Source of the DNA: Phycisphaerae bacterium
Lineage (GTDB): Bacteria; Planctomycetota; Phycisphaerae; UBA1845
Direction: 5' to 3'
NCBI GenBank assembly: GCA_013360585.1
Contig: JABWBH010000024.1
Span: 1-58,845, forward strand
Length of the DNA: 58,845 nucleotides
Shown: piece by piece, positions 1-58,845 of the stretch
Numbering within the stretch: the stretch's first letter is position 1
Layout: every line of letters begins with the position of its first letter
Notes under the pieces: generated by a model
What the model was told of the DNA's origin: nothing
The model's database searches: none
The model's input: only the letters and a program-made list of their open reading frames with translations
Program-made: the position numbers and the translations under genes

Positions 1-129
1 CGCGCCGCCGCGCCGCCGCGCCGCCGCACCGCCGCAAGACGCAAGACCCGCACCCGCGTCGAAGTTCGCCTCTTCCGAGGAAACCTCGATCAGCTCGCGG
101 GCGTCGGTCCACTCGGTCACCGTATCCAC
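1..129 (-). CDS. Possible partial CDS running off the left edge
   Basis: An open minus-strand frame reads through acidic, protein-like sequence (TEWTDARELIEVSSEE) and leaves the window without a stop. The GTG at 127-129 is the only candidate start I see, and no good ribosome site precedes it. The left end runs into an 8-bp repeat that is not a multiple of three. The gene would lie just downstream of the small membrane protein at 174-380, on the same strand. I do not recognise a family. Confidence 0.3.
   Translation of the reverse strand, partial: MDTVTEWTDARELIEVSSEEANFDAGAGLASCGGAAARRRGGA
3..34. repeat. 8-bp tandem repeat, four copies
   Basis: The unit CGCCGCCG occurs three times exactly (3-10, 11-18, 19-26) and once with one change (27-34). 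A 7-bp doublet (GCAAGAC twice) follows at once. Eight is not a multiple of three, so a copy-number change inside a coding frame would shift it. Confidence 0.7.
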
Positions 130-173
130 GGCGCCGGCGCTGGCGAAGCGTGACCCTTGCCCGGTACAACGGA

Positions 174-380
174 CTACCGAGCCTTGAACAGCGCGGCATC
201 CAGGATGGACCACAAATGCACCAGCCAACCCAACCAGATGAACCACATCGCACCGGCCAGCAGAAACATGATGACGGCCATCAACAAGCGGCCTTGGACA
301 AGCTGCCCGAGACCGGGAATGAAAAAGCTGCATATCGCCGCCAACACATTACCTGCCGACCCCTGACCCGTTTGCGCCAT
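174..380 (-). CDS. Small TM2-like membrane protein (68 aa)
   Basis: The protein has a short polar start, then two hydrophobic segments (about residues 12-30 and 31-58). The first contains FIPGLGQLVQGR, the PGLGQ-x-GR signature common in TM2-like small membrane proteins. The start at 380 was chosen because GGAGG lies about 9 bases upstream; the open frame extends further but shows no membrane logic. It is the last clearly supported gene of the minus-strand block that carries the ESCRT-III-like genes, so a link to membrane work is plausible but inferred. Function is unknown. Confidence 0.65.
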   Translation of the reverse strand: MAQTGQGSAGNVLAAICSFFIPGLGQLVQGRLLMAVIMFLLAGAMWFIWLGWLVHLWSILDAALFKAR

Positions 381-514
381 GAACGTTGACCTCCGCCTAC
401 TCCTTCGACGCGAAACTTGAACGATTTCGGAGTCGTCCTGGTTCGGTGCTGGCAGGCGAATCGGCCAAGACGCGAGCGGTCGCCGCCAACCGACAGACCC
501 GCCCTGCGACCGGC

Positions 515-1126
515 TCACTCCCGTTTCTTCTCCCCTTCCTGCTTCAGCGCCGCCAGCTCCGCCCGCAGACCGCTAAGACGCGCGAGTTCCTGATGGTGCT
601 CCGCCTCCGCTTCCGCGTCGATCAGGCGGTCCAGCTCCGCGTCGGTGATCACCTCGCCGGCGGCGGACAGCTCCACATCCTGGCTGGCCACGTCCTCCAC
701 CGTGTCGAGGAACATGTTCATCCGCTCCTCCATCGACTGCGACTGGACCATCGCCTTCTCCCAGTCCGCCTGGGTCTTCAGCAGATCCGTCTCGCCGAAG
801 AGGCGGCCGATCTCTTTCGCCATCAGCGACATGGAGGCGGCGAAGTCCGCGGAGGCCTCGGCCTGCCGCTTGATGAGCAGGGCGTTCTTCACCGACAGAA
901 GCTGGCGTTCGAGGAGTTTGCGGATCGTGGCGGTTTTCTTGAGCGAATTGCGGATGAACTGGTACTGGGCGTGGTCGCCGATCTTGCGGGCGTGGTGGGC
1001 GTTCTTGATGAACTCGTCCTGAAACCGCGCCTGCTCGCGGATCGACTTCTCGATCCGCCGGATGCCCTGGCGGATGCGCATGTCCCGCTCGATGCGACGC
1101 TCTTCGGATGATTTGAACAAACCCAT
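515..1126 (-). CDS. ESCRT-III/Snf7-like helical protein A (203 aa)
   Basis: The protein is almost wholly charged alpha helix. It starts MGLFKSSEERR, resembling the short MGLFG-type N-terminus of eukaryotic CHMP proteins. A basic helical hairpin covers about residues 13-85, with the pattern RIEKSIREQARFQDEF then NSLKKTATIRKLLERQL. A hydrophobic helix follows (93-115, FAASMSLMAKEIGRLF), then helices rich in M and E (125-150). A late acidic segment, ITDAELDRLIDAEAEAE (about 160-176), sits where CHMP proteins carry their last helix. Length and basic-to-acidic polarity fit ESCRT-III subunits. The known bacterial members are PspA and Vipp1; this protein looks more like the CHMP side, which is my inference. 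The start was placed at the ATG at 1126. A generic coiled coil is the main alternative. Confidence 0.6.
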   Translation of the reverse strand: MGLFKSSEERRIERDMRIRQGIRRIEKSIREQARFQDEFIKNAHHARKIGDHAQYQFIRNSLKKTATIRKLLERQLLSVKNALLIKRQAEASADFAASMSLMAKEIGRLFGETDLLKTQADWEKAMVQSQSMEERMNMFLDTVEDVASQDVELSAAGEVITDAELDRLIDAEAEAEHHQELARLSGLRAELAALKQEGEKKRE

Positions 1127-1191
1127 GTTAAACGCCGAAATCAGTACCGCGACCGTAAGGGAGCGGGGTCTGCCCGCAGGACGCACTGCAT

Positions 1192-1461
1192 CTAATCCAC
1201 CGGTTTCTTTCGCGTTGGCGGAGGCGACGCCGACTCGTTTACCGATTCGATCCGCGTCACGTGAACCCGGGCGATCTGCGTCACGCCATCCGCCACGCCG
1301 GGGGCATCCGCGGCCGGACGACCGACGTAAACCGTCGCACGTGAAAGCAGGCACATCTCGGGATGCCGGATGTCGTACGTCGCGCCGTCCGAAACAAACA
1401 GCCGAAACGGCTCAAACGGCTTGCGGTCCAGGTAATCTCGAATGTCTTCCGGCCTGATCAT
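1192..1461 (-). CDS. Small conserved-type hypothetical protein (89 aa)
   Basis: The N-terminus contains KPFEPFRLFVSDG followed by YDIRHPEM. This pattern recurs in short proteins of planctomycetes as I recall them. The fold is probably a small beta-rich domain without a signal peptide or membrane segment; the C-terminus is polar and proline-rich. It lies 9 bases downstream of pspC on the same strand, so the two are probably co-transcribed. No function can be assigned from the sequence. Confidence 0.65.
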   Translation of the reverse strand: MIRPEDIRDYLDRKPFEPFRLFVSDGATYDIRHPEMCLLSRATVYVGRPAADAPGVADGVTQIARVHVTRIESVNESASPPPTRKKPVD

Positions 1462-1470
1462 CCCGCCGCC

Positions 1471-1671
1471 TCAATAATACTCCCGTTCCGGTATCACCAC
1501 CCACAGAATCAGGTAGATCAGGACCGGCGACCCGAACCCCACGACCGCCGCGATGGCGAACAACACCCGCAGCACCGTCGCGTCAATGCCGAAGTATTCC
1601 CCCAGTCCGCCGCACACGCCGGCGAGGTAGCGGTTATGCACGCTGCGTCGCAGTGTTGAAGATCGGCTCAT
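1471..1671 (-). CDS. pspC: PspC domain membrane protein (66 aa)
   Basis: This is a compact PspC domain: a basic N-terminus (SRSSTLRRS), the family core YLAGVCGGLGEYFGID, then a long hydrophobic stretch (about residues 31-60) ending VVIPER. PspC proteins are inner-membrane partners in the phage-shock envelope-stress response, where the effector PspA is itself a bacterial ESCRT-III homolog. That makes its position between two ESCRT-III-like genes notable. The start could be 1674 or 1671; 1671 gives better spacing from a GAAGAA site. Almost the whole length is domain, with no extra cytoplasmic module. Confidence 0.85.
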   Translation of the reverse strand: MSRSSTLRRSVHNRYLAGVCGGLGEYFGIDATVLRVLFAIAAVVGFGSPVLIYLILWVVIPEREYY

Positions 1672-1802
1672 CATTTCTTCGCGATCATACAGAAAAACAC
1701 GCACATTCTCTTCAGCGTCCAGGATGGACAGAATTTGCAAAATGACCAGGGTCAGATTCCGATCCTGTCGATCCTGTCCCTGCTGTGACAATCTGCATGA
1801 GT

Positions 1803-2405
1803 TCACTCCGCCGCCTGCTGCCGCTCCCGCACCCGGCGATCGGCTTCATCGAAGCCTTCGTTCGCGTCGGCGATCTCGCCGCGGTCGAGCTTCTCCCAGA
1901 TGTCCATCACGGCGCGGCCCGCTTCGTTGTTCGTCGCCGCATGCTCGTCGGCTTCGCGGCCGAGCGCCAGAACCTCATCCAGCCGCTCCTGGTACATCTC
2001 GACCTTCACCGAGTCCGCCTCGATGAGCTTGCCGAGGCGCATCATGTCCTTCGCGCTGATGAGGCCCAGCTTGCCGCCGCCCTTCATGCGGTCGGCGTTC
2101 TCGCGGAGCATCCGCAGGCGCGAGACGGTGAGCAGCTCCTTCGTGCGGATGTTGAGCTGCCGCTGGAGCATGAGCTGCTCGGTGGTGCGCAGCTCGAACT
2201 CCTGCGCGAGCATCTGCCGCGCCTCCGGCGTCTTCTCCTTCGCCCCGCGCTCGAACAACCCCTGTTTATCCTTGGCGAGCTTGAGTACCTTGTCGAGCAT
2301 CTGCTTGCGGTCTTTTTCGAGCAACAGCTCCTGCCGCCGAAGCTCCGAGCGCGACATCTCGGAGACGGACTTCTTGCGCTTGATGAGGTAATCGAAGAAG
2401 GTCAT
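1803..2405 (-). CDS. ESCRT-III-like helical protein B (200 aa)
   Basis: The whole chain is helical and highly charged. After a short start (MTFFDYLIKRKKSVSEM) a long helical hairpin runs from about residue 20 to 100, with ELRRQELLLEKDRKQ on the first arm and LAQEFELRTTEQLMLQRQLN on the second. The turn contains GAKEKTPEAR, where ESCRT-III proteins have a small-residue linker. Shorter helices follow, and VMDIWEKLDRGE (about 166-177) resembles the late helix that carries MIM motifs in ESCRT-III. It is a paralogue in architecture but clearly divergent from protein A. The assignment rests on pattern, not on alignment; an unrelated coiled coil cannot be excluded. Confidence 0.55.
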   Translation of the reverse strand: MTFFDYLIKRKKSVSEMSRSELRRQELLLEKDRKQMLDKVLKLAKDKQGLFERGAKEKTPEARQMLAQEFELRTTEQLMLQRQLNIRTKELLTVSRLRMLRENADRMKGGGKLGLISAKDMMRLGKLIEADSVKVEMYQERLDEVLALGREADEHAATNNEAGRAVMDIWEKLDRGEIADANEGFDEADRRVRERQQAAE

Positions 2406-2507
2406 GAGAAGCTGCTAGCCGTTAGCTCCTGGCTATTGGCCAAACGCCGCAAAGTCGAGTCGTCACAATCCGAGCCGCAGGCTTCAGCCTGCGCGAATGA
2501 AACTCTG

Positions 2508-3113
2508 TCATTGCTGTCTTATCCCGGCAAGCTCCTCTGTCACATTGCGGTGCCTACTGTGCTGGTCGATGAACCTGCCAAGAATGCCCCCATCCGCCCC
2601 CTCGAAACGGGCCCAACCCCCAGTACTCGACCCTACTGACCCGACACCGCCCAATCCATCAAACGTGGCGTCGAATACTCTAATGTGACCTCTGTCATCT
2701 GCATGTTCTGATCGGGGGACGAAGAAGTACCGATTGCCGCTAACGCCGATTGCTCCGAGTGGCCCTTCAAACTCTACTCCGCTTGACGTTATGTTGATGT
2801 CAACGCCGTTTCTATTCCCATTCCGAAACCCGAGAGCGACCCTCTCTCGATGCTCAATCACAAAACGGAGCGCACGAGACGAGACGAGGAGGCGCGTCTT
2901 TTCAAGGCATGCTGCGTTTTCAGTTGCGAAAGCGTCCGAATCGTTGATCTGAATTTGATTCAGCTCTACATGGCAATCATGGCATATAAAGACGACCTGA
3001 TTCCGATGGGAGTTCCTGCCCTCCGTATGATGTTCCGTTAACTGATTCTCAAGACTTGGGGTGCAAAGGCAACGTACGCAGAAACCGAAACGTCGCGCGT
3101 CAGCTCTTGTCAT
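2508..3113 (-). CDS. HNH-like zinc protein of unknown role (201 aa)
   Basis: The N-terminus has paired cysteines (CVRCLC, residues 12-17), a histidine pair in LTEHHTEGRNSHRN (about 26-39) and CHDCHVELN (about 44-52). This is the layout of an HNH endonuclease zinc core. The rest is a glycine-rich, probably beta-stranded region with no recognised domain. The gene is visibly poorer in G+C than its neighbours and sits between two ESCRT-III-like genes, starting 26 bases past the larger one. It may be a later insertion. The start is the ATG at 3113 with AAGG upstream. Nuclease activity is inferred only from the motif. Confidence 0.5.
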   Translation of the reverse strand: MTRADARRFGFCVRCLCTPSLENQLTEHHTEGRNSHRNQVVFICHDCHVELNQIQINDSDAFATENAACLEKTRLLVSSRALRFVIEHRERVALGFRNGNRNGVDINITSSGVEFEGPLGAIGVSGNRYFFVPRSEHADDRGHIRVFDATFDGLGGVGSVGSSTGGWARFEGADGGILGRFIDQHSRHRNVTEELAGIRQQ

Positions 3114-3139
3114 CGCAATCTGACCTTGCTTCTGAGAAA

Positions 3140-4660
3140 TCAGCTTGCCTCCGGGTCGCGCGTTCTCGGCGCTGATTCGGGTCGCATCGGCGGCGGAGGT
3201 TCCGGCGGCGACGCTGCGGCGCTTCGCTGCGGCGTCGCGGGCTCCTTCCGCGGCGCGGCCTGCGGCGTGTTGCCTTGATCCGCAATGCGCTCGCGTGACG
3301 GCGCCGGCGCGGCGGAATCCTTCCGCTCGCCCGCCCGGCTCCCCGCGCGTGACGACGACGCCTCCTGAAACTCCTTGAGGATGTCCGCCTCCTCGTCGCT
3401 CATCACCGATTCGCTCATGCCCGCCGCAAGACTCGACACGAGATCCGCATCGGCCTTGAGCGTCTCGAGCATCTCCTCCGCCGCGACCGCGTGCTCGGTC
3501 AGTTCCTGCGAGTCCGGGAGCTTGGCGATCTGCCCTTGCTGAATGAGCGTGAGGTTGTGAATGTCCGTGCTGATGATGTTGATCTGCTGATTGAGCATGC
3601 CCAGCGACGTGTTGACGCGGAGGATGTCCTTGCGGAGCTGGGCGACCTGCGCGGCAATGCGCCGCTGGGTGAGCGCGGAGTTCGCCGCCCGACCCTGCTC
3701 CATCAATTCGTCCTCTTTCTTTTCCAGCTTGGCGATGTCGTCGTAGAGGCGGTCGCGGCGCTGGGTGAGCGCGGCGCGGCGCTCCGACAGCAGGTTGATC
3801 TTCTGCTTGTCGTCGCCCTCGCGGGAGAACATCTGCCGGATCCGGTCGATCATGCTCACCGAGTTCTTCTCCCCGGGCATCGCCGCTGCGCCCCGATACA
3901 GGAGGAATGTCCCGTCTTTCTTCGCCAACTTCAACTCCGGGTCCGCTTTCACGACTTCCTCCAGCGCGGTCTTCACCACCGCTTCGGGCAGACCGGTGCG
4001 CTCCACCACCTGCTCCAGCGACAGACTGCCGGTCAGCAGGTCGGCGCTCGCCTCCTCGACGACGCGCTTCGCCCGATCCACCTTCTGCCGCGAACCCTCC
4101 GGGTCAAAGATCGCCAGCACGCGGGCATCGACGGCCGCCCCGGGCGAGAAAACCTTCCAGCCGCCGCTCCCGTCCGGTTCGACGAGCACCAGGGTGATAT
4201 TCGGAAAATCCAGCCCGCTATTGTGGACCTCCCGGGTGAACCCCGTCGGACTGCACACGCCGATGACGTGCGGCGTCTTCGCATCCCCCGCGAGTCGCCG
4301 GACGTGGTCCGTCAATTCCGCCAGGCCGATCGGCGGCGCCTCCCCGGCGTTATCGGCCGCGAAATGCTCGAGCGGCGACAGCACGGAGGCGATCGCCACG
4401 CCCGTCGCCCGCCTCCCGAAGATGAACCGCCGCTCGAACCCGCGCAGGACGACCCGGCGGTTGCAGGGCAGGGCCTTCAGCGCTGCGCGGTCCGGCCGAC
4501 CGTGCCGCGCGAGCAGCGCCCGCAGACGGTCCTCCTCGTCGTGCTGCGACGCGCGCCAGAACTTCCCCCGGAACGCCTTCCCCTTGGCGGCCTCGAAGTT
4601 CATCTGAACGCCGGACAGAAACGACGTTTCTCGCTGGAAGGCTTGTTCGGCTCGACTCAT
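3140..4660 (-). CDS. Winged-helix plus ESCRT-III-like protein (506 aa)
   Basis: Three parts are visible. Residues about 65-190 form an alpha/beta domain I do not recognise (VVLRGFERRFIFGRR, HVIGVCSPTGF). Residues about 196-257 read as a winged helix: LSLEQVVERTGLPEAVVKTA followed by a KDGTFLLYRG wing. Residues about 284-435 form an ESCRT-III-like coil: a basic hairpin (LLSERRAALTQRRDRL; TQRRIAAQVAQLRKDILRV), a middle helix and a late acidic helix, DEEADILKEFQEA (422-434), placed like a MIM motif. The tail to 506 is disordered and rich in P, A and S. Eukaryotic CHMP7 has winged helices before an ESCRT-III core, so the order is suggestive. Starts at 4660 or 4603 (MNFEAAK) are possible. Confidence 0.6.
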   Translation of the reverse strand: MSRAEQAFQRETSFLSGVQMNFEAAKGKAFRGKFWRASQHDEEDRLRALLARHGRPDRAALKALPCNRRVVLRGFERRFIFGRRATGVAIASVLSPLEHFAADNAGEAPPIGLAELTDHVRRLAGDAKTPHVIGVCSPTGFTREVHNSGLDFPNITLVLVEPDGSGGWKVFSPGAAVDARVLAIFDPEGSRQKVDRAKRVVEEASADLLTGSLSLEQVVERTGLPEAVVKTALEEVVKADPELKLAKKDGTFLLYRGAAAMPGEKNSVSMIDRIRQMFSREGDDKQKINLLSERRAALTQRRDRLYDDIAKLEKKEDELMEQGRAANSALTQRRIAAQVAQLRKDILRVNTSLGMLNQQINIISTDIHNLTLIQQGQIAKLPDSQELTEHAVAAEEMLETLKADADLVSSLAAGMSESVMSDEEADILKEFQEASSSRAGSRAGERKDSAAPAPSRERIADQGNTPQAAPRKEPATPQRSAAASPPEPPPPMRPESAPRTRDPEAS

Positions 4661-4802
4661 CGCATAAGCACCGTTACGCAAGCGGATCCTGAGTTTCGCC
4701 CATCAAACACGACAGGATCCGAAGCGGCTGCGTTGGTTCTTCGTCATTTGTCATTCGCAATTCGTCGCCCGTCATTCCGCCGCCGGCGTTTCAATTTCCT
4801 CG

Positions 4803-5054
4803 TCAGATTCTCCCCCCGCACTTCGGACAGTACCTCGCCGGGCGAGCGTCCTCGTGCCCGCAGGCGGGGTTTCGGCAGCGGGACAACACCGCGATCCGCG
4901 GGGCGGCCTCGTCGTTGTCGTCCACGTCGAACATCCACATGACCCCGCGGCTCATCGCGCGAAGCGCCTGCGACAGCGCCCAGAAGACGCCGTAAATCAG
5001 CGCTCCCAGCCCCGCCATCACCGCCACCGCCGTCACCAGCAGGTCCGCCGGCAT
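4803..5054 (-). CDS. Membrane-anchored zinc-ribbon protein (83 aa)
   Basis: One hydrophobic segment (about residues 3-30, LLVTAVAVMAGLGALIYGVF) is followed by an acidic linker (DVDDNDEAAP) and a C-terminal zinc ribbon, CRNPACGHED with CPKCGG. The ribbon should lie in the cytoplasm if the N-terminus is outside. The start was fixed by a strong GGAGG site about 9 bases before the ATG at 5054. It lies between the winged-helix/ESCRT-III-like gene and the kinase, whose own tail has two similar ribbons, so the two may share a partner (inference). Confidence 0.75.
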   Translation of the reverse strand: MPADLLVTAVAVMAGLGALIYGVFWALSQALRAMSRGVMWMFDVDDNDEAAPRIAVLSRCRNPACGHEDARPARYCPKCGGRI

Positions 5055-5238
5055 CGCTCCCTCACCTCCTCCATCGTCGCCCGCCGCTGCCGACCTTTCT
5101 TGAAAACCTGAACCGCGCCCGTAATTCCGAACCGCGTCCGCCAGGAAACGTTCCTTCCTCCGATCAGACACAGCTTCCGCATCGGCGTCGCAAGTCCGCG
5201 CGGACGCCGCCGCCGCGCCGCAATCGGCGCCCCTTTCA

Positions 5239-6288
5239 TCATACCACCAGGCGCAGCTTCGTTCCGCAGAAGATGCAGTAGCGATCCGAGACCTGCACGT
5301 ACCCGCCGCACTCCCCGCACCGCGGAACCACGGCGGCAAGCTGCACCCCGCAATGAATGCAATATTGATCGCCCGCCCGGACCGCGCGAGCACAGCGCGG
5401 ACAGGCCCTCTCCCCACCCGCACCGCCGAGTTCGTGCCGATCGGCCGGACCGGTGACGCTGACGGTTTCCGGTCGGACCGCGGACACCGCCTCCAACATC
5501 TGCTCGGCGGAGGCGTAGCGCCGGTCCAGCCGCGTGTACGCCCGGCGGAAGACCTCGTCGAGCGGTTTCGGAACTCCGGGTCGCAGCAGGCTGGGCGTCT
5601 CCGTCCCCTGCGGGCGCTCGCCGGTAAGCATCTCGAAAAGGAGGATGCCGCAGGAATACAGGTCGCTGCGGGCGTCCACCGGCTGGTTCTCGCGCTGCTC
5701 GGGCGACATGTAGGCGAGTGTGCCGCTGATGCCGCGGCCGTCCTCGGCGAAGAAGCTCCCGCTTTGCAGCATCGACTCCGTCGCGGCGCTGCCGACGCGA
5801 CCGAGACCGAAGTCCGTCACCTTGACCGCGTTCTCGTCGATCGACGCCAGCCCGTCGAGCGCATGCGCCAGCAGGACGTTCTCCGGCTTCAGATCCCGGT
5901 GAACGACGCCGTGCCCGTGCGCGACGGTGAGCGCCCGCAGCACGCCGCGCAGAATCGTCACCGCGGCGGCGACGGGGAACGACGCGCGATGATGCTCGAT
6001 CGCCCTCCGCAGCGACGCCCCCGGCACGTACTCCATCACCAGGTAGGGTGGGTCCGCATAAGGGTCCAGGTCGATCGCGCGGACGATGTTCGGATGCCGC
6101 AGAGCATGAACGACCACGCCTTCGCGCTGAAGGTGGCGGACGTAGTCCGGCTGCGTCGGAACCTTGATCGCCACCGTTTCGTCAAGCACGTGATGCCGCG
6201 CCCGCCAGACCTCGCCGAACGCCCCGGCGCCGAGGCGCTCCTCGAGGAGGTAGTTGTTGATCCGGGTTCCCTTCTGGAGTGTGAGCAC
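5239..6288 (-). CDS. Ser/Thr protein kinase with two C-terminal zinc ribbons (349 aa)
   Basis: A complete Hanks-type kinase domain fills residues 13-270: a glycine loop GAGAFGEV, Lys42 in VAIK, the catalytic loop HRDLKPEN (130-137), DFG (159-161) and the activation-segment end MSPEQ. Two zinc ribbons follow, with cysteine pairs at 296/299 and 310/313, then 324/327 and 338/341. No membrane segment is present, so it is cytosolic, unlike PASTA-type kinases. It sits among membrane and ESCRT-III-like genes on the same strand and is the obvious candidate regulator of that block, perhaps by phosphorylating its helical proteins (inference). Confidence 0.93.
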   Translation of the reverse strand: MLTLQKGTRINNYLLEERLGAGAFGEVWRARHHVLDETVAIKVPTQPDYVRHLQREGVVVHALRHPNIVRAIDLDPYADPPYLVMEYVPGASLRRAIEHHRASFPVAAAVTILRGVLRALTVAHGHGVVHRDLKPENVLLAHALDGLASIDENAVKVTDFGLGRVGSAATESMLQSGSFFAEDGRGISGTLAYMSPEQRENQPVDARSDLYSCGILLFEMLTGERPQGTETPSLLRPGVPKPLDEVFRRAYTRLDRRYASAEQMLEAVSAVRPETVSVTGPADRHELGGAGGERACPRCARAVRAGDQYCIHCGVQLAAVVPRCGECGGYVQVSDRYCIFCGTKLRLVV

Positions 6289-6369
6289 GATGACGGAAGA
6301 TCGCCGATGTTTGCGGACGGTCCGGCGCCGCGGACAGGCCTCCCGGCCGCTTGCGGCGGACCGTCACGA

Positions 6370-6780
6370 TCACCACCCCGCGCGCTCCTCCAGCCGCGAG
6401 ACCTGGTAGTCGCAAACCACCAGATTATAAGCCCCCGCGGCGAGGAAACCCAGAATGAAGACGATCCACGTGAACGTGCCGTGGTCGCTGCCCCCCGCCA
6501 GCAGCAGCGCCGCAGCGACGTCCACCGCGAGATACGCTGCAAGCAGGGCGACGCCCGCCGCGTTGCTGTCCTTGCGCATGATCCACCGCGGCGCGAAAAA
6601 ACATGCCCAGGGCAGCGCGACGACAACTCCGATCCACGCCGCCCCGCGCCCGATGACGCTCCACATCGCGTCCCAGTGCTCGGGGTGCTTGTAAAACCAG
6701 ATCACGGCGGCCGCGCCCGTGACGAACAACACCGCCGTCAGTACGCGCCCGCCGACGTATTCTCCGATCGCCTTGATCAT
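6370..6780 (-). CDS. Multi-pass membrane protein of unknown function (136 aa)
   Basis: At least three hydrophobic helices are visible: about residues 12-30 (VLTAVLFVTGAAAVIWFY), 42-60 (AAWIGVVVALPWACFF) and 74-115 (probably two passes). The C-terminus is cytoplasm-like and charged (YQVSRLEERAGW). There is no signature motif. The ATG at 6780 was preferred over an upstream start because it begins MIKAIGEYVGG directly before the first helix and has GGAGG upstream, though at a long spacing of about 14 bases. It lies between the kinase and the WD40 gene on the same strand. Confidence 0.65.
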   Translation of the reverse strand: MIKAIGEYVGGRVLTAVLFVTGAAAVIWFYKHPEHWDAMWSVIGRGAAWIGVVVALPWACFFAPRWIMRKDSNAAGVALLAAYLAVDVAAALLLAGGSDHGTFTWIVFILGFLAAGAYNLVVCDYQVSRLEERAGW

Positions 6781-6906
6781 CGTCCGCCCGCCGCTTCCTC
6801 CGGCGCGCCGCCTATCCGCGGCGCACGCCCCCAACGTCCGCTCGAGGTTGCGCCACGTCATCCGCGACGCGAAACCTCCCTCCGGGTATTCGGCTTGAAG
6901 GGCGGT

Positions 6907-8865
6907 TTATCTCCCCCCGGATCCTGCGGCAACGGGGCTCGCCAGGGCGACAGGCCTCGCCGGAGCGGGCGGGACGGTGGACAGCGCGTTGAGCAGAGCC
7001 CCGGTCTCGGACTCGTAAATTCGCACGACGCCCGTCCAGTCTCCCGCGACCAGCTTTGCACCGTCGGTGGAGAACGAGACCTGATAAACCCAGTCCCCGT
7101 GCGGTTCCAGCGAGCGGAACTCGCCGCCGTCGGCATTCCAGATTCGGACGCGACCGTCGGCCCCGCTCGTCGCCCACCGCCCGTTGACGGCTGACACGAC
7201 GTCCAGCGCCGCCACGCCGTGCGCCGCGACCTGCCGGATCGCGTTCCCCGCCTCGACGCCCCAGAAGCGCATCGTTCCGTCACGCCCGACGCTTACGAGC
7301 ACGCCGCTGTCCCGCTGAAATGTCAGCGCGCTGACGGCCCCGCTGTGCCCGCGCAACTCGTGAACGCGACGGCCGGTGTCCGACTCCCAGAGATAAAGCC
7401 CGCCTGCGCGGTCGCCCGTCGCCAGGTAAAGCCCGTCCGGACTGAACGCAACCGCCTGCACCCAGTCCGTGTGATCCGCGATCTCGAAGAGGCGCTCCGC
7501 GGTGAACCCGTCGAAGACACGAACCTTGCGGTTGGCGCCTCCGACCGCCGCAAGCGTCCCGCCTGGCGCGAGGTCCGCGCATAACACCGCGTCGTACTGC
7601 TTATCAAACTCGGTCGTCTTCTGCCCCGTCTCGACGTCAAAGAGCAAGGCGGACCCGTATTTGCCGGCAAGTCCCCCGGCGGCGAGCAATGCGGTCCCGT
7701 CGTCGCTGAAACTCAGCGACTCGACGCGAAAGTCCGCCACGTCGATCACCCCGAGCAGCGCGCCCGTGTCCAGGTGATACATGAAGATCTGCTCGAAACC
7801 GGCGACGGCCAGCAGCGGCGCGGCGGGACTGACCGCCAGCGCGACGGCGGGCAGCGGCTGGGCGATCGGCTTCACCGCGAAATCCGCCAGCGAGGCGGCG
7901 GGCATCGGCCCCGACTCCTGATCGATCGGCGCGGCGGACGCGGACGGTGCTTCCGTCATCGGTGTGGCCGACGCAGCCGCGTCGGCCGCTCGCTGCGCGG
8001 ACGCGGCGTCGGCGTGTGCGCCGGCGGTGATCCAGCGGCGAAGCACCTCGATCTTGTCGTCCGAGAGCTTGCTGCGCATCGGGGGCATTTCAGGCGCCTC
8101 GAGATGCGCCACGAGGCGGAAGAGGCGGCTTTGATCCGGCGAACCCGGTGCAATCACCGCGCCCGACCCCCCGCCCTGCATCATTGAGGCGAAGGAATCC
8201 AGCACCAGCCCGCCCTTCGCCTTGTCCGGATTGTGACAACCGAGGCAGCTTTCGGAGAAGATCGGGTAAACATGATCCTGATAATTCGGCGCGGGCGCGG
8301 CATCGGTCGTCGTCATCGCCGGCGCGGTCGCCGGCGGGTTGGCGGCCGGGCTTGCAACCGGCGACCCAGCGACCGGCGGCGGGGTCATCGCCTCCGCTGC
8401 GGCGACCGCTCCCTGCGCCGGCGCCATCGCTTGTCCCGGCGCGGGCGGGGGAGGGGCGGGTGCGACACCGCGCACTTTCAGCAGCGCCTCCAGCAGAAGA
8501 GCGTGAATCCCCAGCTTCTGCGCCTCCGCCTCGTTCGCGGCGATCTTCGCCTTCAGCGCCTCATTCTCCTCGCGCAGCTTCGCGATCTGCGCCTGCGTCG
8601 CCGCGAGCCGCTCCGACAGCAGCGCCGGATCGATCTTCGACAGGTCTTCAAGGATCCGGTCGAGCGTGGGCTGCGCCTCGCCCGGCGCAGGCGCCGGGGA
8701 TTCGGGCGGCGTCGTCGGTGCGGCGGGTGTCACGTCGGCGGGCGCCGGAGGGTTCGCCCCAGCCGGTGCGGCCGGTTCCTGCGCGTGAAGCGCGCCTGTC
8801 GGTGTGGTCAGGCCGCTCAGCATCAGCACAAGCATCCGCGCCAGACTTTTCTGTTTTCCTCGCAT
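6907..8865 (-). CDS. Exported cytochrome c / WD40 repeat protein (652 aa)
   Basis: A signal peptide (residues 1-29, ending ALHAQ) is followed by a P/A-rich stretch, a coiled coil (about 68-120) and a second P/A-rich stretch. A planctomycete-type cytochrome c segment runs from about 195 to 285: YPIFSESCLGCH gives the CxxCH haem site (Cys207, Cys210, His211), with a possible distal ligand in EMPPM. From about 335 to 630 lie WD40 repeats with repeated GH and D-W/L-W dipeptides (HTDWVQAVAFSPDG, LRGHSGAVSALTF), enough for one propeller. It should sit in the periplasm. GGAAGG lies about 9 bases before the ATG. It is first in the minus-strand block. Confidence 0.9.
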   Translation of the reverse strand: MRGKQKSLARMLVLMLSGLTTPTGALHAQEPAAPAGANPPAPADVTPAAPTTPPESPAPAPGEAQPTLDRILEDLSKIDPALLSERLAATQAQIAKLREENEALKAKIAANEAEAQKLGIHALLLEALLKVRGVAPAPPPPAPGQAMAPAQGAVAAAEAMTPPPVAGSPVASPAANPPATAPAMTTTDAAPAPNYQDHVYPIFSESCLGCHNPDKAKGGLVLDSFASMMQGGGSGAVIAPGSPDQSRLFRLVAHLEAPEMPPMRSKLSDDKIEVLRRWITAGAHADAASAQRAADAAASATPMTEAPSASAAPIDQESGPMPAASLADFAVKPIAQPLPAVALAVSPAAPLLAVAGFEQIFMYHLDTGALLGVIDVADFRVESLSFSDDGTALLAAGGLAGKYGSALLFDVETGQKTTEFDKQYDAVLCADLAPGGTLAAVGGANRKVRVFDGFTAERLFEIADHTDWVQAVAFSPDGLYLATGDRAGGLYLWESDTGRRVHELRGHSGAVSALTFQRDSGVLVSVGRDGTMRFWGVEAGNAIRQVAAHGVAALDVVSAVNGRWATSGADGRVRIWNADGGEFRSLEPHGDWVYQVSFSTDGAKLVAGDWTGVVRIYESETGALLNALSTVPPAPARPVALASPVAAGSGGR

Positions 8866-8888
8866 GATTTGCGCCTTCCGGGGATACG

Positions 8889-8894
8889 ATTATA
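8889..8894 (-). promoter_or_regulatory. Candidate -10 element for the WD40 gene
   Basis: On the minus strand the six bases read TATAAT, the exact sigma-70 consensus, 24-29 bases before the ATG at 8865. The matching -35 region is weak (TGTCGC-like). It may drive the whole minus-strand block down to the ESCRT-III-like genes. Confidence 0.4.
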
Positions 8895-9065
8895 TCGGAT
8901 CGCGCGGGCGAGCGACAGAACGTCGGCGCGGAATCCTTCCCCCGGGTGCGCGAAACCGCGTGCGCGGCACGCTCGCCGCTTCCTCCCTCGGCACGCAACA
9001 CAGACGCGATCAACCTCTCGCCCCCCGAAAGCAACGTGGACGCGGACGCCGCCCCCGCTGATCCG

Positions 9066-9860
9066 TCAATCCGACTGGCGCAGACGGTCGAGAAACGCCG
9101 CAAGGTGGTGATTGAACTCCTGCGGCTTCTCGACGGGGAGCATGTGACCCGAACCCGGCACGATGACCAGCGTCGAGTCCAGCAGCGCCTGATGCATCGC
9201 CCGGGAGACCTCCGGCGGCGTGAGCGTGTCCTGATCGCCGACAATCACCAGCGTCGGAACCCGGATCGTCGCCAGCGTCGGGGTCGAGTCGGGTCGGTCC
9301 GCCATCGCCTTCAGCGCCGCCGCCACGCCTTCGGGTGGACTGGCGTTCATCATTCCGCGCCACTCTTCTTTCAATGACTCGCTCGCCGCCGGGCCGAAAA
9401 GCGCGGGCATCATCGCGTCCACGACGACCCGCGTGCCCTCGGCCAGCACGCGCGCCGCCTGTTGCCGGCGCTCCTCGGCTTTTTGAGGCGGGTCCGCGTT
9501 CGCCCGCGTGTCCGCCAGCACCAGCCCCCGCACGCGATCGGCATGTCGGCGCATGAACTCAAATGCGATGTACCCGCCCATCGAAAGCCCGACCACGACG
9601 ACCGGTTCTTTTTCGCCGAGTGCGTTCAGCAGGTCCGCTACGTCGTCGGCGTAACGCGACATCGTCGCAAACGCATGACCGGCGCTTTCCCCCAGCCCGC
9701 GGACGTCCGGAATGATCAGACGACGGCGCTTCCGCAGCGGCTCGATGCAATGCCGCCACAACCGCCCGGAAAGGGGGAACCCGTGCAGGAATACCACCGG
9801 CGTCCCGTCGCCGTGAACCTCGTAACGAATCCGATCTCCAGCGATCGTCGCGTAAGACAT
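9066..9860 (-). CDS. Alpha/beta hydrolase (264 aa)
   Basis: The family landmarks are all present: the oxyanion-loop motif LHGFPLSGRLW, the nucleophile elbow GLSMGG (Ser about 93), the acid in VGDQDTLTPP and the catalytic histidine in GSGHMLPVEKP. Overall it is closest in look to 3-oxoadipate enol-lactonase (PcaD)-type hydrolases, but no pathway neighbours support that substrate, so I leave the function general. There is no signal peptide, so it should be cytosolic. It starts 37 bases past the MsrB-MsrA gene on the same strand. Confidence 0.9.
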   Translation of the reverse strand: MSYATIAGDRIRYEVHGDGTPVVFLHGFPLSGRLWRHCIEPLRKRRRLIIPDVRGLGESAGHAFATMSRYADDVADLLNALGEKEPVVVVGLSMGGYIAFEFMRRHADRVRGLVLADTRANADPPQKAEERRQQAARVLAEGTRVVVDAMMPALFGPAASESLKEEWRGMMNASPPEGVAAALKAMADRPDSTPTLATIRVPTLVIVGDQDTLTPPEVSRAMHQALLDSTLVIVPGSGHMLPVEKPQEFNHHLAAFLDRLRQSD

Positions 9861-9897
9861 AAGGAAAGCTCCGCACGGCGCAGCGAGCCCGCGCCAC

Positions 9898-10983
9898 CTA
9901 CCACGGATTCGTCACGTGACACGCGCGCCCGGTGCGCACGATGTAATCCTGATGATACTCCTCCGCCGGGTAAAACGTCTTCGCGGGTTCCACCTGGGTG
10001 ACGATCTTTCGGCCGCTGAAACGCGCGGAGTTCTCGAGCTGGCGGATGACCAGCTCCGCCTCGCGCTTCTGATCCTCATCCACGGTCCAGATTCCGGATC
10101 GGTACTGATCCCCCACGTCCGGCCCCTGTCGATCAAGCTGCGTGGGGTCGTGCATCTTGAAGAAGGCGTCCAGCAGTTGACGGTAGGAGATGCGCTTCGG
10201 GTCATAAACGACTTTGACGGTCTCGGCGTGGCGGGTGCGCCCGTCGCAGACGTCCTTGTACGTCGGATTGTCCGTCTTTCCCTGCATGTATCCGCTGACG
10301 GCGTCGATGACGCCCGGACCTTTCTGGAAATAATGCTCCAGTCCCCAGAAACACCCGCCCGCGAAGTACGCGACCGCAAGCTCCGCCGGGCGGCTTGGCG
10401 CGGGAAGCTCCTGTCCCTTCTCGTAAAATGTGAGCGAAGCCGAGTTGAGGCAGTGACGCTCGCCCGTCGGTTTCGGACCGTCCTCGAACACGTGCCCCAG
10501 GTGGGCGTCGCACCGGGCACAGTTGATCTCTGTGCGGATCATGCCGTGGCTGTGATCGGCCTTGCGCGCCACGTGCTCCGGGTCGAACTCGCGGTAGAAA
10601 CTCGGCCAGCCGGTCCCGGAATTAAACTTGTGTTCGCTGGAGAACAGCGGCAGCCCGCACACAACGCAGACGTAGACTCCGTCTTTCTTGTTGTCGAGCA
10701 GCGTGCCGCAGAAGGGACGCTCGGTCGCGGCGCTCTGCGTGATGCGGTAGGCCTCCGGGTCCAGCTTTTTCGCCAGCTCCGCGACCTGCTCCCGGGGCAG
10801 CGGCGTGATGTCATAACCCGACTTTGAGTAACGAATCTTCATCTGCGTGTCCTGTCCTCCCGGCGTCCGAGCCTTGCCGCCCGAGCCTTCCTGCACCTGC
10901 GCGTCCGCCCGGCGACACCCGGCCAGTGCCAGCGTCATCGTCAACGTCCCCACCACCCCCCACGCTCGTAGCATCTGCATCAC
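9898..10983 (-). CDS. msrBA: Exported peptide methionine sulfoxide reductase MsrB-MsrA fusion (361 aa)
   Basis: A lipoprotein-like signal (LALAGC, Cys22) leads into MsrB (about 45-185), with zinc pairs CVVCG and CARCDAHLGH and the catalytic RHCLNSASL. MsrA follows (about 200-355) with its catalytic GCFWG and YHQDY near the end. MsrA reduces methionine-S-sulfoxide and MsrB the R form, so the fusion repairs both. The lipobox places it on the periplasmic side. Here B precedes A; many fusions have the reverse order. GGAAAGGAAGA lies upstream of the ATG pair at 10980-10983. Confidence 0.95.
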   Translation of the reverse strand: MMQMLRAWGVVGTLTMTLALAGCRRADAQVQEGSGGKARTPGGQDTQMKIRYSKSGYDITPLPREQVAELAKKLDPEAYRITQSAATERPFCGTLLDNKKDGVYVCVVCGLPLFSSEHKFNSGTGWPSFYREFDPEHVARKADHSHGMIRTEINCARCDAHLGHVFEDGPKPTGERHCLNSASLTFYEKGQELPAPSRPAELAVAYFAGGCFWGLEHYFQKGPGVIDAVSGYMQGKTDNPTYKDVCDGRTRHAETVKVVYDPKRISYRQLLDAFFKMHDPTQLDRQGPDVGDQYRSGIWTVDEDQKREAELVIRQLENSARFSGRKIVTQVEPAKTFYPAEEYHQDYIVRTGRACHVTNPW

Positions 10984-11240
10984 CGTCTTCCTTTCCCGAA
11001 GCGGGCGTCCGCCGACCCCCGATTATCAACCGCCGCCGCCGCCCGTCCACGCTGGCGCCGCCGCGCGGCAATCAACGCTCCTTCGTTCGATGCACCGCGA
11101 TTCCGGATTGTTATGAGTTTCGCGCAGATTGACGACTTCGGACTTTTCAGGGGGACTGAATAACCTGGCACGCAAGGGCATTATCCGCCTGAATCCGAGC
11201 GATGCGGCGGCGTCACGGGCTGATGAGATCGAATTCGGAA

Positions 11241-11269
11241 TTGTTCGGGAGGCGATTCTACATTATACT
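11241..11269 (+). promoter_or_regulatory. Candidate sigma-70 promoter of the sugar dehydrogenase gene
   Basis: TTGTTC (11241-11246) and TATACT (11264-11269) are separated by 17 bases, the ideal spacing. They lie about 117 bases before the ATG at 11386, leaving a leader of about 110 bases. Confidence 0.5.
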
Positions 11270-11385
11270 TGGAGTCGGCACGCGAGGGGGTCGCGTTCGC
11301 CGCCCGGGCGGTCAGTCCGGTAAGCGGCGAGGCGGAAGTGTGTCGTTTCTCGGATCGAATCCAACAGGAGGAAAGGGGACAGAAC

Positions 11386-12828
11386 ATGCGTTCAGGGAGC
11401 ATTGTTACATCAGGCGGGGTGATCGCGGCGGCGCTGGCGGCGGCGCTTCCCGCGCTCGGACAGGAGATTTCGGCGGTCCGGATCGCCTCCGGGCTTTCCC
11501 GTCCGGTTTTCGTCACCGCGCCGGCCGGCGACACGAACCGCATCTTCATCGTTGAGCAGCGCAGCGGCAGCACGGGGCGGGTCCGCATCTACAAATTCGA
11601 CTCCGGTCAGGTGCTCGGCACGCCTTACCTCTCGGTCACGGTCTCGACCGGAAGCGAGCAGGGCCTGCTGGGGCTTGCGTTTCACCCGGACTACGCCAAC
11701 AACGGCTACGTTTATGTGAATTACACTCGGTCGGACGGCGACACCGTGATTCAGCGGTTCACCGTTTCGGGCAATCCGGACGTCGTGGATTCGGGAAGCG
11801 GGCAGATCGTCATGATCATCGATCAACCTTTCAGCAATCACAACGGCGGGTACCTCGCTTTCGGTCCCGACGGGTATCTTTACATTCCCACCGGCGACGG
11901 CGGCAGCGCTAACGACCCCGGAAACCGCGCGCAGAACATCAATGAGTTGCTCGGGAAGATCCTCCGCATCGACGTCAACGGGGACGACTTCCCCGCCGAT
12001 CCGAACAAGAACTACGCCAACCCGGCGGGCAACCCGTATGTCGGGGTCGACGGTCTCGACGAAATCTGGGCGATCGGGTTGCGCAATCCCTGGCGCGGCG
12101 ACTTCGACAATCAGACGGGCGACTTCTACATGGGCGACGTCGGACAGGACGCCCGCGAGGAGATCGACTTCCAGCCGGCGTCGAGCACCGGCGGGGAGAA
12201 CTACGGCTGGCGCTGCAAGGAAGGCACGCGATGCACCGGTCTGACCGGATGTTCGTGCGCGGACACGACGCTCGTCGATCCGATCTACGAGTACAATCAA
12301 GGCCCCGGTTGCTCGGTGACGGGCGGCGTGGTTTACCGCGGCGGCGCGTTCCCCGCGCTTTCAGGAACATACTTCTTCAGCGATTTCTGCGACAGCCGGA
12401 TCTTCTCGTTCCGTTACGACGGCAGCAACGTGACGGAGTTCACGAACCGCACCAGCCAGCTTATTCCGGACATCGGCACCATCGACAGCGTCTCCTCCTT
12501 CGGCGAAGACGCCTTCGGTGAGATGTACATCTGCGATCTGGAAGGCGAGGTCTTCAAGATGGTGCCGCTCGACGATATCACCTGCGACGAAATCAAGAAA
12601 TTCAAGGGTAGTTGCAAGGACAACGGTACCGTCAAAGTCGTGCTTCGTCTCAACACCGAGTCGCATCACGGCGACAATGTCACGATCGGCATTAACGGTC
12701 AGGACAATCTGCTCGTCATCAACGGATCGAAGGCCGTGTTCAAGGCCTGCTGCTTCGCCGGACCGGTGACGGCCTCGCTTGAGGATCCGGCCGGTTGCGA
12801 GTCGGACCTTCTGCTTCAGTGTCCGTAA
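11386..12828 (+). CDS. Exported PQQ-dependent sugar dehydrogenase-like protein (480 aa)
   Basis: A signal peptide (1-26, ending ALPALGQ) is followed by the soluble glucose/sorbosone dehydrogenase six-blade propeller: SGLSRPVFVTAPAGDTNRIF, GLAFHPDYANNGYVY, AFGPDGYLYIPTGDGGS and WAIGLRNPWRGDFD. The last three are hallmark strings of the family that oxidises sugars with PQQ. After about residue 400 comes a cysteine-containing tail of about 80 residues (KKFKGSCKDNG, FKACCFAG) that the enzyme core does not need and that may be an adhesion or anchoring module. The start at 11386 follows AGGAGG and GGGG. No PQQ-synthesis genes are nearby. Confidence 0.92.
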   Translation: MRSGSIVTSGGVIAAALAAALPALGQEISAVRIASGLSRPVFVTAPAGDTNRIFIVEQRSGSTGRVRIYKFDSGQVLGTPYLSVTVSTGSEQGLLGLAFHPDYANNGYVYVNYTRSDGDTVIQRFTVSGNPDVVDSGSGQIVMIIDQPFSNHNGGYLAFGPDGYLYIPTGDGGSANDPGNRAQNINELLGKILRIDVNGDDFPADPNKNYANPAGNPYVGVDGLDEIWAIGLRNPWRGDFDNQTGDFYMGDVGQDAREEIDFQPASSTGGENYGWRCKEGTRCTGLTGCSCADTTLVDPIYEYNQGPGCSVTGGVVYRGGAFPALSGTYFFSDFCDSRIFSFRYDGSNVTEFTNRTSQLIPDIGTIDSVSSFGEDAFGEMYICDLEGEVFKMVPLDDITCDEIKKFKGSCKDNGTVKVVLRLNTESHHGDNVTIGINGQDNLLVINGSKAVFKACCFAGPVTASLEDPAGCESDLLLQCP

Positions 12829-12860
12829 CGGCGGGATTCAGCGCACGAGGGTCTTCAACC

Positions 12861-12890
12861 AGGGGCCGCGCGCTTCGGCGTGCGGCCCTT
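12861..12890. terminator. Hairpin between convergent genes
   Basis: A stem of about 11 bp (AGGGGCCGCGCGC against GCGTGCGGCCCT, one bulge) with a TTCG loop lies between the convergent dehydrogenase and methyltransferase genes. T-rich sequence follows on the plus side only (TTGTTGTT). It could end both transcripts. Confidence 0.65.
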
Positions 12891-12917
12891 GTTGTTGCGC
12901 TCGCCCTTCCGCGCCCA

Positions 12918-13742
12918 TCAACCGGATCCCGGTCGCCCCACGTACATCCGAACCTCGTACTCGAACGTCACCGCGCCCGCGGACTGATGCCGCGTGAAGA
13001 TATCCTCGAGGCGCGCCACCGTCGCCGGATAGCGCGGGTGATCGCGCGCGGGCATGTACGAGCACGACGCGGTCCGCCCGATCAGACCGTCAAGGTTCAT
13101 CGACACGTTGTGACGGAAGGATCGAAGCGCGAAACCGTCCTCTCCGAAGAACCGCGTGATCCGACCGTCCTGCTCGGCGCTCTGGTGCTTCACCCGTGCG
13201 TAGTCGATGCCGTATTCGTGCAGGAACGCCTCGTACTCGGACAGGAACGGACCTGTTTCGAGGCGGTTGTTCCACAACAGCGCCACGCAGCCGCCGCCAC
13301 GGTCGTCGCGAAGAATACGGCGCAGCTCAACCCGTGCGGCGTCCACGTCGAACCAGTGAAACGCCTGCGCCGCGAACACCCAGTCCACGGCGCGGTTCGG
13401 AAGCCCCGTCCGCTCCGCCGTCCCCGGGCGCACACGGCATCGTCCGTCCGCGCGGAACCGGTCCGCCGCCACTTCACGCATTCCCTCGTTCGGCTCGATC
13501 GCCTCGACCTCCAACCCGCGCGCAAGCAGCAGCGCCGTGAAGATCCCCGTACCGGCGCCCACGTCCGCCGCCGCCTGCCCCGCGCGAAGTCCCCACGTGC
13601 CCGCGAGTACGTCGATCACCTGCGGCGGGTAGGTCGGTCGATAACGGTCGTAGTCCGCGATCCGGTTCGAGAACCGCTCCGATGACGAAGGTCGTCCGTC
13701 GGCAACCCCTCCGCCTTCATGCACGCGACGTTCGCTTAACAT
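12918..13742 (-). CDS. Class I SAM-dependent methyltransferase (274 aa)
   Basis: The N-terminal ERFSNRIADYDRYRPTYPP is typical of the UbiE/TAM-like group. Motif I is DVGAGTGIFTALLL, followed by the acidic IEPNEGMR and later VDWVFAAQAFHWFD. The substrate cannot be read from the sequence. The ATG at 13742 overlaps the stop of the S66 peptidase gene by about 7 bases and has a GGGGGG-rich ribosome site inside that gene, so the two are probably translationally coupled. The protein appears cytosolic and full length. Confidence 0.9.
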   Translation of the reverse strand: MLSERRVHEGGGVADGRPSSSERFSNRIADYDRYRPTYPPQVIDVLAGTWGLRAGQAAADVGAGTGIFTALLLARGLEVEAIEPNEGMREVAADRFRADGRCRVRPGTAERTGLPNRAVDWVFAAQAFHWFDVDAARVELRRILRDDRGGGCVALLWNNRLETGPFLSEYEAFLHEYGIDYARVKHQSAEQDGRITRFFGEDGFALRSFRHNVSMNLDGLIGRTASCSYMPARDHPRYPATVARLEDIFTRHQSAGAVTFEYEVRMYVGRPGSG

Positions 13743-14782
13743 GACGCAAAGTCCCCCCAGTTCACGGTCAACGCACCGCGTCCGCTGCAATCCAAATCCA
13801 CCCGGATCGGAAAATTCACCGGCAGCGGCGACATCGGCCAGACATGACCGATGCGGTCGCACCCGACAACCGGAAGCCGACGGTCGGCGCCGAGATGGTG
13901 CGGCAGAAGGGACAAGACCGCGTCGAGCAGGTCTTCGGCTCCGTGGTGGAAGTTGCCGAGCAGGATTCCGTCGACGCGCCGCCAGACCACCGCGAGCGTC
14001 AGGTGCGCCAGGAGACGATCGATCCGGTAAGGCGCCTCGTTGACGTCCTCGAGAACCAGCCAGCGCGCCGTGGCGCCGGCGTCACCGTCCTGCGCGTCGC
14101 CGAAGATCTGCTCCTCGTAGTCGCGTCGCGCCAGCGTCGCCGCCAACACGGCGAGATTTCCGCCGACGAACCGGACACGGGGGCCCGGCGGGACCGTCCC
14201 CTCGAGCACTCGGATCGGCAGCGGGCGCGACGACCCGACCCCCGTCAACATGGCGCATACGTCGGCGAAATACCGGGCGGTCTGGGCCTCCAGTTCGGCG
14301 CCGTCCGGGGTGGCGTCTGTCCCGGCGTAGCGCGCGTCGAAGCGCTTAAGCCCGTAGTGGATGAACGCCGGCCCCAGATCGAGGACTCCGCGTCCGAACC
14401 GCCGGCACGCGACGAGGTTGACCAGCGACGTGATCTCGCTGAAACCGAAGACGGCTACCGGTGTCGTCCGGCGATCCAGCAGGGAGAAGTCGATGCGCGG
14501 CAGCACCCGCGTCAGCCAGGCGCCGCCGCGAAGCGCGACGATCGCCCGCGTGGCGTCGTCCGCGAACGCCTGCATCAGATCCTCCGCGCGAGCGTCGTCG
14601 TCCCTGCGCCCTCCCCGCCGGTCATCCTCGTCGGTTTCAAGGAGACGTGGGTCGCCGGTGACGGAGAACTCCCCGCGCAACCAGAACCGGACGCGGTCCA
14701 GGAAAGCGGCGGCGGACGGCACGCCCAGCCCTTCGAGGTACCGACGACACGAACCCGCCGGCGCGCATATGTGAACGTTCAT
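13736..14782 (-). CDS. S66-family peptidase, LD-carboxypeptidase-like (348 aa)
   Basis: The S66 pattern is clear: a nucleophile region VAVFGFSEITSL (normally G-x-S-D), GPRVRFVGGNLAVL, then VLEDVNEAPYRIDRLLAHL with the conserved Glu, ILLGNFHH, and a final GH..P..FP.RVDL segment carrying the histidine. S66 enzymes trim the terminal D-Ala of murein tetrapeptides in recycling or cleave related isopeptides. The N-terminal 85 residues include a long acidic/arginine insert (TDEDDRRGGRRDDDAR), unusual for the family. The ATG at 14782 was used; a GTG at 14791 with AGG nearby is an alternative. Confidence 0.85.
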   Translation of the reverse strand: MNVHICAPAGSCRRYLEGLGVPSAAAFLDRVRFWLRGEFSVTGDPRLLETDEDDRRGGRRDDDARAEDLMQAFADDATRAIVALRGGAWLTRVLPRIDFSLLDRRTTPVAVFGFSEITSLVNLVACRRFGRGVLDLGPAFIHYGLKRFDARYAGTDATPDGAELEAQTARYFADVCAMLTGVGSSRPLPIRVLEGTVPPGPRVRFVGGNLAVLAATLARRDYEEQIFGDAQDGDAGATARWLVLEDVNEAPYRIDRLLAHLTLAVVWRRVDGILLGNFHHGAEDLLDAVLSLLPHHLGADRRLPVVGCDRIGHVWPMSPLPVNFPIRVDLDCSGRGALTVNWGDFASC

Positions 14783-14818
14783 CCGCTGCACGTCGCCTGC
14801 TCAGATTCCCCGTACCCG

Positions 14819-15607
14819 CTACGTCTGCGCCCTGGCCGCGCGGACGAACGCATGCGCCAGGTCCGGGTCCACCGGAAGATCCAGATCGCCGCCGGGTTTC
14901 AACGCCGATCCGACGATGACGCCCGCCGCAACGTCGAGGTACCCCGCAACGGTCTGCGACGTCACGCCGCTGCCGACGAACACGGGGCGCTCCGGGACGG
15001 CCTGCCGGACCCGGCGAACGTCTTCGGCGCTGGTCTCGACGCCCGTGGCCGGTCCGGTCACGATCAATCCGTCGGCAAGCCCTCGCCGCGCCGTGTCCCG
15101 CGCGGCCGCCGCAAGATCGGTCGCGTGCAGCGTGACGGCATGTTTGACGAACACGTCGGCGAGGATCGCCGTCTTCAAACCGAGGAGCTTGCGGTGGCGC
15201 AAAACCTCGTCCGCGCGACCCTGAATCAGCCCCTGATCCGCTGCAACCACGCCGGTCAGGACGTTGACCCGGATGAAAGACGCGCCGCATGCCGCGGCGA
15301 TCCCCAACGCGGCGATTGCGTCATTGCGCAGGCAATTGACCCCGACCGCCAGCCGCGTGGACAGGCGCAAGGCCTCCCCGACCAGCGTCATGCACGCGAC
15401 CGTCGCCGGCGGAACCCGATCCGAGAAAAACGGGGCGTCACCGAGGTTCTCAAGGATGACCGCGTCGAACCCCGCGGACTCAAGCATCCGCGCCTCCTGA
15501 ACCGAGCGATCCACGATGGCTTGCACGGGCAGGTGGTGCCGCGGGCTGCCGGGCAGCGGGGGCAGGTGGATGACGCCGATCAGCGCTCGTTCCGTCCGGA
15601 TGATCAT
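14819..15607 (-). CDS. BtpA/SgcQ family protein (262 aa)
   Basis: The family opening IGVIHLPPLPGSPRHH is seen at residues 9-24, followed by LESAGFDAVILENLGDAPF and a TIM-barrel-like series ending GSGVTSQTVAGYL and GVIVGSALKPGG. BtpA is known from photosystem I assembly in cyanobacteria, but relatives such as SgcQ occur widely in non-phototrophs, where the role is unclear. This organism shows no photosynthesis genes here. The ATG at 15607 has GGGAG about 9 bases upstream. It lies 41 bases after the GroES-like gene on the same strand. Confidence 0.9.
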   Translation of the reverse strand: MIIRTERALIGVIHLPPLPGSPRHHLPVQAIVDRSVQEARMLESAGFDAVILENLGDAPFFSDRVPPATVACMTLVGEALRLSTRLAVGVNCLRNDAIAALGIAAACGASFIRVNVLTGVVAADQGLIQGRADEVLRHRKLLGLKTAILADVFVKHAVTLHATDLAAAARDTARRGLADGLIVTGPATGVETSAEDVRRVRQAVPERPVFVGSGVTSQTVAGYLDVAAGVIVGSALKPGGDLDLPVDPDLAHAFVRAARAQT

Positions 15608-15648
15608 CGGCGCAGACTCCCTCGACCGCCCGGGCGGGCTGCGATGGT

Positions 15649-15972
15649 TCACTCTCCCTTGCGGAACACCGCGACGATGTCCTCGACCGGAACCACGTAC
15701 AACTGGTTGTCCGGTTCGAAATCCACCGGAATTGCATGCTTCGGATTAAAGAGCACCTTGTCATACTGGGCGAGCGGAAAATCCTCGTCCCGACCCACCT
15801 GTGCGGAAACGGCGACGATCCGCCCCGTCAGGGTCGGAATCTCGACGGAATCCGGCAGTTCGATCCCGCCCTTTGTGCGCTTTTTGTCCTGATCCTTGCG
15901 GATCAGGACGCGCTTGCCCACCGGCTCGACGACCTCAAGTCTCGAGGCTGTGCGCCTGACTGGATTTGACAT
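15649..15972 (-). CDS. GroES-like co-chaperonin domain protein (107 aa)
   Basis: The Cpn10 fold is recognisable: LEVVEPVGKRVLIRKDQD, TKGGIELPDSVEIPTLTGRIVAV (about 31-53), then DKVLFNPKHAIPVDF and VVPVEDIVAVF. The spacing and the GGIELP mobile-loop equivalent match, but the sequence differs from standard GroES, and no groL is adjacent. It may be a specialised or second co-chaperonin. The start at 15972 has GGAGAGCGAG upstream. A divergent gene starts at 16163, so about 190 bases hold both promoters. Confidence 0.85.
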   Translation of the reverse strand: MSNPVRRTASRLEVVEPVGKRVLIRKDQDKKRTKGGIELPDSVEIPTLTGRIVAVSAQVGRDEDFPLAQYDKVLFNPKHAIPVDFEPDNQLYVVPVEDIVAVFRKGE

Positions 15973-16162
15973 GTACACTCGCTCTCCGCGCCGGGCGGGG
16001 ATCGACTCGACCCCTTCCGCCCCGACGCCCGTGGCTGATCTTACCCCGCACCTACCTGAAAAACTACTGCGGAAGGCACGGACCGACGCCTTTACAATTC
16101 CGCGTCGACCGCTCACACTGGTGATCGACAGGAGGTCAGGACCGGCTCAGGGAGATGCGCCG

Positions 16163-16723
16163 ATGTCAACATTCCGAGGCTTGACGGTCGAACAACCGTC
16201 TGAAAGCGTCGTGCGGGAGCCTGCGTCCGCACCTTTCCTTTTCTGGATGCTCGTGCTGCTGGGCATGAGCGGGCTTGCGCCGGCGGTGCTGCTGCCGGAG
16301 TGGCGGGCGTATCAGCACATCCGCGTCACGGAGCAGCGCGAGCAGTTCGCCCGCGAAAGACTTGCGGACGCGGTGGCGGCGGAGCGGCGACTGCTTGACG
16401 GACTGCGGACCGACCCCGCACTGCTTTCGAGGATTGCGCAGCGTGACCTTCGGACGGCGCCGGCGGATGCGGAGGTCGTTCAGGTGCCGGTGGAAGGGCT
16501 GGCGTCGGCCGGGGCGACTCCGGGCTTCCGGCCTGCTCCGGTGGATCCGCCCGCCTGGGTGCGCCGCTGGACGGATCGACTGCCGGTGCTCAATTACGAC
16601 GCGGTGTTCTGCGAGTCCCCGTCGCGTCCGGTGATCATTGCGATGTCGCTGACGCTGATCTGCGCGGCGCTCGTCCTTTACGGACGGGTCCGCAGCGTTC
16701 CGACCCCAGCGGCAAAGAAATGA
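16163..16723 (+). CDS. Bitopic coiled-coil membrane protein (186 aa)
   Basis: A hydrophobic segment (about 24-44, PFLFWMLVLLGMSGL) is followed by a charged coiled coil (about 50-85, TEQREQFARERLADAVAAERR) and then a second membrane segment near the C-terminus (about 156-176). The first half resembles the layout of FtsB/DivIC-type septum proteins, but the second membrane segment and length do not fit, so I leave the function open. GGGAG precedes the start. It may share a transcript with the exported TldD-like gene that follows. Confidence 0.7.
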   Translation: MSTFRGLTVEQPSESVVREPASAPFLFWMLVLLGMSGLAPAVLLPEWRAYQHIRVTEQREQFARERLADAVAAERRLLDGLRTDPALLSRIAQRDLRTAPADAEVVQVPVEGLASAGATPGFRPAPVDPPAWVRRWTDRLPVLNYDAVFCESPSRPVIIAMSLTLICAALVLYGRVRSVPTPAAKK

Positions 16724-16860
16724 CGCCAGCGGACGCGACGTTTTTCGACGATGCCGGGTTGTCATCGGGTCTGCTTCCCTGCACAATTCCTTCGCGGATC
16801 GGGCAGGCGTCGCCGCGCGCCGCCGGCCCGGCGACCCTGGACGGGTTCCGGTCGGGAGAC

Positions 16861-18687
16861 ATGCCCGCCGCCGGGAAACGTATCATGCAGATCGTTCGCT
16901 TGCCGCGATTTCACCCGCAAACCTGCGCCTTCCGGATTGCGGGAGCCATCCTGACCGCCACGGGAATGCTCGCATCCGCTGCGACCCCGGCGCGAGCGCA
17001 ATCCCAGAAGGCGCCGCCCGGCGACCTGCCCCCACTGATGCGCCTGCTCGAGGCGGAACTCGCGTACTCGATGGAGAATCTCCGCACGCCCGAAGGCACG
17101 CGTCCGTATTACCTCGCGTACACGGTCTACGAGGAGCACACCGGCACGGTCGTATGTACACTCGGAACGCTGGCCGCCCGGACCGACGATCACTCGCGCC
17201 AGCTCAACATCGACCTGCGCGTCGGCGACTACGCCCTTGACAACTCGCACCAGCTCCGAGGCCGTGGGGGCACGGCGCGCGGATACTCGGTGACCACGGC
17301 GCAACTGCCCCTCTCCGATGACGAACCCTCGATCCGCCACCTGCTGTGGCTGAATACCGACGCTGCGTTCAAGCAGGCGGTGCAGGTCTTCCAGCAGGTG
17401 CAGACCAACCTTCAGGTCAAGGTCGAGGAGGAGGACCAGTCCGACGACTTCTCCCGTGAGAAACCGTGGACGCGGCTGGATCCGCCCGCTTCCCCGACAT
17501 TCGACCCCGCGTCGTGGACCGACCGGTTGCGCCGCGTGTCCGCTCTGGCGAAGGAGTACCCGACGGTTTATCAGTCGAGCCTCTCCCTCGGCGCCTACGT
17601 CGGGACGACGACGATCGTGACCAGCGAGGGGACGCGCGTGCAATCCTCGCAAACGAGGTACCGGGTCACGCTTCAGGGCGCGACCAAGGCCGACGACGGA
17701 ATGACGCTGTCGCACAGCGACGACTTCAACGCGGCCGGCCCGTCGCGTCTTCCGGACGAGAAAGCACTCGCGGACGCTTTCCGTCGCGTGCTCGACCAGC
17801 TCGTCGCTTTGCGCGCAGCGCCCCTGGCGCAGCCTTACACGGGACCGGCGATCCTGCGCAACCGGGCGAGCGGCGTGTTCTTTCACGAGATCTTCGGACA
17901 CCGCATCGAAGGCCACCGCCAGCGCGACGTTGCCGAGGGGCAGACGTTCACGAAGAAGGTCGGCAAGCAGATTCTTCCGACATTCCTGAGCGTCATCGAC
18001 GACCCGACCCTGCCGAAGTTCGGCGGCATCGATCTCCGCGGACACTACGTCTTCGATGACGAAGGCGTGCCCGCGTCGCGCGTCACGCTGGTCGAAGGCG
18101 GAATCCTGAAGACATTCCTGATGTCGCGCACGCCCGTCGAAGGCTTCCCCGTCTCCAACGGACACGGACGGCGCGCGCCGGGCAACGCCTGCGTCTCGCG
18201 TCAGGGGAACCTCCTTGTCGAGTCCGCGCAGACCGTCTCCTTCGACGAGCTGCGCCGGCGGCTGATCGAGACCTGTACGCAGCAGGGCAAGCCTTACGGG
18301 CTTCTTTTCGAGGATATTTCCGGCGGTTTCACGTTCACCGGACGCGCCGGTCCGCAGAGCTTCAAGGTGCTTCCCGTCGTCGTTTACCGCGTGTATGCCG
18401 ACGGCAAGCCGGATGAACTGATCCGCGGGGTGGACATCGTCGGAACGCCGCTGTCCTGCTTCGAGCGGATTCTGGCGACGGGCGACGATCCGGCCGTGTT
18501 CAACGGGACGTGCGGGGCGGAAAGCGGCTGGGTTCCCGTCTCCGCGATTTCACCGAGCATTCTCGTCGAAAACATCGAGATTGAGAAACGTGAGGTGGAT
18601 CAGTCGCGTCCTCCGGTGCTCCCGCCGCCGGGTGCGTCCGTCGCACGCGCGGGAGGAGACCCCGAGAAGGAGGGGATAAAGAAGTGA
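16861..18687 (+). CDS. Exported TldD-family metallopeptidase-like protein
   Basis: The metal-binding motif [11 protein letters not shown] (from His342, HExxxH) is intact, followed by [14 protein letters not shown] and the TldD-type end ([22 protein letters not shown]). TldD with TldE forms a cytosolic protease that degrades unfolded peptides in other bacteria. This one instead carries a clear signal peptide (after MQIVRLPRF, ending ATPARAQ), so it should act outside the cytoplasm. About 200 extra residues precede the catalytic domain. The start may be 16861 (GGGAG close by) or 16885. It leads a run with a pseudopilin and a motif-less partner. Confidence 0.88.
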
Positions 18688-18713
18688 TTGATCGCGGGCG
18701 ACAAGAAGGATCG

Positions 18714-19625
18714 ATGAAGCGGCGCGCGGCGTTCACCTTGATCGAGCTGCTGGTCGTCATCGCGATCATCGGCCTGCTGATATCGATCCTGCTGCCGAGC
18801 CTTCAGGCGGCGCGGCGTTCGGCGCGCGGGCTGCGGTGCGCGACCAACCTGCGTCAGATCGGCGTCGGCTGGACGATCTACGCCGACCAGAACGACGGAA
18901 CCGTCGTCCCGGGTCGTCCCGGGCGCTTCGCCGACGCCAACCGGAACGTGTATTGGGTCGGCAACGGATATCAGTTCCGCCCGCGCTGGTACGTCCAGAT
19001 GGGCGCGGAGGCGGGGTTCTACGCTTTCAACCAGCCCAGCCCCGATCCGGCACAGGACAATCTCAAGCAGGTGGACGGCAACGAAGTGTTCCTCTGTCCC
19101 GAAGTCGCCGAGCGGACGAACAACCGCAATTACGCCTTCGGATACAACTACCAGTTCCTCGGAAACGCCCGTTTCAAGGGCGGATCGGAGTCCAACGGGT
19201 TCATCAATTTCCCGCTCCCGATCGACCGCATCCGCGCGGCGTCCTCGACGGTGATGTGCGCGGACGCGATGGGCACGGCTGCGGGCAAGCCCAGACGAAG
19301 CCGGACCGAGTACCGGACGGACGGTTCGTCGGATGTGTTCGCCTGGGGCAATCATGCGTGGTCGCTGGATCCGCCGCGCCTGACCCCGGAATCGGACTTC
19401 TGCGACGACAACAACCGAGCGCCCGAGCACCGCTCGGCGATCGAGACCCGCCACGGCGCCAAAGCGAACGTCATGTACTGCGACGGTCACGTCGGGTTCG
19501 AGACGTTCGAGTCGCTGGGGTACGAAGCGGGAGCGGACGGCGCGATCGGCGTCGGCACGGGCCGGGCGCACAACCGTTTCTTTTCCGGGACCGGCGAGGA
19601 CGCGGGCCCGCCGCCGATTCAGTAA
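18714..19625 (+). CDS. Pseudopilin-like protein with prepilin signal (303 aa)
   Basis: The N-terminus [20 protein letters not shown] is a prepilin-peptidase signal with a hydrophobic helix of about 20 residues, followed by [20 protein letters not shown]. Near the end is [11 protein letters not shown], the H-x9-DG type signature of planctomycete pseudopilins. Such proteins are abundant paralogues in this phylum. The ATG at 18714 has AAGGA 6 bases upstream; an upstream GTG is possible but would lengthen the leader. It lies between two TldD-family genes on one strand, which may reflect a shared export or processing role (inference). Confidence 0.92.
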
Positions 19626-19666
19626 CCGACGGTCGGGCCGCACTCTGAACCTGAGCGAGGCAGGGC

Positions 19667-21361
19667 ATGTTGCACAGACGGGAAATGATACCCCTGATGT
19701 TTCTGATCGCCGGTGTCGTCGCGCTCCCGGGCGCCGGGGCGACGGCGCAGGACGGATCCCCCGGTTCGGGAAACGTCTCCGACGACGTCGTGCTGCGCGC
19801 GATGATCGCCGAACTGGATCGCTCGATGAAGGAGCTGGTGCTCGGCGGGCTGGAGCGGCCTTACTTCATCCAGTATGTCGTCGAGGACACCGTCGCGCAT
19901 AACGCCTCGGCGAAGTTCGGCGGCGTCCTGTCCTCGGGCCGGACGCACCGGCGTACGCTGAACACGGATGTCCGCGTCGGATCCTACGAACTGGACGACG
20001 GCAACCTCGGGTTCGGCGGGTTCTCCGGCGGGGTGCTGCCGCTGGACGATGACGAGCAGGCGATCCGCCACGCGATCTGGCTGGCGACGGACGCGGATTA
20101 CAAGGTCTCCGTCGAACTTCTCACGCGAAAGCGCGCGGCGCTGAAGGAGATGAACGTCGAGGATCGGCCGAACGACTTCTCGCCCGCGCCCCCGGTGCAG
20201 GTGCTTGATCCGCGCGTGACGCTCGAGGTCGATGGCGCCGCCTGGACGGAGAACATCCGCCGCCTCAGCGCCCGTTTCCTCGATCACCCGCACGTGGACG
20301 ACGCCCAGGTCACCTTCTTCGCCGGACATACGAACCGCACGCTGGTCAACTCCGAGGGCACGCGCTACCGCCACGGCGACACCGGCATCTTCGTCAACGT
20401 CAGCGCTTCCGCCCGCGCCGCCGACGGGATGGACCTCGCCGCCGAGCGCATGTACATCGCCGAAGCTTTCGACCAGCTTCCCTCGCTCGAGACGATGCTT
20501 GCCGACCTCGACGCCCTCGCCGCCGACCTCAAGGACCGCGCCGCCGCCGGAACCCTCGAGCACTACGTCGGGCCCGTGCTCTTCGACGCCGAGGCCGCCG
20601 GCGTCGTCCTCAACGACTTGCTCGCCGACGCACTGGCCGCGAAACCCGTCATCCTCGGATCTCGTTCCGCACAGGATGACACGATGGAAAAGAAGATCGG
20701 GCTGCGGATCCTCCCTCGATTCCTCAGCATCGTGGATGATCCGAACGAGCACTTCTTCGAGGGAACCCTTCTCGCCGGGCACGGCGCCTACGACGACGAG
20801 GCCGTCCGGGCCCAGCGCGTCAGCCTCGTCGAGAACGGCATCCTCAAGACCCTCGTCACCTGCCGCACACCGTCACGCAAATTCAAAGAGTCCAACGGGC
20901 ACGGGCAGGGGCGCTTCGGAACCGTCAACGCCCACGTCGCCAACCTCTTCGTCGAAACCTCAGAGGGACTTACGCAGGAGGAACTCGAAGCCGAACTTCT
21001 TCAGGCCGCCCGCGACGAGGGGCTTGAGTTCGCTCTGCACGTCCGGGCGATCGAGTCCGGTGGCGGGGGGGCGCTCGGCGATCCGCTGCGTGTGGACAAG
21101 GTGTACGTCGCCGACGGTCGGCGCGAGCGCATCCGCGGCGTCGAATTTACCACCGTCGATATCGCGAAGCTCAAGGACATCCTCGCCGCGGGAACGCAAC
21201 GCAAGGTGTATAATGATCTGGGGTTCGGGGCGGGCACGTGCAGCGTCGTTTGTCCGGCGCTGCTCTTCGAGGAGCTGGAGCTGACGCGCGTGGAGCCGCA
21301 GTTCGATCGCCTGCCGATCCTCAAACCGCCGTCGCTGCGGACGGCGAAGACCGTGCCGTGA
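19667..21361 (+). CDS. Exported TldD/TldE-like protein lacking the HExxxH motif (564 aa)
   Basis: It is collinear with the TldD-like protein two genes upstream: a signal peptide (ending GATAQ), SIVDDPNEHFFEGTL, LKTLVTCRTPSRKFKESNGHG and a matching C-terminus. At the place of HEIFGH it reads VVLNDLLADALAAK, with no metal ligands. In the known TldD/TldE pair only TldD has the motif, so this is probably the TldE-like partner of an exported pair. Its stop overlaps the larE start by one base (TGATG), so the two genes are coupled. Confidence 0.85.
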   Translation: MLHRREMIPLMFLIAGVVALPGAGATAQDGSPGSGNVSDDVVLRAMIAELDRSMKELVLGGLERPYFIQYVVEDTVAHNASAKFGGVLSSGRTHRRTLNTDVRVGSYELDDGNLGFGGFSGGVLPLDDDEQAIRHAIWLATDADYKVSVELLTRKRAALKEMNVEDRPNDFSPAPPVQVLDPRVTLEVDGAAWTENIRRLSARFLDHPHVDDAQVTFFAGHTNRTLVNSEGTRYRHGDTGIFVNVSASARAADGMDLAAERMYIAEAFDQLPSLETMLADLDALAADLKDRAAAGTLEHYVGPVLFDAEAAGVVLNDLLADALAAKPVILGSRSAQDDTMEKKIGLRILPRFLSIVDDPNEHFFEGTLLAGHGAYDDEAVRAQRVSLVENGILKTLVTCRTPSRKFKESNGHGQGRFGTVNAHVANLFVETSEGLTQEELEAELLQAARDEGLEFALHVRAIESGGGGALGDPLRVDKVYVADGRRERIRGVEFTTVDIAKLKDILAAGTQRKVYNDLGFGAGTCSVVCPALLFEELELTRVEPQFDRLPILKPPSLRTAKTVP

Positions 21362-22257
21362 TGTCCAACATCCTCCCGATCCCGTCGCCGAACGCGAATT
21401 CCGACGTGCCAACGCCCGCCGGGTTTGAGGAACGCTGCGCCGCTCTTCGCGCCGGCCTGCGCGCGATGCGCCGCGTCGCCGTCGCCTTCAGCGGCGGCGT
21501 GGACTCCGCCCTCGTGCTGCGCGTCGCGCTCGACGAACTCGGGCGCGACAACGTCCTCGCCGTCACCGGACGCAGTGCCAGTTTGAAGCGCTCCGAACTC
21601 GAAGCCGCTGAGGCCCTCGCCCGGTCGCTCGGCGCGGAGCACGTCGTCCTCGACACCTCCGAGTTCGACAACGCCGCGTATCTCGCCAACCCGACGAACC
21701 GATGCTACTTCTGCAAGACCACCTTGTACGAGCACGTTCGTCCGCTGCTGGCGTCGCGCGGGCTGACCACGCTGATCAACGGAACCAACGCCGATGACCT
21801 GACGGATTACCGCCCCGGACTCGCCGCGGCGGACGAACACGGCGTCCGCTCGCCCCTGGCTGAGGCGGGGATGACCAAGCGGGACGTCCGCGAGCTGGCC
21901 CGCCGTCTCGGCCTCGACGTGCATGACAAGCCTGCGTCCCCCTGCCTGTCCAGCCGCGTCCCTTACGGCGAGAGCATCACGCCCGAGAAGCTGCGCCGCA
22001 TCGAGGACGCGGAGGACTATCTCGCGTCGCTGGGCTTCCGTGAAGTCCGCGTCCGCAGCCACGCCGATCTCGCCCGCATCGAAGTCCCCGCGGCCGACCT
22101 TCCGCGCCTCGCGGATCCGCAGATCGGCGCCTGCGTCGCCGCCCGCCTCAAGGCGCTGGGCTTCACCTACGTCACGCTCGACCTCGCCGGATTCCGCAGC
22201 GGCAGCCTCAACGACGTCATCCGCCTCAACCTGCCCGAGCGATCCGGAAGTCTCTGA
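21361..22257 (+). CDS. larE: LarE-type ATP-dependent sacrificial sulfur transferase (298 aa)
   Basis: The PP-loop AFSGGVDSALVLRVAL, the pair CYFCK in PTNRCYFCKTTLYEH, and ASPCLSSRVPYGESI identify LarE. LarE adenylates and thiolates the pyridinium dinucleotide that becomes the nickel-pincer cofactor of lactate racemase and its relatives. In LarE of lactobacilli a cysteine supplies the sulfur; the Cys in PCLSSR is the likely equivalent here. No larA, larB or larC lies in the window. The start at 21361 shares a base with the upstream stop. Confidence 0.9.
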   Translation: MSNILPIPSPNANSDVPTPAGFEERCAALRAGLRAMRRVAVAFSGGVDSALVLRVALDELGRDNVLAVTGRSASLKRSELEAAEALARSLGAEHVVLDTSEFDNAAYLANPTNRCYFCKTTLYEHVRPLLASRGLTTLINGTNADDLTDYRPGLAAADEHGVRSPLAEAGMTKRDVRELARRLGLDVHDKPASPCLSSRVPYGESITPEKLRRIEDAEDYLASLGFREVRVRSHADLARIEVPAADLPRLADPQIGACVAARLKALGFTYVTLDLAGFRSGSLNDVIRLNLPERSGSL

Positions 22258-22402
22258 CGCATCGCCCCGGCGGCTCGGTTGATCCGAAGACGTTCACGCT
22301 CCGCGACGCAGCGTGCCGCGTTCATCGCTAACCCTGAAGGCGGCACGGCGCGTCCTTGTGCTCCGGAGGGGCAGCCCTTGTGCCCCGGAGGGGCAGCCGA
22401 GA

Positions 22403-22430
22403 GTTCCCCAGCGATTTATCGCTGGGGAAC
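22403..22430. repeat. Near-perfect inverted repeat, dispersed-hairpin type
   Basis: Thirteen bases (GTTCCCCAGCGAT) are mirrored exactly after a 2-base centre. The stem lies among other short GC motifs (the CCGGAGGGGCAGCC type occurs twice just before it). I recall similar hairpins between genes in planctomycetes. The region 22258-22815 has no credible gene. Confidence 0.8.
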
Positions 22431-22593
22431 TTGGCGCTGGACCACGCAGGCCCGGAGGGACGGCTGATCGGCGGCACGAGGGGATTCTTGTTCCTCTGAA
22501 ACTTCTTTCGTCCCTCCGGGACTTCGGTTTGTCCGCGCGGGCTTCCCCAGCCCTGGCGGGCTGGGCTGGTTTCTGACGCCCCTGCCGGGGCTG

Positions 22594-22702
22594 GGACTTC
22601 GGAATGATCCTCCGGGGTCAGGACCGCCGGATGACCTTCCGGGGCACGGGACTTCCGGATGATCTTCCGGGATCAGGACTGCCGGATGATCTTGCGGGGT
22701 CA
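22594..22702. repeat. About 27-bp tandem repeat, four copies
   Basis: Four head-to-tail copies occur at 22594-22620, 22621-22648 (28 bases), 22649-22675 and 22676-22702. Each starts GGACT or GGACC and contains a core like CCGGATGATCTTCCGGG, itself partly palindromic. The extra base in copy two breaks any reading frame, so this is not a protein repeat. Confidence 0.8.
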
Positions 22703-22815
22703 GGAAAGCCCGTCGATTTCCCGCGCATGATCGTATGTTCATGCGAACCCAACGCCCGCCAGCCGCAGTCCGGGGGAGACTCAGGTCCACGTCTTACCGT
22801 TTCGACCTTCGATTT

Positions 22816-24060
22816 TCACTTCCCCCACGCCTTCGCCAGCTCGATCAGCATCTTCACCGCCGTCTCCATCTCCTCCAGGCAGGCGTATTCCAGGGGGGAG
22901 TGGAAGTTGTGCATGCCGGTGGAAAGGTTCGGCGTGGGCAGGCCTTTCTCGGTGAGGCGCGAGCCGTCGGTGCCGCCGCGGACGATGTTGAGCTTCGGCT
23001 CGATGCCCAGCGCGCGGAACGCCTCGACCGCCTTGGCGATGGCGCGCGGCTCCTTTTTCAGCCCGTCGGCCATGTTGCGGTACTGCTCGGTTACTTTGAC
23101 CTCGATCTTCGCCCGCGGGTGTTCGGCGCGGAGGGCGGCGGCGATGCCCTCGAGGATGGCTTCCTCCTTGCGAAGGTTGGCGGTGACGAAGTCGCGGAGC
23201 AGGATGCGTGCGCTGGCCTCGGGCACCCCGCCTTCGATCTTGTAGGGGTGCATGAAGCCGTCGCGGCCGTCGGTGGTTTCCGGCGACATGCCCTGCCACG
23301 GCAGACGGGAGATGAACTCCGCGAGAATGCGGATCGCGTTGACCATCCGGCCCTTGCCTTCGGACGGGTGGGTGTTGATCCCCGTCACCGTCACCACCGC
23401 GAGGTCGGCGGAGAAGGTTTCCGCGTCGATGATGCCCTGGGCCTCGCCGTCGAGGGTGTAGCCGACCTGAGCGCCGAGCTGCTTGAGGTCCACGTGATCG
23501 ACGCCGTGGCCGACCTCCTCGTCGCAGGTGAAGCAGATGCGGATGCGGCCGTGGGGGATCGAGGGGTTCTTCAGCAATTCGTCAGCGGCGGTCATGATGA
23601 CCGCGACGCCGCTCTTGTCGTCGGCGCCGAGCAGCGTCGTACCGTCGGTGGTGATGAGCGTCTTGCCTTTAAGCTCGGCCAGACCCGGCGACTCGGCGGT
23701 GCGGATGACGCGTTCCTTGAAGTTGGGGAGCACGATGTCGCGGCCGTCGTAGTTGCGGATGACCTGCGGGTTGACGTTCTTCGCGGTGAACTCGGGCGAC
23801 GTGTCCACGTGAGCGAAGAGGGCGATTGTCGGCGGCTCCCCTTGGCCGCCCGCGCCGCCCTTGACGGTCGCGGGGATCGTCGCGGTGACGATGCCGAACT
23901 CGCTCATGTGAACGTCGGCCGCACCGATGGCTTGAAGCTCGTCGCGCAGGAGCTTGGACAATTCGAGCTGCGTCGCGGTGCTCGGATAAGTCGTGCTCCG
24001 CTCGTCGGCGGTGGTTTCGATTTTGACGTAACGAAGGAAGCGGTCGAGAAGGATGTTCAC
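22816..24060 (-). CDS. pepT: Peptidase T, aminotripeptidase (414 aa)
   Basis: The M20-type metallopeptidase ligands are seen: FAHVDTSPEF (His, Asp), TLLGADDKSG (bridging Asp), FTCDEEVGHG (Glu-Glu), DGEAQG, and LSTGMHNFHSPLEY with the last histidine. Length and N-terminus (LLDRFLRYVKIETTADE) match PepT, which removes the N-terminal residue from tripeptides in the cytosol. The gene is separated from the toxin-like gene by about 31 bases on the same strand, which is probably coincidental. Confidence 0.96.
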   Translation of the reverse strand: MNILLDRFLRYVKIETTADERSTTYPSTATQLELSKLLRDELQAIGAADVHMSEFGIVTATIPATVKGGAGGQGEPPTIALFAHVDTSPEFTAKNVNPQVIRNYDGRDIVLPNFKERVIRTAESPGLAELKGKTLITTDGTTLLGADDKSGVAVIMTAADELLKNPSIPHGRIRICFTCDEEVGHGVDHVDLKQLGAQVGYTLDGEAQGIIDAETFSADLAVVTVTGINTHPSEGKGRMVNAIRILAEFISRLPWQGMSPETTDGRDGFMHPYKIEGGVPEASARILLRDFVTANLRKEEAILEGIAAALRAEHPRAKIEVKVTEQYRNMADGLKKEPRAIAKAVEAFRALGIEPKLNIVRGGTDGSRLTEKGLPTPNLSTGMHNFHSPLEYACLEEMETAVKMLIELAKAWGK

Positions 24061-24091
24061 CGTAGTATTCCCCTATTGATAATTTCCATGG

Positions 24092-24469
24092 TTATTTCCG
24101 CGGCTTTCGGATGGGCAACCGGCGCAGTCGAACCATTCTATCGCCAATAACGACTATCGCTCCAGCGTCCAAGCTCGGCCGAACAGTATCGAGGATGCTC
24201 ATCAGGATCTCGCCCTGCACGAGAGGATCGCCGTTGGTCATTCGGAACAGGATCACGGAGGGGTATTGCCGATTGCTGAATGCGAGCAGCGTTCCAAAAT
24301 CGGCGTCTTGTGTGATGATGATGCGATCATCACGGGATGCGTGATCCAGGATGCCTTCGTCGGCGGCGGTTGCAAGGCCGAGCTCAGCGGCGTGAACTGC
24401 ATCGTGTCCCGCGTCTCGAAGGATTCTCGCGATCTTCCTCGAAACCGGCTGATCGACAATGAAACGCAT
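24092..24469 (-). CDS. DUF5615 PIN-like toxin (125 aa)
   Basis: The pattern FIVDQPVSRKIARILRDAGHDAVH followed by DDRIIITQDADFG is the DUF5615 (Mut7-C-like PIN) signature; the aspartates in IVDQ and QDADFG would bind the metal. Such proteins are presumed RNases and are almost always paired with a DUF433 gene. Here the start lies one base after the stop of the DUF433 gene, an operon-like arrangement. The C-terminus is basic (RLRRLPIRKPRK). Confidence 0.88.
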   Translation of the reverse strand: MRFIVDQPVSRKIARILRDAGHDAVHAAELGLATAADEGILDHASRDDRIIITQDADFGTLLAFSNRQYPSVILFRMTNGDPLVQGEILMSILDTVRPSLDAGAIVVIGDRMVRLRRLPIRKPRK

Positions 24470-24470
24470 G

Positions 24471-24710
24471 TCACGCCCCGGAAGCAGAGGAGATAGGGAT
24501 CAATCTATCCTCCGTCAACTCGGCGGCGTAGTGAAGGGCCTCAGCGATGTCTTCCCTCTCGAGTTCGGGATACGCATCGATGATCTCCTGCGTCGTCATC
24601 CCGCTGGCCAGGCAGCGGACGATCGTGGCGACAGGAATGCGCATGCCGCGGATGCAGGCCTGACCGCCAAGGATTCGAGGATCAAACGTGATTCGTTCGA
24701 GTTCGTTCAT
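24471..24710 (-). CDS. DUF433 antitoxin-like protein (79 aa)
   Basis: The family string FDPRILGGQACIRGMRIPVATIV and the helix TTQEIIDAYPELEREDIAEAL mark DUF433, a helix-turn-helix-like domain that serves as antitoxin to DUF5615-type toxins. The gene is first in the pair, as expected for an autoregulated antitoxin. The C-terminal residues (TEDRLIPISS) could be the toxin-binding tail (inference). Confidence 0.88.
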   Translation of the reverse strand: MNELERITFDPRILGGQACIRGMRIPVATIVRCLASGMTTQEIIDAYPELEREDIAEALHYAAELTEDRLIPISSASGA

Positions 24711-25047
24711 CTGCGAAACATGTCCTACTTTTCGGGAAACCGGGCTTCCCGCGTTCGTTCCTGTTGCTCAACATTGATTATACCTCGGACGAGGACTCAA
24801 ACCAATCTGTTCACGGCGCCGCCAGAACCCGCTCGGCGGTGTGGGAGAGGTCCGTCACTTCCTCGGCTTCCCCGCCGAATCCGTGGTCGATCTTCGGTTC
24901 GACGCCAGCCAGTACACCGGTCTGGAAGGTCCGCCGTCGGAGCGCCAGACCGGTCCGGTCGCCTCGACGGCGACGTCATCGCGGTGGAGGAGGAGGATTT
25001 CGAATCGCGGGTCTCGGGCCTCGGAAAATGAGGCGGCGCCGGGTCCG
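24711..25047. other. Gap without a confident gene
   Basis: The first 90 bases before the DUF433 start are AT-richer and should hold its promoter. The part from about 24800 to 25047 has minus-strand stretches that read like protein in two different frames (HRDDVAVEATGPVW, then EEVTDLSHTAERVLAAP ending at a TGA near 24803). Neither has a start or full length. It could be a decayed gene, and nothing is called. Confidence 0.4.
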
Positions 25048-25926
25048 TCAGACCGTGAGCGTGCCTTCGGCGTCGGCGAGCTGGTCGGGGAGTTCGGCGC
25101 GGGTTTCGTCGAGTTGCTCGCGGGAGATCCCGATGTCTTCGAGCATCGCGTCGGTGATCTGGCCGTTCTCGTGGGTGTAGAAGAAGCCGAGCTTCTCCTG
25201 GCAGCAGAGGACGTCGGCGATCTTGACGACGTTGCCGAGCTTCTGAAGTTCGGCGCTGAGGGCGTCGGGGTTGTGATGGAACCCGCAGGCGGCGCGGAGG
25301 TGGCGCGGGAACTTCCAGCGCGTGGTCAGTCCGCCACCGAACTGCTGATGATTGGCGCCGATGATGGCGTTCTCCAGTTCGAGGAAGTCGCCGCCCTGCT
25401 TCGAGTAGGCGGTGATGACTTCGGTCAGTTTTTCCGGGAACGCCTGGCGTTCGACGAGGATGCCCATGTCGTGAATGAGTCCGGCGACGAAGAGTTCGTC
25501 GGGCTGCACGGGGTAGTGCGTCTTCTTGGCGAGCAGGCGGCAGGCGACGCCGACGGCCAGGCTGTGGCGCCACAGGTCCGTGGCGGTGAAGCCTTCGGAG
25601 ATGCGTCCGCCCTTGAAGAGACGGGCGATCGAGGTGGCGATGGCGATGTTCTTCACGGCGGACAACCCCAGCAGGATGATCGCGCGATCGACGCTGGCGA
25701 TCTGACCGGGCAATCCGTAGAAGGCGGAGTTGACGACTTTGAGAACCTTGGCGGACAGCGCGGGATCATGCTTGATGACTTCGTGAAGGTCACGGGCGGT
25801 GCTGCGGGCGTCCTCGACGATCTCGATGATCTTGACGGTGACCTCGGGGAGGGTGGCGATCTCGCCCAGTCCCGAAAGAGCCTTTTCGACGATCTGCTTG
25901 GATTGATCGGCTGTTTGTACCGTCAT
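25048..25926 (-). CDS. HDOD domain signalling protein (292 aa)
   Basis: The single HDOD domain spans about residues 18-220: LPEVTVKIIEIVED, KHDPALSAKVLKVVNSAFYGLP, VDRAIILLGLSAVKNIA, the HD-like pair VAGLIHDMG, then NHQQFGGGLTTRWKFP and HHNPDALS. HDOD proteins are output or scaffold parts of signalling systems and usually lack the phosphodiesterase activity of HD-GYP. The C-terminal 60 residues are helical and acidic. There is no membrane segment. It stands alone on its strand, divergent from the epimerase gene. Confidence 0.92.
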   Translation of the reverse strand: MTVQTADQSKQIVEKALSGLGEIATLPEVTVKIIEIVEDARSTARDLHEVIKHDPALSAKVLKVVNSAFYGLPGQIASVDRAIILLGLSAVKNIAIATSIARLFKGGRISEGFTATDLWRHSLAVGVACRLLAKKTHYPVQPDELFVAGLIHDMGILVERQAFPEKLTEVITAYSKQGGDFLELENAIIGANHQQFGGGLTTRWKFPRHLRAACGFHHNPDALSAELQKLGNVVKIADVLCCQEKLGFFYTHENGQITDAMLEDIGISREQLDETRAELPDQLADAEGTLTV

Positions 25927-26077
25927 GAATCGTGTCCTCTTTCCTGCACCCGGGCGGTGAAGGGCGTCGGGGGTGCGGCGTCCTTCGCGCTTCCCGTGAG
26001 TATCGTCGGCGGCGTGGAGGCGCTTTAGGCGTGGGGACGGCTTGACCGCGCAAGGAGGGGCGGCTTATTGTCGAGTC

Positions 26078-27142
26078 ATGACCGATAACGCATCAAAACT
26101 GGCGGTGGTGACGGGGGGAACAGGGCTTCTGGGCAGTCACATTGCGGAGGCGTTGCGTCGTCAGGGGTATCCGGTGCGGGCGTTGGCGCGGTCCGGAAGC
26201 GACGCTTCGTTTCTGCGGCGCATCGGGGCGGAGGTGGTTTCCGGGGATTTATCGGATGCGGGGGCGTTGGCGCGCCTGTGCGACGGAGCGGACGCGGTGT
26301 ATCACGCGGCGGCGCGGGTCGGGGACTGGGGTCCGTGGTCGGAGTTCGTGGAGTTCTCGATCGAAGGGACGCGGCGACTGATCGACGCGGCGGCGCAGGC
26401 GCGTGTGCGGCGGTTTCTGCACATCAGCTCGATCAGCGTTTACGGACACCTTGACGGCGAGGGGCGGGTGTTCGACGAGCGTGAACCGCTGGGTCAGAAC
26501 CTGTACCGGTGGAGCTACTACAGTCGGGCGAAGGTGGAGGCGGAGAAGCTGGCGTGGGAGGCGCATCGGGCGGGTCGCGTCGCGCTGACGGTGATCCGCC
26601 CAAGCTGGATGTACGGCGAGCGGGACCGGGCGACGCTGCCGCGTCTGATGGACTCGATCCGCCGGGGGAAGCTGCGTCTGATCGGCGACGGGGAGAACCG
26701 TCTGAACCTGACGAACGCGGCGAACGTCGGGGAGGCGGCGGTTCTGGCGGCGAATCATGAGCGGGCGGTCGGTGAGGCGTACAACTGCTGCCACGACGGC
26801 GTCCTCACGCAGAAGACTTTTTTCAATGCGGTGGCGGCGGCGATGGGCGCGCCGGCGATCACGCGGCGCGTGCCTTATGCGGTGGCGCGGCGCCTGGCGT
26901 TCGCCCTGGAGTGCGCGGGTCATCTGCTGGGGCGGAAGAACCCGCCGCTGATCACGCGGTACTCGGTGTGGTTGATGGGGCGGCGATGTTTCTTCGAGTG
27001 CCGCAAGCTCAAGGAGCAGCTCGGCTGGTCATCGCGGATCGGTTACGCGGAGGGCGTGCCGGCGGCGGTGCGTGAGCAACTCGGTCGTGCGGGCGATCGA
27101 GGGACGGCGGCGCCGTCCGGCCGGGTCGGCGCGGCGGCGTAG
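26078..27142 (+). CDS. NAD-dependent epimerase/dehydratase, 3-beta-HSD-like (354 aa)
   Basis: An extended SDR: the nucleotide-binding VVTGGTGLLGSHIAEALRR (residues 9-27), the aspartate in SGDLSD, AARVGDWGPW, and the catalytic YSRAK within YYSRAKVEAEKLAW. VIRPSWMYGERD and the downstream strings match 3-beta-hydroxysteroid dehydrogenase/NSDHL-like proteins of unknown bacterial substrate. The C-terminal 35 residues are A/G/R-rich and probably disordered. The ATG at 26078 was chosen because it begins just before the Rossmann motif; AAGGAGGGG lies rather far upstream. Confidence 0.9.
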   Translation: MTDNASKLAVVTGGTGLLGSHIAEALRRQGYPVRALARSGSDASFLRRIGAEVVSGDLSDAGALARLCDGADAVYHAAARVGDWGPWSEFVEFSIEGTRRLIDAAAQARVRRFLHISSISVYGHLDGEGRVFDEREPLGQNLYRWSYYSRAKVEAEKLAWEAHRAGRVALTVIRPSWMYGERDRATLPRLMDSIRRGKLRLIGDGENRLNLTNAANVGEAAVLAANHERAVGEAYNCCHDGVLTQKTFFNAVAAAMGAPAITRRVPYAVARRLAFALECAGHLLGRKNPPLITRYSVWLMGRRCFFECRKLKEQLGWSSRIGYAEGVPAAVREQLGRAGDRGTAAPSGRVGAAA

Positions 27143-27222
27143 ACCACGGCACGACGTTGACGGATCCTTCCGTCGCGCGGCGATGCCGGGCGCGGATCGC
27201 GGCGGATCCGAGGCGCCGCCGT

Positions 27223-28017
27223 CTACCAGCGGGCGGTCGGTTCGACGCGGTAGACTTCCGTCAGTTCTTCCAACAAAGCCCCGAACGAGGGGTCATGTCG
27301 TCCGCGGCGTCCTCCGATCGCGTTGAGGTTCGGGGCGGTAAGCGTGAGTTTCAGACCGGCGTTCTGCGTGACGCGGAGCAGGTCGTCGCGCCAGCGCTGG
27401 AACATGTCCGAGGTGGTTCCGTCGACCGCGCCATCGGGATAAAGCCCTGCGCGTTCGAGGTCGGCAAGCCCCGCGGTCGGCTCGAAGAGCATCACGGCGG
27501 AGGGCGCGAGGCGGTTGAGCGACGCCTGCATGCGTGTCGCGGGGTCGCCGCCGGCGCGTCCGAGTTGCACGATCCAGTGATCGACGTGCTCGACATGGAT
27601 GCGCTCCTCCGCCTCGATCCGTCGGGCGAGTCCGGCGATCTCCGCGTCGCCGGACCGGGAGAGTCGCCCGACGCGCAGCAGGTCAAAGTGGTCGCAGAAG
27701 AACTGCCGTGCGATGGCGGCGTCCCAGTTAAGGTCGTCGGAGGCGAGAGTGATGTCGGCGCAGCGGTAGGCGTCGGCGGGGCGTCCGTAAGCGACGGCGT
27801 CGGCTTCGCGGCCCGTCAACCGTCCGATGTGCTCGTACAACGTCAGGGCGTGGGCCAGTTCGTCCTGCGCGATTGAAGAGAAGGCGATGTCCTCCTCGAG
27901 AATCGGGGCCAGCCCGGTCCAGTCCGCGACGCGATGACCGAGGAAGAACTTGTCATCAGCGATCGAGAGCAGCAGCTCGACCAGCGGCGTCTTCAGATGT
28001 TCGGAAAGTTGGTTCAT
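27223..28017 (-). CDS. paaC: PaaC-type subunit of a phenylacetyl-CoA epoxidase-like complex (264 aa)
   Basis: The ferritin-like four-helix protein shows the family string ADDKFFLGHRVADWTGLAP, then LEEDIAFSSIAQDELAHAL and IEAEERIHVEHVDHW. PaaC is the structural partner of the catalytic PaaA subunit in the enzyme that epoxidises phenylacetyl-CoA; it keeps some helix residues but not a full iron site. A PaaB-like gene lies 188 bases upstream on the same strand, but no paaA, paaD or paaE is present. The ribosome site is weak. Confidence 0.9.
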   Translation of the reverse strand: MNQLSEHLKTPLVELLLSIADDKFFLGHRVADWTGLAPILEEDIAFSSIAQDELAHALTLYEHIGRLTGREADAVAYGRPADAYRCADITLASDDLNWDAAIARQFFCDHFDLLRVGRLSRSGDAEIAGLARRIEAEERIHVEHVDHWIVQLGRAGGDPATRMQASLNRLAPSAVMLFEPTAGLADLERAGLYPDGAVDGTTSDMFQRWRDDLLRVTQNAGLKLTLTAPNLNAIGGRRGRHDPSFGALLEELTEVYRVEPTARW

Positions 28018-28205
28018 GCGTAAGCCAAGTGAACTCGCGGAAATCGCCGGCGCGGCTCAGCTCTGCGGGCGTCCGGGAGTAGGATGGGACAAAGGTCATT
28101 CCTGGCTGAACCGGAATCACGGTTGTGCGACGCTTCGAGAGAGCGGGGGACCGCGCGGACTGAAGTCCGCGGCTCGCTTCCCGTCGTCCGGTTGTGATCG
28201 TCGAT

Positions 28206-28604
28206 TCAGAACGTCTCCTTCAGATCCTCTTTTTCGTATTCGACGATGTCGCGGAGCTTGCGCACCTGCTCCCACTTCCGCCGGACATCGGCCGCATAAC
28301 CGCGCGCAAGGCGGTAGCCCTGGTCGGTCAGCGGCCAGATCACGTCGTTCGCGTAATCGGTGGTCAGGATGGCGCTGCGCGGAACAACCCAGAGGTGGAC
28401 GCACTCCTGATCGCGTCCGTAGTGCCGCTTCGCGTAGTCCAGCGCGAGGGCGTCGTTCGGCGCATCCACCGTGCCGGCGTGGACGTGAGACGACCCGCGG
28501 TCGAGTTGGATGAAGACTTCATAAGGCTTGAGGTCACCCTCCTCGGGTGCGGTCAGCGGACCGGGGTCCGCGGTGTCAACCTGTCGAACTTTCGAGAGCG
28601 CCAC
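28206..28604 (-). CDS. paaB: PaaB-like subunit (132 aa)
   Basis: The diagnostic stretch PYEVFIQLDRGSSHVHAGTV followed by APNDALALDYAKRHYGR and CVHLWVVPRSAI is PaaB-like (the phenylacetyl-CoA epoxidase small subunit). After it comes an extra helical tail of about 50 residues (VRRKWEQVRKLRDIVEYEKED). The GTG at 28604 was chosen because GGAG lies just upstream; the open frame continues to a GTG at 28658. PaaB bridges PaaA-PaaC units. The gap to paaC (28018-28205) holds a short GC hairpin (GCGGACTGAAGTCCGC) and no gene. Confidence 0.82.
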   Translation of the reverse strand: MALSKVRQVDTADPGPLTAPEEGDLKPYEVFIQLDRGSSHVHAGTVDAPNDALALDYAKRHYGRDQECVHLWVVPRSAILTTDYANDVIWPLTDQGYRLARGYAADVRRKWEQVRKLRDIVEYEKEDLKETF

Positions 28605-28804
28605 GGGATCTCCGCCTGTCAGGTCGCGCGGGGATCCTACGCCCCGCGACCGGATCACCGCTCATCTTAGCGTAAACGGGCGAGCGACACACCCCCGACC
28701 CGCTCCTCCCGACGAAGAATCAGCGGGCGCGATATGAGTTGGGTGCACGTCCGGCCGGAGTACGCCTCGGTCCCTGCGCGGACGGCGCCGGCCTCATCCG
28801 CGTC

Positions 28805-30250
28805 ATGCGCAACCACGATCGTCAATCCGACGCTGTCGAAACCGGCCTGGCGCCCGCCGCGCCGGCGCCGGTCGTTCCGCTGCTGCCGTATCAGCGGGAG
28901 GACGTCGAGGCCGAGGATCGTTTCCGCTGGAACTGCTGGGCGCGGCAGACGGGAAAGAGCTTCACGAAGGCGCTGCGGCGGCTGCTGCGCGGATTGGCGC
29001 GACGGCGGACCCAGATCTTCCTGTCCGCCGGGCTTCGGCAATGCGCGGAACTGATGAGCAAGGTGCGTCAGCATTGTCAGGCTCTTCGGGTGGCGTGCGA
29101 CTATCACGGATTTGACGAGCTGGCGGAGCTTCGGGAGCGGCGGCTGGAGGTCGCGCTGCCCGGCGGGGTGCGGATCATCGGTCTGCCCGCGAACCCGGCG
29201 ACGGCGCGCGGGTTCAGTGGGGACGTGCTGCTGGACGAATTCGCGATGCACGGCGACGACCGGGCGATCTGGGCGGCCTTGTTTCCGACGCTGCTTCGCG
29301 GCGAGGGCGAACTCGACGTGGCATCGACGCCGAAGGGACGCGGGAACGTGTTCTACGAGCTTTCGCTCAACGAAGCATTCGGACGGTCGATCGTGACGCT
29401 CCCGCAGGCCGTCGCGCAGGGACTGGAGGCGGACGTAGACGCGGTGCGGAAGGCGATGGGCGACGAGGAGCTTTTTCGTCAGGAGTTTCTCTGCGAGTTC
29501 CTTGATGAATCCACGGCCTTCCTGACCTACGACCAGATACGCGGCTGCCAGTCCGAGTCCTGCCGACCCGCCACGAGCGTCGATGCGCTGGCGGAGATCG
29601 CGGCGTCGGATGGCGCGACCGCGCGTAAGACCTGGGTTGAAGAGGAGCGGGACTGGTTCGCCGGCGTGGACGTCGGTCGCAAGCACGACCTGACGGTGAT
29701 CTGGGTGCTTCAGCGCCACGCCGGATCGGGGTGCGCGGCGGCGGGCTCCGCGACGACAGCGTCGTCCGCAGCGCCGGAATACGTGACGGTGGGTCTGATC
29801 GAGTTGAGTCACATGCCGTTTTCCCGGCAGTGGGACGCGCTGGCGGAATTGCTTCGGCTCGGGCGGTTGCGCCGCTGCGCAATCGATGCGGGCGGGATCG
29901 GGATGGCGCTGGCGGAGGAGGCGGAGCGGGTTTTCGGATCGGGGCGCGTCGAAGCGGTGACGTTTACAGCGCCTTTCAAGTCGGCGATGGCGATCGTGCT
30001 GCGGCGGGAGGTGGAAGCGCGTCGCATTGTGATCCCCGCGGACGACCGGGTGCTTCACGACTGGCACAGCGTGGAGCGTGACGTTACGCCGATCGGGCAC
30101 CTGAAGCTGACCGCGCCGCGTGGCGCTTCGGGGCACGCGGACCGGTTCTGGGCCGCTGCGCTCGCGCTGCACGCCGCCGGTCAGCCTCCGACGTCGAGAC
30201 ACGTCCTGACGCTTCCGGCGGGGATGTTCTCGGCGCGCGGCGCCTGGTGA
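28805..30250 (+). CDS. Lone terminase large-subunit-like protein (481 aa)
   Basis: The ATPase half shows a Walker A-like WARQTGKSFTKALRR, a Walker B with LLDEFAMHGDD, and a coupling-motif-like VASTPKGRGNVFYEL. The nuclease half begins FAGVDVGRKHDLTVIWVL with its RNase H-type aspartate and continues with an aspartate in CAIDAGGIG. This is the layout of phage DNA-packaging motors. No portal, capsid, small terminase or integrase gene is nearby, so it is either a relic or a domesticated gene. The ATG at 28805 was used; it lacks a good ribosome site, and a TTG at 28739 is another option. Confidence 0.85.
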   Translation: MRNHDRQSDAVETGLAPAAPAPVVPLLPYQREDVEAEDRFRWNCWARQTGKSFTKALRRLLRGLARRRTQIFLSAGLRQCAELMSKVRQHCQALRVACDYHGFDELAELRERRLEVALPGGVRIIGLPANPATARGFSGDVLLDEFAMHGDDRAIWAALFPTLLRGEGELDVASTPKGRGNVFYELSLNEAFGRSIVTLPQAVAQGLEADVDAVRKAMGDEELFRQEFLCEFLDESTAFLTYDQIRGCQSESCRPATSVDALAEIAASDGATARKTWVEEERDWFAGVDVGRKHDLTVIWVLQRHAGSGCAAAGSATTASSAAPEYVTVGLIELSHMPFSRQWDALAELLRLGRLRRCAIDAGGIGMALAEEAERVFGSGRVEAVTFTAPFKSAMAIVLRREVEARRIVIPADDRVLHDWHSVERDVTPIGHLKLTAPRGASGHADRFWAAALALHAAGQPPTSRHVLTLPAGMFSARGAW

Positions 30251-30284
30251 GAGCGGACCCCGGTCGGAAACAGGGAAACGACAA

Positions 30285-30319
30285 GACCCCCGGCGACCGC
30301 AAACGCGGCGCCGGGGGTC
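30285..30319. terminator. Strong hairpin between convergent genes
   Basis: GACCCCCGGCG and CGCCGGGGGTC form an 11-bp GC stem. T-rich sequence follows on the plus side (TGTATTTTC). It separates the terminase-like gene from the convergent small lipoprotein gene and can serve both. Confidence 0.8.
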
Positions 30320-30343
30320 TGTATTTTCGTCCGATCGCCGGTG

Positions 30344-30550
30344 TTACTCGGCGTCGTTGTCACCGTCGACAAGGTCGACCAAGTCAGCAAGGAACCAGTT
30401 CGTGACCAGGTCAGCCGGGATGCCGCCGAGGGCATACCCGAAACCCGCCCAGACATTGCGGGCCAGGCCGTTGAAGCTGCAGCCGCTGCCCAGAACCAGA
30501 CCGCCCGTCAGCGCCATCGCCGCGAGCTTCGAAAACTTCTTGGTACGCAT
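30344..30550 (-). CDS. Small lipoprotein-like protein (68 aa)
   Basis: A basic start (MRTKKFSK) and hydrophobic core (LAAMALTGGLVL) lead to the lipobox GSGC at Cys27. The mature part is short (SFNGLARNVWAGFGYALGGIP) and ends in an acidic tail, DGDNDAE. The start at 30550 is supported by GGAAGG about 9 bases upstream. It probably sits in the cell envelope. I do not recognise a family. Confidence 0.7.
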   Translation of the reverse strand: MRTKKFSKLAAMALTGGLVLGSGCSFNGLARNVWAGFGYALGGIPADLVTNWFLADLVDLVDGDNDAE

Positions 30551-30721
30551 GTGTTTTCCTTCCAATTCCACAAAAGTAACCCGAATCTCGCGCGGATACA
30601 CGTCTGACGGAACGAATCCGCCTGTGCGTCGCGCCGTTAAACCGATCTGCTTCGCCGGACACTGACCGCGCCTTGACCCCGGCCAAGCTGTGAGAAGTAT
30701 GTGCCGCCGCCTGCTGATTCG

Positions 30722-32014
30722 TCAAGAGGGGGCCGCGAACATTTCTTGGCCAGCCGGTGAACTCACCCAGCCCCGCAGGCGGCAGGCATCTGCAACCCTC
30801 GACACTGCAAGAAGATACGCGGCTTCACGAAGGGTCACGTTTCGTTCTTTCGAAAGCTCCAGAACGGCGGCGAAGGACTCCGTCATTCTCCGGTCGAGCG
30901 CCTGATGCACCTGGTCCAGCGACCAGTAGTAGTTGTACGCGTTCTGGACCTGCTCGAAGTAGGAGACGGTCACCCCGCCGGCGTTGGCGAGGATATCCGG
31001 CACGACCGGGATTCCTCGATCGGCAAGGATGCGGTCCGCGTCCGGCGTCGTCGGTCCGTTTGCCAATTCACAGATCATCCGCGCCTGAATCTTGTCCGCA
31101 TTGTTCCGAGTGATGACGTGTTCGATGGCGGCGGGAATCAGCACGTCGCAGGGCAACGTCAGCAGATCGTCATTGCTGATGCGCTGGGCGTCGGCGTAAC
31201 CGGCGACGTGCTGAGCATTATGCTGGTAATGATCGAGGACGCGCGGGATATCCAGTCCGTTCTCGTTCAGGATCGCCCCGTCCTCTGCGCCGACCGCGAT
31301 GACCTTGCACCCCGCCTTGTGCAGGATGGATGCCAGTCCGCCGCCGACGTTGCCGAAGCCCTGAATGACGTAGCGCCCCTGCTGAAGGCGCAGACCCAGC
31401 GCGCGGTCAGCCTCGCGGATCACGTACATGCCGCCCCAGGAGGTGGCGTCGGATCGTCCGCGCGACCCGCCGAGGGGAAGCGGCTTGCCGGTAATGACGC
31501 CGGGTTCGCTGCGGGCGCGGATTCTCTCGAACTCATCCATCATCCACGCCATGTGCTGCGGGGTGGTATGCACGTCGGGAGCGGGAACGTCGCGGTCGGC
31601 GGCGAACTCGGGGGCGAACGCCTGAATGTAGGCCCGCGACATCCGCTGTGCTTCGCCCGGCGACAGGGCGCGCGGGTTGCACGTGATGCCGCCCTTGCCG
31701 CCTCCGAGGGGCAGATCCACGACGGCCGTCTTCCACGTCATCCAGCAGGCGAGGGCGCGGACGGTGTCGATCGTTTCGTTGACGTGCCAGCGCAGCCCTC
31801 CCTTGGTCGGACCTCGGGCGTTGTTGTATTGCACGCGGTAGGCCTGAAACACCTGCACTCTGCCGTCGTCCATCATGACGGGGAGGCGAGCCTCGTACTC
31901 GCGCATCGGCCAGCGCAGCAGCTCCCGCATTGCGTCCTGGATCCCCAGCGCCTCACAGGCGTGGTCCACCAGGGCCTGGGCGTGATGAAAGGGATTGTGA
32001 CCTTCGGTGCTCAC
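30722..32014 (-). CDS. gdhA: Glutamate dehydrogenase (Glu/Leu/Phe/Val dehydrogenase family, 430 aa)
   Basis: The dimerisation domain has GGLRWHVNETIDTVRALA and the active-site PLGGGKGGI, with the proton-donor aspartate region DVPAPDVHTTPQHM. The NAD(P)-binding domain has IQGFGNVGGGLA, and the end has ILANAGGVTVSYFEQVQN. It interconverts glutamate with 2-oxoglutarate and ammonia in the cytosol. The start is a GTG at 32014 with AGGAG about 5 bases upstream. A divergent gene starts at 32275, so the 260-base spacer probably carries both promoters. Confidence 0.96.
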   Translation of the reverse strand: MSTEGHNPFHHAQALVDHACEALGIQDAMRELLRWPMREYEARLPVMMDDGRVQVFQAYRVQYNNARGPTKGGLRWHVNETIDTVRALACWMTWKTAVVDLPLGGGKGGITCNPRALSPGEAQRMSRAYIQAFAPEFAADRDVPAPDVHTTPQHMAWMMDEFERIRARSEPGVITGKPLPLGGSRGRSDATSWGGMYVIREADRALGLRLQQGRYVIQGFGNVGGGLASILHKAGCKVIAVGAEDGAILNENGLDIPRVLDHYQHNAQHVAGYADAQRISNDDLLTLPCDVLIPAAIEHVITRNNADKIQARMICELANGPTTPDADRILADRGIPVVPDILANAGGVTVSYFEQVQNAYNYYWSLDQVHQALDRRMTESFAAVLELSKERNVTLREAAYLLAVSRVADACRLRGWVSSPAGQEMFAAPS

Positions 32015-32274
32015 ACACGTCTCCTGTTATCGTCGGTCCGCCTGAAACGCGCCCGTCGCCACCCGATCCACGGACGGCGTGCGGATTCCGGCCGGCCCGA
32101 GTCCGGCTTCGATCTTCGCCGTAGCATAACGGGGATGCCGCCCGGAAGACCAAGCGCGAGGGTGCGGCGGGCGACTTCGCCCCGGAACTGGCCGATAATC
32201 AGGTGGAGACCGGATGTGCGGCGGGGCGGGGCAGGTTCCCGCAAGCCGGTTCGTGTCAGCCCGGAAAAGGCGTC

Positions 32275-33585
32275 ATGAGAACGATGATGTACGTTGTCGG
32301 CGTCGCCGTGGTCGCGGCGGCGGTTCAGGCTCAGGAAGAAGCGCCCCGGTCCTCGGTGGCGGCGACGCCCGCGGCGGAAGTGCCGAAACTGATCGAGCAG
32401 CTCGGAGCGCAGGACTACCAGGCCCGTCTCGACGCCACGCGTCAGCTTTGCCGGATCGGACCGGCCGCCCTCGAACCGCTGCGCGCCGCGCAGCGCCACG
32501 AGTCGTTCGAGATCGCCGCCCGGGCCCAGCGCCTCGTGCGCCTGCTGGAGCGACAGTATTTCGGCGGCGTGCGCGTGACGCTCTCGGTCTCGAAGACTCA
32601 CTTCGCCTGGAATGAACCGATCGACCTGACGATCGAGTTCACGAACACGTCGTCGTTCGATGCGCGCCTGCCCTTCGACGCCGGCGCCGGAAGCGCGGGC
32701 GACACGGACGCGGACCTCGCGCAGGTGCGCGGAATGATCGACGCCGGGGAGTATCTGGAAGTGACGGATGCGGCGGGCAACGTGCTCGATCTTCGGGTGG
32801 ACGACGTCGCGGAATCTCCCGCGATCGCCCGTCTGATCCGCGAGCGCGCCGAGTCCGGTCCGGTCGAGATTCTCTCCCCCGGCCGATCCGCGATCATCCG
32901 CCTGACCGCGTTCAACCGCGGGTGGGCGCGGTTCCCGCTGCTGGCGCCGGGTGCGGCGACGGTGCAGTTCCGATACCTGCCGCAGTGGCCGCACGAGGAG
33001 CCTTTTCTCGGGTTTGAGAAGGACGGCGTCGGGGCGGTGGTGAGCGAACCTCTGAGGTTGACGATCGAACCGGGCGCGCCGCCGGGGGTAAGTTCGACGG
33101 GGCGGACGGCGGACGTCGTCGTTGAGCGGCAGGGCGAGGAGTATATCGCGTACCTGATTTGTCTTTACGATCGGCCTGTCGCGGTCAACGCGCATTTCGG
33201 AACGACGCCGCCTTTCGCGCAGCTTCGCTGGACGTGCCGCGTCGGCGACGAAGATCGCATTCTGACCGCGGGCGACGTCGGCAAGCTTGCCGAGTTCACC
33301 GGCGACCGCTTTCTGAGCGTTGAACCGGGTTCGCGCGTCGAACTCGGCCGGATCACGGTCGCCCGCGCGAGGCAAACCGCCGAGGCGCTTCCCGCGCCCT
33401 CCGGAAGCCCCACTCTGGTCGCCGCCTATGTGAACGTGGCGTCGCGGGCGTGGCAGATCGAGCAGGCCGACCGTGACACCGACAACTGGAAATCCCTCCC
33501 GGACGCCGCCCGTCAGCCGTTTCCGCCGCGCGTCGTCACCGGACATCTGCGAAGCGATCCCGTCCAAGTCGGACGTGAGCCGTAA
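32275..33585 (+). CDS. Exported protein with a short HEAT-like repeat (436 aa)
   Basis: A signal peptide (residues 1-20, ending AVQAQ) is followed by a pair of helices of HEAT type (about 33-75: LIEQLGAQDYQARLDATRQL and LEPLRAAQRHESFEI). From about 90 onward it is a beta-rich region with an immunoglobulin-like opening (RVTLSVSKTHFAWNEPIDL). The remainder has no motif I know. Proteins of this kind, with a repeat pair that scores segment damage, are common in planctomycetes. The ATG at 32275 has AAAGG 6 bases upstream. Confidence 0.75.
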   Translation: MRTMMYVVGVAVVAAAVQAQEEAPRSSVAATPAAEVPKLIEQLGAQDYQARLDATRQLCRIGPAALEPLRAAQRHESFEIAARAQRLVRLLERQYFGGVRVTLSVSKTHFAWNEPIDLTIEFTNTSSFDARLPFDAGAGSAGDTDADLAQVRGMIDAGEYLEVTDAAGNVLDLRVDDVAESPAIARLIRERAESGPVEILSPGRSAIIRLTAFNRGWARFPLLAPGAATVQFRYLPQWPHEEPFLGFEKDGVGAVVSEPLRLTIEPGAPPGVSSTGRTADVVVERQGEEYIAYLICLYDRPVAVNAHFGTTPPFAQLRWTCRVGDEDRILTAGDVGKLAEFTGDRFLSVEPGSRVELGRITVARARQTAEALPAPSGSPTLVAAYVNVASRAWQIEQADRDTDNWKSLPDAARQPFPPRVVTGHLRSDPVQVGREP

Positions 33586-33622
33586 CCGGCAGGCTGCGGT
33601 TCAGCTCCGAGCGACCGTTTTG

Positions 33623-33638
33623 CGGATTTCAAAATCCG
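33623..33638. terminator. Weak hairpin between convergent genes
   Basis: CGGATT and AATCCG form a 6-bp stem in the 219-base spacer between two convergent genes. There is no strong T run, so this is only a candidate. Confidence 0.3.
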
Positions 33639-33804
33639 GTTCGTCTTCTTGTTGGCGGAAAGGTCATCCGCTCAAGCCCTGCTTTGCCTTCCGCGCCTTG
33701 TTCCAGGCGGACCGTCTTCGGCGAAAGGCGAGCCGCGGGACGCGCCGGGCGTGGCGGGTTTTGTAGAACTCGGGTTCCTGAATGTAAGCGGATCGAGGAC
33801 GCTG

Positions 33805-34497
33805 CTAAGTCACGACGACAACAAACACCTTGCAGGGGCCGTGAATGCCGGTGACGAGCACGCCTTCGATATCGGCGGTCTTGCTCGGTCCGGTGATGAG
33901 GGTGAGGTTCGACGGCAGGTCCGGCGCGCAGGGCGCCGCCGTGGGCGCGGGGGAAGCGGCGTCGGCGGGGCGCCCGTCCGAGCCTCCGAAGAGGTCCACC
34001 AGGTCCGCGATAACCCGCGACGCCCGGACGAGCACGATGTGCAACGGCGGGATCAGCGTCAGCGACCGGTAACGCCGCTTCGCGTTGTCCACCACGACGC
34101 TGCCGGTCTCCGCCACGGCGTACAACGCACCGGTGATCCCGATGTCCGCTCCGTAGAAAGCCTCGTCGCCTCGAGCCGGATCGAGCAGGATCGCGTCCGG
34201 ACACGCCTTGCGTATCATGTTCTCCCACGGCAGGTCCGGTTCAAGCGTGATCTTCGACGCTTTCTCCGCGCGAAGCAGGTCGGCGACGTGGCGACCGACG
34301 TCGGAGTCGGCGACGACGGATGGCGCCAGCCCCATCGCCTTCGCCTGCTCGCAGAAGGCGCGTACGAGGTCTCCGGACGGTTCGACCTGGCGCAGTACAC
34401 TCGGCGGAACCTCGGGGCGCGGCGCCCGACGCTCCGACGGCACGTTGGCCACGGCTTCGCGGATTCTCGCCAGCACCTTGTTTCTGGATTCGGACAT
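33805..34497 (-). CDS. lutC: LutC/YkgG (LUD) family protein (230 aa)
   Basis: The LUD domain shows ADSDVGRHVADLLRAEKASK, GITGALYAVAETGSVVV and LIPPLHIVLVRASRVIADL, ending LITGPSKTADIEGVLVTGIHGP. LutC joins LutA and LutB in lactate oxidation in Bacillus, but neither partner is here, so the protein may work with proteins encoded elsewhere. A variable P/A-rich loop (about 185-200) interrupts the domain. The ATG at 34497 has an off-distance GGAG. Confidence 0.9.
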   Translation of the reverse strand: MSESRNKVLARIREAVANVPSERRAPRPEVPPSVLRQVEPSGDLVRAFCEQAKAMGLAPSVVADSDVGRHVADLLRAEKASKITLEPDLPWENMIRKACPDAILLDPARGDEAFYGADIGITGALYAVAETGSVVVDNAKRRYRSLTLIPPLHIVLVRASRVIADLVDLFGGSDGRPADAASPAPTAAPCAPDLPSNLTLITGPSKTADIEGVLVTGIHGPCKVFVVVVT

Positions 34498-34601
34498 GCT
34501 CCAAGGAGTCGCGGCGCAACGATGCGGCCTGCGGGAGCTTCGTACCCGGAAAACGGACGGCGAACAAGGCGCAGTCCAGCCGCGTGGGCTGCGAAGGTCG
34601 T

Positions 34602-35414
34602 TCACGATCCCGTGTCGCCGGCTTCGGGCATCGCGAACCGGGCGAAGCGGAGCATGATGGCGTCCGCCAGGCGGTGCGACAGGCGGCGGATGCCGGCGAT
34701 GGTGATCCCCTCAGCGGACAGGATCACCTCCCGGCGACGCGCGCGTGAGGCTCGCACGACGGCACGGGCGACGTGCTGCGGGGAGTACTGGGTGCGGGCG
34801 AGGCGGACGGGGCGGACGTTGACGTTCGAGGCGTTTTCGAAAAAGGGCGTCCGCGTGGACCCCGGGGCGACGCTGATGACGTCCACGCCCGATCCGGCGA
34901 TTTCCATCCTTAACCCCGTCGAGAAGCTCAGCAGGAACGCCTTGGTGGCGCTGTAGACGGTCATCCGCGGGATCGACTGATACCCCACGACGGAAGCGAT
35001 GTTGATGACCTGTCCGTGTCGGCGGGAGAGCATGTCGGGGAGGACAATTCGGGCGAGTTCGACCGGGGCGAGAACATTCAGCTCGATCATCCGGCGAAGG
35101 TCGGCCGACGGCTGAGCGACGACGCGGCCGAATCCGGCCCACCCGGCGTTGTTGATCAGGACATCCACGGCGCCGAGGGCGGCGCGGATCTCGTCATGCG
35201 CCGCGCGGCGTCCGTCCGCGTCGGTCACGTCCAGCGGAACGGGCGCCACCCGATTGCGCCCGAGCTGTCCGGCAAGTTCGCTCAGCCGGTCGGTCCGTCG
35301 CGCGGAAGCGGCGACGCGGGCCCCGGCAGCGACGAAGGCTTCGACGCAGGCCCAGCCGATGCCGCTGGACGCACCGGTAATCCAGACAACTTTATCTTTG
35401 AGGACGTAGCTCAC
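34602..35414 (-). CDS. Short-chain dehydrogenase/reductase (270 aa)
   Basis: Classical SDR motifs: VVWITGASSGIGWACVEAF, the turn LINNAGWAG, the catalytic Ser in INIASVV and YSATKAF (Tyr-x-x-x-Lys). The end (GVDVISVAPGSTRTPFFENA) also fits. The substrate is unknown. The start was set at a GTG at 35414, directly before VLKDKVVWITG; the open frame extends to 35624, but the added part crosses the palindromic AT-rich region and does not look coding. The cytosolic enzyme uses NAD(P). Confidence 0.88.
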   Translation of the reverse strand: MSYVLKDKVVWITGASSGIGWACVEAFVAAGARVAASARRTDRLSELAGQLGRNRVAPVPLDVTDADGRRAAHDEIRAALGAVDVLINNAGWAGFGRVVAQPSADLRRMIELNVLAPVELARIVLPDMLSRRHGQVINIASVVGYQSIPRMTVYSATKAFLLSFSTGLRMEIAGSGVDVISVAPGSTRTPFFENASNVNVRPVRLARTQYSPQHVARAVVRASRARRREVILSAEGITIAGIRRLSHRLADAIMLRFARFAMPEAGDTGS

Positions 35415-35511
35415 GATCGCCTGATTTCCCCGAGAAACCCGCCGCCGCGCCGCGGGTTCAGACCGCACCGAGCCTTTCGCCCCCGGCGCCCGCTTTCCAC
35501 CGTGCCAGCCT

Positions 35512-35531
35512 CTCGAAAAAATTTTTTCGAG
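35512..35531. repeat. Perfect 20-bp palindrome in a divergent promoter region
   Basis: The sequence CTCGAAAAAATTTTTTCGAG is identical on both strands. A related, imperfect CGGAAATTTTTGCG follows at about 35535-35548. The lone AT-rich block in this region lies 98 bases before the SDR start and 124 before the AdoMet-decarboxylase-like start, so an operator for a dimeric regulator is one reading. Confidence 0.85.
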
Positions 35532-35569
35532 ATTCGGAAATTTTTGCGAGACAAAGCGGAAGTGGATGT

Positions 35570-35575
35570 TATACT
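35570..35575 (+). promoter_or_regulatory. Candidate -10 element of the AdoMet-decarboxylase-like gene
   Basis: TATACT lies 80 bases before the ATG. A -35-like TTGCGA at 35544-35549 is 20 bases away, too far for the usual spacing, so confidence is low. The leader of about 75 bases ends with TAGGAGG. Confidence 0.35.
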
Positions 35576-35655
35576 TCCGCGTCCGCTTGAAAAAGCGGGC
35601 GTGGTACGGGATCAAGGGAGTCAAGGATCGAAAGATCCGTTAGGAGGCCACATGA

Positions 35656-36060
35656 ATGCCCAACTTTCATCAGCACCTGATCTTTAATGGGGTGGTGAGC
35701 AACGTTCCCGCCTCGGCCGAGGACTGCCGTCGCTGGCTCGACGCTCTCGTGCCGAAGATTCACATGGAGACGTTGGTCCCCGCTCGCGCCGTGTACTGCG
35801 ACGATCCGGGCAACGAAGGCGTCACCGGCGTCGTGGTCATTTCGACCTCCCACGCGGCTTTTCATTACTGGGAGCCGAAGTCGGAGAACCCCAACCGGTT
35901 GTCGTTCTGCCTGTACTCCTGCGCGCCCTTTGACCCGCAGGTGGTGATCGACCACATCGACGAGTTCTGGTCGATCCAGGATTGCAGGTGGAAGCTGTTC
36001 GACCGGGGCTGGGACGTTCTCGACGTCACGCCCCAGTTGGAGCTGGCGACGGCGATGTAA
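35656..36060 (+). CDS. S-adenosylmethionine decarboxylase (SpeH)-like protein (134 aa)
   Basis: GVTGVVVISTSHAAFHYWE (residues 55-73) matches the SpeH segment around its self-cleavage site, and LYSCAPFDPQVV matches the region of its catalytic cysteine. Ser65 would become the pyruvoyl group, with His70 and Cys89 as catalytic partners. In SpeH the residue before that serine is Glu; here it is Thr64, so processing may differ or be absent. SpeH makes the aminopropyl donor for spermidine. The ATG at 35656 fits a GGAGG site. The 35661-36060 region shows no frame break. Confidence 0.78.
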   Translation: MPNFHQHLIFNGVVSNVPASAEDCRRWLDALVPKIHMETLVPARAVYCDDPGNEGVTGVVVISTSHAAFHYWEPKSENPNRLSFCLYSCAPFDPQVVIDHIDEFWSIQDCRWKLFDRGWDVLDVTPQLELATAM

Positions 36061-36231
36061 CCGCAGTCAGGCTTCCTTATACGAGACCAGAAGAGGGCCG
36101 TCGGTGCAGCGGACGTCACGCGTTCGCGCCGAGCGGTCCAGGACTCCGGTTCGTTCTGCGCAATGAAACCGGTCCGCAGGTGCTGCGCGCCGGACCTGTC
36201 CGCGCAGTGTTATGCGAATACGTTTGACCAC
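36061..36231 (+). ncRNA. Untranslated stretch ending in a terminator; possible small RNA
   Basis: About 170 bases after the decarboxylase-like gene have no credible reading frame but carry short inverted repeats (GCCGGACCTG with its near mirror, GCAGGTGCTGCGC). They lead straight into a strong terminator. This may be only a long 3' untranslated region. Confidence 0.25.
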
Positions 36232-36262
36232 GGCGGCCCCCCAGGAAGGGGCCGCCTTTTTG
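36232..36262 (+). terminator. Strong Rho-independent terminator
   Basis: GGCGGCCCC and GGGGCCGCC form a 9-bp GC stem around a 7-base loop, followed at once by TTTTTG. This is the most canonical terminator in the window. Confidence 0.9.
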
Positions 36263-36333
36263 TTTCTGTGGCATCGATAGCCGGGCACGCGCTTGACGCT
36301 AAGGAAGCCGTCTGACGAGAATCGAGCGGCGTG

Positions 36334-37335
36334 ATGGTCCGAACATCTTCCCAATCAGCCGAGAGCGATCTGGAGCAGGGGCTTCTTGCAGATTTCCTTA
36401 ATCGCGGGACGCTGGATGAACTGCTCCCCCAGCTCGCCCGGGACAGGCGAGCCATCCAGGAAATCGAGTCCGTGGTCCGTAGTCTGACCACCGAACACGA
36501 CCTTGTACTCGGAGACGCCCGCTCTGCATCAGCGCTGCCCCCCGACTCGGTTCACCTGGTTGTCACTTCCCCGCCCTACTGGACGCTTAAGCGATATCAC
36601 GAACACGACGGTCAACTGGGTCACGTCCCGGACTACGAAGCGTTTCACGCCTCGCTGGAGGAGGTCTGGAGGAACTGCTTCCGGGCGCTGGTTCCCGGGG
36701 GCGTCTCATCATCAATGCCGGCGATGTCTGCCTCTGGCGGAGGAAGAACAACGGCAGGCACACCGTTGCCCCGCTCCACGCGACGATCCAGGAACGGTGC
36801 AAGGCGATCGGATTCGATAACCTGGCGACCATCATCTGGCACAAGATCGCCAACGCGAACTACGAGGTCTCCGGGGGCGGGGGGGGGTCTGGGCAAACCC
36901 TACGAGCCGAATGCTGTGATCAAGAACGACATCGAGTTCGTCCTCATGCAACGGAAACCCGGCGGATATCGAAGCCCGAAACCGCGCGAGCGGCTTCTGA
37001 GCCTGATCAGCGCCGAAAACTACCAGGCCTGGTTCCGGCAGATATGGTCGGACATTCGAGGGACATCGGCGCCGAGTCATCCCGCGCCGTTTCCGATCGA
37101 ATTTGCCGAGCGTCTTGTGCGCATGTTCTCCTTCGTCGGGGACACGGTGCTCGACCCTTTCATGGGGACGGGAACCACGAGTCTTGCATGCGCCCGCTGG
37201 GGGCGCAACAGCATTGGAATCGAGAGCGATCCCCGGTACTACGAAATCGCCCGGAAGCGCGTCGCGGATTACGGCGCGGACCTTTATGTCAAAACCAGGC
37301 TGACATCGCGGGTGCTGGCGCATGCGAAATCATGA
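36334..37335 (+). CDS. Type II DNA methyltransferase, interrupted in the middle by two G-run frameshifts
   Basis: The catalytic motif TSPPYW (residues about 79-84) precedes the SAM-binding DPFMGTGTTSLACA, the beta-class order; SPPY suggests N4-cytosine or N6-adenine methylation. Between 36702 and 36887 the main frame is nonsense, while the next frame reads proper protein (RLIINAGDVCLWRRKNNG, IGFDNLATIIWHKIANANYE). A missing G in the run at 36697-36701 and an extra G at 36879-36887 would restore one continuous enzyme. The gene overlaps the endonuclease gene by 14 bases. The main-frame product is probably inactive. Start GTG 36331 or ATG 36334. Confidence 0.85.
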   Translation: MVRTSSQSAESDLEQGLLADFLNRGTLDELLPQLARDRRAIQEIESVVRSLTTEHDLVLGDARSASALPPDSVHLVVTSPPYWTLKRYHEHDGQLGHVPDYEAFHASLEEVWRNCFRALVPGGVSSSMPAMSASGGGRTTAGTPLPRSTRRSRNGARRSDSITWRPSSGTRSPTRTTRSPGAGGGLGKPYEPNAVIKNDIEFVLMQRKPGGYRSPKPRERLLSLISAENYQAWFRQIWSDIRGTSAPSHPAPFPIEFAERLVRMFSFVGDTVLDPFMGTGTTSLACARWGRNSIGIESDPRYYEIARKRVADYGADLYVKTRLTSRVLAHAKS

Positions 37336-38038
37336 TGACGGACTTCGAGAAGCCGTTCGATATTTCTGGAATACGCGACATCAACAGACGACGCGGCAGG
37401 GCCAGGATGACGATCGGGATCGGGGTGGACGAAGCGCCGTAACCGGCGGCAAGCAGATGAACGGATTCATTCAATTTGTCCGGGAACTGCTGTTGGAGTC
37501 CAAGGTTCCGCAATCCAGTATCGAAATCGGCAAACGAGTGGAACTCCCGGGATGGTTCCGGGCGGAAAAGAAGTGGGATCTTATCGTCACTCACGGCGGT
37601 GAGCTTCTGGCGGCGATCGAGTTCAAATCCCAGGTCGGTCCTTCGTTCGGGAATAACTTCAACAACCGGGCCGAAGAGGCCCTCGGCAGCGCGACCGACA
37701 TCTGGGCGGCCTATCGCGAAGGAGCGTTCAAACCGTCCTCTCGCCCGTATCTCGGTTATCTGATGTCGCTGGAGGATTGCGACAAGTCCCGCGTTCCCGT
37801 AAAGGTTGTCGAGCCGCATTTCCGGGTTTTTTCCGAATTCAAGAAGGCATCCTACCGAGAGCGGTACGCCATATTGGTGGAGAAGTTGCTGCGAGAACGC
37901 CTTTATGACGGAGCGTGCCTGATTCTTTCGTCACCGGCTTCGGGGACATCAGGGGACTACCTTGAGTCCTTCCCGGAACTGACGTTCTCAAAGTTCCTCG
38001 TTCCGCTGATGGCGAGCGTAGGACGTATTCCCAGGTAG
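37322..38038 (+). CDS. PaeR7I/XhoI-type restriction endonuclease (238 aa)
   Basis: The N-terminus (LREAVRYFWNTRHQQTTRQG, GGRSAVTGGKQMNGF) and core (ELPGWFRAEKKWDLIV, AAIEFKSQVGPSFGNNFNN, RAEEALGSATDIWAAY) match the PaeR7I/XhoI family as I recall it, which cuts CTCGAG. The catalytic PD-(D/E)xK elements are Asp in KWDLIV and Glu-x-Lys in AIEFKSQ. Length equals the family norm (about 245), so it is complete. The start at 37322 includes the conserved N-terminus and lies within the end of the methylase gene, typical of a linked restriction-modification pair. Confidence 0.92.
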   Translation: MRNHDDGLREAVRYFWNTRHQQTTRQGQDDDRDRGGRSAVTGGKQMNGFIQFVRELLLESKVPQSSIEIGKRVELPGWFRAEKKWDLIVTHGGELLAAIEFKSQVGPSFGNNFNNRAEEALGSATDIWAAYREGAFKPSSRPYLGYLMSLEDCDKSRVPVKVVEPHFRVFSEFKKASYRERYAILVEKLLRERLYDGACLILSSPASGTSGDYLESFPELTFSKFLVPLMASVGRIPR

Positions 38039-38085
38039 TCCCGACCCACGCAGCCTTTCATTAAAGTTGGTGATGAACAAATACG

Positions 38086-39201
38086 ATGAACCACAGCGTG
38101 CTCAAACTCATCTGCGTCTGCGGCGCTCGGCCCAACTTCATGAAGATCGCGCCGCTTATGCGCGTGTTCCGCGAGTCGGGGCGCATGCAGGCGATCCTCG
38201 TTCACACCGGGCAGCATTATGACGAGCGGATGAGCCGGCTGTTTTTCCGGGATCTGGGGATCCCCGCGCCGGATGTGGATCTCGAGGTCGGGTCCGGGTC
38301 GCACGCGGTGCAGACCGCCGAGGTGATGAAGCGCTTCGAGCCGCTCTGCCTGGAGCACCAGCCTGACTGGGTGATCGTCGTCGGCGACGTCAACAGCACG
38401 ATCGCGTGCGCGCTGGTGGCGGCGAAGCTGGGGGTCCGGGTGGCGCACGTCGAGGCCGGGCTGCGCAGCTTCGACCGCTCGATGCCGGAGGAGATCAACC
38501 GCGTCCTGACGGATGCGATCAGCGACCTGCTTTTCGTGACGGAGCCGTCCGGGGTCGAGAACCTGCGGCGGGAGGGCGTGCCCGGGGAGCGGGTTCACCT
38601 GGTGGGCAACGTGATGATCGACACGCTGCTGGCGAACCGGGAGCGGGCTGCGGCCTCGACGATCCTTCAAGACCTCGGATTGCGCCGCCGCGGGTATGAC
38701 CTTGTGACGCTGCACCGTCCGAGCAACGTGGACGACCGCGCGGCGCTGGGGCCGATCCTGGACGCGCTGCTGGAGGTCGCAGGGGACCGGGATGTGGTTT
38801 TTCCGATCCACCCGCGGACGCGGAAGAACCTTGCGGCGTTCGGGTTCGAGGAGCGGATCGGGCGGCAGTCGCGCATCCGCCTGATCGAGCCGCAGGGGTA
38901 CCTCGATTTTCTCAAGCTGATGTCAGACGCCCACGCGGTGCTGACGGACTCGGGCGGGGTGCAGGAGGAGACGACGATCCTCGGGGTTCCGTGCCTGACG
39001 CTGCGGCACAACACGGAGCGGCCGATCACGCTGACCGAGGGCACGAACCGACTGGTCGCCCCGACGAAGCAAGGCATCCTTGACGCACTGGCGGCGGTGG
39101 ACGGGACGGCGGGGGCGGCGCCCCGGATGCCGACGTTGTGGGATGGTCGTGCGGCGGAGCGCATCCGGGATGTGCTGCTCAGCGCGGGCGCTGGATCCTG
39201 A
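38086..39201 (+). CDS. wecB: Non-hydrolysing UDP-GlcNAc 2-epimerase (371 aa)
   Basis: GARPNFMKIAPLMR at the start, HTGQHYDERMS, GDVNSTIACALVAAKLG, HVEAGLRSFDRSMPEEINR, VTLHRPSNVD and DSGGVQEETTILGVPCLTLR identify WecB/MnaA. It converts UDP-GlcNAc to UDP-ManNAc for surface polysaccharide. It starts 47 bases after the endonuclease gene on the same strand but has no functional link to it. No other polysaccharide genes adjoin it here. The protein is full length. Confidence 0.96.
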   Translation: MNHSVLKLICVCGARPNFMKIAPLMRVFRESGRMQAILVHTGQHYDERMSRLFFRDLGIPAPDVDLEVGSGSHAVQTAEVMKRFEPLCLEHQPDWVIVVGDVNSTIACALVAAKLGVRVAHVEAGLRSFDRSMPEEINRVLTDAISDLLFVTEPSGVENLRREGVPGERVHLVGNVMIDTLLANRERAAASTILQDLGLRRRGYDLVTLHRPSNVDDRAALGPILDALLEVAGDRDVVFPIHPRTRKNLAAFGFEERIGRQSRIRLIEPQGYLDFLKLMSDAHAVLTDSGGVQEETTILGVPCLTLRHNTERPITLTEGTNRLVAPTKQGILDALAAVDGTAGAAPRMPTLWDGRAAERIRDVLLSAGAGS

Positions 39202-39517
39202 CGGGCCCGCCGGTCCGGGGCACCGCGTGTCGGACGGGCCGTGCCCGGCGACGAGGTCGTATCATCCAGAAGGGTCGCGCGGCCACCCGCCTTCAGAACC
39301 TCATCGGACCGCCTTCCGAACACGTCAGGTGAATCATTGGGTTTGCGTTAAGCGCTCTTGAGCGTAGCGGCGCACCTGATAGATTCCGCACTCGGTTCAC
39401 AGGTGAAGGTTTGACGGCGTCGTGAAGCGGCGTCGTCGAAAGGGCGCGGCCGGCGGCGGGAGGTGGGCGAGGGGGCCTGAATCCGATCCTTCGGCGCGAG
39501 AGGGGAGTTCGCACGAG
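39202..39517 (+). other. Intergenic region without a gene
   Basis: About 316 bases between wecB and the LuxR-type gene carry no credible reading frame. AT-richer sequence around 39320-39410 (AATCATTGGGTTTGCGTTAAG) is the likely promoter area. I see no repeat or hairpin of note. Confidence 0.5.
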
Positions 39518-40270
39518 GTGACTCAACCCGCTCGGTTGATCGTAGCCGATCATGACGTTCTGCTCGCGGAGTCGCTCGCGGCGTGCCTGTCCCAGCATCC
39601 CGGCTGGGGCGTCGTGGGCGTGGCTTCGGACGCTCGTCGGCTTCTGGATCTGGCGATCGGTTCGGACGCGAACCTGACGGTGCTGAGCGCGGCGCTGCCT
39701 CCGCTGGGGGGCGAGGCGGCGCGGTCCCGCGTCGCGGAGCAACGCCCGGCGATGCGTTACGTTCATACCAGCCTGCACCCGATCGACAGCTACCTCGAGA
39801 AAGTCCTGGCGCAATCCGGCGCGGGGTACGCCGCGCGGATCGACGGTTTGTCCGCGCTGGTTCAGGTGGTCGAGGAGGTGGCGGCGGGCCGGTCGTCGTT
39901 CTCGCCCACGGTGCGGGCGCGGCTGGCGGACGGCGAGTCCCGGTCGACTTCGGAGCAGCGCGCGGGGTCGAAGCTTTCGCAACTGACGCAGCGGCAGGTT
40001 GAGGCGGTGCGCCTGGTAGGCAGCGGACTAAGCTACAAGGAAGTCGCCCGTGCGATGGGCATCGAGCGCAAGACGGTGGATAACCACATCACGTCGGCGA
40101 TGCAGAAGCTGGACATTCACAGCCGCGGGCAGCTCATGTTGTACGTTTTCCGGGAGGGGCTGGTCGGACCGGAGCTTCTGGAGTGGGCGGAAAGCCGGAT
40201 CAGCGGTCCGGCGATCGGGCCGGTCGCCCCCTCCGCGTCGCCGATGCACGCAGCGCCGCCTCGTCCCTGA
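39518..40270 (+). CDS. Orphan LuxR-type response regulator with degenerate receiver (250 aa)
   Basis: The receiver-like domain (about 1-125) keeps the acidic pair (ADHD, 11 and 13) but has Ser57 where the phosphoacceptor Asp should be (LTVLSAALPP), and Arg in place of the usual switch Lys. The C-terminal LuxR-type helix-turn-helix is intact: LTQRQVEAVRLVGSGLSYKE and KTVDNHITSAMQKLDI. It should bind DNA, but phosphorylation control is unlikely. A GTG at 39518 with GGGGAG upstream starts it. No histidine kinase gene adjoins it. Confidence 0.88.
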   Translation: MTQPARLIVADHDVLLAESLAACLSQHPGWGVVGVASDARRLLDLAIGSDANLTVLSAALPPLGGEAARSRVAEQRPAMRYVHTSLHPIDSYLEKVLAQSGAGYAARIDGLSALVQVVEEVAAGRSSFSPTVRARLADGESRSTSEQRAGSKLSQLTQRQVEAVRLVGSGLSYKEVARAMGIERKTVDNHITSAMQKLDIHSRGQLMLYVFREGLVGPELLEWAESRISGPAIGPVAPSASPMHAAPPRP

Positions 40271-40573
40271 TGCTTCCGGTCGCGATCCGCGGAGCCTGCG
40301 AGGTTGAACGCTTTGCCGTCGCGCCGCCGTCTCGACCCGGTTGACGGGTCAGCGACATCGCGTCACATCGCCCCGGAAGCCGCCGGCCCTCCCGGGGCGC
40401 CCGGCGTGGTCTTCTTCAGATCGTGCGTGGATTTCATTTGAGCCGGACGGGTCGATCCGGTAAAAACCTCCCGCCGGGCCGGGCGGGTCGCTTTCCTTCG
40501 CACGGACCGAGAGACGTTCAGAAGACCGCGAAACCCGCTCCGCGGCGGCGCGGAGGACAAGGAGAACAGACGG
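40271..40573 (+). other. Intergenic region without a gene
   Basis: About 300 bases before the transporter gene are GC-rich with short inverted GC motifs (CCGCCGGGCCGGGCGG). No reading frame here looks coding. The end carries AAGGAG about 14 bases before the transporter start. Confidence 0.5.
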
Positions 40574-42187
40574 ATGTCGAAACCCAAGGAGCAGTGGGGG
40601 ACACGGCTCGGCGTCATTCTGGCCGTCGCGGGTTCCGCGGTCGGGCTGGGGAACTTTCTGCGGTTTCCGGGTCAGGCGGCGCAGAACGGCGGCGGCGCGT
40701 TCATGATCCCGTATTTCTGCGCCCTGCTGTTTCTGGGGATTCCGATCTGCTGGGCGGAGTGGACGATGGGGCGGTACGGCGGGGCGAAGGGGCTGCACTC
40801 CGCGCCGTCGATCCTCGGGATGTTCGGGCGGGGACGTTCGTTCCGCTACCTGGGCGTGATGGGGGTCATGATCCCGCTGGCGGTGTCGTTTTATTACACG
40901 TACATCGAAGCGTGGTGTCTCGGATATTTCTGGCATTACCTGACCGGGGGGGGCATCGGCGTCGACCCGGGCACGGCGATCACCGATCAGACGGCCCGCG
41001 CCTCGCAGTTCTACAACGACTTCACGGGCCGCGGAGAGAACGGTGTCATCGCGGGAGGGTCGATCCAGACGTTCGTGTTCTGGGTCATCACGTTCGCCGT
41101 CAATATCTGGCTGGTGTTCCGCGGGATATCGAAGGGGATCGAGAAGTTTGTGCAGTGGGCGATGCCGATGATGGCGGTCTGCGCCCTCATCGTGCTGGCG
41201 CGGGTGCTGACGCTGGGCACGCCGGATCCGACGAAGCCGGACCAGAACGTGATCAACGGACTCGGTTACATGTGGAACCCGAATTATGAAGCGCTGACGA
41301 ACCCGCAGACGTGGCTGGCGGCGGCAGGGCAGATTTTCTTCAGCCTGTCGGTCGGGTTCGGCGTCATCATCAACTACGCCTCGTACCTGAAGCGGGATCA
41401 CGACGTCGTGTTGTCCGGTCTGACGGCGTCCGCGACGAATGAGCTGTTCGAGGTGGGGTTCGGCGGGATGATCACGTTGACGGCGGCGTTCATCTTCCTC
41501 GGGACGGCGAACATGATCGGCGCGGTGCAGGGCGGGACGTTCGGGCTGGGCTTCACGACGCTGCCGGTCGTCTTCGCCCACATGGGGTCATTCGGGAACG
41601 TGATCGGGGCGGTGTTCTTCTTCATGCTCTTCCTCGCCGCCATCACCAGCTCGATCTCGATGTATCAGCCGTCGCTGGCGTTCTTCGAGGAAGCGCTGGG
41701 GTGCAGCCGGAAGGCGGCGACGACGCTGATGGTGTCGATCTGCGTGCTGGGGTCGTTCCTGGTGATGTACTTCAGCAAGGACGGGATCTTCTGGTCCACG
41801 ATCGACGACTGGATCGGAACGTTCATGATCTACGTGCTGGCGATGGTTCAGGTCGTCGCCTTCAGTTGGGTCTTCGGGGTGAAGAAGGGCATTGAAGAGG
41901 CCCATCACGGGGCGGAGATGCGCATTCCGGGCGTCGTGAACTTTGTGCTCAAATACGTGACGCCGACGTACCTGCTGGTCGTATTCGGCGCGTTCTGCGT
42001 GAAGACCCTTCCGGGATGGATTCAATCGGTGGCGGGCGAGCCGCTGCGTATCGGGGCGATCGCCCTGCTGGTGGTGGTCATAACGTTCCTGCTGATCTGC
42101 ACGATGATCGGCGAGAAGCGCTGGCGGGCACAGGGGCTGGATATCGACGGACGCGAACCGCTGCCGATGGAGAAGGGATCAAGATGA
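40574..42187 (+). CDS. Sodium-dependent transporter of the NSS family (537 aa)
   Basis: The first helix signature WGTRLGVILAVAGSAVGLGN with LRFPGQAAQNGGGAF is the NSS sodium/substrate site 1. About 12 hydrophobic helices follow, including the site-2 helix region AAITSSISMYQP. NSS carriers import amino acids with sodium. A 43-residue membrane gene overlaps its stop by 4 bases, an arrangement typical of methionine/alanine importers such as MetP with MetS. The substrate is not readable from the sequence. It has a good start with AAGGAG. Confidence 0.95.
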   Translation: MSKPKEQWGTRLGVILAVAGSAVGLGNFLRFPGQAAQNGGGAFMIPYFCALLFLGIPICWAEWTMGRYGGAKGLHSAPSILGMFGRGRSFRYLGVMGVMIPLAVSFYYTYIEAWCLGYFWHYLTGGGIGVDPGTAITDQTARASQFYNDFTGRGENGVIAGGSIQTFVFWVITFAVNIWLVFRGISKGIEKFVQWAMPMMAVCALIVLARVLTLGTPDPTKPDQNVINGLGYMWNPNYEALTNPQTWLAAAGQIFFSLSVGFGVIINYASYLKRDHDVVLSGLTASATNELFEVGFGGMITLTAAFIFLGTANMIGAVQGGTFGLGFTTLPVVFAHMGSFGNVIGAVFFFMLFLAAITSSISMYQPSLAFFEEALGCSRKAATTLMVSICVLGSFLVMYFSKDGIFWSTIDDWIGTFMIYVLAMVQVVAFSWVFGVKKGIEEAHHGAEMRIPGVVNFVLKYVTPTYLLVVFGAFCVKTLPGWIQSVAGEPLRIGAIALLVVVITFLLICTMIGEKRWRAQGLDIDGREPLPMEKGSR

Positions 42188-42315
42188 ACATTCAAGGTTG
42201 GATCTTTCTCGTGGCTTCGACGGTGTTCGTCTGGGGGTTGACGATCTGGTGCTTCTACAAGGTTCTGACGGTTCCGGCGCCGATCGAGAAACCGCCGGAT
42301 TCGCTCGGCGGTTGA
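42184..42315 (+). CDS. MetS-like small transporter subunit (43 aa)
   Basis: One membrane helix (about 3-27, IQGWIFLVASTVFVWGLTIW) is followed by a short cytoplasmic tail, PAPIEKPPDSLGG. The start ATG overlaps the transporter stop as ATGA, so it is translated with it. Small partners of this size, called MetS in actinobacteria, are required by some NSS transporters. The naming is by context and layout. Confidence 0.8.
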   Translation: MNIQGWIFLVASTVFVWGLTIWCFYKVLTVPAPIEKPPDSLGG

Positions 42316-42327
42316 CGCCGGGGCGGC

Positions 42328-42618
42328 GTGTTCGCAACGTTCGGCGGAGGTCTCGCCGGAAGCGGGTTATTGATCCGCTCGTGGTGGCTGGCGGACCACC
42401 GCCAAGGCGGCGTTTTCCTTCCCCTGTCGCAGGAAGCGGTCGCGATCGGGCTTGCGTTGAACGCGATCGCGTGGCTCGTGTACGTCTGCATCCTGATTCA
42501 CAACGCAAGCCCGCTGGTGTCACCGATGCGGCGCGGGCTGGTGTACTGCTTCATGCCGGTTGCGAGCCTGGCGGGGTTCGTGTCCGGCGGTTCTATCTCG
42601 ATGCTGTGTCTGATGTAG
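42328..42618 (+). CDS. Small multi-pass membrane protein (96 aa)
   Basis: Three hydrophobic stretches are visible: 1-18, 36-60 (EAVAIGLALNAIAWLVYVCI) and 72-95 (VYCFMPVASLAGFVSGG). It starts at a GTG 13 bases after the small transporter subunit and ends with a clean TAG. There is no recognisable family or good ribosome site, so this is a moderate-confidence call. It could belong to the transporter operon. Confidence 0.45.
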   Translation: MFATFGGGLAGSGLLIRSWWLADHRQGGVFLPLSQEAVAIGLALNAIAWLVYVCILIHNASPLVSPMRRGLVYCFMPVASLAGFVSGGSISMLCLM

Positions 42619-42845
42619 ATTGCCCTGGAACCGAGGGTTGCTAAGTCCACGCGAAATCGGGCGTTCGGGCGCAACCCGGCAACCGCGGGAAGACCCGCTC
42701 CTGACGGTGGCGGCTTGGATGGGTGAGGGAAGCGTCCTGGTCAGCGCGGGAGGGTTTTGCCCGGCGTTGAGCGGTTTGACGGGTTTTCAATCCGCCCTTA
42801 GTCTCCCTCGCTTCGGATCAGGGAATCCGGGACAGGAAGTCCGAA

Positions 42846-43355
42846 GTGAAACGGCGAAGTTGGATCCGGGAATTCGAGGTCTTGCGCCGGGCAGCGGGTC
42901 GGGAAGCGCTTTTCGTCCTGGGGCTGGCGCTGGCGTCGGGTGTTGCGGGTTGCGACGCGCCGCAGGGGCCGACGACGCGGTGGGCGCAACTGGTGGCGAA
43001 CGTGCGCCCGTTCGAGTCGGACATTCCGGTTCCGACGGGTTTCCGGATCATTGAGGCGGCGAGTGAGGATTATCGGCAGGGCGGACGGAGGTTGTTCCTG
43101 CGGCATCGGTACGTGGGCGCGGCGCCGAAGATCACGGTGCGGACGTTTTATCGGGATCAGATGCCGCTGGCGCGTTGGACGCCGCTGAGAGATTTCACGT
43201 TGCGCGGGCGGTATACGATGCAGTTTCAGAAGCAGGACGAGTTTTGTACGCTGGTGATCGACGATCTTGAAGATTCTTCGCTCGGGACGGTCGTGGTGGA
43301 CGTGTGCATCGCGCCGGGGCTGACCGAGCAGGCGGACTTGAAACGACTTCCATGA
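42846..43355 (+). CDS. Lipoprotein of unknown function (169 aa)
   Basis: A basic N-terminus, hydrophobic segment and lipobox GVAGC (Cys36) mark an envelope lipoprotein. The mature part has a GFRIIEAASEDYRQGGRRLF opening and a mixed alpha/beta body, FTLRGRYTMQFQK. I do not recognise the family. A GTG at 42846 has GGAAG about 8 bases upstream. The stop overlaps the next start as ATGA, so the pair is coupled. Its neighbour is a membrane-anchored helical protein, so both may act in the envelope. Confidence 0.75.
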   Translation: MKRRSWIREFEVLRRAAGREALFVLGLALASGVAGCDAPQGPTTRWAQLVANVRPFESDIPVPTGFRIIEAASEDYRQGGRRLFLRHRYVGAAPKITVRTFYRDQMPLARWTPLRDFTLRGRYTMQFQKQDEFCTLVIDDLEDSSLGTVVVDVCIAPGLTEQADLKRLP

Positions 43356-44131
43356 AGGCCGAACGACGACACGAATTGAGGGAAAACGAGCTCGCCCGGG
43401 TGATCGGCGACTTCCGGACGTACATGCAGACGCACGGGCAACGCCTCCTGCTGGTGGGCGGAGGCCTGCTGGTGGTCTTCGTGGCGGTCTGGTTTTACAC
43501 GCAGAACAAGTCGGAATCGATCGGGCGGGACTGGGTGCGTTACACCGAGATTCTGGCGTCCACGCCGGAGGACGGGTGGGTCGACGCGCTGGCGGAGCTG
43601 CGCCGCATCGGGCGTGAGTCGCGGGACACCAGTCTGTCGATTACGGCGCTGAGCAAGGCCGGTCACACGGCGCTGCGTCTTGCGCTTCAGACGCCTGAGC
43701 CGGAGAAGGCGGAGGCCTTCAACGACGAGGCGGAGGAGATTTTTAGCGAGTTGCGCAGCCGGTGGGGGAGGTTCGACGTTGCGCGGGGCGTGGCGCTGTG
43801 CGGGCTTGCGACGGTGGCGGAAAACCGGTTCGCGTTCGCCGGAGACGCCTCGCAGAAGGACGTTGCCCGGAAGCTTCTGGACGAAGTCGCCAACGATGCG
43901 AAGCTTAACGGGACGCCGATGAAGAATCAGGCGATCTCGCGGCTGGCGACGCTGGACGAGGTGTTCACGCCGGTGACGTTCGCTCCTCCCGAGCCGAAGC
44001 CCGAACCCACCTCTTCCGACGCGGGCGACCCGGCTGCGGAAGGCGCGCCGGCAGCAAGCCCTGCAAGCACGACCCCTTCTGAACCGGCGCCGACGGGTTC
44101 GTCAGCCACGCCTCCCGCGCCGCAACCCTGA
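43352..44131 (+). CDS. Membrane-anchored TPR-like protein, YfgM-like (259 aa)
   Basis: A single membrane segment (about 30-49, RLLLVGGGLLVVFVAVWFY) lies after a basic helix, followed by paired helices rich in A, L and E (about 70-190), as in YfgM/TPR_21 proteins. The last 50 residues are P/A/S-rich and disordered. YfgM assists periplasmic chaperones around SecYEG, but here this is only an architectural parallel. It shares an ATGA junction with the upstream lipoprotein gene. Confidence 0.8.
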   Translation: MKAERRHELRENELARVIGDFRTYMQTHGQRLLLVGGGLLVVFVAVWFYTQNKSESIGRDWVRYTEILASTPEDGWVDALAELRRIGRESRDTSLSITALSKAGHTALRLALQTPEPEKAEAFNDEAEEIFSELRSRWGRFDVARGVALCGLATVAENRFAFAGDASQKDVARKLLDEVANDAKLNGTPMKNQAISRLATLDEVFTPVTFAPPEPKPEPTSSDAGDPAAEGAPAASPASTTPSEPAPTGSSATPPAPQP

Positions 44132-44185
44132 CCGCGGCGGAACGGCGGCCGCTCAGGACGTTGAAGACCGGCAGGCGGGGGAATC

Positions 44186-47104
44186 ATGTGTTCGGTCATG
44201 AAGCACGACCGGAAAGCGGCCTGCCTCGTCGCCCTGCTTCTGGCGCTGGTTCCGTCGGCTTGCCGTCCAAGCCCGGAGCCGATCCGCGTTGAGGTTGTGC
44301 AGCCGGGGGGCGCCGGGCGGGGTCCGACGGCGGTGGCGGACGCTTCGATCATCGCAGCAGCTCAAGGTCGCGTCACTCTGGTCGGCGCGGGCCGGGAAGT
44401 TGTCTCTTTCATGCTGGCGGTCGCTCCCGGATCAACGCGACCGACCCACGTAGACGTGGAGGCGCTGACCAGCGCCGTCGGCGTCATTCCTCCTTCAGCG
44501 ATCCACGTGTTCCGGGTTCACCGGGTACGCGTTCCGGACTGGCCTGGGTGGCATATGAAGTTTGTCCGTCCGAGCGATCGCGTCGCCTACCCGCTGGATG
44601 TGCTCGTACCGCTGGACGCGCCGCGCGGCGGTCTGACAGATGAGGTGACGTTCGGCCGTGAGGTCGTGTTGTGGGTGGAGGTGACGATCCCCGCGGACGC
44701 GCCAGCCGGGCGTTATGCGGGGCGTCTGACGCTGCGGTCGGACGTTGATGCGAGCCGGACGGTCGAGATCGACGTGGCGGTCCGGTCTTTTGTGCTGCCT
44801 GCGGAGGAGGAGGTTCCGCTGATCGGCGAGGTGGACTACGCGGCGCTGATGCGGCACCACGTGACGCGGGAGGGACGGCCTTATGTTCCGCCGCCGACGT
44901 GGCAGGCGGATCCGGCGCGAAGCGAGGCGGTGCGAGTGCTGGACGCGACGATGCGGATGCTGCGCGAGCACGGGGTGGACGCGGTGGTGACGGGTCTGGA
45001 GCCGAGGCTTCAACTGAACGCGCGCGGGCGGGCGGTGGTGGAGTGGGACGGGTATGACGAGCTGATCTGGCCCTATGTTGACGGATACGCCTACGCGGAT
45101 CGTCGCGCGGCGGCGTGGTGGCCCCTGCCGTTTTCAGAGACGTTTCCGGCGCGACCAGAAGTCTCCGGGGGCTGGTCGCAAGGGTTCGAGGACATCGCCG
45201 CCGCTTATCTGCGTGAATGCGCGGAGCATTTCGCGGAGCGCGGCTGGCTGGCCCGCAGTTACTTGTTGCCGGGCGACGTGCGGCGCGGCGGATCGGCGGG
45301 GCTGGAACCCCGCCTCGCGCGCGTGTCGCGTCGCGCTGACGACCGAATCCTTAATGCTTCAACCGGGTTTCCGCAGGATCTTCGAGCAGTCGGCGCGACG
45401 ACGCCGACCGGAGCCTTGACGGGGGTCGCAACCGCGTCGGATGCAGCGGCCCTCGTGGATGTCTGGGCGCCGCCGGCGCAATTCTACGATCCCGGTGAGA
45501 TGCGCGAGCAGCGGGAGGCGGGGCGTCGGACGTGGGTGACACTGGATCGTCCGCCGTATTCAGGGACGCTTTCGATCGCCGGGTCGCAGGCGGATGTGCG
45601 AGGCGTCGCGTGGCAGGCTCGGCGGCTGGAGGCCGGCGCGGTGCGCCTCGGGGTGGTGAATCCGTGGTCGGCGCCGCCAGGCGAAGCGACGCCGCAGCGG
45701 GTGATCGAGGACGCGCCGGACGCGCTGCTTTACCCGGGATCCGCTTTCGGACTCACGGAACCGGTTGCGTCGGTGCGGTTGAAGATGCTGCGCCGCGGCG
45801 TGCAGGACGGCGCCTATCTGCGTCTGCTCAGGCAGCACGATCTGGCACACGTGGCCGACACGATGATTGCGTCGCTCGTGCGTTACGCGGGTTCGGACGC
45901 CTACGACGCGCATTTCGCGGACGGTCGCTCGCCAGGGTGGTCGCGGGACCGCGCGATGTGGGAGTCGGCGCGAAGGATCATGTCGGAGGAATTGACGCGC
46001 AAGCTCAGCGGCGGACCGGAGGACGATCTGGCGGCGGACATCCGCTGGCGGAGAATGATGGAGGCCGCGCGGGTGGTGGATGTCAGTCCCGGCGGGGTTC
46101 GCGTGGATTTCGGCGTCGCGCCGGAAGAGGCGATCGGAAGGTGGACGCTGACGTCGCTGCTGCGGGTGTGCAACCATCGCCGGCTTCCGATCGAGGGCGA
46201 GCTGCGCCTCGCCGGTCTGCCTCAGGGCTGGGAGGCGACGGAGGCGTTCCGCGTGTTCGGTCCGATTCCGCCGGGGCAGTCGCAGTGGATGACGTTGAGC
46301 GCGCGGAGCGGCGCGCCCCCTGTGTTCACCGACGGCGCATTCGACGTCCCGGTGCAGTTGACGCAGGCACACGCCCCCGCGATCGAGCGGCGGCAGCGCG
46401 TCGCGGCGCTGACCGCGCATCCGGTCGAACATCCGATCACGATCGACGGGAATCTTTCGGACTGGCCGGTGGCGGGGACGCACGTCGCCGCCGGGTTCCG
46501 GCTGATCAGCGCCCTGGATGACACGGACACGGCAGCGACGGAGAACCTCCCGGCGCACGCCACCGTCTGTTACGTTGCCTGCGATCCGGAGTCGCTTTTC
46601 TTCGCCGTGCGCTGCAAGGATGATCGTTGGGAGGGGGGGGCGCGGCGCGGCAACGTCGTCCGGTATGACGACCTGGTTCCGCGAGGGGGAGACCTGATCG
46701 AGCTTGTGTTCGACCCCGCGCGGACGGGCAGTTGCGCCCCGGACGACCTTTTTCACGTGGTGTTGATGCGCTCCGGGGGGCAGGTCGCCGAGCGTGGCGT
46801 CAATCTCGGCGTCGCGTGCGGTTCGTGGCGGCCCTGGGCGATCGAACTGGAGTGGAGCAGCGTCGAACATGAAACCGGGTGGACGGTGGAGGTCCGCATT
46901 CCTCGGGCGGTGCTGGCGGCGGCGGGCGCCGCGCCGCGCGTGCTCGGGTTCAACATTACGCGACTCGACGCCGAGCGGGACGAGTTCAGCACGTGGTCGG
47001 CGGTGCGGGGGAACGCCTACGACCCGACGCGGCTGGGCAACCTGATCCTGCCGCCGACGACGACGACGGCAACCGGGGATGTTTCCGAGGATCGGGGCGG
47101 TTGA
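44186..47104 (+). CDS. Large lipoprotein with DUF4091-like and CBM9-like domains (972 aa)
   Basis: A signal with lipobox PSAC (about Cys26) anchors it outside the cell. Residues 140-220 form a beta domain (PLDAPRGGLTDEVTFGREVVLWVEV). A catalytic-like region then spans about 240-620, resembling the DUF4091/GH123-like fold (LIWPYVDGYAYADRRAAAWWP; ISIAGSQADVRGVAWQARRL). About 730-960 is a CBM9-like sugar-binding domain (ITIDGNLSDWPVAG, DDLIELVFDPA-like strings). A polysaccharide-degrading role fits but is inferred. The start has GGGGG upstream and there is no break in the frame. Confidence 0.82.
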   Translation: MCSVMKHDRKAACLVALLLALVPSACRPSPEPIRVEVVQPGGAGRGPTAVADASIIAAAQGRVTLVGAGREVVSFMLAVAPGSTRPTHVDVEALTSAVGVIPPSAIHVFRVHRVRVPDWPGWHMKFVRPSDRVAYPLDVLVPLDAPRGGLTDEVTFGREVVLWVEVTIPADAPAGRYAGRLTLRSDVDASRTVEIDVAVRSFVLPAEEEVPLIGEVDYAALMRHHVTREGRPYVPPPTWQADPARSEAVRVLDATMRMLREHGVDAVVTGLEPRLQLNARGRAVVEWDGYDELIWPYVDGYAYADRRAAAWWPLPFSETFPARPEVSGGWSQGFEDIAAAYLRECAEHFAERGWLARSYLLPGDVRRGGSAGLEPRLARVSRRADDRILNASTGFPQDLRAVGATTPTGALTGVATASDAAALVDVWAPPAQFYDPGEMREQREAGRRTWVTLDRPPYSGTLSIAGSQADVRGVAWQARRLEAGAVRLGVVNPWSAPPGEATPQRVIEDAPDALLYPGSAFGLTEPVASVRLKMLRRGVQDGAYLRLLRQHDLAHVADTMIASLVRYAGSDAYDAHFADGRSPGWSRDRAMWESARRIMSEELTRKLSGGPEDDLAADIRWRRMMEAARVVDVSPGGVRVDFGVAPEEAIGRWTLTSLLRVCNHRRLPIEGELRLAGLPQGWEATEAFRVFGPIPPGQSQWMTLSARSGAPPVFTDGAFDVPVQLTQAHAPAIERRQRVAALTAHPVEHPITIDGNLSDWPVAGTHVAAGFRLISALDDTDTAATENLPAHATVCYVACDPESLFFAVRCKDDRWEGGARRGNVVRYDDLVPRGGDLIELVFDPARTGSCAPDDLFHVVLMRSGGQVAERGVNLGVACGSWRPWAIELEWSSVEHETGWTVEVRIPRAVLAAAGAAPRVLGFNITRLDAERDEFSTWSAVRGNAYDPTRLGNLILPPTTTTATGDVSEDRGG

Positions 47105-47242
47105 TCGTTGCGTCGAGGGCCTGTCCCGGCGAAAACCGTGATCGGACGCGACGCGGAGCGGCGTCCGGAAGCGCGTTCCTGCTGGATTTTCCCGCGGCGT
47201 GATCTAGAATCTGCCGAAGCATTCGAACAAGGAGCGCTCCCC

Positions 47243-48088
47243 GTGACGACGACCGAGGCGCCGCAGAATCAGGCCTGCCGAAAACGATCACGCGCGGGTG
47301 CCGGACGCCACACCCCCGGCGGGTTCACCCTCATCGAGCTTCTGACCGTCATTGCGATCATCAGCCTGCTGATCTCGATGCTGCTGCCGTCGCTTTCGCG
47401 GGCGCGGGAGCAGGCGAAAAGCGTCCGGTGTCTCGCCAGCCTGAAGGAGTTCGGCAACGCCCTGGCGGCCTACCTCAACGCCAACAAGGACCGCCTGCCG
47501 CCGGCGTTGTGGAACCCGGATCCGTCGCTGCTGGAGCAACCGGTGGACGTGGATTTCGGGTGGACGGAGACGCTGTGGGCGTACGTTTACCGCAACGACG
47601 TGCGCGTACCGCAGTCGTTCCCGGTGCAGCGGAACGTTCGCGGCGAGGATGCGTGGGGCGAGTACTTCGTCTGTCACACGGCGGCGGACGGCGTCCACAG
47701 CGGTCACTACCGCGTGTATCTGCCGGCGTGGGCGCAGGGGTCGTACGCGATCCAGTCCGACGGACGTTACGGATATGACACCCGCGCGGAGCCTCGTCAC
47801 GGGGCGATGATCGAGGACATTTACCAGCTCCTGCCGATGATCACCGACGCCAACGAGTTCTCCGAGCGCGGCGACAACCTCGGACTCGATGATTGCAGCT
47901 ACATTGACGCGGGCGAGGCCGACATCGCCGGCAGCAACGGCCGCAACGGCAACCGCATCTCGGACCGCCACTACGGCGGGGCGAACTACCTCTTCCCGGA
48001 CTTTCACGCCGAGACCGACCGCAAGCTGCGCGCCCGTCTTGCCCGGGACTGGGATCTGAACGGCGTCGAGGACATCGACGGCGGATGA
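47243..48088 (+). CDS. Pseudopilin-like protein with prepilin signal (281 aa)
   Basis: The prepilin signal GGFTLIELLTVIAIISLL follows a leader of about 30 basic residues (CRKRSRAGAGRHTPGG), much longer than usual. The hydrophobic helix continues ISMLLPSLSRAREQAKSVRC. The globular part has GGANYLFPDFHAET, the H-x9-DG-like segment of the family, but with the DG replaced by D-F. A GTG at 47243 has AAGGAG 7 bases upstream. It follows the DUF4091 lipoprotein gene. Confidence 0.88.
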   Translation: MTTTEAPQNQACRKRSRAGAGRHTPGGFTLIELLTVIAIISLLISMLLPSLSRAREQAKSVRCLASLKEFGNALAAYLNANKDRLPPALWNPDPSLLEQPVDVDFGWTETLWAYVYRNDVRVPQSFPVQRNVRGEDAWGEYFVCHTAADGVHSGHYRVYLPAWAQGSYAIQSDGRYGYDTRAEPRHGAMIEDIYQLLPMITDANEFSERGDNLGLDDCSYIDAGEADIAGSNGRNGNRISDRHYGGANYLFPDFHAETDRKLRARLARDWDLNGVEDIDGG

Positions 48089-48122
48089 CGCCGGTCGTCT
48101 AACCGGCGGCGCCCCGCCTCAG

Positions 48123-48569
48123 TCACTGCACCGAGACCGTCACGTCGAAGTCGACGATCTGCGCCGAGTGATCGAAGGTGAACGTCACGATGTCGCCGCA
48201 ACTGAAGTCGTCGCCGTCGCGCTGCACTTCGCTGCGCGTCTCCGGTCCCAGCCCCAGCGCCACGTCGAGATCCGCGTCGTCGATGATCATCGCCTGAAGC
48301 GCCTCGCAGTCGCGCGTGAACGACTGCGTCGCGCCGGCAGCGATCGTGAACGTCAGCTCCTCCGCGAATTCGTCGCTGGTGAGCAACGCTTCGGGGATGT
48401 CCTGCTCGTCCGAGATGAACATCGTCAACTCGACGGGGAAGTCGGAATTGTTCACCAGCCGGACCGTCACCTGCGTCGGCAGGAAAACGTCCACCAGCCC
48501 GCATCCGCCGCCGATCGTCGCCACCACCACCACCGCCGCCGCCGTTACACCAAGCTGCGCTCCACGCAT
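48123..48569 (-). CDS. Lipoprotein with a beta-rich fold (148 aa)
   Basis: A hydrophobic segment and lipobox GGGC (about Cys23) are followed by a beta-rich acidic mature part, VTVRLVNNSDFPVELTMFIS, with two cysteines (RDCEAL and FSCGD) that may form a disulfide. The pattern suggests a small beta-sandwich of unknown role. A start at 48569 has AAGGAG about 8 bases upstream. It is convergent with the pseudopilin gene across 34 bases. Confidence 0.75.
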   Translation of the reverse strand: MRGAQLGVTAAAVVVVATIGGGCGLVDVFLPTQVTVRLVNNSDFPVELTMFISDEQDIPEALLTSDEFAEELTFTIAAGATQSFTRDCEALQAMIIDDADLDVALGLGPETRSEVQRDGDDFSCGDIVTFTFDHSAQIVDFDVTVSVQ

Positions 48570-48602
48570 CGCGTCTCTCCTTGAAACCTCAGATAACACG
48601 GT

Positions 48603-49205
48603 TCAGGGTTCCGCGTCCCGGACGGATCCACACCGCTCGAGGTACGCATCCGCCCGCGACACGGCGTCGAGCAACTCTCCGCCGCGGATCCGCTCGTCGG
48701 GCGATCCGTAAACGAGCAATCGCTCCTCCGCACACGCCCGCACCGCATACCGCCGGTCGCCCAGCCCCGTCGGCGCGGTGATCGCGCTCGCCAGGTCCGT
48801 CCCGATTCCGCACGCCCGGCGGATCATATGCGCCAAGACGCCGCGCGTCAGCACATGCTCCGGTTTCAGGCGCCACGCGGGAACAACCAGCCCGCGATCG
48901 AGCGCCGCCTGCATCCTCGCCTCCGGCGTCGAGGGTTTTCCCTCTGTCTCGACGAGAAGAAGCACGGCGCGGACGCCTTCATCCACCGATGCGGTCGGGG
49001 CTTCCGCCAGGTAATGCAGAAACGCGGCATCGTCCAGCGTGTCCGGAGACTGTGGCGGCGTCCAGCGCCGAATCTCCGGAGCGCATCCAGTCAGCGGCGC
49101 GATCACCATCGCGGCGATGCACGCGGCGGCGGTCGCGCCACGCCGGTGACGTAACGTCCGCCTCCGCCGCTTTCGATGCTGGCTGTCCCGCGCTGCGGCG
49201 ATCAT
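48603..49205 (-). CDS. Lipoprotein-like protein of unknown function (200 aa)
   Basis: A long basic N-terminus (RKRRRRTLRHRRG) is followed by a hydrophobic segment and a lipobox-like LTGC (about Cys41). The mature part is helical: LDDAAFLHYLAEAP, AALDRGLVVPAWRLKPEHVL and ACAEERLLVYGSPDERI. I do not recognise it. A GTG at 49223 would overlap the outer-membrane gene stop (coupling); the ATG at 49205 is a cleaner start. It probably shares the transcript of the barrel gene. Confidence 0.7.
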   Translation of the reverse strand: MIAAARDSQHRKRRRRTLRHRRGATAAACIAAMVIAPLTGCAPEIRRWTPPQSPDTLDDAAFLHYLAEAPTASVDEGVRAVLLLVETEGKPSTPEARMQAALDRGLVVPAWRLKPEHVLTRGVLAHMIRRACGIGTDLASAITAPTGLGDRRYAVRACAEERLLVYGSPDERIRGGELLDAVSRADAYLERCGSVRDAEP

Positions 49206-49210
49206 CCGGT

Positions 49211-50626
49211 TCAGAAGCTCCACGTCACGCCGGTCAGAAAGAAAGGCCGCGCCGTGCGGTCGTCAAAGGCGTCGCCGGGAAAGAACACTCCGACGCGCGC
49301 CGTCCACGAGACGTCCCGCGTGATCGCCCAGTTCACGTAAGCGTCCACCTCGCTGCCCAGATACCCGGACGTCCTCGCCGCGGTCGGATCGGAAACCGCC
49401 CCCGACCGGTGATGCTTATGATAAAGCAAGGCGTCCAACCCGACTTCGACGCCGTCCAGCCGAGGGTCGCGCGGCCAGGGATACCACGCCGCGCCCGCCC
49501 GCCACAGGTGGACGTTCGAGTAACGCGGCGCGAACGACAGCCCCGTGTCCCGGTAGCCCCACGCGTTGAAACCCGTGTCCTCGTTTCCCCGGACGTTTCC
49601 GCCGATCGCGTCGGTCGGAGATAACTGCCGGTCCGCGTCTCCGCTGCCGAACAAGTACTCGAGCGTCGCGCGAACCCGGCGGTCGCCCGGAAATTGATAT
49701 TCAAGCTGCGCGTTCGCCCCCCACGCCCGGATCACGTCTGAGCGCATAAACGCCCGGTCCCCGAAGCTGCGCCCGCTCTCGTAGGCCCACTCCGCCCGGT
49801 ACATGAACCTCGGCGCAAGTTCGCCCGTCGAACCGGCGCCGATGTAGAACGAGTCGTAATCAAACTCCTGAAGCGGCGTCGGATAGGTCTCGCGGTTGTG
49901 GTCGCGCTGCCACAGTACGTAAACAAAAGGCTCGTGACGCTGCGGGGCTGTGTACGAAAGCTCCGCCCCGAAAAACGCCCGCCGCGTACGATCCGCGGGA
50001 CGCGTCAGGTCGATATCCTGCGTGCTGCCCACCGTCCGCCCGACGAGACCCCGCAGGCGCCAGTCCGCCGTCTCCAGCCGGATATCGACGTGGTCGAGCG
50101 GCGTGGACAGCGTCAATCCCGTCCCGATCTCGACCAGATCGCGCCCGGCGCGGACGATCACGTTGACCTCCGGGGCGGTCCAGCCGTAAACACCCGCCGC
50201 GCGGGCCAGATCGAACCGGTAAGTCCCACGCTCCAGGTTCATGCCTTCCACGTCGTCGTCGTCGCCGTCGTAGGAGTCTCCCGCGTTGAAATCCAGGAAA
50301 CTCAGCCGCCCGCGCAGATACAACTCGTGCGCGCCTTCGTCCAGTTGCAACCGGGTCCAGACCCGAAGATCGTGCCGTCGGAAGGTCCGCGACGGTTCGA
50401 TCCCGTCATCAAAAAGGAAAAGGTGGAAGCTGTACCAGCCCCCGTAATCCAGAAACGCGCGGTCGGCGGACGACCGATCCAGGTTCCGGTCCGCGCGAAC
50501 CTGCTCGTCGAGACGACGCTGCTGCTGAAGGAACGCGTCGCGGTCCTGCGCGGCGGAAGGCGATGCGGGACCGAACCCTGCCGCCAGCAAGGCGCCGCCG
50601 ACCCACGACAAGACGCGCATGCGCAT
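49211..50626 (-). CDS. Outer-membrane beta-barrel protein, alginate-export-like (471 aa)
   Basis: A signal peptide (ending PSAAQD) and a helical periplasmic start (DRDAFLQQQRRLDEQVRADR) precede repeated amphipathic strands with aromatic belts (GWYSFHLFLFDD, EPFVYVLWQRDHN, ARPFFLTGVTWSF). It ends in Phe as barrel proteins do. The overall layout resembles alginate-export family porins. It should pass small solutes or polysaccharide through the outer membrane. The start at 50626 has GGGGAG upstream. A lipoprotein gene follows 5 bases on. Confidence 0.85.
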   Translation of the reverse strand: MRMRVLSWVGGALLAAGFGPASPSAAQDRDAFLQQQRRLDEQVRADRNLDRSSADRAFLDYGGWYSFHLFLFDDGIEPSRTFRRHDLRVWTRLQLDEGAHELYLRGRLSFLDFNAGDSYDGDDDDVEGMNLERGTYRFDLARAAGVYGWTAPEVNVIVRAGRDLVEIGTGLTLSTPLDHVDIRLETADWRLRGLVGRTVGSTQDIDLTRPADRTRRAFFGAELSYTAPQRHEPFVYVLWQRDHNRETYPTPLQEFDYDSFYIGAGSTGELAPRFMYRAEWAYESGRSFGDRAFMRSDVIRAWGANAQLEYQFPGDRRVRATLEYLFGSGDADRQLSPTDAIGGNVRGNEDTGFNAWGYRDTGLSFAPRYSNVHLWRAGAAWYPWPRDPRLDGVEVGLDALLYHKHHRSGAVSDPTAARTSGYLGSEVDAYVNWAITRDVSWTARVGVFFPGDAFDDRTARPFFLTGVTWSF

Positions 50627-50719
50627 CAGGACTCCCCGCGCCGCCCTCTTCCGCAACGCAGGCGTGGATCGTGCAGGCGGATCAAAAAAAGATCAATGCG
50701 AACCGGGGGAAGACGCGGA

Positions 50720-52114
50720 TCAGGCTTCCTGAAGCCGCGCGGGCATCGGCGCGGACTCGACCCGGTTTTTCCCGGTGTTCTTCGCGTCGTAAAGGGCCTG
50801 ATCGGCGGCCTGAAGGAGACGCTCGGCATCGCGCGGCTCCAGCGCGATCGTGTCGGCGACGCCGATGCTCAGGGTCGTGGGGCATTCGACGTTGTTCTCG
50901 TGCTGCGCGGCGATCAACTCCGCGCTGATGCGTCGGGCGAGCGTCTTCGCCTGCTCGCGGTCCGTGTGCGGAAGGAGGATGACGAACTCGTCGCCGCCGA
51001 AACGCGCCCCCACGTCTGACACGCGCATCTGCCGCCGGATGACCGACGCCGCCAGCACCAGCCGACGGTCGCCCTCGGCGTGCCCAAGACGGTCATTGAC
51101 GGTTTTGAAGTCGTCCACATCGATCATCATGCACGAGATGACGTGTCCGTAGCGCTCCGCCTCCGCGAACCGGCGGCGCAGCATCTCGTCGAAATACCGC
51201 CGGTTGTGAAGTCCGGTCAGGGAGTCGCGCGTCGCCAGGTGCCTCAGCAGCTTCGTCCGCCGCGCGACCCGGCGCTCCAGTTCGTTGTTCAACTGAATCA
51301 GACTTTCATGCGCTCGTTGATGCTGGTCCGCCATCAGATTGAACGTCGCTGACAGCTTCCCGATCTCATCACGCCGGTCGACCCGGCTTCGAACATCCAG
51401 ATAACCGCTGGAAAACGCCGCCATCGCTTCGCAGAGGGCGTTGATCGGGCGCACCAGCCGCCGCACCGCCAGGTAGCTCAGCGGCATGCTGATCAGCACG
51501 ACAATCAGACCCACCCCGGTGAGGAAGTTGACCGTCTGCCGCGTCCAGAGCCCGAACGCCTCCAGCGACGTCGCGATGTGAACGTAACCGAGAACGCCGT
51601 CCCCGCCGCCGACGATCGACTCGAGCCGCCGCACCGGGTAGACGATGCCCGCGAACGCCGGGGATTCCGCCTGCGCCGGGTAGAACTGCGAGACGCCGAT
51701 CGGAATGTCCGTCGCCCCGAGTTGCCACGCCACGGTCACATCCGGAATCTGGCACTGCGCCCGGCGGTGCCACGCAATCGGGCGCCCATCCCGCGAGAAA
51801 AACCGGACGGAAAGGATCGGATCACGCTCCGACACCTCGCGCGCCAGCTCTTTCAAGTGCGCCGGATCCTCGGACTCGAAGTAGGGCGCCGCGGCCAGCG
51901 CCACCGTGTCCGCCAGGCGCAGCGTCTCCTCCGTGTGCTGCTCCTCGAAGAAATTCGTCGTCGCCTTGAAAAGGAACAGACACGCCGCGAGGGACACGGC
52001 CAGCGTCACGCCGACGACGAGGACGGTCGCCCGGCATTGAAGTCCGAGCAGAACTTCCTTCGCCCGCGTTGACTCGCCGATGGCGCGCTGTTTGTCCGGT
52101 GACGGGTCCGACAT
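50720..52114 (-). CDS. Membrane-bound GGDEF diguanylate cyclase (464 aa)
   Basis: Two membrane segments (about 28-48 and 205-227) flank a periplasmic sensor of about 155 residues. A HAMP-like region (RRLVRPINALCEAMAAFSSG) follows, then a coiled coil and a GGDEF domain with an intact GARFGGDEFVILL signature and RDSLTGLHNRRYF. This is a predicted active cyclase making cyclic di-GMP. The inhibitory I-site RxxD pattern is not clear. The ATG at 52114 has a poor ribosome site. The glycosyltransferase gene lies 94 bases upstream on the same strand. Confidence 0.93.
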   Translation of the reverse strand: MSDPSPDKQRAIGESTRAKEVLLGLQCRATVLVVGVTLAVSLAACLFLFKATTNFFEEQHTEETLRLADTVALAAAPYFESEDPAHLKELAREVSERDPILSVRFFSRDGRPIAWHRRAQCQIPDVTVAWQLGATDIPIGVSQFYPAQAESPAFAGIVYPVRRLESIVGGGDGVLGYVHIATSLEAFGLWTRQTVNFLTGVGLIVVLISMPLSYLAVRRLVRPINALCEAMAAFSSGYLDVRSRVDRRDEIGKLSATFNLMADQHQRAHESLIQLNNELERRVARRTKLLRHLATRDSLTGLHNRRYFDEMLRRRFAEAERYGHVISCMMIDVDDFKTVNDRLGHAEGDRRLVLAASVIRRQMRVSDVGARFGGDEFVILLPHTDREQAKTLARRISAELIAAQHENNVECPTTLSIGVADTIALEPRDAERLLQAADQALYDAKNTGKNRVESAPMPARLQEA

Positions 52115-52208
52115 CCTGAAATCTATCGGAACTTCAGGCACACCATTGCACCGCCTTTGTGAGCCGGGGATGTGAGGAGAAGCGTTGTCGGATTTCCCCA
52201 GCTTAAGA

Positions 52209-53291
52209 TCACAGGTATCGCGCAAGCAAGTCGGCAAGATCGCGCATTCTTTGCGCGTATGTATGATCCCTCAGCGTTCGTGCCTGACCGGTGAGCGCCA
52301 GCGCAGCGCACTCGTCCGGCCGGCGCAACAACTCCCTGCAACACGCGACGCATTCCTCCACGGAGGCGTAGGTCAGCACCTCTCGTCCGGGCTCGAAGTA
52401 GTCCGACAGGTTCGTCTTCGCGTCCGTCACCAGCGCCGCGCCCACGCCGGTGGCCTCGAAAAGCCGGCAGTTGTTCGCCAGCGTCTCATTTGCAACGCCG
52501 CCCACGACGATGTCGCCGTGAACGTTCACGGTAATCCGGGATTGCGCCAGCAGGCGGAGCATCCCCAGCCCCCACGCTTCGCCCCCGTGTCGGGCGCGGA
52601 TCGGGGAATCTGGCGACAGGGATTCCGCGCCGTATCCGAACACGCGGATCGGAAGCTCCCGACAAAGCGCCTCGAGAAGTTGTCGGCGACCTTCGTGCAC
52701 CGGTGCGATGCCGCCCACGAACGTGAGGTCGTAACGCTTCTCGATCGGACCGAGAGACTCCAGCGCCTTGAAGTCGAACCCCAGCGCCAGAAACTCGGCA
52801 GGCGTTCCGCAGGCGCGAAAGTGATCCACGATCGGCACCCACGAGGAAACGATCAGACCGTGATGGGCGAAGGTCCGACGCGACGGCATCGAGCAGGCGA
52901 TCTGTCCGGCGATCAGGCGCGTCAGCGGACGGACGTCGCGCCAGACCTCCTCTCCGGCTGCGGCAAGTTCCTGAACGTACACCACGTCCGGCCGAAACAA
53001 CCGGACCTGCTCAAGAAACACCCGGAAGAGTTCAGCGTTGTCCTCACCTGAAGTCGTCAGACCGTGTTCAACCGCCCAGCGGTGCTGAAGGGGAGCGGCG
53101 TTGAGCACCACCGTCCACGCCTCGTGTCCGAGGAGACGCAGTTCGCGGGCGTACGCGTCGCCGGTTCCGAAGAATGCGGACATCAACGCCGCGTGATGTG
53201 CGTCGTAGGTCAGAACTTCCGCATCCGGGCGCCTCCGGTAAAAATCCGCAAGGAACCCGGGGTAATACGAGTCGGCGATCAGGATGCGCAT
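52209..53291 (-). CDS. CgeB-like glycosyltransferase (360 aa)
   Basis: The protein starts RILIADSYYPGFLADFYRR and shows FRPDVVYVQELA, RYDLTFVGGIAPVHEGRRQLLE, ITVNVHGDIVVGGVANETLAN and LFEATGVGAALVTDAKTNL. The last two strings fit the donor-binding half of CgeB/YkvP-like GT-B transferases. The sugar and acceptor are unknown. It is cytosolic. A cell-surface role is likely given the wecB gene elsewhere in the window, but they are far apart. Confidence 0.85.
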   Translation of the reverse strand: MRILIADSYYPGFLADFYRRRPDAEVLTYDAHHAALMSAFFGTGDAYARELRLLGHEAWTVVLNAAPLQHRWAVEHGLTTSGEDNAELFRVFLEQVRLFRPDVVYVQELAAAGEEVWRDVRPLTRLIAGQIACSMPSRRTFAHHGLIVSSWVPIVDHFRACGTPAEFLALGFDFKALESLGPIEKRYDLTFVGGIAPVHEGRRQLLEALCRELPIRVFGYGAESLSPDSPIRARHGGEAWGLGMLRLLAQSRITVNVHGDIVVGGVANETLANNCRLFEATGVGAALVTDAKTNLSDYFEPGREVLTYASVEECVACCRELLRRPDECAALALTGQARTLRDHTYAQRMRDLADLLARYL

Positions 53292-53324
53292 CGAACCGCG
53301 AACCTTCCCCTTCGGAACCGCCGA

Positions 53325-54227
53325 TCACCGCTTCTTCATGCCGTCCACCACGATGCCGACCCAGACGTCAGGCTGCATGAACCCCTGACCCCACTTGGCA
53401 TCGAGGTCGCGCGTCGGTTTCGCGGCGACGATTTCCTCCCGGCTTTTTCCCGCCTTGACCAGCGGGGCGATCGCGTCGCGCGCGGCGATCAGCATCGCCC
53501 GGTACGCCTTGAGTTCCGCGACGCCGGAAAGCGGTCCGTGTCCCGGGATGATCTTCGTGTCTTCGGCGCAGAGCGCGAGGACGCGGTCCGCCGCGCCGAT
53601 CATGCCTTCCAGACTGCCGCCGTGGTCGGTGTCGATGAAGGGGTACATCCCGTTGAAGTAGATGTCACCGGTGTGAACGACGTTGGCACGCTTGAAATGA
53701 ATGACGCTGTCCCCGTCGGTGTGCGCGGGAGAAACATGCAGCACGCGGATTTCGTCGCCGTTCCAGTGAAACGTCAGAGACTCGGCGAACGTCACGACCG
53801 GAAGCGCTTTCGGCGGCGACGCCGGCACGCGCTGCTTGAACGCCTCAAGGAACTGGTCGGAACTCATCGCCTTGCGCACGTTCTCATGCGCGACGATGAT
53901 CGCCCCGGCCTTGCCGAAGTTTTCGTTCCCGCCGGTGTGGTCGAAGTGCCAGTGCGTGTTAATGAGGAACTTGACCGGTTCCGTCGAGAGCTTCGCGACC
54001 GCGGCGGCGATCTTGTCGGTGAGCGGGGCGAATTGATCGTCGATCATGAACGCGCCGTCGGATCCGACGGACAGCCCGATGTTGCCCCCGGCTCCGGTCA
54101 GCATGTACACGCCGTCCCGGACCAGTTCAGGTTTGATCTCGACCTGGGAGAAGTCTCGATCCTGACCCCGAGCACCCACGCACACGACGCACCATCCCGC
54201 GCCGATCAACACGCTTCGTCGCATCAT
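53325..54227 (-). CDS. Exported metallo-beta-lactamase-fold hydrolase (300 aa)
   Basis: A hydrophobic signal (residues 4-20, ending GARGQ) precedes the metal motif THWHFDHTGGNE, then HVSPAHTDGDSVIHF and GDIYFNGMYPF and a last histidine in IIPGHGPLSG. These are the ligands of the MBL fold. The long C-terminal helix pair (REEIVAAKPTRDLD) is typical of the periplasmic SoxH/CphA-like branch, whose members are often not true lactamases. The ATG pair at 54224-54227 follows GGAGAGAAG. It is divergent from the amine oxidase gene. Confidence 0.9.
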   Translation of the reverse strand: MMRRSVLIGAGWCVVCVGARGQDRDFSQVEIKPELVRDGVYMLTGAGGNIGLSVGSDGAFMIDDQFAPLTDKIAAAVAKLSTEPVKFLINTHWHFDHTGGNENFGKAGAIIVAHENVRKAMSSDQFLEAFKQRVPASPPKALPVVTFAESLTFHWNGDEIRVLHVSPAHTDGDSVIHFKRANVVHTGDIYFNGMYPFIDTDHGGSLEGMIGAADRVLALCAEDTKIIPGHGPLSGVAELKAYRAMLIAARDAIAPLVKAGKSREEIVAAKPTRDLDAKWGQGFMQPDVWVGIVVDGMKKR

Positions 54228-54506
54228 GATTCGCTTCTCTCCGCCCACGTTACCGAAAACAACACACCCCGCACGGTGCCGAGGACGCTTTTCCTCCCCG
54301 TCGCCGGCGGCACTCCGGTTCGCGCCGGTCTTGTACCCGCCCCCGCGCCGATGTGCCAGCATCCGCCCGGTGCGGGCGATCCGGTGGTTCGCCGGAGTGG
54401 ATGACCGTTGCCGACGGGAGCCGATGCCGGTATTCATCTGGGCGCCGTCCCGGCGCGGGGCGGGAGTGCGGCTCTTTTTTTTAAGGTGTTTTTGCGGAGC
54501 ACAAGC

Positions 54507-55991
54507 ATGTCACGCTCAATTTATGCCCGGCTTTCGCAGCGGTTCGGTCGGCGGGTGGATGCGGTCACACGTCGTGAGATGCTTCGATCGTCGCTGGCGG
54601 CGTCAGCGGGCGTTCTGCTCAGCGGCACGCCGGCGCGGGCCCTCCTGCGACAGGAGACGCGGAAGCGGAGCGTCATCGTCGTCGGCGCGGGCTTCGCGGG
54701 GCTGGCGGCTGCGCACGAACTTGCCGCCGCCGGTTACGACGTCACCGTCGTCGAAGCCCGCGGACGCATCGGCGGGCGTGTGCTGAGCTTTTCCGACATG
54801 ATCCCCGGAAAAAACATGGAGGGCGGCGCGGAACTGATCGGCAGCAACCACCCCACCTGGGTCGCCTACGCAAAAAAGTTCGGACTCGAATTCCTCGACG
54901 TAACCGAAGCCGAGGATCTCGAGTTCCCGATCCTGATCGGCGGCAAGCGCCTCGACGCGGATGCGGCGGAGGCGCTCTGGGAGGAGATGGACGCGGTGAT
55001 GTCGCGGATGAACGCCGACGCGCTGCCGATCGACGCCGAGCAACCGTGGAAAAGCCCCAACGCCGTCGAGTTGGATAAGAAAACCGTCGGCGACTGGCTC
55101 GCGGCGCAGGAAGTGTCGGATATCACCCGTGACGGGCTTAAGGCTTTGCTGGAAGGCGACAACGGCGCGGCGTTGTCACGCCAGAGCTACCTCGGGATGC
55201 TCGCTCAGGTCAAGGGCGGGGGCGTTGAGGCGTACTGGACGGAGAGCGAAGTCTACCGTTGCAAGGGGGGCAATCAGCAACTCGCCTTCAAACTGGTGGA
55301 GGCGATCGGAAAGGACCGGGTCGTCCTCAGCCTGCCCGCAAAGCAGATCAAGGTTCTGCCCGACAAGGTGGAGGTTCGCTGCGCCGACGGTCGAACGATC
55401 ACCGCCGACGACCTGATCCTCGCCACACCGCCGACGGTCTGGAACAAGGTCGAGATCAGCCCGCCGCTGCCGGCAACCCTTAAGCCTCAGATGGGGACCA
55501 ACATTAAGTATCTCGCGGCGCTGAAGTCGCGGTTCTGGGTGGAAAAGGGACTTGCCCCGGACTCCCTGACTGACGGACCGATCAGCATGACCTGGGAGGG
55601 GACGGACAACCAGCCCGCCGAGGGACAGGCGGGGCTGGTTGCGTTTTCCGGCGGACCGGCTGCGGAGGCGTGCCGGGCACAGTCGTCAAAGGACAAGGAC
55701 GCTTATTATAAACCAAAACTTGAAGAGATTTACCCAGGGTTCTCAGATGCGTTCGTCTCAGCGCGATTCATGGACTGGCCCGGGGACGTCTGGACGATGG
55801 GGGGATACTCATTCCCGGCGCCCGGGGAGGTGACGGGGCAGGGACCGCTGCTGGAGAAGGGGCTTGGTCGTCTGCATTTCGCCGGCGAGCATGTCTGCTA
55901 CAAGTTCGTCGGATACATGGAGGGAGCCCTCAACTCCGGGGCGACGGTAGCGCGTCGGCTGGCGGTCCGCGACGGCGTGATCAAAGGATAG
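54507..55991 (+). CDS. Exported flavin amine oxidase family protein (494 aa)
   Basis: The FAD-binding start VIVVGAGFAGLAAAHELAAA and VVEARGRIGGRVLSF (about 51-85), a substrate-domain GNQQLAFKLVEAI and the final HFAGEHVCYKFVGYMEGAL with SGATVARRL fit the monoamine-oxidase family. The N-terminus (TRREMLRSSLAASAGVLL) is a Tat-type signal with twin Arg, so it should be exported folded with FAD. Substrate unknown. Eight T then AAGG lie just before; GGAG is upstream of the ATG at 54507. Confidence 0.92.
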   Translation: MSRSIYARLSQRFGRRVDAVTRREMLRSSLAASAGVLLSGTPARALLRQETRKRSVIVVGAGFAGLAAAHELAAAGYDVTVVEARGRIGGRVLSFSDMIPGKNMEGGAELIGSNHPTWVAYAKKFGLEFLDVTEAEDLEFPILIGGKRLDADAAEALWEEMDAVMSRMNADALPIDAEQPWKSPNAVELDKKTVGDWLAAQEVSDITRDGLKALLEGDNGAALSRQSYLGMLAQVKGGGVEAYWTESEVYRCKGGNQQLAFKLVEAIGKDRVVLSLPAKQIKVLPDKVEVRCADGRTITADDLILATPPTVWNKVEISPPLPATLKPQMGTNIKYLAALKSRFWVEKGLAPDSLTDGPISMTWEGTDNQPAEGQAGLVAFSGGPAAEACRAQSSKDKDAYYKPKLEEIYPGFSDAFVSARFMDWPGDVWTMGGYSFPAPGEVTGQGPLLEKGLGRLHFAGEHVCYKFVGYMEGALNSGATVARRLAVRDGVIKG

Positions 55992-55999
55992 CCGGGGCG

Positions 56000-56027
56000 T
56001 TGCGTGCGCCGGAAAACCTGTTAAGAT
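56000..56027 (+). promoter_or_regulatory. Candidate promoter of the TPR/alpha-CTD gene
   Basis: TTGCGT (56000-56005) and TAAGAT (56022-56027) are separated by 16 bases. They sit about 113 bases before the ATG at 56141, just after the amine oxidase stop. Confidence 0.4.
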
Positions 56028-56140
56028 TCCTCACTTCCTGAGAAACGACACCACTTGAGCGATGGCGACGGACCCACGGTCGCGCGTTGGATCGCGCGAT
56101 GCGGGGGTTTTGTCGTCAATGACGAGGGGGATTCCCATCT

Positions 56141-57118
56141 ATGCCGATGACACTGGATGAGGTGGCGACGCTCATCGAGACGGGAGAACTGGACAAGGCG
56201 GAGCGCCAGCTTTCCGCGTCATCTTCCTCGACCGAGGATGCGGTTCGGCGTCTGCTGCTGAAGGGACAGCTTCACGAGCGGCGCGGCGAAGTGGAGCGGG
56301 CGTTGGCGGCGTACGAAGAGGCGCTCCAGTTGGATCCGGATCACGCTGAATGCGCCTTCCACGCAGCCTATCTGCATGACCTTCGAGGCAACGACGAGGA
56401 GGCGATCCACCTCTACGAGTTGTGTACGTCCGCGCCGCCGATTTCGATCAACGCCCTGCTCAATCTCGCGCTGCTTTACGAGGATGTCGGGCGTTACGAG
56501 GAGGCTCGCTCCTGTCTCGAAAGCGTTCTCGACGAGCACCCCGAGCATCCGCGCGCTCTGCTGTTTCTGAAAGATCTGCGCGCTACGATGACGATGGTGG
56601 TCAGCGACGACCCGTCACGGCAGACCGGAGATCACGGCGGGATCCTCGACATGGCCCTGGCGGACTTCGAGTTAAGCGTTCGAAGCCGCAATTGCCTGCG
56701 GCAGATGAACATTCACACGGTCGGGGATATCCTTCGCATCACGGAGCCGGAGCTGCTGGCGTTCAAGAATTTCGGGGAGACCTCCCTGAACGAAATCAAG
56801 GCGATCCTGGCAAGCCGAGGGTTGGCGATCGGGCAGCTCGTCACCCGTCCGACTCCCTTGGAGCCCGACACGACTGCGGTGGCGGCGCCGATCGTTCCCG
56901 AGGGCGATCCGGCCCTGCTGCATCAATCCGTGGCAACCCTGGAGCTTTCAGTCCGCGCGCGGCGATGTCTCCAGCGCCTCGGCATTACGACGATCAGTGA
57001 ATTGGTCAGCCGCACCGAAGCTGAACTGCTGGCGACCAAGAATTTCGGACAGACGTCCCTAGACGAAATCCGTCGAGAGCTGGGACAGCGCGGACTGCAC
57101 CTGCGGGCGCACCGCTGA
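56141..57118 (+). CDS. TPR protein with two RNA polymerase alpha-CTD-like domains (325 aa)
   Basis: Three or four TPR helices occupy about 14-150 (KGQLHERRGEVERALAAYEE, NLALLYEDVGRYEEARSC). Two domains follow: LADFELSVRSRNCLRQMNIH with LLAFKNFGETSLNEIKAILA, and TLELSVRARRCLQRLGITT with LLATKNFGQTSLDEIRREL. These closely match the E. coli alpha-CTD (ELTVRSANCL, SLTEIKDVLASRGL). In domain 1 the DNA-contact Arg and Asn are kept; in domain 2 the Asn is Arg. No alpha NTD is present, so it is not a polymerase subunit. It may bind UP elements or compete with alpha. The start has a GAGGGGG site. Confidence 0.88.
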   Translation: MPMTLDEVATLIETGELDKAERQLSASSSSTEDAVRRLLLKGQLHERRGEVERALAAYEEALQLDPDHAECAFHAAYLHDLRGNDEEAIHLYELCTSAPPISINALLNLALLYEDVGRYEEARSCLESVLDEHPEHPRALLFLKDLRATMTMVVSDDPSRQTGDHGGILDMALADFELSVRSRNCLRQMNIHTVGDILRITEPELLAFKNFGETSLNEIKAILASRGLAIGQLVTRPTPLEPDTTAVAAPIVPEGDPALLHQSVATLELSVRARRCLQRLGITTISELVSRTEAELLATKNFGQTSLDEIRRELGQRGLHLRAHR

Positions 57119-57191
57119 CGTTCGGCCGTCGCGGTCCACGAATCCGCCTCCGCTCAACCGGAACGCGTCCAGGAGAGAGGGAGACCTCGCC

Positions 57192-58460
57192 GTGCGCGTA
57201 TCCCGTTTTGCGCAAACCTGTTGCTGCGGCTTCGTGGCCGTTACGACCGTCGTCGCGGCCGAGGGCTGCGACCGCAGTGCGGCAGACGCCTCCGCCGCGC
57301 GAGCGACCGAGGCGACCCGCACGCCGCGTCCGATCCGGGTGCTGATCCACAGCGGTCTGAAAGGCCTGCGGGTCCGAGCGGATCGAGGGGGCGACATTCT
57401 CGATGCGTCGACGCAGCAGACTCTTCTGACTTTGTCTCCCCGGACCTGGGCGCCGTTGGCGTGCGGCGAATCCGGGGTGTGGACGATCGCGGGACGGGAG
57501 TTCTCCGCCGACGACCTTCTTATCCGATCGTCGTCCGCCGATCCGATCTGGGCCCTGACCGCAACGGACCCCGACGACTCCGTTCCCCTCCGACTCCCCG
57601 GGCGGGTTTGGCTCGACGGCGGCGACGGCGGGGCGGCGTTGATCAACGAACTCGACCTCGAGGAATACGTTGCGTGCGTCGCCGCTCGCGAGGTTCGCGC
57701 GGATTTTCATGCCGAAGCCTTCGCCGCGCAGACGATCCTCTGCCGCACGTTCGCGTTGTGTCAGATGCGCGCCCGGGAAACGCAACGCTACGATGTGATC
57801 GCCTCCGAAGGCTCGCAGGTCTACGCCGGTCTCGATGACGGGCCCGCCGGGCGCAAAGCCCGGGAGGCGGCGCTCCGCACGCGCGGACTGGTGTGCGTCG
57901 CCGCCCGCGACGGACGCGAGGACATCTTCCCGACGTATTACAGCGCGGCCTGCGGAGGCGCGTCGCAGTCGGCGTGGGAGTTTGTTCCTTCGGAGAAGGT
58001 CCAGCCGCTGCGCGGCCTGGTGACGTGTGATTACTGCCGCATTGCCCCGGAGGGAGTGTACCGGTGGGGACCGGTCGAGGTGGACGAGACCGCGGTCCGC
58101 GAGGCGCTGGTTCGGCGTTACCCGGAACTTCCTGCGCTGGGTCGACTCAAATCCGTCGAGGTTCGTTCGCGGACGGAGCTGGGGCGACCGCTTTCGCTGG
58201 TTCTCACGGACGAGGCGGGTCGCTCCGCAAACGTTCTTGCGGAACATTTGCGCCTGGCGGTCGGAAGCCGCCTGATGCGAAGCACGGACTGTCAGATCCG
58301 ACTCGACGGTCACCTGCTTCGTTTCGACGCCGGACAGGGCTTCGGCCACGGTCTGGGGCTGTGCCAGTGGGGCATGCAGGGACAGGCGCTTTCCGGACAC
58401 AAGGCCGCCGACATTCTGCGTTATTACTTCCCCGAATCATCACTGGTCCGCGCATATTAA
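57192..58460 (+). CDS. SpoIID/LytB-domain protein (422 aa)
   Basis: A signal with a possible lipobox (AAEGC, about Cys26) exports it. The SpoIID domain shows LDLEEYVACVAAREVRADF, then AAQTILCRTFALCQM, YSAACGGASQSAWEF and HGLGLCQWGMQGQALSGH near the end. SpoIID is a lytic transglycosylase acting on murein stripped of peptides in sporulating firmicutes; relatives in other bacteria act on the cell wall. This bacterium shows no sporulation genes. A GTG at 57192 with GGGAGACCTCGCC upstream starts it. Confidence 0.9.
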   Translation: MRVSRFAQTCCCGFVAVTTVVAAEGCDRSAADASAARATEATRTPRPIRVLIHSGLKGLRVRADRGGDILDASTQQTLLTLSPRTWAPLACGESGVWTIAGREFSADDLLIRSSSADPIWALTATDPDDSVPLRLPGRVWLDGGDGGAALINELDLEEYVACVAAREVRADFHAEAFAAQTILCRTFALCQMRARETQRYDVIASEGSQVYAGLDDGPAGRKAREAALRTRGLVCVAARDGREDIFPTYYSAACGGASQSAWEFVPSEKVQPLRGLVTCDYCRIAPEGVYRWGPVEVDETAVREALVRRYPELPALGRLKSVEVRSRTELGRPLSLVLTDEAGRSANVLAEHLRLAVGSRLMRSTDCQIRLDGHLLRFDAGQGFGHGLGLCQWGMQGQALSGHKAADILRYYFPESSLVRAY

Positions 58461-58751
58461 CGAGGCGCATCACGGCCCGTTGAAAAAGGGGTGCGCCTCC
58501 CTCCGGGAGGCGAATTTCATCGAGAAAACCGGCATCACAAAGACCGATCCCGGGTGTTCAACAGGCGGATAAAGGCGCTTCGCCCGGCACGCCTTTGATC
58601 AACATCGGACTGAACCAGCAGGAGGTAGACTGGGTGAAGCAGAAAGAGAACGTAGCCTCTCGAAAATCTACAACGGACTCTGATGCGCGGTGTTCTGGAG
58701 GTTCTGTCGTGATGACGCAACGTGCGCCGGCGTCCGGGAGAAACGACGGGC
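58461..58751 (+). other. Intergenic region with a hairpin
   Basis: The region after the SpoIID-like gene has no credible reading frame. It holds a strong hairpin (58494-58512) and otherwise shows nothing. Confidence 0.4.
58494..58512. terminator. GC hairpin, terminator-like
   Basis: CGCCTCCC and GGGAGGCG form an 8-bp stem with a 3-base loop. It is followed by AATTTC rather than a clean T run, so it may be a repeat-type hairpin instead of a terminator. Confidence 0.55.
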
Positions 58752-58845
58752 GTGGGCATCGCCGTGGCGGCGCTGGTGGGCAAGTCGATCGGGCGCGGGG
58801 ACTTCGAGCGCCCCGTGCGCGAGGTCCGCGGGGCGATGGCGCTGG
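58752..58845 (+). CDS. Possible MATE-family transporter fragment, cut by the window edge
   Basis: The frame reads VGIAVAALVGKSIGRGDFER and continues to the edge. This resembles the conserved early segment of MATE efflux proteins (AVATLVGQALGAGDPERAE type). A normal MATE protein has roughly 60 residues before this point, but the frame has a stop at 58713-58715, so either the gene's N-terminus is lost or a frame break lies upstream. No start site is convincing. Confidence 0.4.
   Translation, partial: MGIAVAALVGKSIGRGDFERPVREVRGAMAL

Follow-up and report, generated by a model that had tools for sequence, protein, structure and literature searches.

A winged helix fused to an ESCRT-III-like coil in a planctomycete gene cluster: a probable membrane adaptor with a convergent CHMP7-like domain order

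The P1 gene cluster

The stretch of DNA analysed here (the window, 58,845 nucleotides of a Phycisphaerae contig) carries a minus-strand cluster in the order kinase, membrane/zinc-ribbon protein, P1, inserted gene, P3, PspC and P2. Its features, including the parts of P1 discussed below, are as follows.

5239..6288 (-): Ser/Thr protein kinase ending in a double zinc ribbon; the conserved cluster begins with this gene
4803..5054 (-): small protein with a membrane segment and a zinc-ribbon-like part, found in part of the relatives
3140..4660 (-): P1, a fusion of alpha/beta domain, winged helix and ESCRT-III-like coil, 505 aa, ATG start
4103..4654 (-): N-terminal helix and alpha/beta domain of P1, residues 3-186 (about 30-186 for the alpha/beta part), from AlphaFold2
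3890..4093 (-): winged helix of P1, residues 190-257, from AlphaFold2 and structure matches
3824..3859 (-): amphipathic helix at the junction in P1, residues 268-279 (about 270-278 in the model), SMIDRIRQMF
3332..3811 (-): ESCRT-III-like core of P1, hairpin of helices 284-325 and 329-378, then helices 385-418 and 420-443
3143..3331 (-): disordered, proline-rich C-terminal tail of P1, pLDDT about 50 or below
1803..2405 (-): P3 (cc2), another ESCRT-III-like coil protein, homologous to the P1 coil by profile comparison
1471..1674 (-): PspC-domain membrane protein (PF04024, 1.5e-22)
515..1126 (-): P2, Snf7-family-like protein (MGLFKS...), with a family match to Pfam Snf7

The open reading frame of P1 spans 3140-4681 (-) when read from a TTG codon, or 3140-4660 from the ATG at which its homologues begin. 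P1 was found encoded in 52 of 60 related genomes with E-values down to 0, and it is thus a real gene and no chance reading frame; the initial annotation of this DNA, made from the sequence alone, had proposed looking for the same domain order in other planctomycete genomes. Among the relatives within the order, the arrangement kinase, (zinc ribbon), P1, P3, (PspC), P2 was conserved. An AAA ATPase gene followed P2 directly in 31 of the 42 loci of the order, some of the remaining loci reaching a contig end, and in these 31 loci a snf7-type gene adjoins a vps4-type gene as in the archaeal-type ESCRT core. In the window, a short hydrophobic protein (174-380, minus strand) lies after P2 at the contig end, the place occupied by the ATPase in most relatives. 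Between P1 and P3, the window encodes a 201-aa protein (2508-3113, minus strand) with HNH-like cysteine/histidine motifs seen by eye; this gene looks like a recent insertion, since the gap between P1 and P3 in the close relative L031 measures only about 175 bases.

Searches for anti-phage defence systems yielded generic kinase and AAA matches and nothing of note for the coils, so a defence role was set aside. A phage origin was also rejected, as no PHROG match was obtained.

N-terminal domain and winged helix of P1

Single-sequence searches of P1 against Pfam, NCBIfam and the PDB returned coiled-coil noise only. Structure predictions covered P1 and its alpha/beta domain alone. The AlphaFold2 model of P1, built on 53 aligned homologues, reached a mean pLDDT of 85.8, with values mostly above 90 up to residue 380. 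The initial annotation had described an unrecognised alpha/beta domain, a winged-helix-like segment at about 196-257 and an ESCRT-III-like core at 284-435. All three parts were recovered: the alpha/beta domain is real and was predicted alone with a pLDDT of 93, the middle segment folded confidently as a winged helix at 190-256, and the helices of the core extended over 284-443. Foldseek gave no match at E<=0.001 for the whole P1 model. Of the separate searches that the annotation had suggested for the three parts, the one with the alpha/beta domain alone likewise found nothing at E<=0.001, whereas the winged helix and the coil were both matched in structure comparison.

Structure comparison of the alpha/beta domain pointed to RPB5 (Z up to 6.9), MspJI (5.7), EndoMS (5.1) and EcoRI (4.2), all below 8. 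Several of these structures, including the RPB5 jaw, have a restriction-endonuclease-like fold, and the predicted domain weakly resembles folds of this kind. Conserved columns of the domain were E11, P65, A91, G140, L159, W168 and F185; the catalytic D and E-x-K of PD-(D/E)xK nucleases were not conserved in the alignment. A Mrr-like nuclease domain, first suspected from the sequence, was dropped: the fold is compatible with it, but the Z-scores stay below 8 and the active site is not conserved. Tentatively, the domain may be read as a nuclease-like scaffold without activity.

The winged helix consists of helices 190-203 and 205-210, strand 212-214, helices 215-222 and 226-239, and strands 243-248 and 251-256, and in structure comparison dozens of known winged-helix structures matched it with Z of 7-9. 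Its recognition helix is net negative (mean charge -1.15 over the 53 homologues), an argument against DNA binding. When the P1 profile was compared with the PDB by sequence, no ESCRT-II or CHMP chain was recovered, at a divergence too great to exclude kinship with VPS25 or CHMP7.

The coil of P1 and its relatives P3 and P2

In the AlphaFold2 model, the P1 coil displays an ESCRT-III-type topology with a long helical hairpin followed by further helices. The top structural match was CHMP2A-CHMP3 (Z 8.7, 98 residues, rmsd 2.4), followed by Vipp1 (Z 8.1), CdvB2 (Z 7.9, over 284-428) and Asgard ESCRT-IIIB (7.8). Helices of LSD1 and BBK01, which are unrelated hairpins, also matched, at Z 8.1-8.2. The fold match thus supports an ESCRT-III reading of the coil but is not decisive, because Z 8-9 falls within the background of helical hairpins. 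Neither the P1 coil nor its homologues matched the Pfam families Snf7 and PspA.

Family profiles were compared by hhalign, with 60 block-shuffled controls per comparison. The P1-coil family and the P3 family aligned with a score of 53.6 (maximum of the controls 34.7), and the P3 and P2 families with a score of 38.8 (maximum of the controls 29.0); in both comparisons none of the 60 shuffles reached the score. Direct comparison of the P1-coil and P2 families was not significant, as 12 of 60 shuffles reached the score. The last link leads from P2 to Snf7. Pfam Snf7 (PF03357) was matched by 17 of 25 members of the P2 family at E<=1, with a best E-value of 2.6e-6, while the window's own P2 gave no match to this family. 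One P2 homologue (L112) matched Snf7 over its full length (17-176, E 3.7e-4, below the cut-off). PspA_IM30 was absent among the Pfam matches listed for the P2 family, and the best PDB sequences for the P2 profile were SNF7 and CHMP3, with marginal E-values of 0.025-0.1. Judged by these profiles, the P1 coil is a predicted member of the ESCRT-III superfamily that joins it via P3 and P2, not on a match of its own; the core claimed by the initial annotation is thereby backed by a chain from the P1 coil through P3 and P2 to Snf7. A search of the tails of the coil proteins for the canonical MIM1 motif found none.

Split genes and the origin of the fusion

Other lineages of the phylum have a gene that encodes just the alpha/beta domain and the winged helix, with the coil encoded by an adjacent gene of its own. 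An iterative profile search started from the P1 coil recovered this adjacent gene in 18 of the 20 split loci. Four of these coil genes were found at once with E-values of 1e-11 or better. P3-type coils entered the profile in later rounds, and as most of the remote separate coil genes came up only from then on, their assignment leans on gene position as well. In the alignment, the junction amphipathic helix of P1 falls where the separate coil gene of other lineages begins. After these two genes, the split clusters contain one or two coils of the P3 type, an ATPase with a MIT-like N-terminus and P2, in many cases also a second ATPase. Several of them (L120:1745-2344, L121:3764-4345, L118:2544-3137) encode a small lipoprotein-like coiled-coil protein between the P3-type and P2-type genes. 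In one split lineage, a SPFH-like membrane protein, recognised by eye, is encoded directly upstream of the winged-helix gene (L115:5970-7067, minus strand).

The best explanation of P1 is a gene fusion, restricted to one order, that joined a winged-helix gene to one for an ESCRT-III-like coil. Since the two genes are separate and adjacent outside this order, the fusion arose within the planctomycetes and its CHMP7-like order is convergent. The initial annotation had seen in such a protein a possible witness to the origin of ESCRT adaptors. The order itself, a winged helix in front of an ESCRT-III-like coil, stands, while the kinship does not: P1 has one winged helix and an additional alpha/beta domain, its genes are split in other lineages, and a convergent fusion keeps no record of the descent of the eukaryotic adaptors.

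P2 accompanies the N-terminal part of P1. In a set of 199 genomes of the phylum, all 35 genomes with the N-terminal part encoded P2, compared with 5 of the 164 others, a contrast that is inflated by shared ancestry.

Vps4-type ATPases

In the genus of the window, the ATPase gene lies outside the operon, and the own genome encodes the enzyme on another contig (C48). This protein combines an AAA domain with a Vps4_C domain detected at 27.5 bits (cut-off 21.3). Vps4_C was found in 42 of 60 relatives; among 14 control genomes, it occurred in two archaea only. The N-terminus of the first ATPase of other lineages had the MIT domains of VPS4B and SKD1 as best PDB matches, over the full length and at marginal E-values of 0.013-0.017, whereas the N-terminus of the window-type ATPase matched TPR and looks TPR-like rather than clearly MIT. 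With a Snf7-family neighbour and a Vps4_C ATPase, the ESCRT context of P1 is stronger than could be seen when it was first annotated. The gene that follows the unlinked Vps4_C ATPase (L127:1252-3724, the own contig C48) matched SPFH/Band_7 weakly (E 0.0036); proteins of the SPFH type are known as partners in PspA-type systems.

Proposed function and alternative readings

We consider it likely that planctomycetes have an ESCRT-like system for membrane remodelling, in which P1 is the adaptor or nucleator subunit, with a domain order that resembles CHMP7 by convergence. This reading draws chiefly on gene context; the fold match alone is not decisive. The most likely role of P1 would be that of a membrane adaptor and nucleator for ESCRT-III-like filaments. 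In such a system, the amphipathic helix and the alpha/beta-winged-helix part would bring P1 to the inner membrane or to a partner, where its coil would seed co-polymers with P3 and P2. The ATPase might then extract subunits, leading to constriction, scission or a reset and recycling of the filament, and the kinase, the zinc ribbon and PspC could act as regulators or as sensors of the membrane state. Envelope repair, vesicle budding or division are conceivable as the cellular task.

An alternative would be a phage-shock-like module for envelope stress, in which the coils form a passive, PspA-like scaffold, PspC serves as the sensor and no ATP-driven scission takes place. PspA and Vipp1, the bacterial relatives of ESCRT-III, stabilise membranes (PMC11237479, PMC7615534). 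The operon contains a PspC gene, and classical PspA (PF04012) is absent from the own genome. However, the cluster has three different coils instead of a single one and a Vps4_C ATPase conserved after P2, and P2 itself matches Snf7, with PspA_IM30 absent among the matches listed. PspA is also not depleted alongside the cluster: it occurs in 17 of 40 genomes with P2 and in 35 of 159 without. A replacement of PspA by the cluster was therefore rejected, and we regard the stress module as a serious but unlikely alternative.

The cluster might also constitute an ESCRT-based division machine similar to archaeal Cdv that replaces FtsZ in this order, a proposal that we judge rather unlikely. Its appeal lies in the absence of FtsZ from the own genome and from 59 of 60 relatives, in the fission of Phycisphaerae, which resembles binary fission yet proceeds without FtsZ by a driver that is not known (PMC6952346), and in the precedent of the Sulfolobales, which employ ESCRT-III and Vps4. 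FtsZ is, however, missing from 195 of the 199 phylum genomes, and 155 FtsZ-less genomes have no P2, so that loss of FtsZ does not require the cluster; the other sampled orders of the same class lack both P1 and P2. The counts across the phylum thus lend no support to the view that the cluster is explained by a replacement of FtsZ. A role in cell division is possible, but since FtsZ is missing phylum-wide it is not implied by the absence of this protein.

It is improbable that P1 is a signalling or transcription protein unrelated to ESCRT, that is, a winged-helix DNA binder controlled by the kinase and dimerising through its coil. Most winged helices do bind DNA, coiled coils are common, the operon includes a Ser/Thr kinase and the alpha/beta domain is weakly nuclease-fold-like. 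A DNA-binding regulator is nonetheless disfavoured because the recognition helix is net negative, and this reading would leave aside the strict co-occurrence with P2, the Vps4_C ATPase in the operon and the controlled profile comparison that ties the coil family to the Snf7-like P2. Common ancestry with CHMP7, or transfer from archaea or eukaryotes, is disfavoured and appears very improbable: the domain order is identical, the neighbour is of the Snf7 and not the PspA type and the ATPase has a Vps4-type C-terminus, but P1 carries a single winged helix instead of two and an alpha/beta domain not found in CHMP7, its genes are split in the rest of the phylum, and sequence comparison of its profile with the PDB brings up neither ESCRT-II nor CHMP chains.

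Comparison with known systems

Returning to the ESCRT-like adaptor, a close parallel in layout is CHMP7/Chm7. CHMP7 possesses tandem, ESCRT-II-like winged helices resembling VPS25 that bind membranes and recruit ESCRT-III (PMC5069351). P1 likewise has a winged helix before an ESCRT-III-type core in one chain and a probable adaptor role, but unlike CHMP7 it has only one, located behind an unrelated alpha/beta domain, and its fusion arose inside the planctomycetes. The resemblance to CHMP7 thus concerns the layout, and perhaps the role, but not the ancestry.

In its split form, in which a winged-helix gene lies beside genes for ESCRT-III-like proteins and Vps4-like ATPases, the system resembles the Asgard layout more than it does CHMP7. 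According to Ravi et al. (PMC11237479), the archaeal core comprises Snf7 and a Vps4 ATPase, to which the ESCRT-II winged helix was added in Asgard archaea. Like the Asgard ESCRT-II/III/Vps4 system (PMC11237479, PMC10936438), the planctomycete cluster places a winged-helix gene beside several genes of the ESCRT-III type and ATPase genes, the encoded enzymes having Vps4_C or, by marginal matches, MIT-like parts, and kinases and zinc ribbons are also listed for archaeal ESCRT loci (PMC10936438). It differs in being bacterial and very divergent in sequence, in having two ATPases per cluster in many lineages and in the lack of a MIM1 motif in the coil tails searched. Regarding the alpha/beta-winged-helix protein itself, we know of no archaeal counterpart.

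Compared with the bacterial PspA/Vipp1 phage-shock systems, the cluster has in common a coil of the ESCRT-III superfamily and, in part of the operons, PspC; it departs from them in its Snf7-type match, in the absence of PspA from the own genome and in the combination of three coils with a Vps4_C ATPase and a winged-helix adaptor. Snf7-clade or Vps4-like genes, sometimes with AAA ATPases, have been reported from bacteria (PMC11237479), but there the bacterial Vps4-like genes are reported to have snf7 displaced by another gene, and the text of that study mentions neither planctomycetes nor a winged-helix partner or fusion. A review describes bacteria as lacking a clear Vps4 homologue and as usually having one PspA-type ESCRT-III protein (PMC7615534), and many ESCRT components are stated to have no identifiable bacterial homologues (PMC10936438). 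In the open-access literature, to which our search was confined, we found no description of the planctomycete cluster.

A conserved bacterial operon that combines several coils of the ESCRT-III type, one of them Snf7-like, with a Vps4_C ATPase and a winged-helix adaptor would mean that bacteria, too, have ATPase-driven ESCRT systems with multiple subunits. It would also make an independent CHMP7-like fusion visible, and would give this phylum, in which FtsZ is almost absent, a specific candidate for the remodelling of the envelope and perhaps for division. In its widest form, the proposal holds that Planctomycetota possess the full set of parts for an ESCRT-like machine of their own, namely the winged-helix adaptor, three or more subunits of the ESCRT-III type and ATPases with MIT-like and Vps4_C parts, that one order fused the adaptor to an ESCRT-III subunit and so re-created the CHMP7 layout independently, and that the machine may drive FtsZ-less division there. 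We put this forward tentatively, as a plausible extension to which we would not commit ourselves.

The same operon was also encountered, at 51% identity, on a contig titled Alphaproteobacteria (L057, IP29b_bin.190), which is probably mis-binned Phycisphaerae. On the plus strand of the window, two paralogous secreted proteins recognised by eye as TldD/PmbA-like (16720-18687 and 19667-21361) flank a gene for a prepilin-like protein.

Follow-up and report, generated by a model that had tools for sequence, protein, structure and literature searches.

A XhoI-type restriction-modification operon of a planctomycete with two frame changes in its recorded methyltransferase gene and an intact endonuclease

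The window, the whole stretch of 58,845 nucleotides analysed here, belongs to an assembly of 84 contigs (4.24 Mb, 97% complete). On its plus strand, positions 36334-38038 are occupied by two overlapping genes, the first for a DNA methyltransferase (PF01555) and the second for a XhoI-family endonuclease (PF04555). Judged from the sequence, this planctomycete locus is best read as an unremarkable type II restriction-modification (R-M) operon of XhoI type, made up of two genes. The features of the region are the following:

35656..36060, plus strand: left neighbour, an AdoMet_dc (PF02675) protein, conserved beside the empty site in the same-genus genome G001
36232..36256, plus strand: hairpin resembling an intrinsic terminator, after the S-adenosylmethionine decarboxylase-like gene and before the operon
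36293..36322, plus strand: promoter-like pair upstream of the methylase, 9/12 where 0.5 is expected by chance, and so weak
36331..37335 (36334 also given as start), plus strand: beta-class DNA methyltransferase gene, PF01555, TTHA0409-like, a single ORF of 334 aa with the middle ~60 codons out of register
36697..36701, plus strand: site 1, a G5 run with a net loss of one base relative to readable relatives
36702..36881, plus strand: segment with the conserved protein in the other frame, RLIINAGD...NYEVSGG, from frame reading, conservation and coding model
36873..36887, plus strand: site 2, a G5-C-G9 tract coding the glycine loop, with the following phenylalanine codon lost and a net +1/-2 frame change
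36886..37335, plus strand: C-terminal part, in the first frame again, GLGKPYEPN ... DPFMGTGTT, stop TGA at 37333-37335
37322..38038, plus strand: XhoI/PaeR7I-type restriction endonuclease, PF04555, full length, with D86...E100-x-K102 kept and its start overlapping the methylase end
38086..39201, plus strand: right neighbour, a UDP-GlcNAc 2-epimerase (PF02350), conserved in G001 beside the empty site

Instead of keeping one continuous conserved frame, the methylase gene as recorded changes frame twice. From 36334 to 36699 the first frame reads ...SPPYWTLKRYHEHDGQLGH...RALVPG(G), from 36702 on the protein continues in another frame as RLIINAGDVCLWRRKNNGRHTVAPLHATIQERCKAIGFDNLATIIWHKIANANYEVSGGGGG, and from 36886 the first frame returns with GLGKPYEPNAVIKNDIEFVLMQRKPGGYR... 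The recorded frame is open across all 334 codons despite the shifted middle. That the right protein lies in another frame between 36702 and 36887, as the initial annotation of this DNA had proposed, was confirmed by frame reading, by comparison with relatives and by a frame-aware coding model trained on the long ORFs of this genome with no alignment, which switched frame at 36705 and 36871. In its own frame the shifted segment displayed 67-90% identity to the 24 closest relatives listed, and the flanks of the methylase displayed 53-74% (before the segment) and 63-86% (after it) to the same 24. The out-of-frame segment is beyond chance, since its own-frame identity matches that of the flanks. 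Moreover, 102 of the 103 methylase columns conserved at ≥95% (up to 72 relatives) are kept, the sole exception being V128A, five codons downstream of site 1. Together, the conserved segment and the retained columns suggest a methylase that is still functional or lost its function very recently.

The methylase scored 117.1 bits against PF01555 with the shifted segment included. Its SPPYW motif precedes DPFMGTG, the motif order of the beta class; we take these to be the catalytic motif IV and the AdoMet motif I, respectively. The best solved relative is TTHA0409, which aligns with the read-through methylase at residues 54-309 (E-value 3.9e-103), again including the shifted segment.

The two break sites differ in what the relatives reveal. 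At site 1, all 67 relative loci readable there displayed an in-frame GGR, and at site 2 all 65 readable loci displayed a phenylalanine before (L/M)GKP, with a few genomes counted twice in these figures. The proposal that one G is missing at 36697-36701 fits the in-frame GGR and, as far as the alignment can tell, site 1 would be one G too short. For 36879-36887 a single extra G had been proposed. The frame change there stands, but an extra G leaves unexplained the phenylalanine that is absent from the window copy. A single loss of two bases just after the G9, from an ancestor with five glycines, would be the simpler event, since it explains the frame and the missing residue together. This five-glycine form is that of G002, a genome of the same genus, whose glycine loop reads GGGGGFLG. 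Sites 1 and 2 also have the word CCGGGGGCG in common, which occurs only these two times on the plus strand of the window.

The endonuclease had been described as intact, and it is. Its start was set at the ATG at 37322, overlapping the methylase stop, and it ends at 38038 (238 aa). The PF04555 match is full length and above the curated cut-off: the whole endonuclease scored 251 bits, against 225.5 bits from 37457 onward, and the match takes in the N-terminal stretch that ends at 37457. The enzyme keeps every one of the 46 columns that reach ≥95% conservation among up to 105 distinct relatives, including D86, E100 and K102, which, from knowledge of such nucleases, we take to be the catalytic residues. 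The protein shares 42-48% identity with PaeR7I-family enzymes annotated on plasmids. No relatives of the endonuclease were found in viral contigs, which also held no exact match to a 27-mer from the middle segment of the methylase, and no DNA near-identical to the locus was found in plasmids.

By family membership, the endonuclease would be expected to cut CTCGAG. An active endonuclease without its methylase had been taken to be lethal; we consider that lethality would depend on the target specificity and on the expression of the endonuclease. Over 372 kb of this genome CTCGAG occurs 118 times, an observed/expected ratio of 0.50. The ratio is 0.45 in G001 and 0.55 in G003, both without the system. 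Avoidance of CTCGAG as a sign of an active system was hence uninformative, because the ratio is similar in relatives that lack it. A different hexamer, CAGCTG, is strongly under-represented genus-wide, with 7 occurrences against 110 expected in 372 kb of the window's genome, and 0 against 7.7 and 1 against 13.1 in the samples of G001 and G003, a scarcity that suggests long-standing PvuII-like restriction pressure.

A back-up protecting methylase was also considered, and no obvious candidate emerged from the genome. DNA searches detected no second copy of the methylase elsewhere in the genome, the read-through protein had no match at E 1e-10 among the other PF01555 loci of the genome, and a genome search with the gamma-class methylase that accompanies a PaeR7I-type enzyme, run with no positive control, gave no match.

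The operon occupies what appears from the genome comparison to be a variable slot in a Phycisphaerales-like planctomycete. In G001 it is replaced by 309 unrelated bases, between flanks that are ~97% (left) and ~96% (right) identical. Neither G001 nor G003, both of the same genus, carries a PF04555 gene, and G002 has its R-M operon at a different genomic place. PF04555 matches were detected in 22 of 200 relatives and in 19 of 392 genomes of the phylum, the window's genome being included in both counts. Of the distinct PF04555 loci collected, 109 in all, 34 lacked a match to this type of methylase within the available flank. Two annotated PaeR7I-type plasmid systems have an Eco57I-type methylase, presumably of the gamma class, as their upstream partner, whereas the partner in the window is a beta-class SPPYW methylase. 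On the basis of these two plasmid relatives and the 34 loci, the methylase partners of XhoI-type endonucleases appear to come from two or more unrelated classes. The methylase type also occurs without XhoI, since a Paraburkholderia terrae plasmid (L285:1961-3691) carries a related beta-class methylase with a neighbour that is not XhoI-type. That neighbour is a protein of 238 aa that has no annotation, matches no Pfam family and is not similar to the XhoI-type enzyme; it is possibly another endonuclease.

The accuracy of the assembly was evaluated with the frame model over 371,965 bases of this genome, in which 40 frame switches were flagged. Two of these are the methylase's own, 31 are overlap-like (assigned by rule, not by eye), and among the seven others, which were inspected, none was a clear break within a gene, with one, at a contig end, being ambiguous. 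The genome displayed 35 distinct G/C runs of ≥9, of which 17 besides that of the methylase are coding. All 17 keep their frame, and the two that were flagged proved on inspection to be gene ends or overlaps. The G9 in the methylase is the only G/C run of ≥9 in the 59-kb window. When ~50 kb of the window were aligned to same-genus genomes, six candidate shifts emerged, and the four inspected all lay outside real genes. General homopolymer sequencing noise was therefore rejected as the sole cause, given no other clear internal break in 372 kb and 17/17 runs in frame. In G002, 26 G/C runs of ≥9 were examined out of many more, 24 of them coding. Two were flagged: one is an in-frame gene start, and the other (L266:4237, on G002 contig 1) is a real-looking break at a C9 run on the minus strand that leaves a gene out of frame, a possible slippage site or assembly error. 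We read this gene from its sequence as probably sulfatase-like. Frame shifts at G/C runs of ≥9 are therefore rare in these assemblies, though not absent.

Other observations were made along the way. Contig 54 of this genome carries a non-coding run of 22 G at 43720-43741 (L241:2521), and runs of 13 and 15 lie close to contig ends (L189:69, L254:69 and L190:3799). Within the window, short stretches at ~22440-22790 and 18715-18900 match numerous sites across G001 and G003 at 70-90% identity, and may be dispersed repeats or the repeated end of a protein domain. A DUF433 gene and a short partner ORF lie at 24301-24767 on the minus strand, beside an HDOD gene, an arrangement that resembles a toxin-antitoxin pair.

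The poly-G tract was compared among relatives. Of 72 distinct intact methylases, 71 have no G run above 5 in the glycine loop and one (G002, in frame) has a run of 11, with none in between, and codon usage predicts ~0.2 glycine-loop sites with ≥9 G among intact methylases. A pattern search of 397 genomes of the class detected ≥7 G just before LGKP in only three: the window's genome, G002 and G133. The last, from another genus of the same class, has a G10 at the homologous site, out of frame, and an intact endonuclease. Its off frame stops ~45 bases past the tract, ~400 bases before the endonuclease start. G133 displayed seven distinct G runs of ≥9 in 3.9 Mb, and among the six coding G/C runs of ≥9 examined only that of the methylase lies at an internal frame shift (L258 is a gene overlap). 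The comparison of tract length is between species only, with G9 off in the window, G11 on in G002 and G10 off in G133. The pattern looks like recurrent tract expansion and slippage at the glycine loop, which may have taken place in the DNA or in sequencing; the window was picked for its break and does not count as independent support for recurrence. We regard poly-G slippage as a modest lead.

Broken pairs with this methylase were tallied, and the numbers are small. A broken methylase beside an intact endonuclease is found in the window, in G133 and in L078, where at 1459-3854 an insert of ~1.2 kb lies in the methylase of a XhoI-type pair. The reverse, a broken endonuclease with an intact methylase, is found in L013 (duplicate L061) and L050. 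The two kinds of broken pair are about equally frequent, with L011/L064 in neither group. Both genes are broken in L059, at a contig edge, and in L020 a stop lies close to the end of the endonuclease match.

Sequencing error, phase variation and a silent endonuclease had been put forward as the options, and our data support this as the right set, with error of a general homopolymer kind being unlikely and simple phase variation not fitting the window copy. We give an even chance to the reading that the methylase break is a local consensus error in the record around the G-rich tract, in an otherwise ordinary operon. The methylase in the cell would then most likely be functional, and the deposited sequence would hold a cluster of consensus errors within ~180 bases around the G5-C-G9 tract, namely the loss of one base at site 1 and of two at site 2, and perhaps one substitution at codon 128, which would throw 60 codons out of register. 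We infer a faulty record, and not a break in the DNA itself, because site 1, site 2 and V128A cluster within ~180 bases of a gene that is otherwise undamaged, and because an intact endonuclease with 118 CTCGAG sites would be risky without a methylase, if the family specificity holds. The broken pairs argue in the same direction, since real loss should favour broken endonucleases and errors would not, and both kinds are about equal. Our confidence goes no further because the assembly is clean elsewhere and site 1 is an easy G5. That same cleanliness favours a real and recent inactivation of the methylase, in which the endonuclease would be silent (through no expression, loss of coupling or another specificity) or too weak to kill, and the second shift would have restored the frame by chance. 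This scenario would also suit a recent or labile resident, as suggested by the empty site in G001 and by G001 and G003 having no PF04555, as well as a genome in which CTCGAG is not specially depleted and displays no sign of long restriction pressure; L078, with its insert-broken methylase, offers a parallel. Nevertheless, two indels in 180 bases with conserved columns nearly unchanged are unusual for drift, the endonuclease is without decay, and the shifts cancel, so that the endonuclease still overlaps an open upstream frame and no silencing feature is seen in the sequence. We regard real inactivation as possible but rather doubtful.

Phase variation, with a poly-G glycine tract that toggles the operon and the window holding an off form plus a further break at site 1, seems unlikely. 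The off state would bring an early stop, so that the overlapping endonuclease start is not reached and both enzymes are off. The distribution of run lengths (≤5 in 71/72 intact relatives, 11 in G002, ~0.2 expected at ≥9) and the rarity of long runs before LGKP (3/397 genomes) are in its favour, as is G133, whose G10 is its only internal break among the six coding runs examined and whose off frame ends well before the endonuclease start. In the window, however, no one-step change in the length of the G9 restores the protein, since site 1 is broken independently and site 2 lacks a phenylalanine codon, and the off frame has no early termination. G002 also has a frame break at a C9 run in an unrelated gene, the sulfatase-like one, so that shifts are not special to the methylase. 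The broader proposal is of a type II operon in planctomycetes that is phase-variable through a methylase poly-G expanded repeatedly in at least three lineages; translation of the endonuclease would depend on an in-frame methylase, and the two enzymes would switch together safely. We hold this to be quite unlikely. Programmed translational frameshifting at both sites would restore the full methylase, and both sites are indeed G runs where a ribosome could slip in a frame open throughout. Yet no shift is needed in 67/67 (site 1) and 65/65 (site 2) readable relatives, and the slippery sites are not conserved, G133 being shifted at site 2 only. By inspection, no good slippery heptamer is present at the G5 of site 1, and two opposite events would be required in one gene with the phenylalanine still missing. 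We therefore give this mechanism almost no weight.

Collectively, the initial annotation is upheld in its observation, with a correction at site 2, and in part in its interpretation. The consequences of a local consensus error are mostly for curation: the methylase as recorded is non-functional, and annotation pipelines would miss the break or call a suicidal system. Should the break or poly-G switching be true, a type II system could lose or toggle its protective enzyme without death of the host. For type I, III and IIG systems such loss or toggling has been described, but no account of it for a plain two-gene type II system was found in the literature searched. Likewise, our literature search found no description of an intact endonuclease with a frameshifted methyltransferase, and nothing on the R-M methyltransferases of XhoI/PaeR7I systems or on phase-variable R-M in planctomycetes.

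Several known systems provide points of comparison. With the XhoI/PaeR7I family (PF04555), the endonuclease shares its full-length domain and its D...ExK residues. TTHA0409 of Thermus thermophilus (PDB 2ZIE/2ZIF/2ZIG) is a putative beta-class m4C methyltransferase, its specificity being listed as unknown (PMC5173035, PMC10073500); it is continuous, whereas the window copy is broken twice. In Neisseria, type I systems with phase-variable poly-G and type III systems with repeats are known, so that poly-G occurs in an R-M gene as it does in the window; these are different system types, and the between-strain length variation is documented in Neisseria (PMC6789123). The type IIG methylase/endonuclease JHP1272/HP1353-54 of Helicobacter pylori is likewise a methylase gene with two homopolymer frame changes, whose tracts are reversible switches of activity and specificity in a fused enzyme (PMC3936762). 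The window, by contrast, has only a G5 at site 1 and a second break with a lost codon, and its endonuclease is a separate gene.
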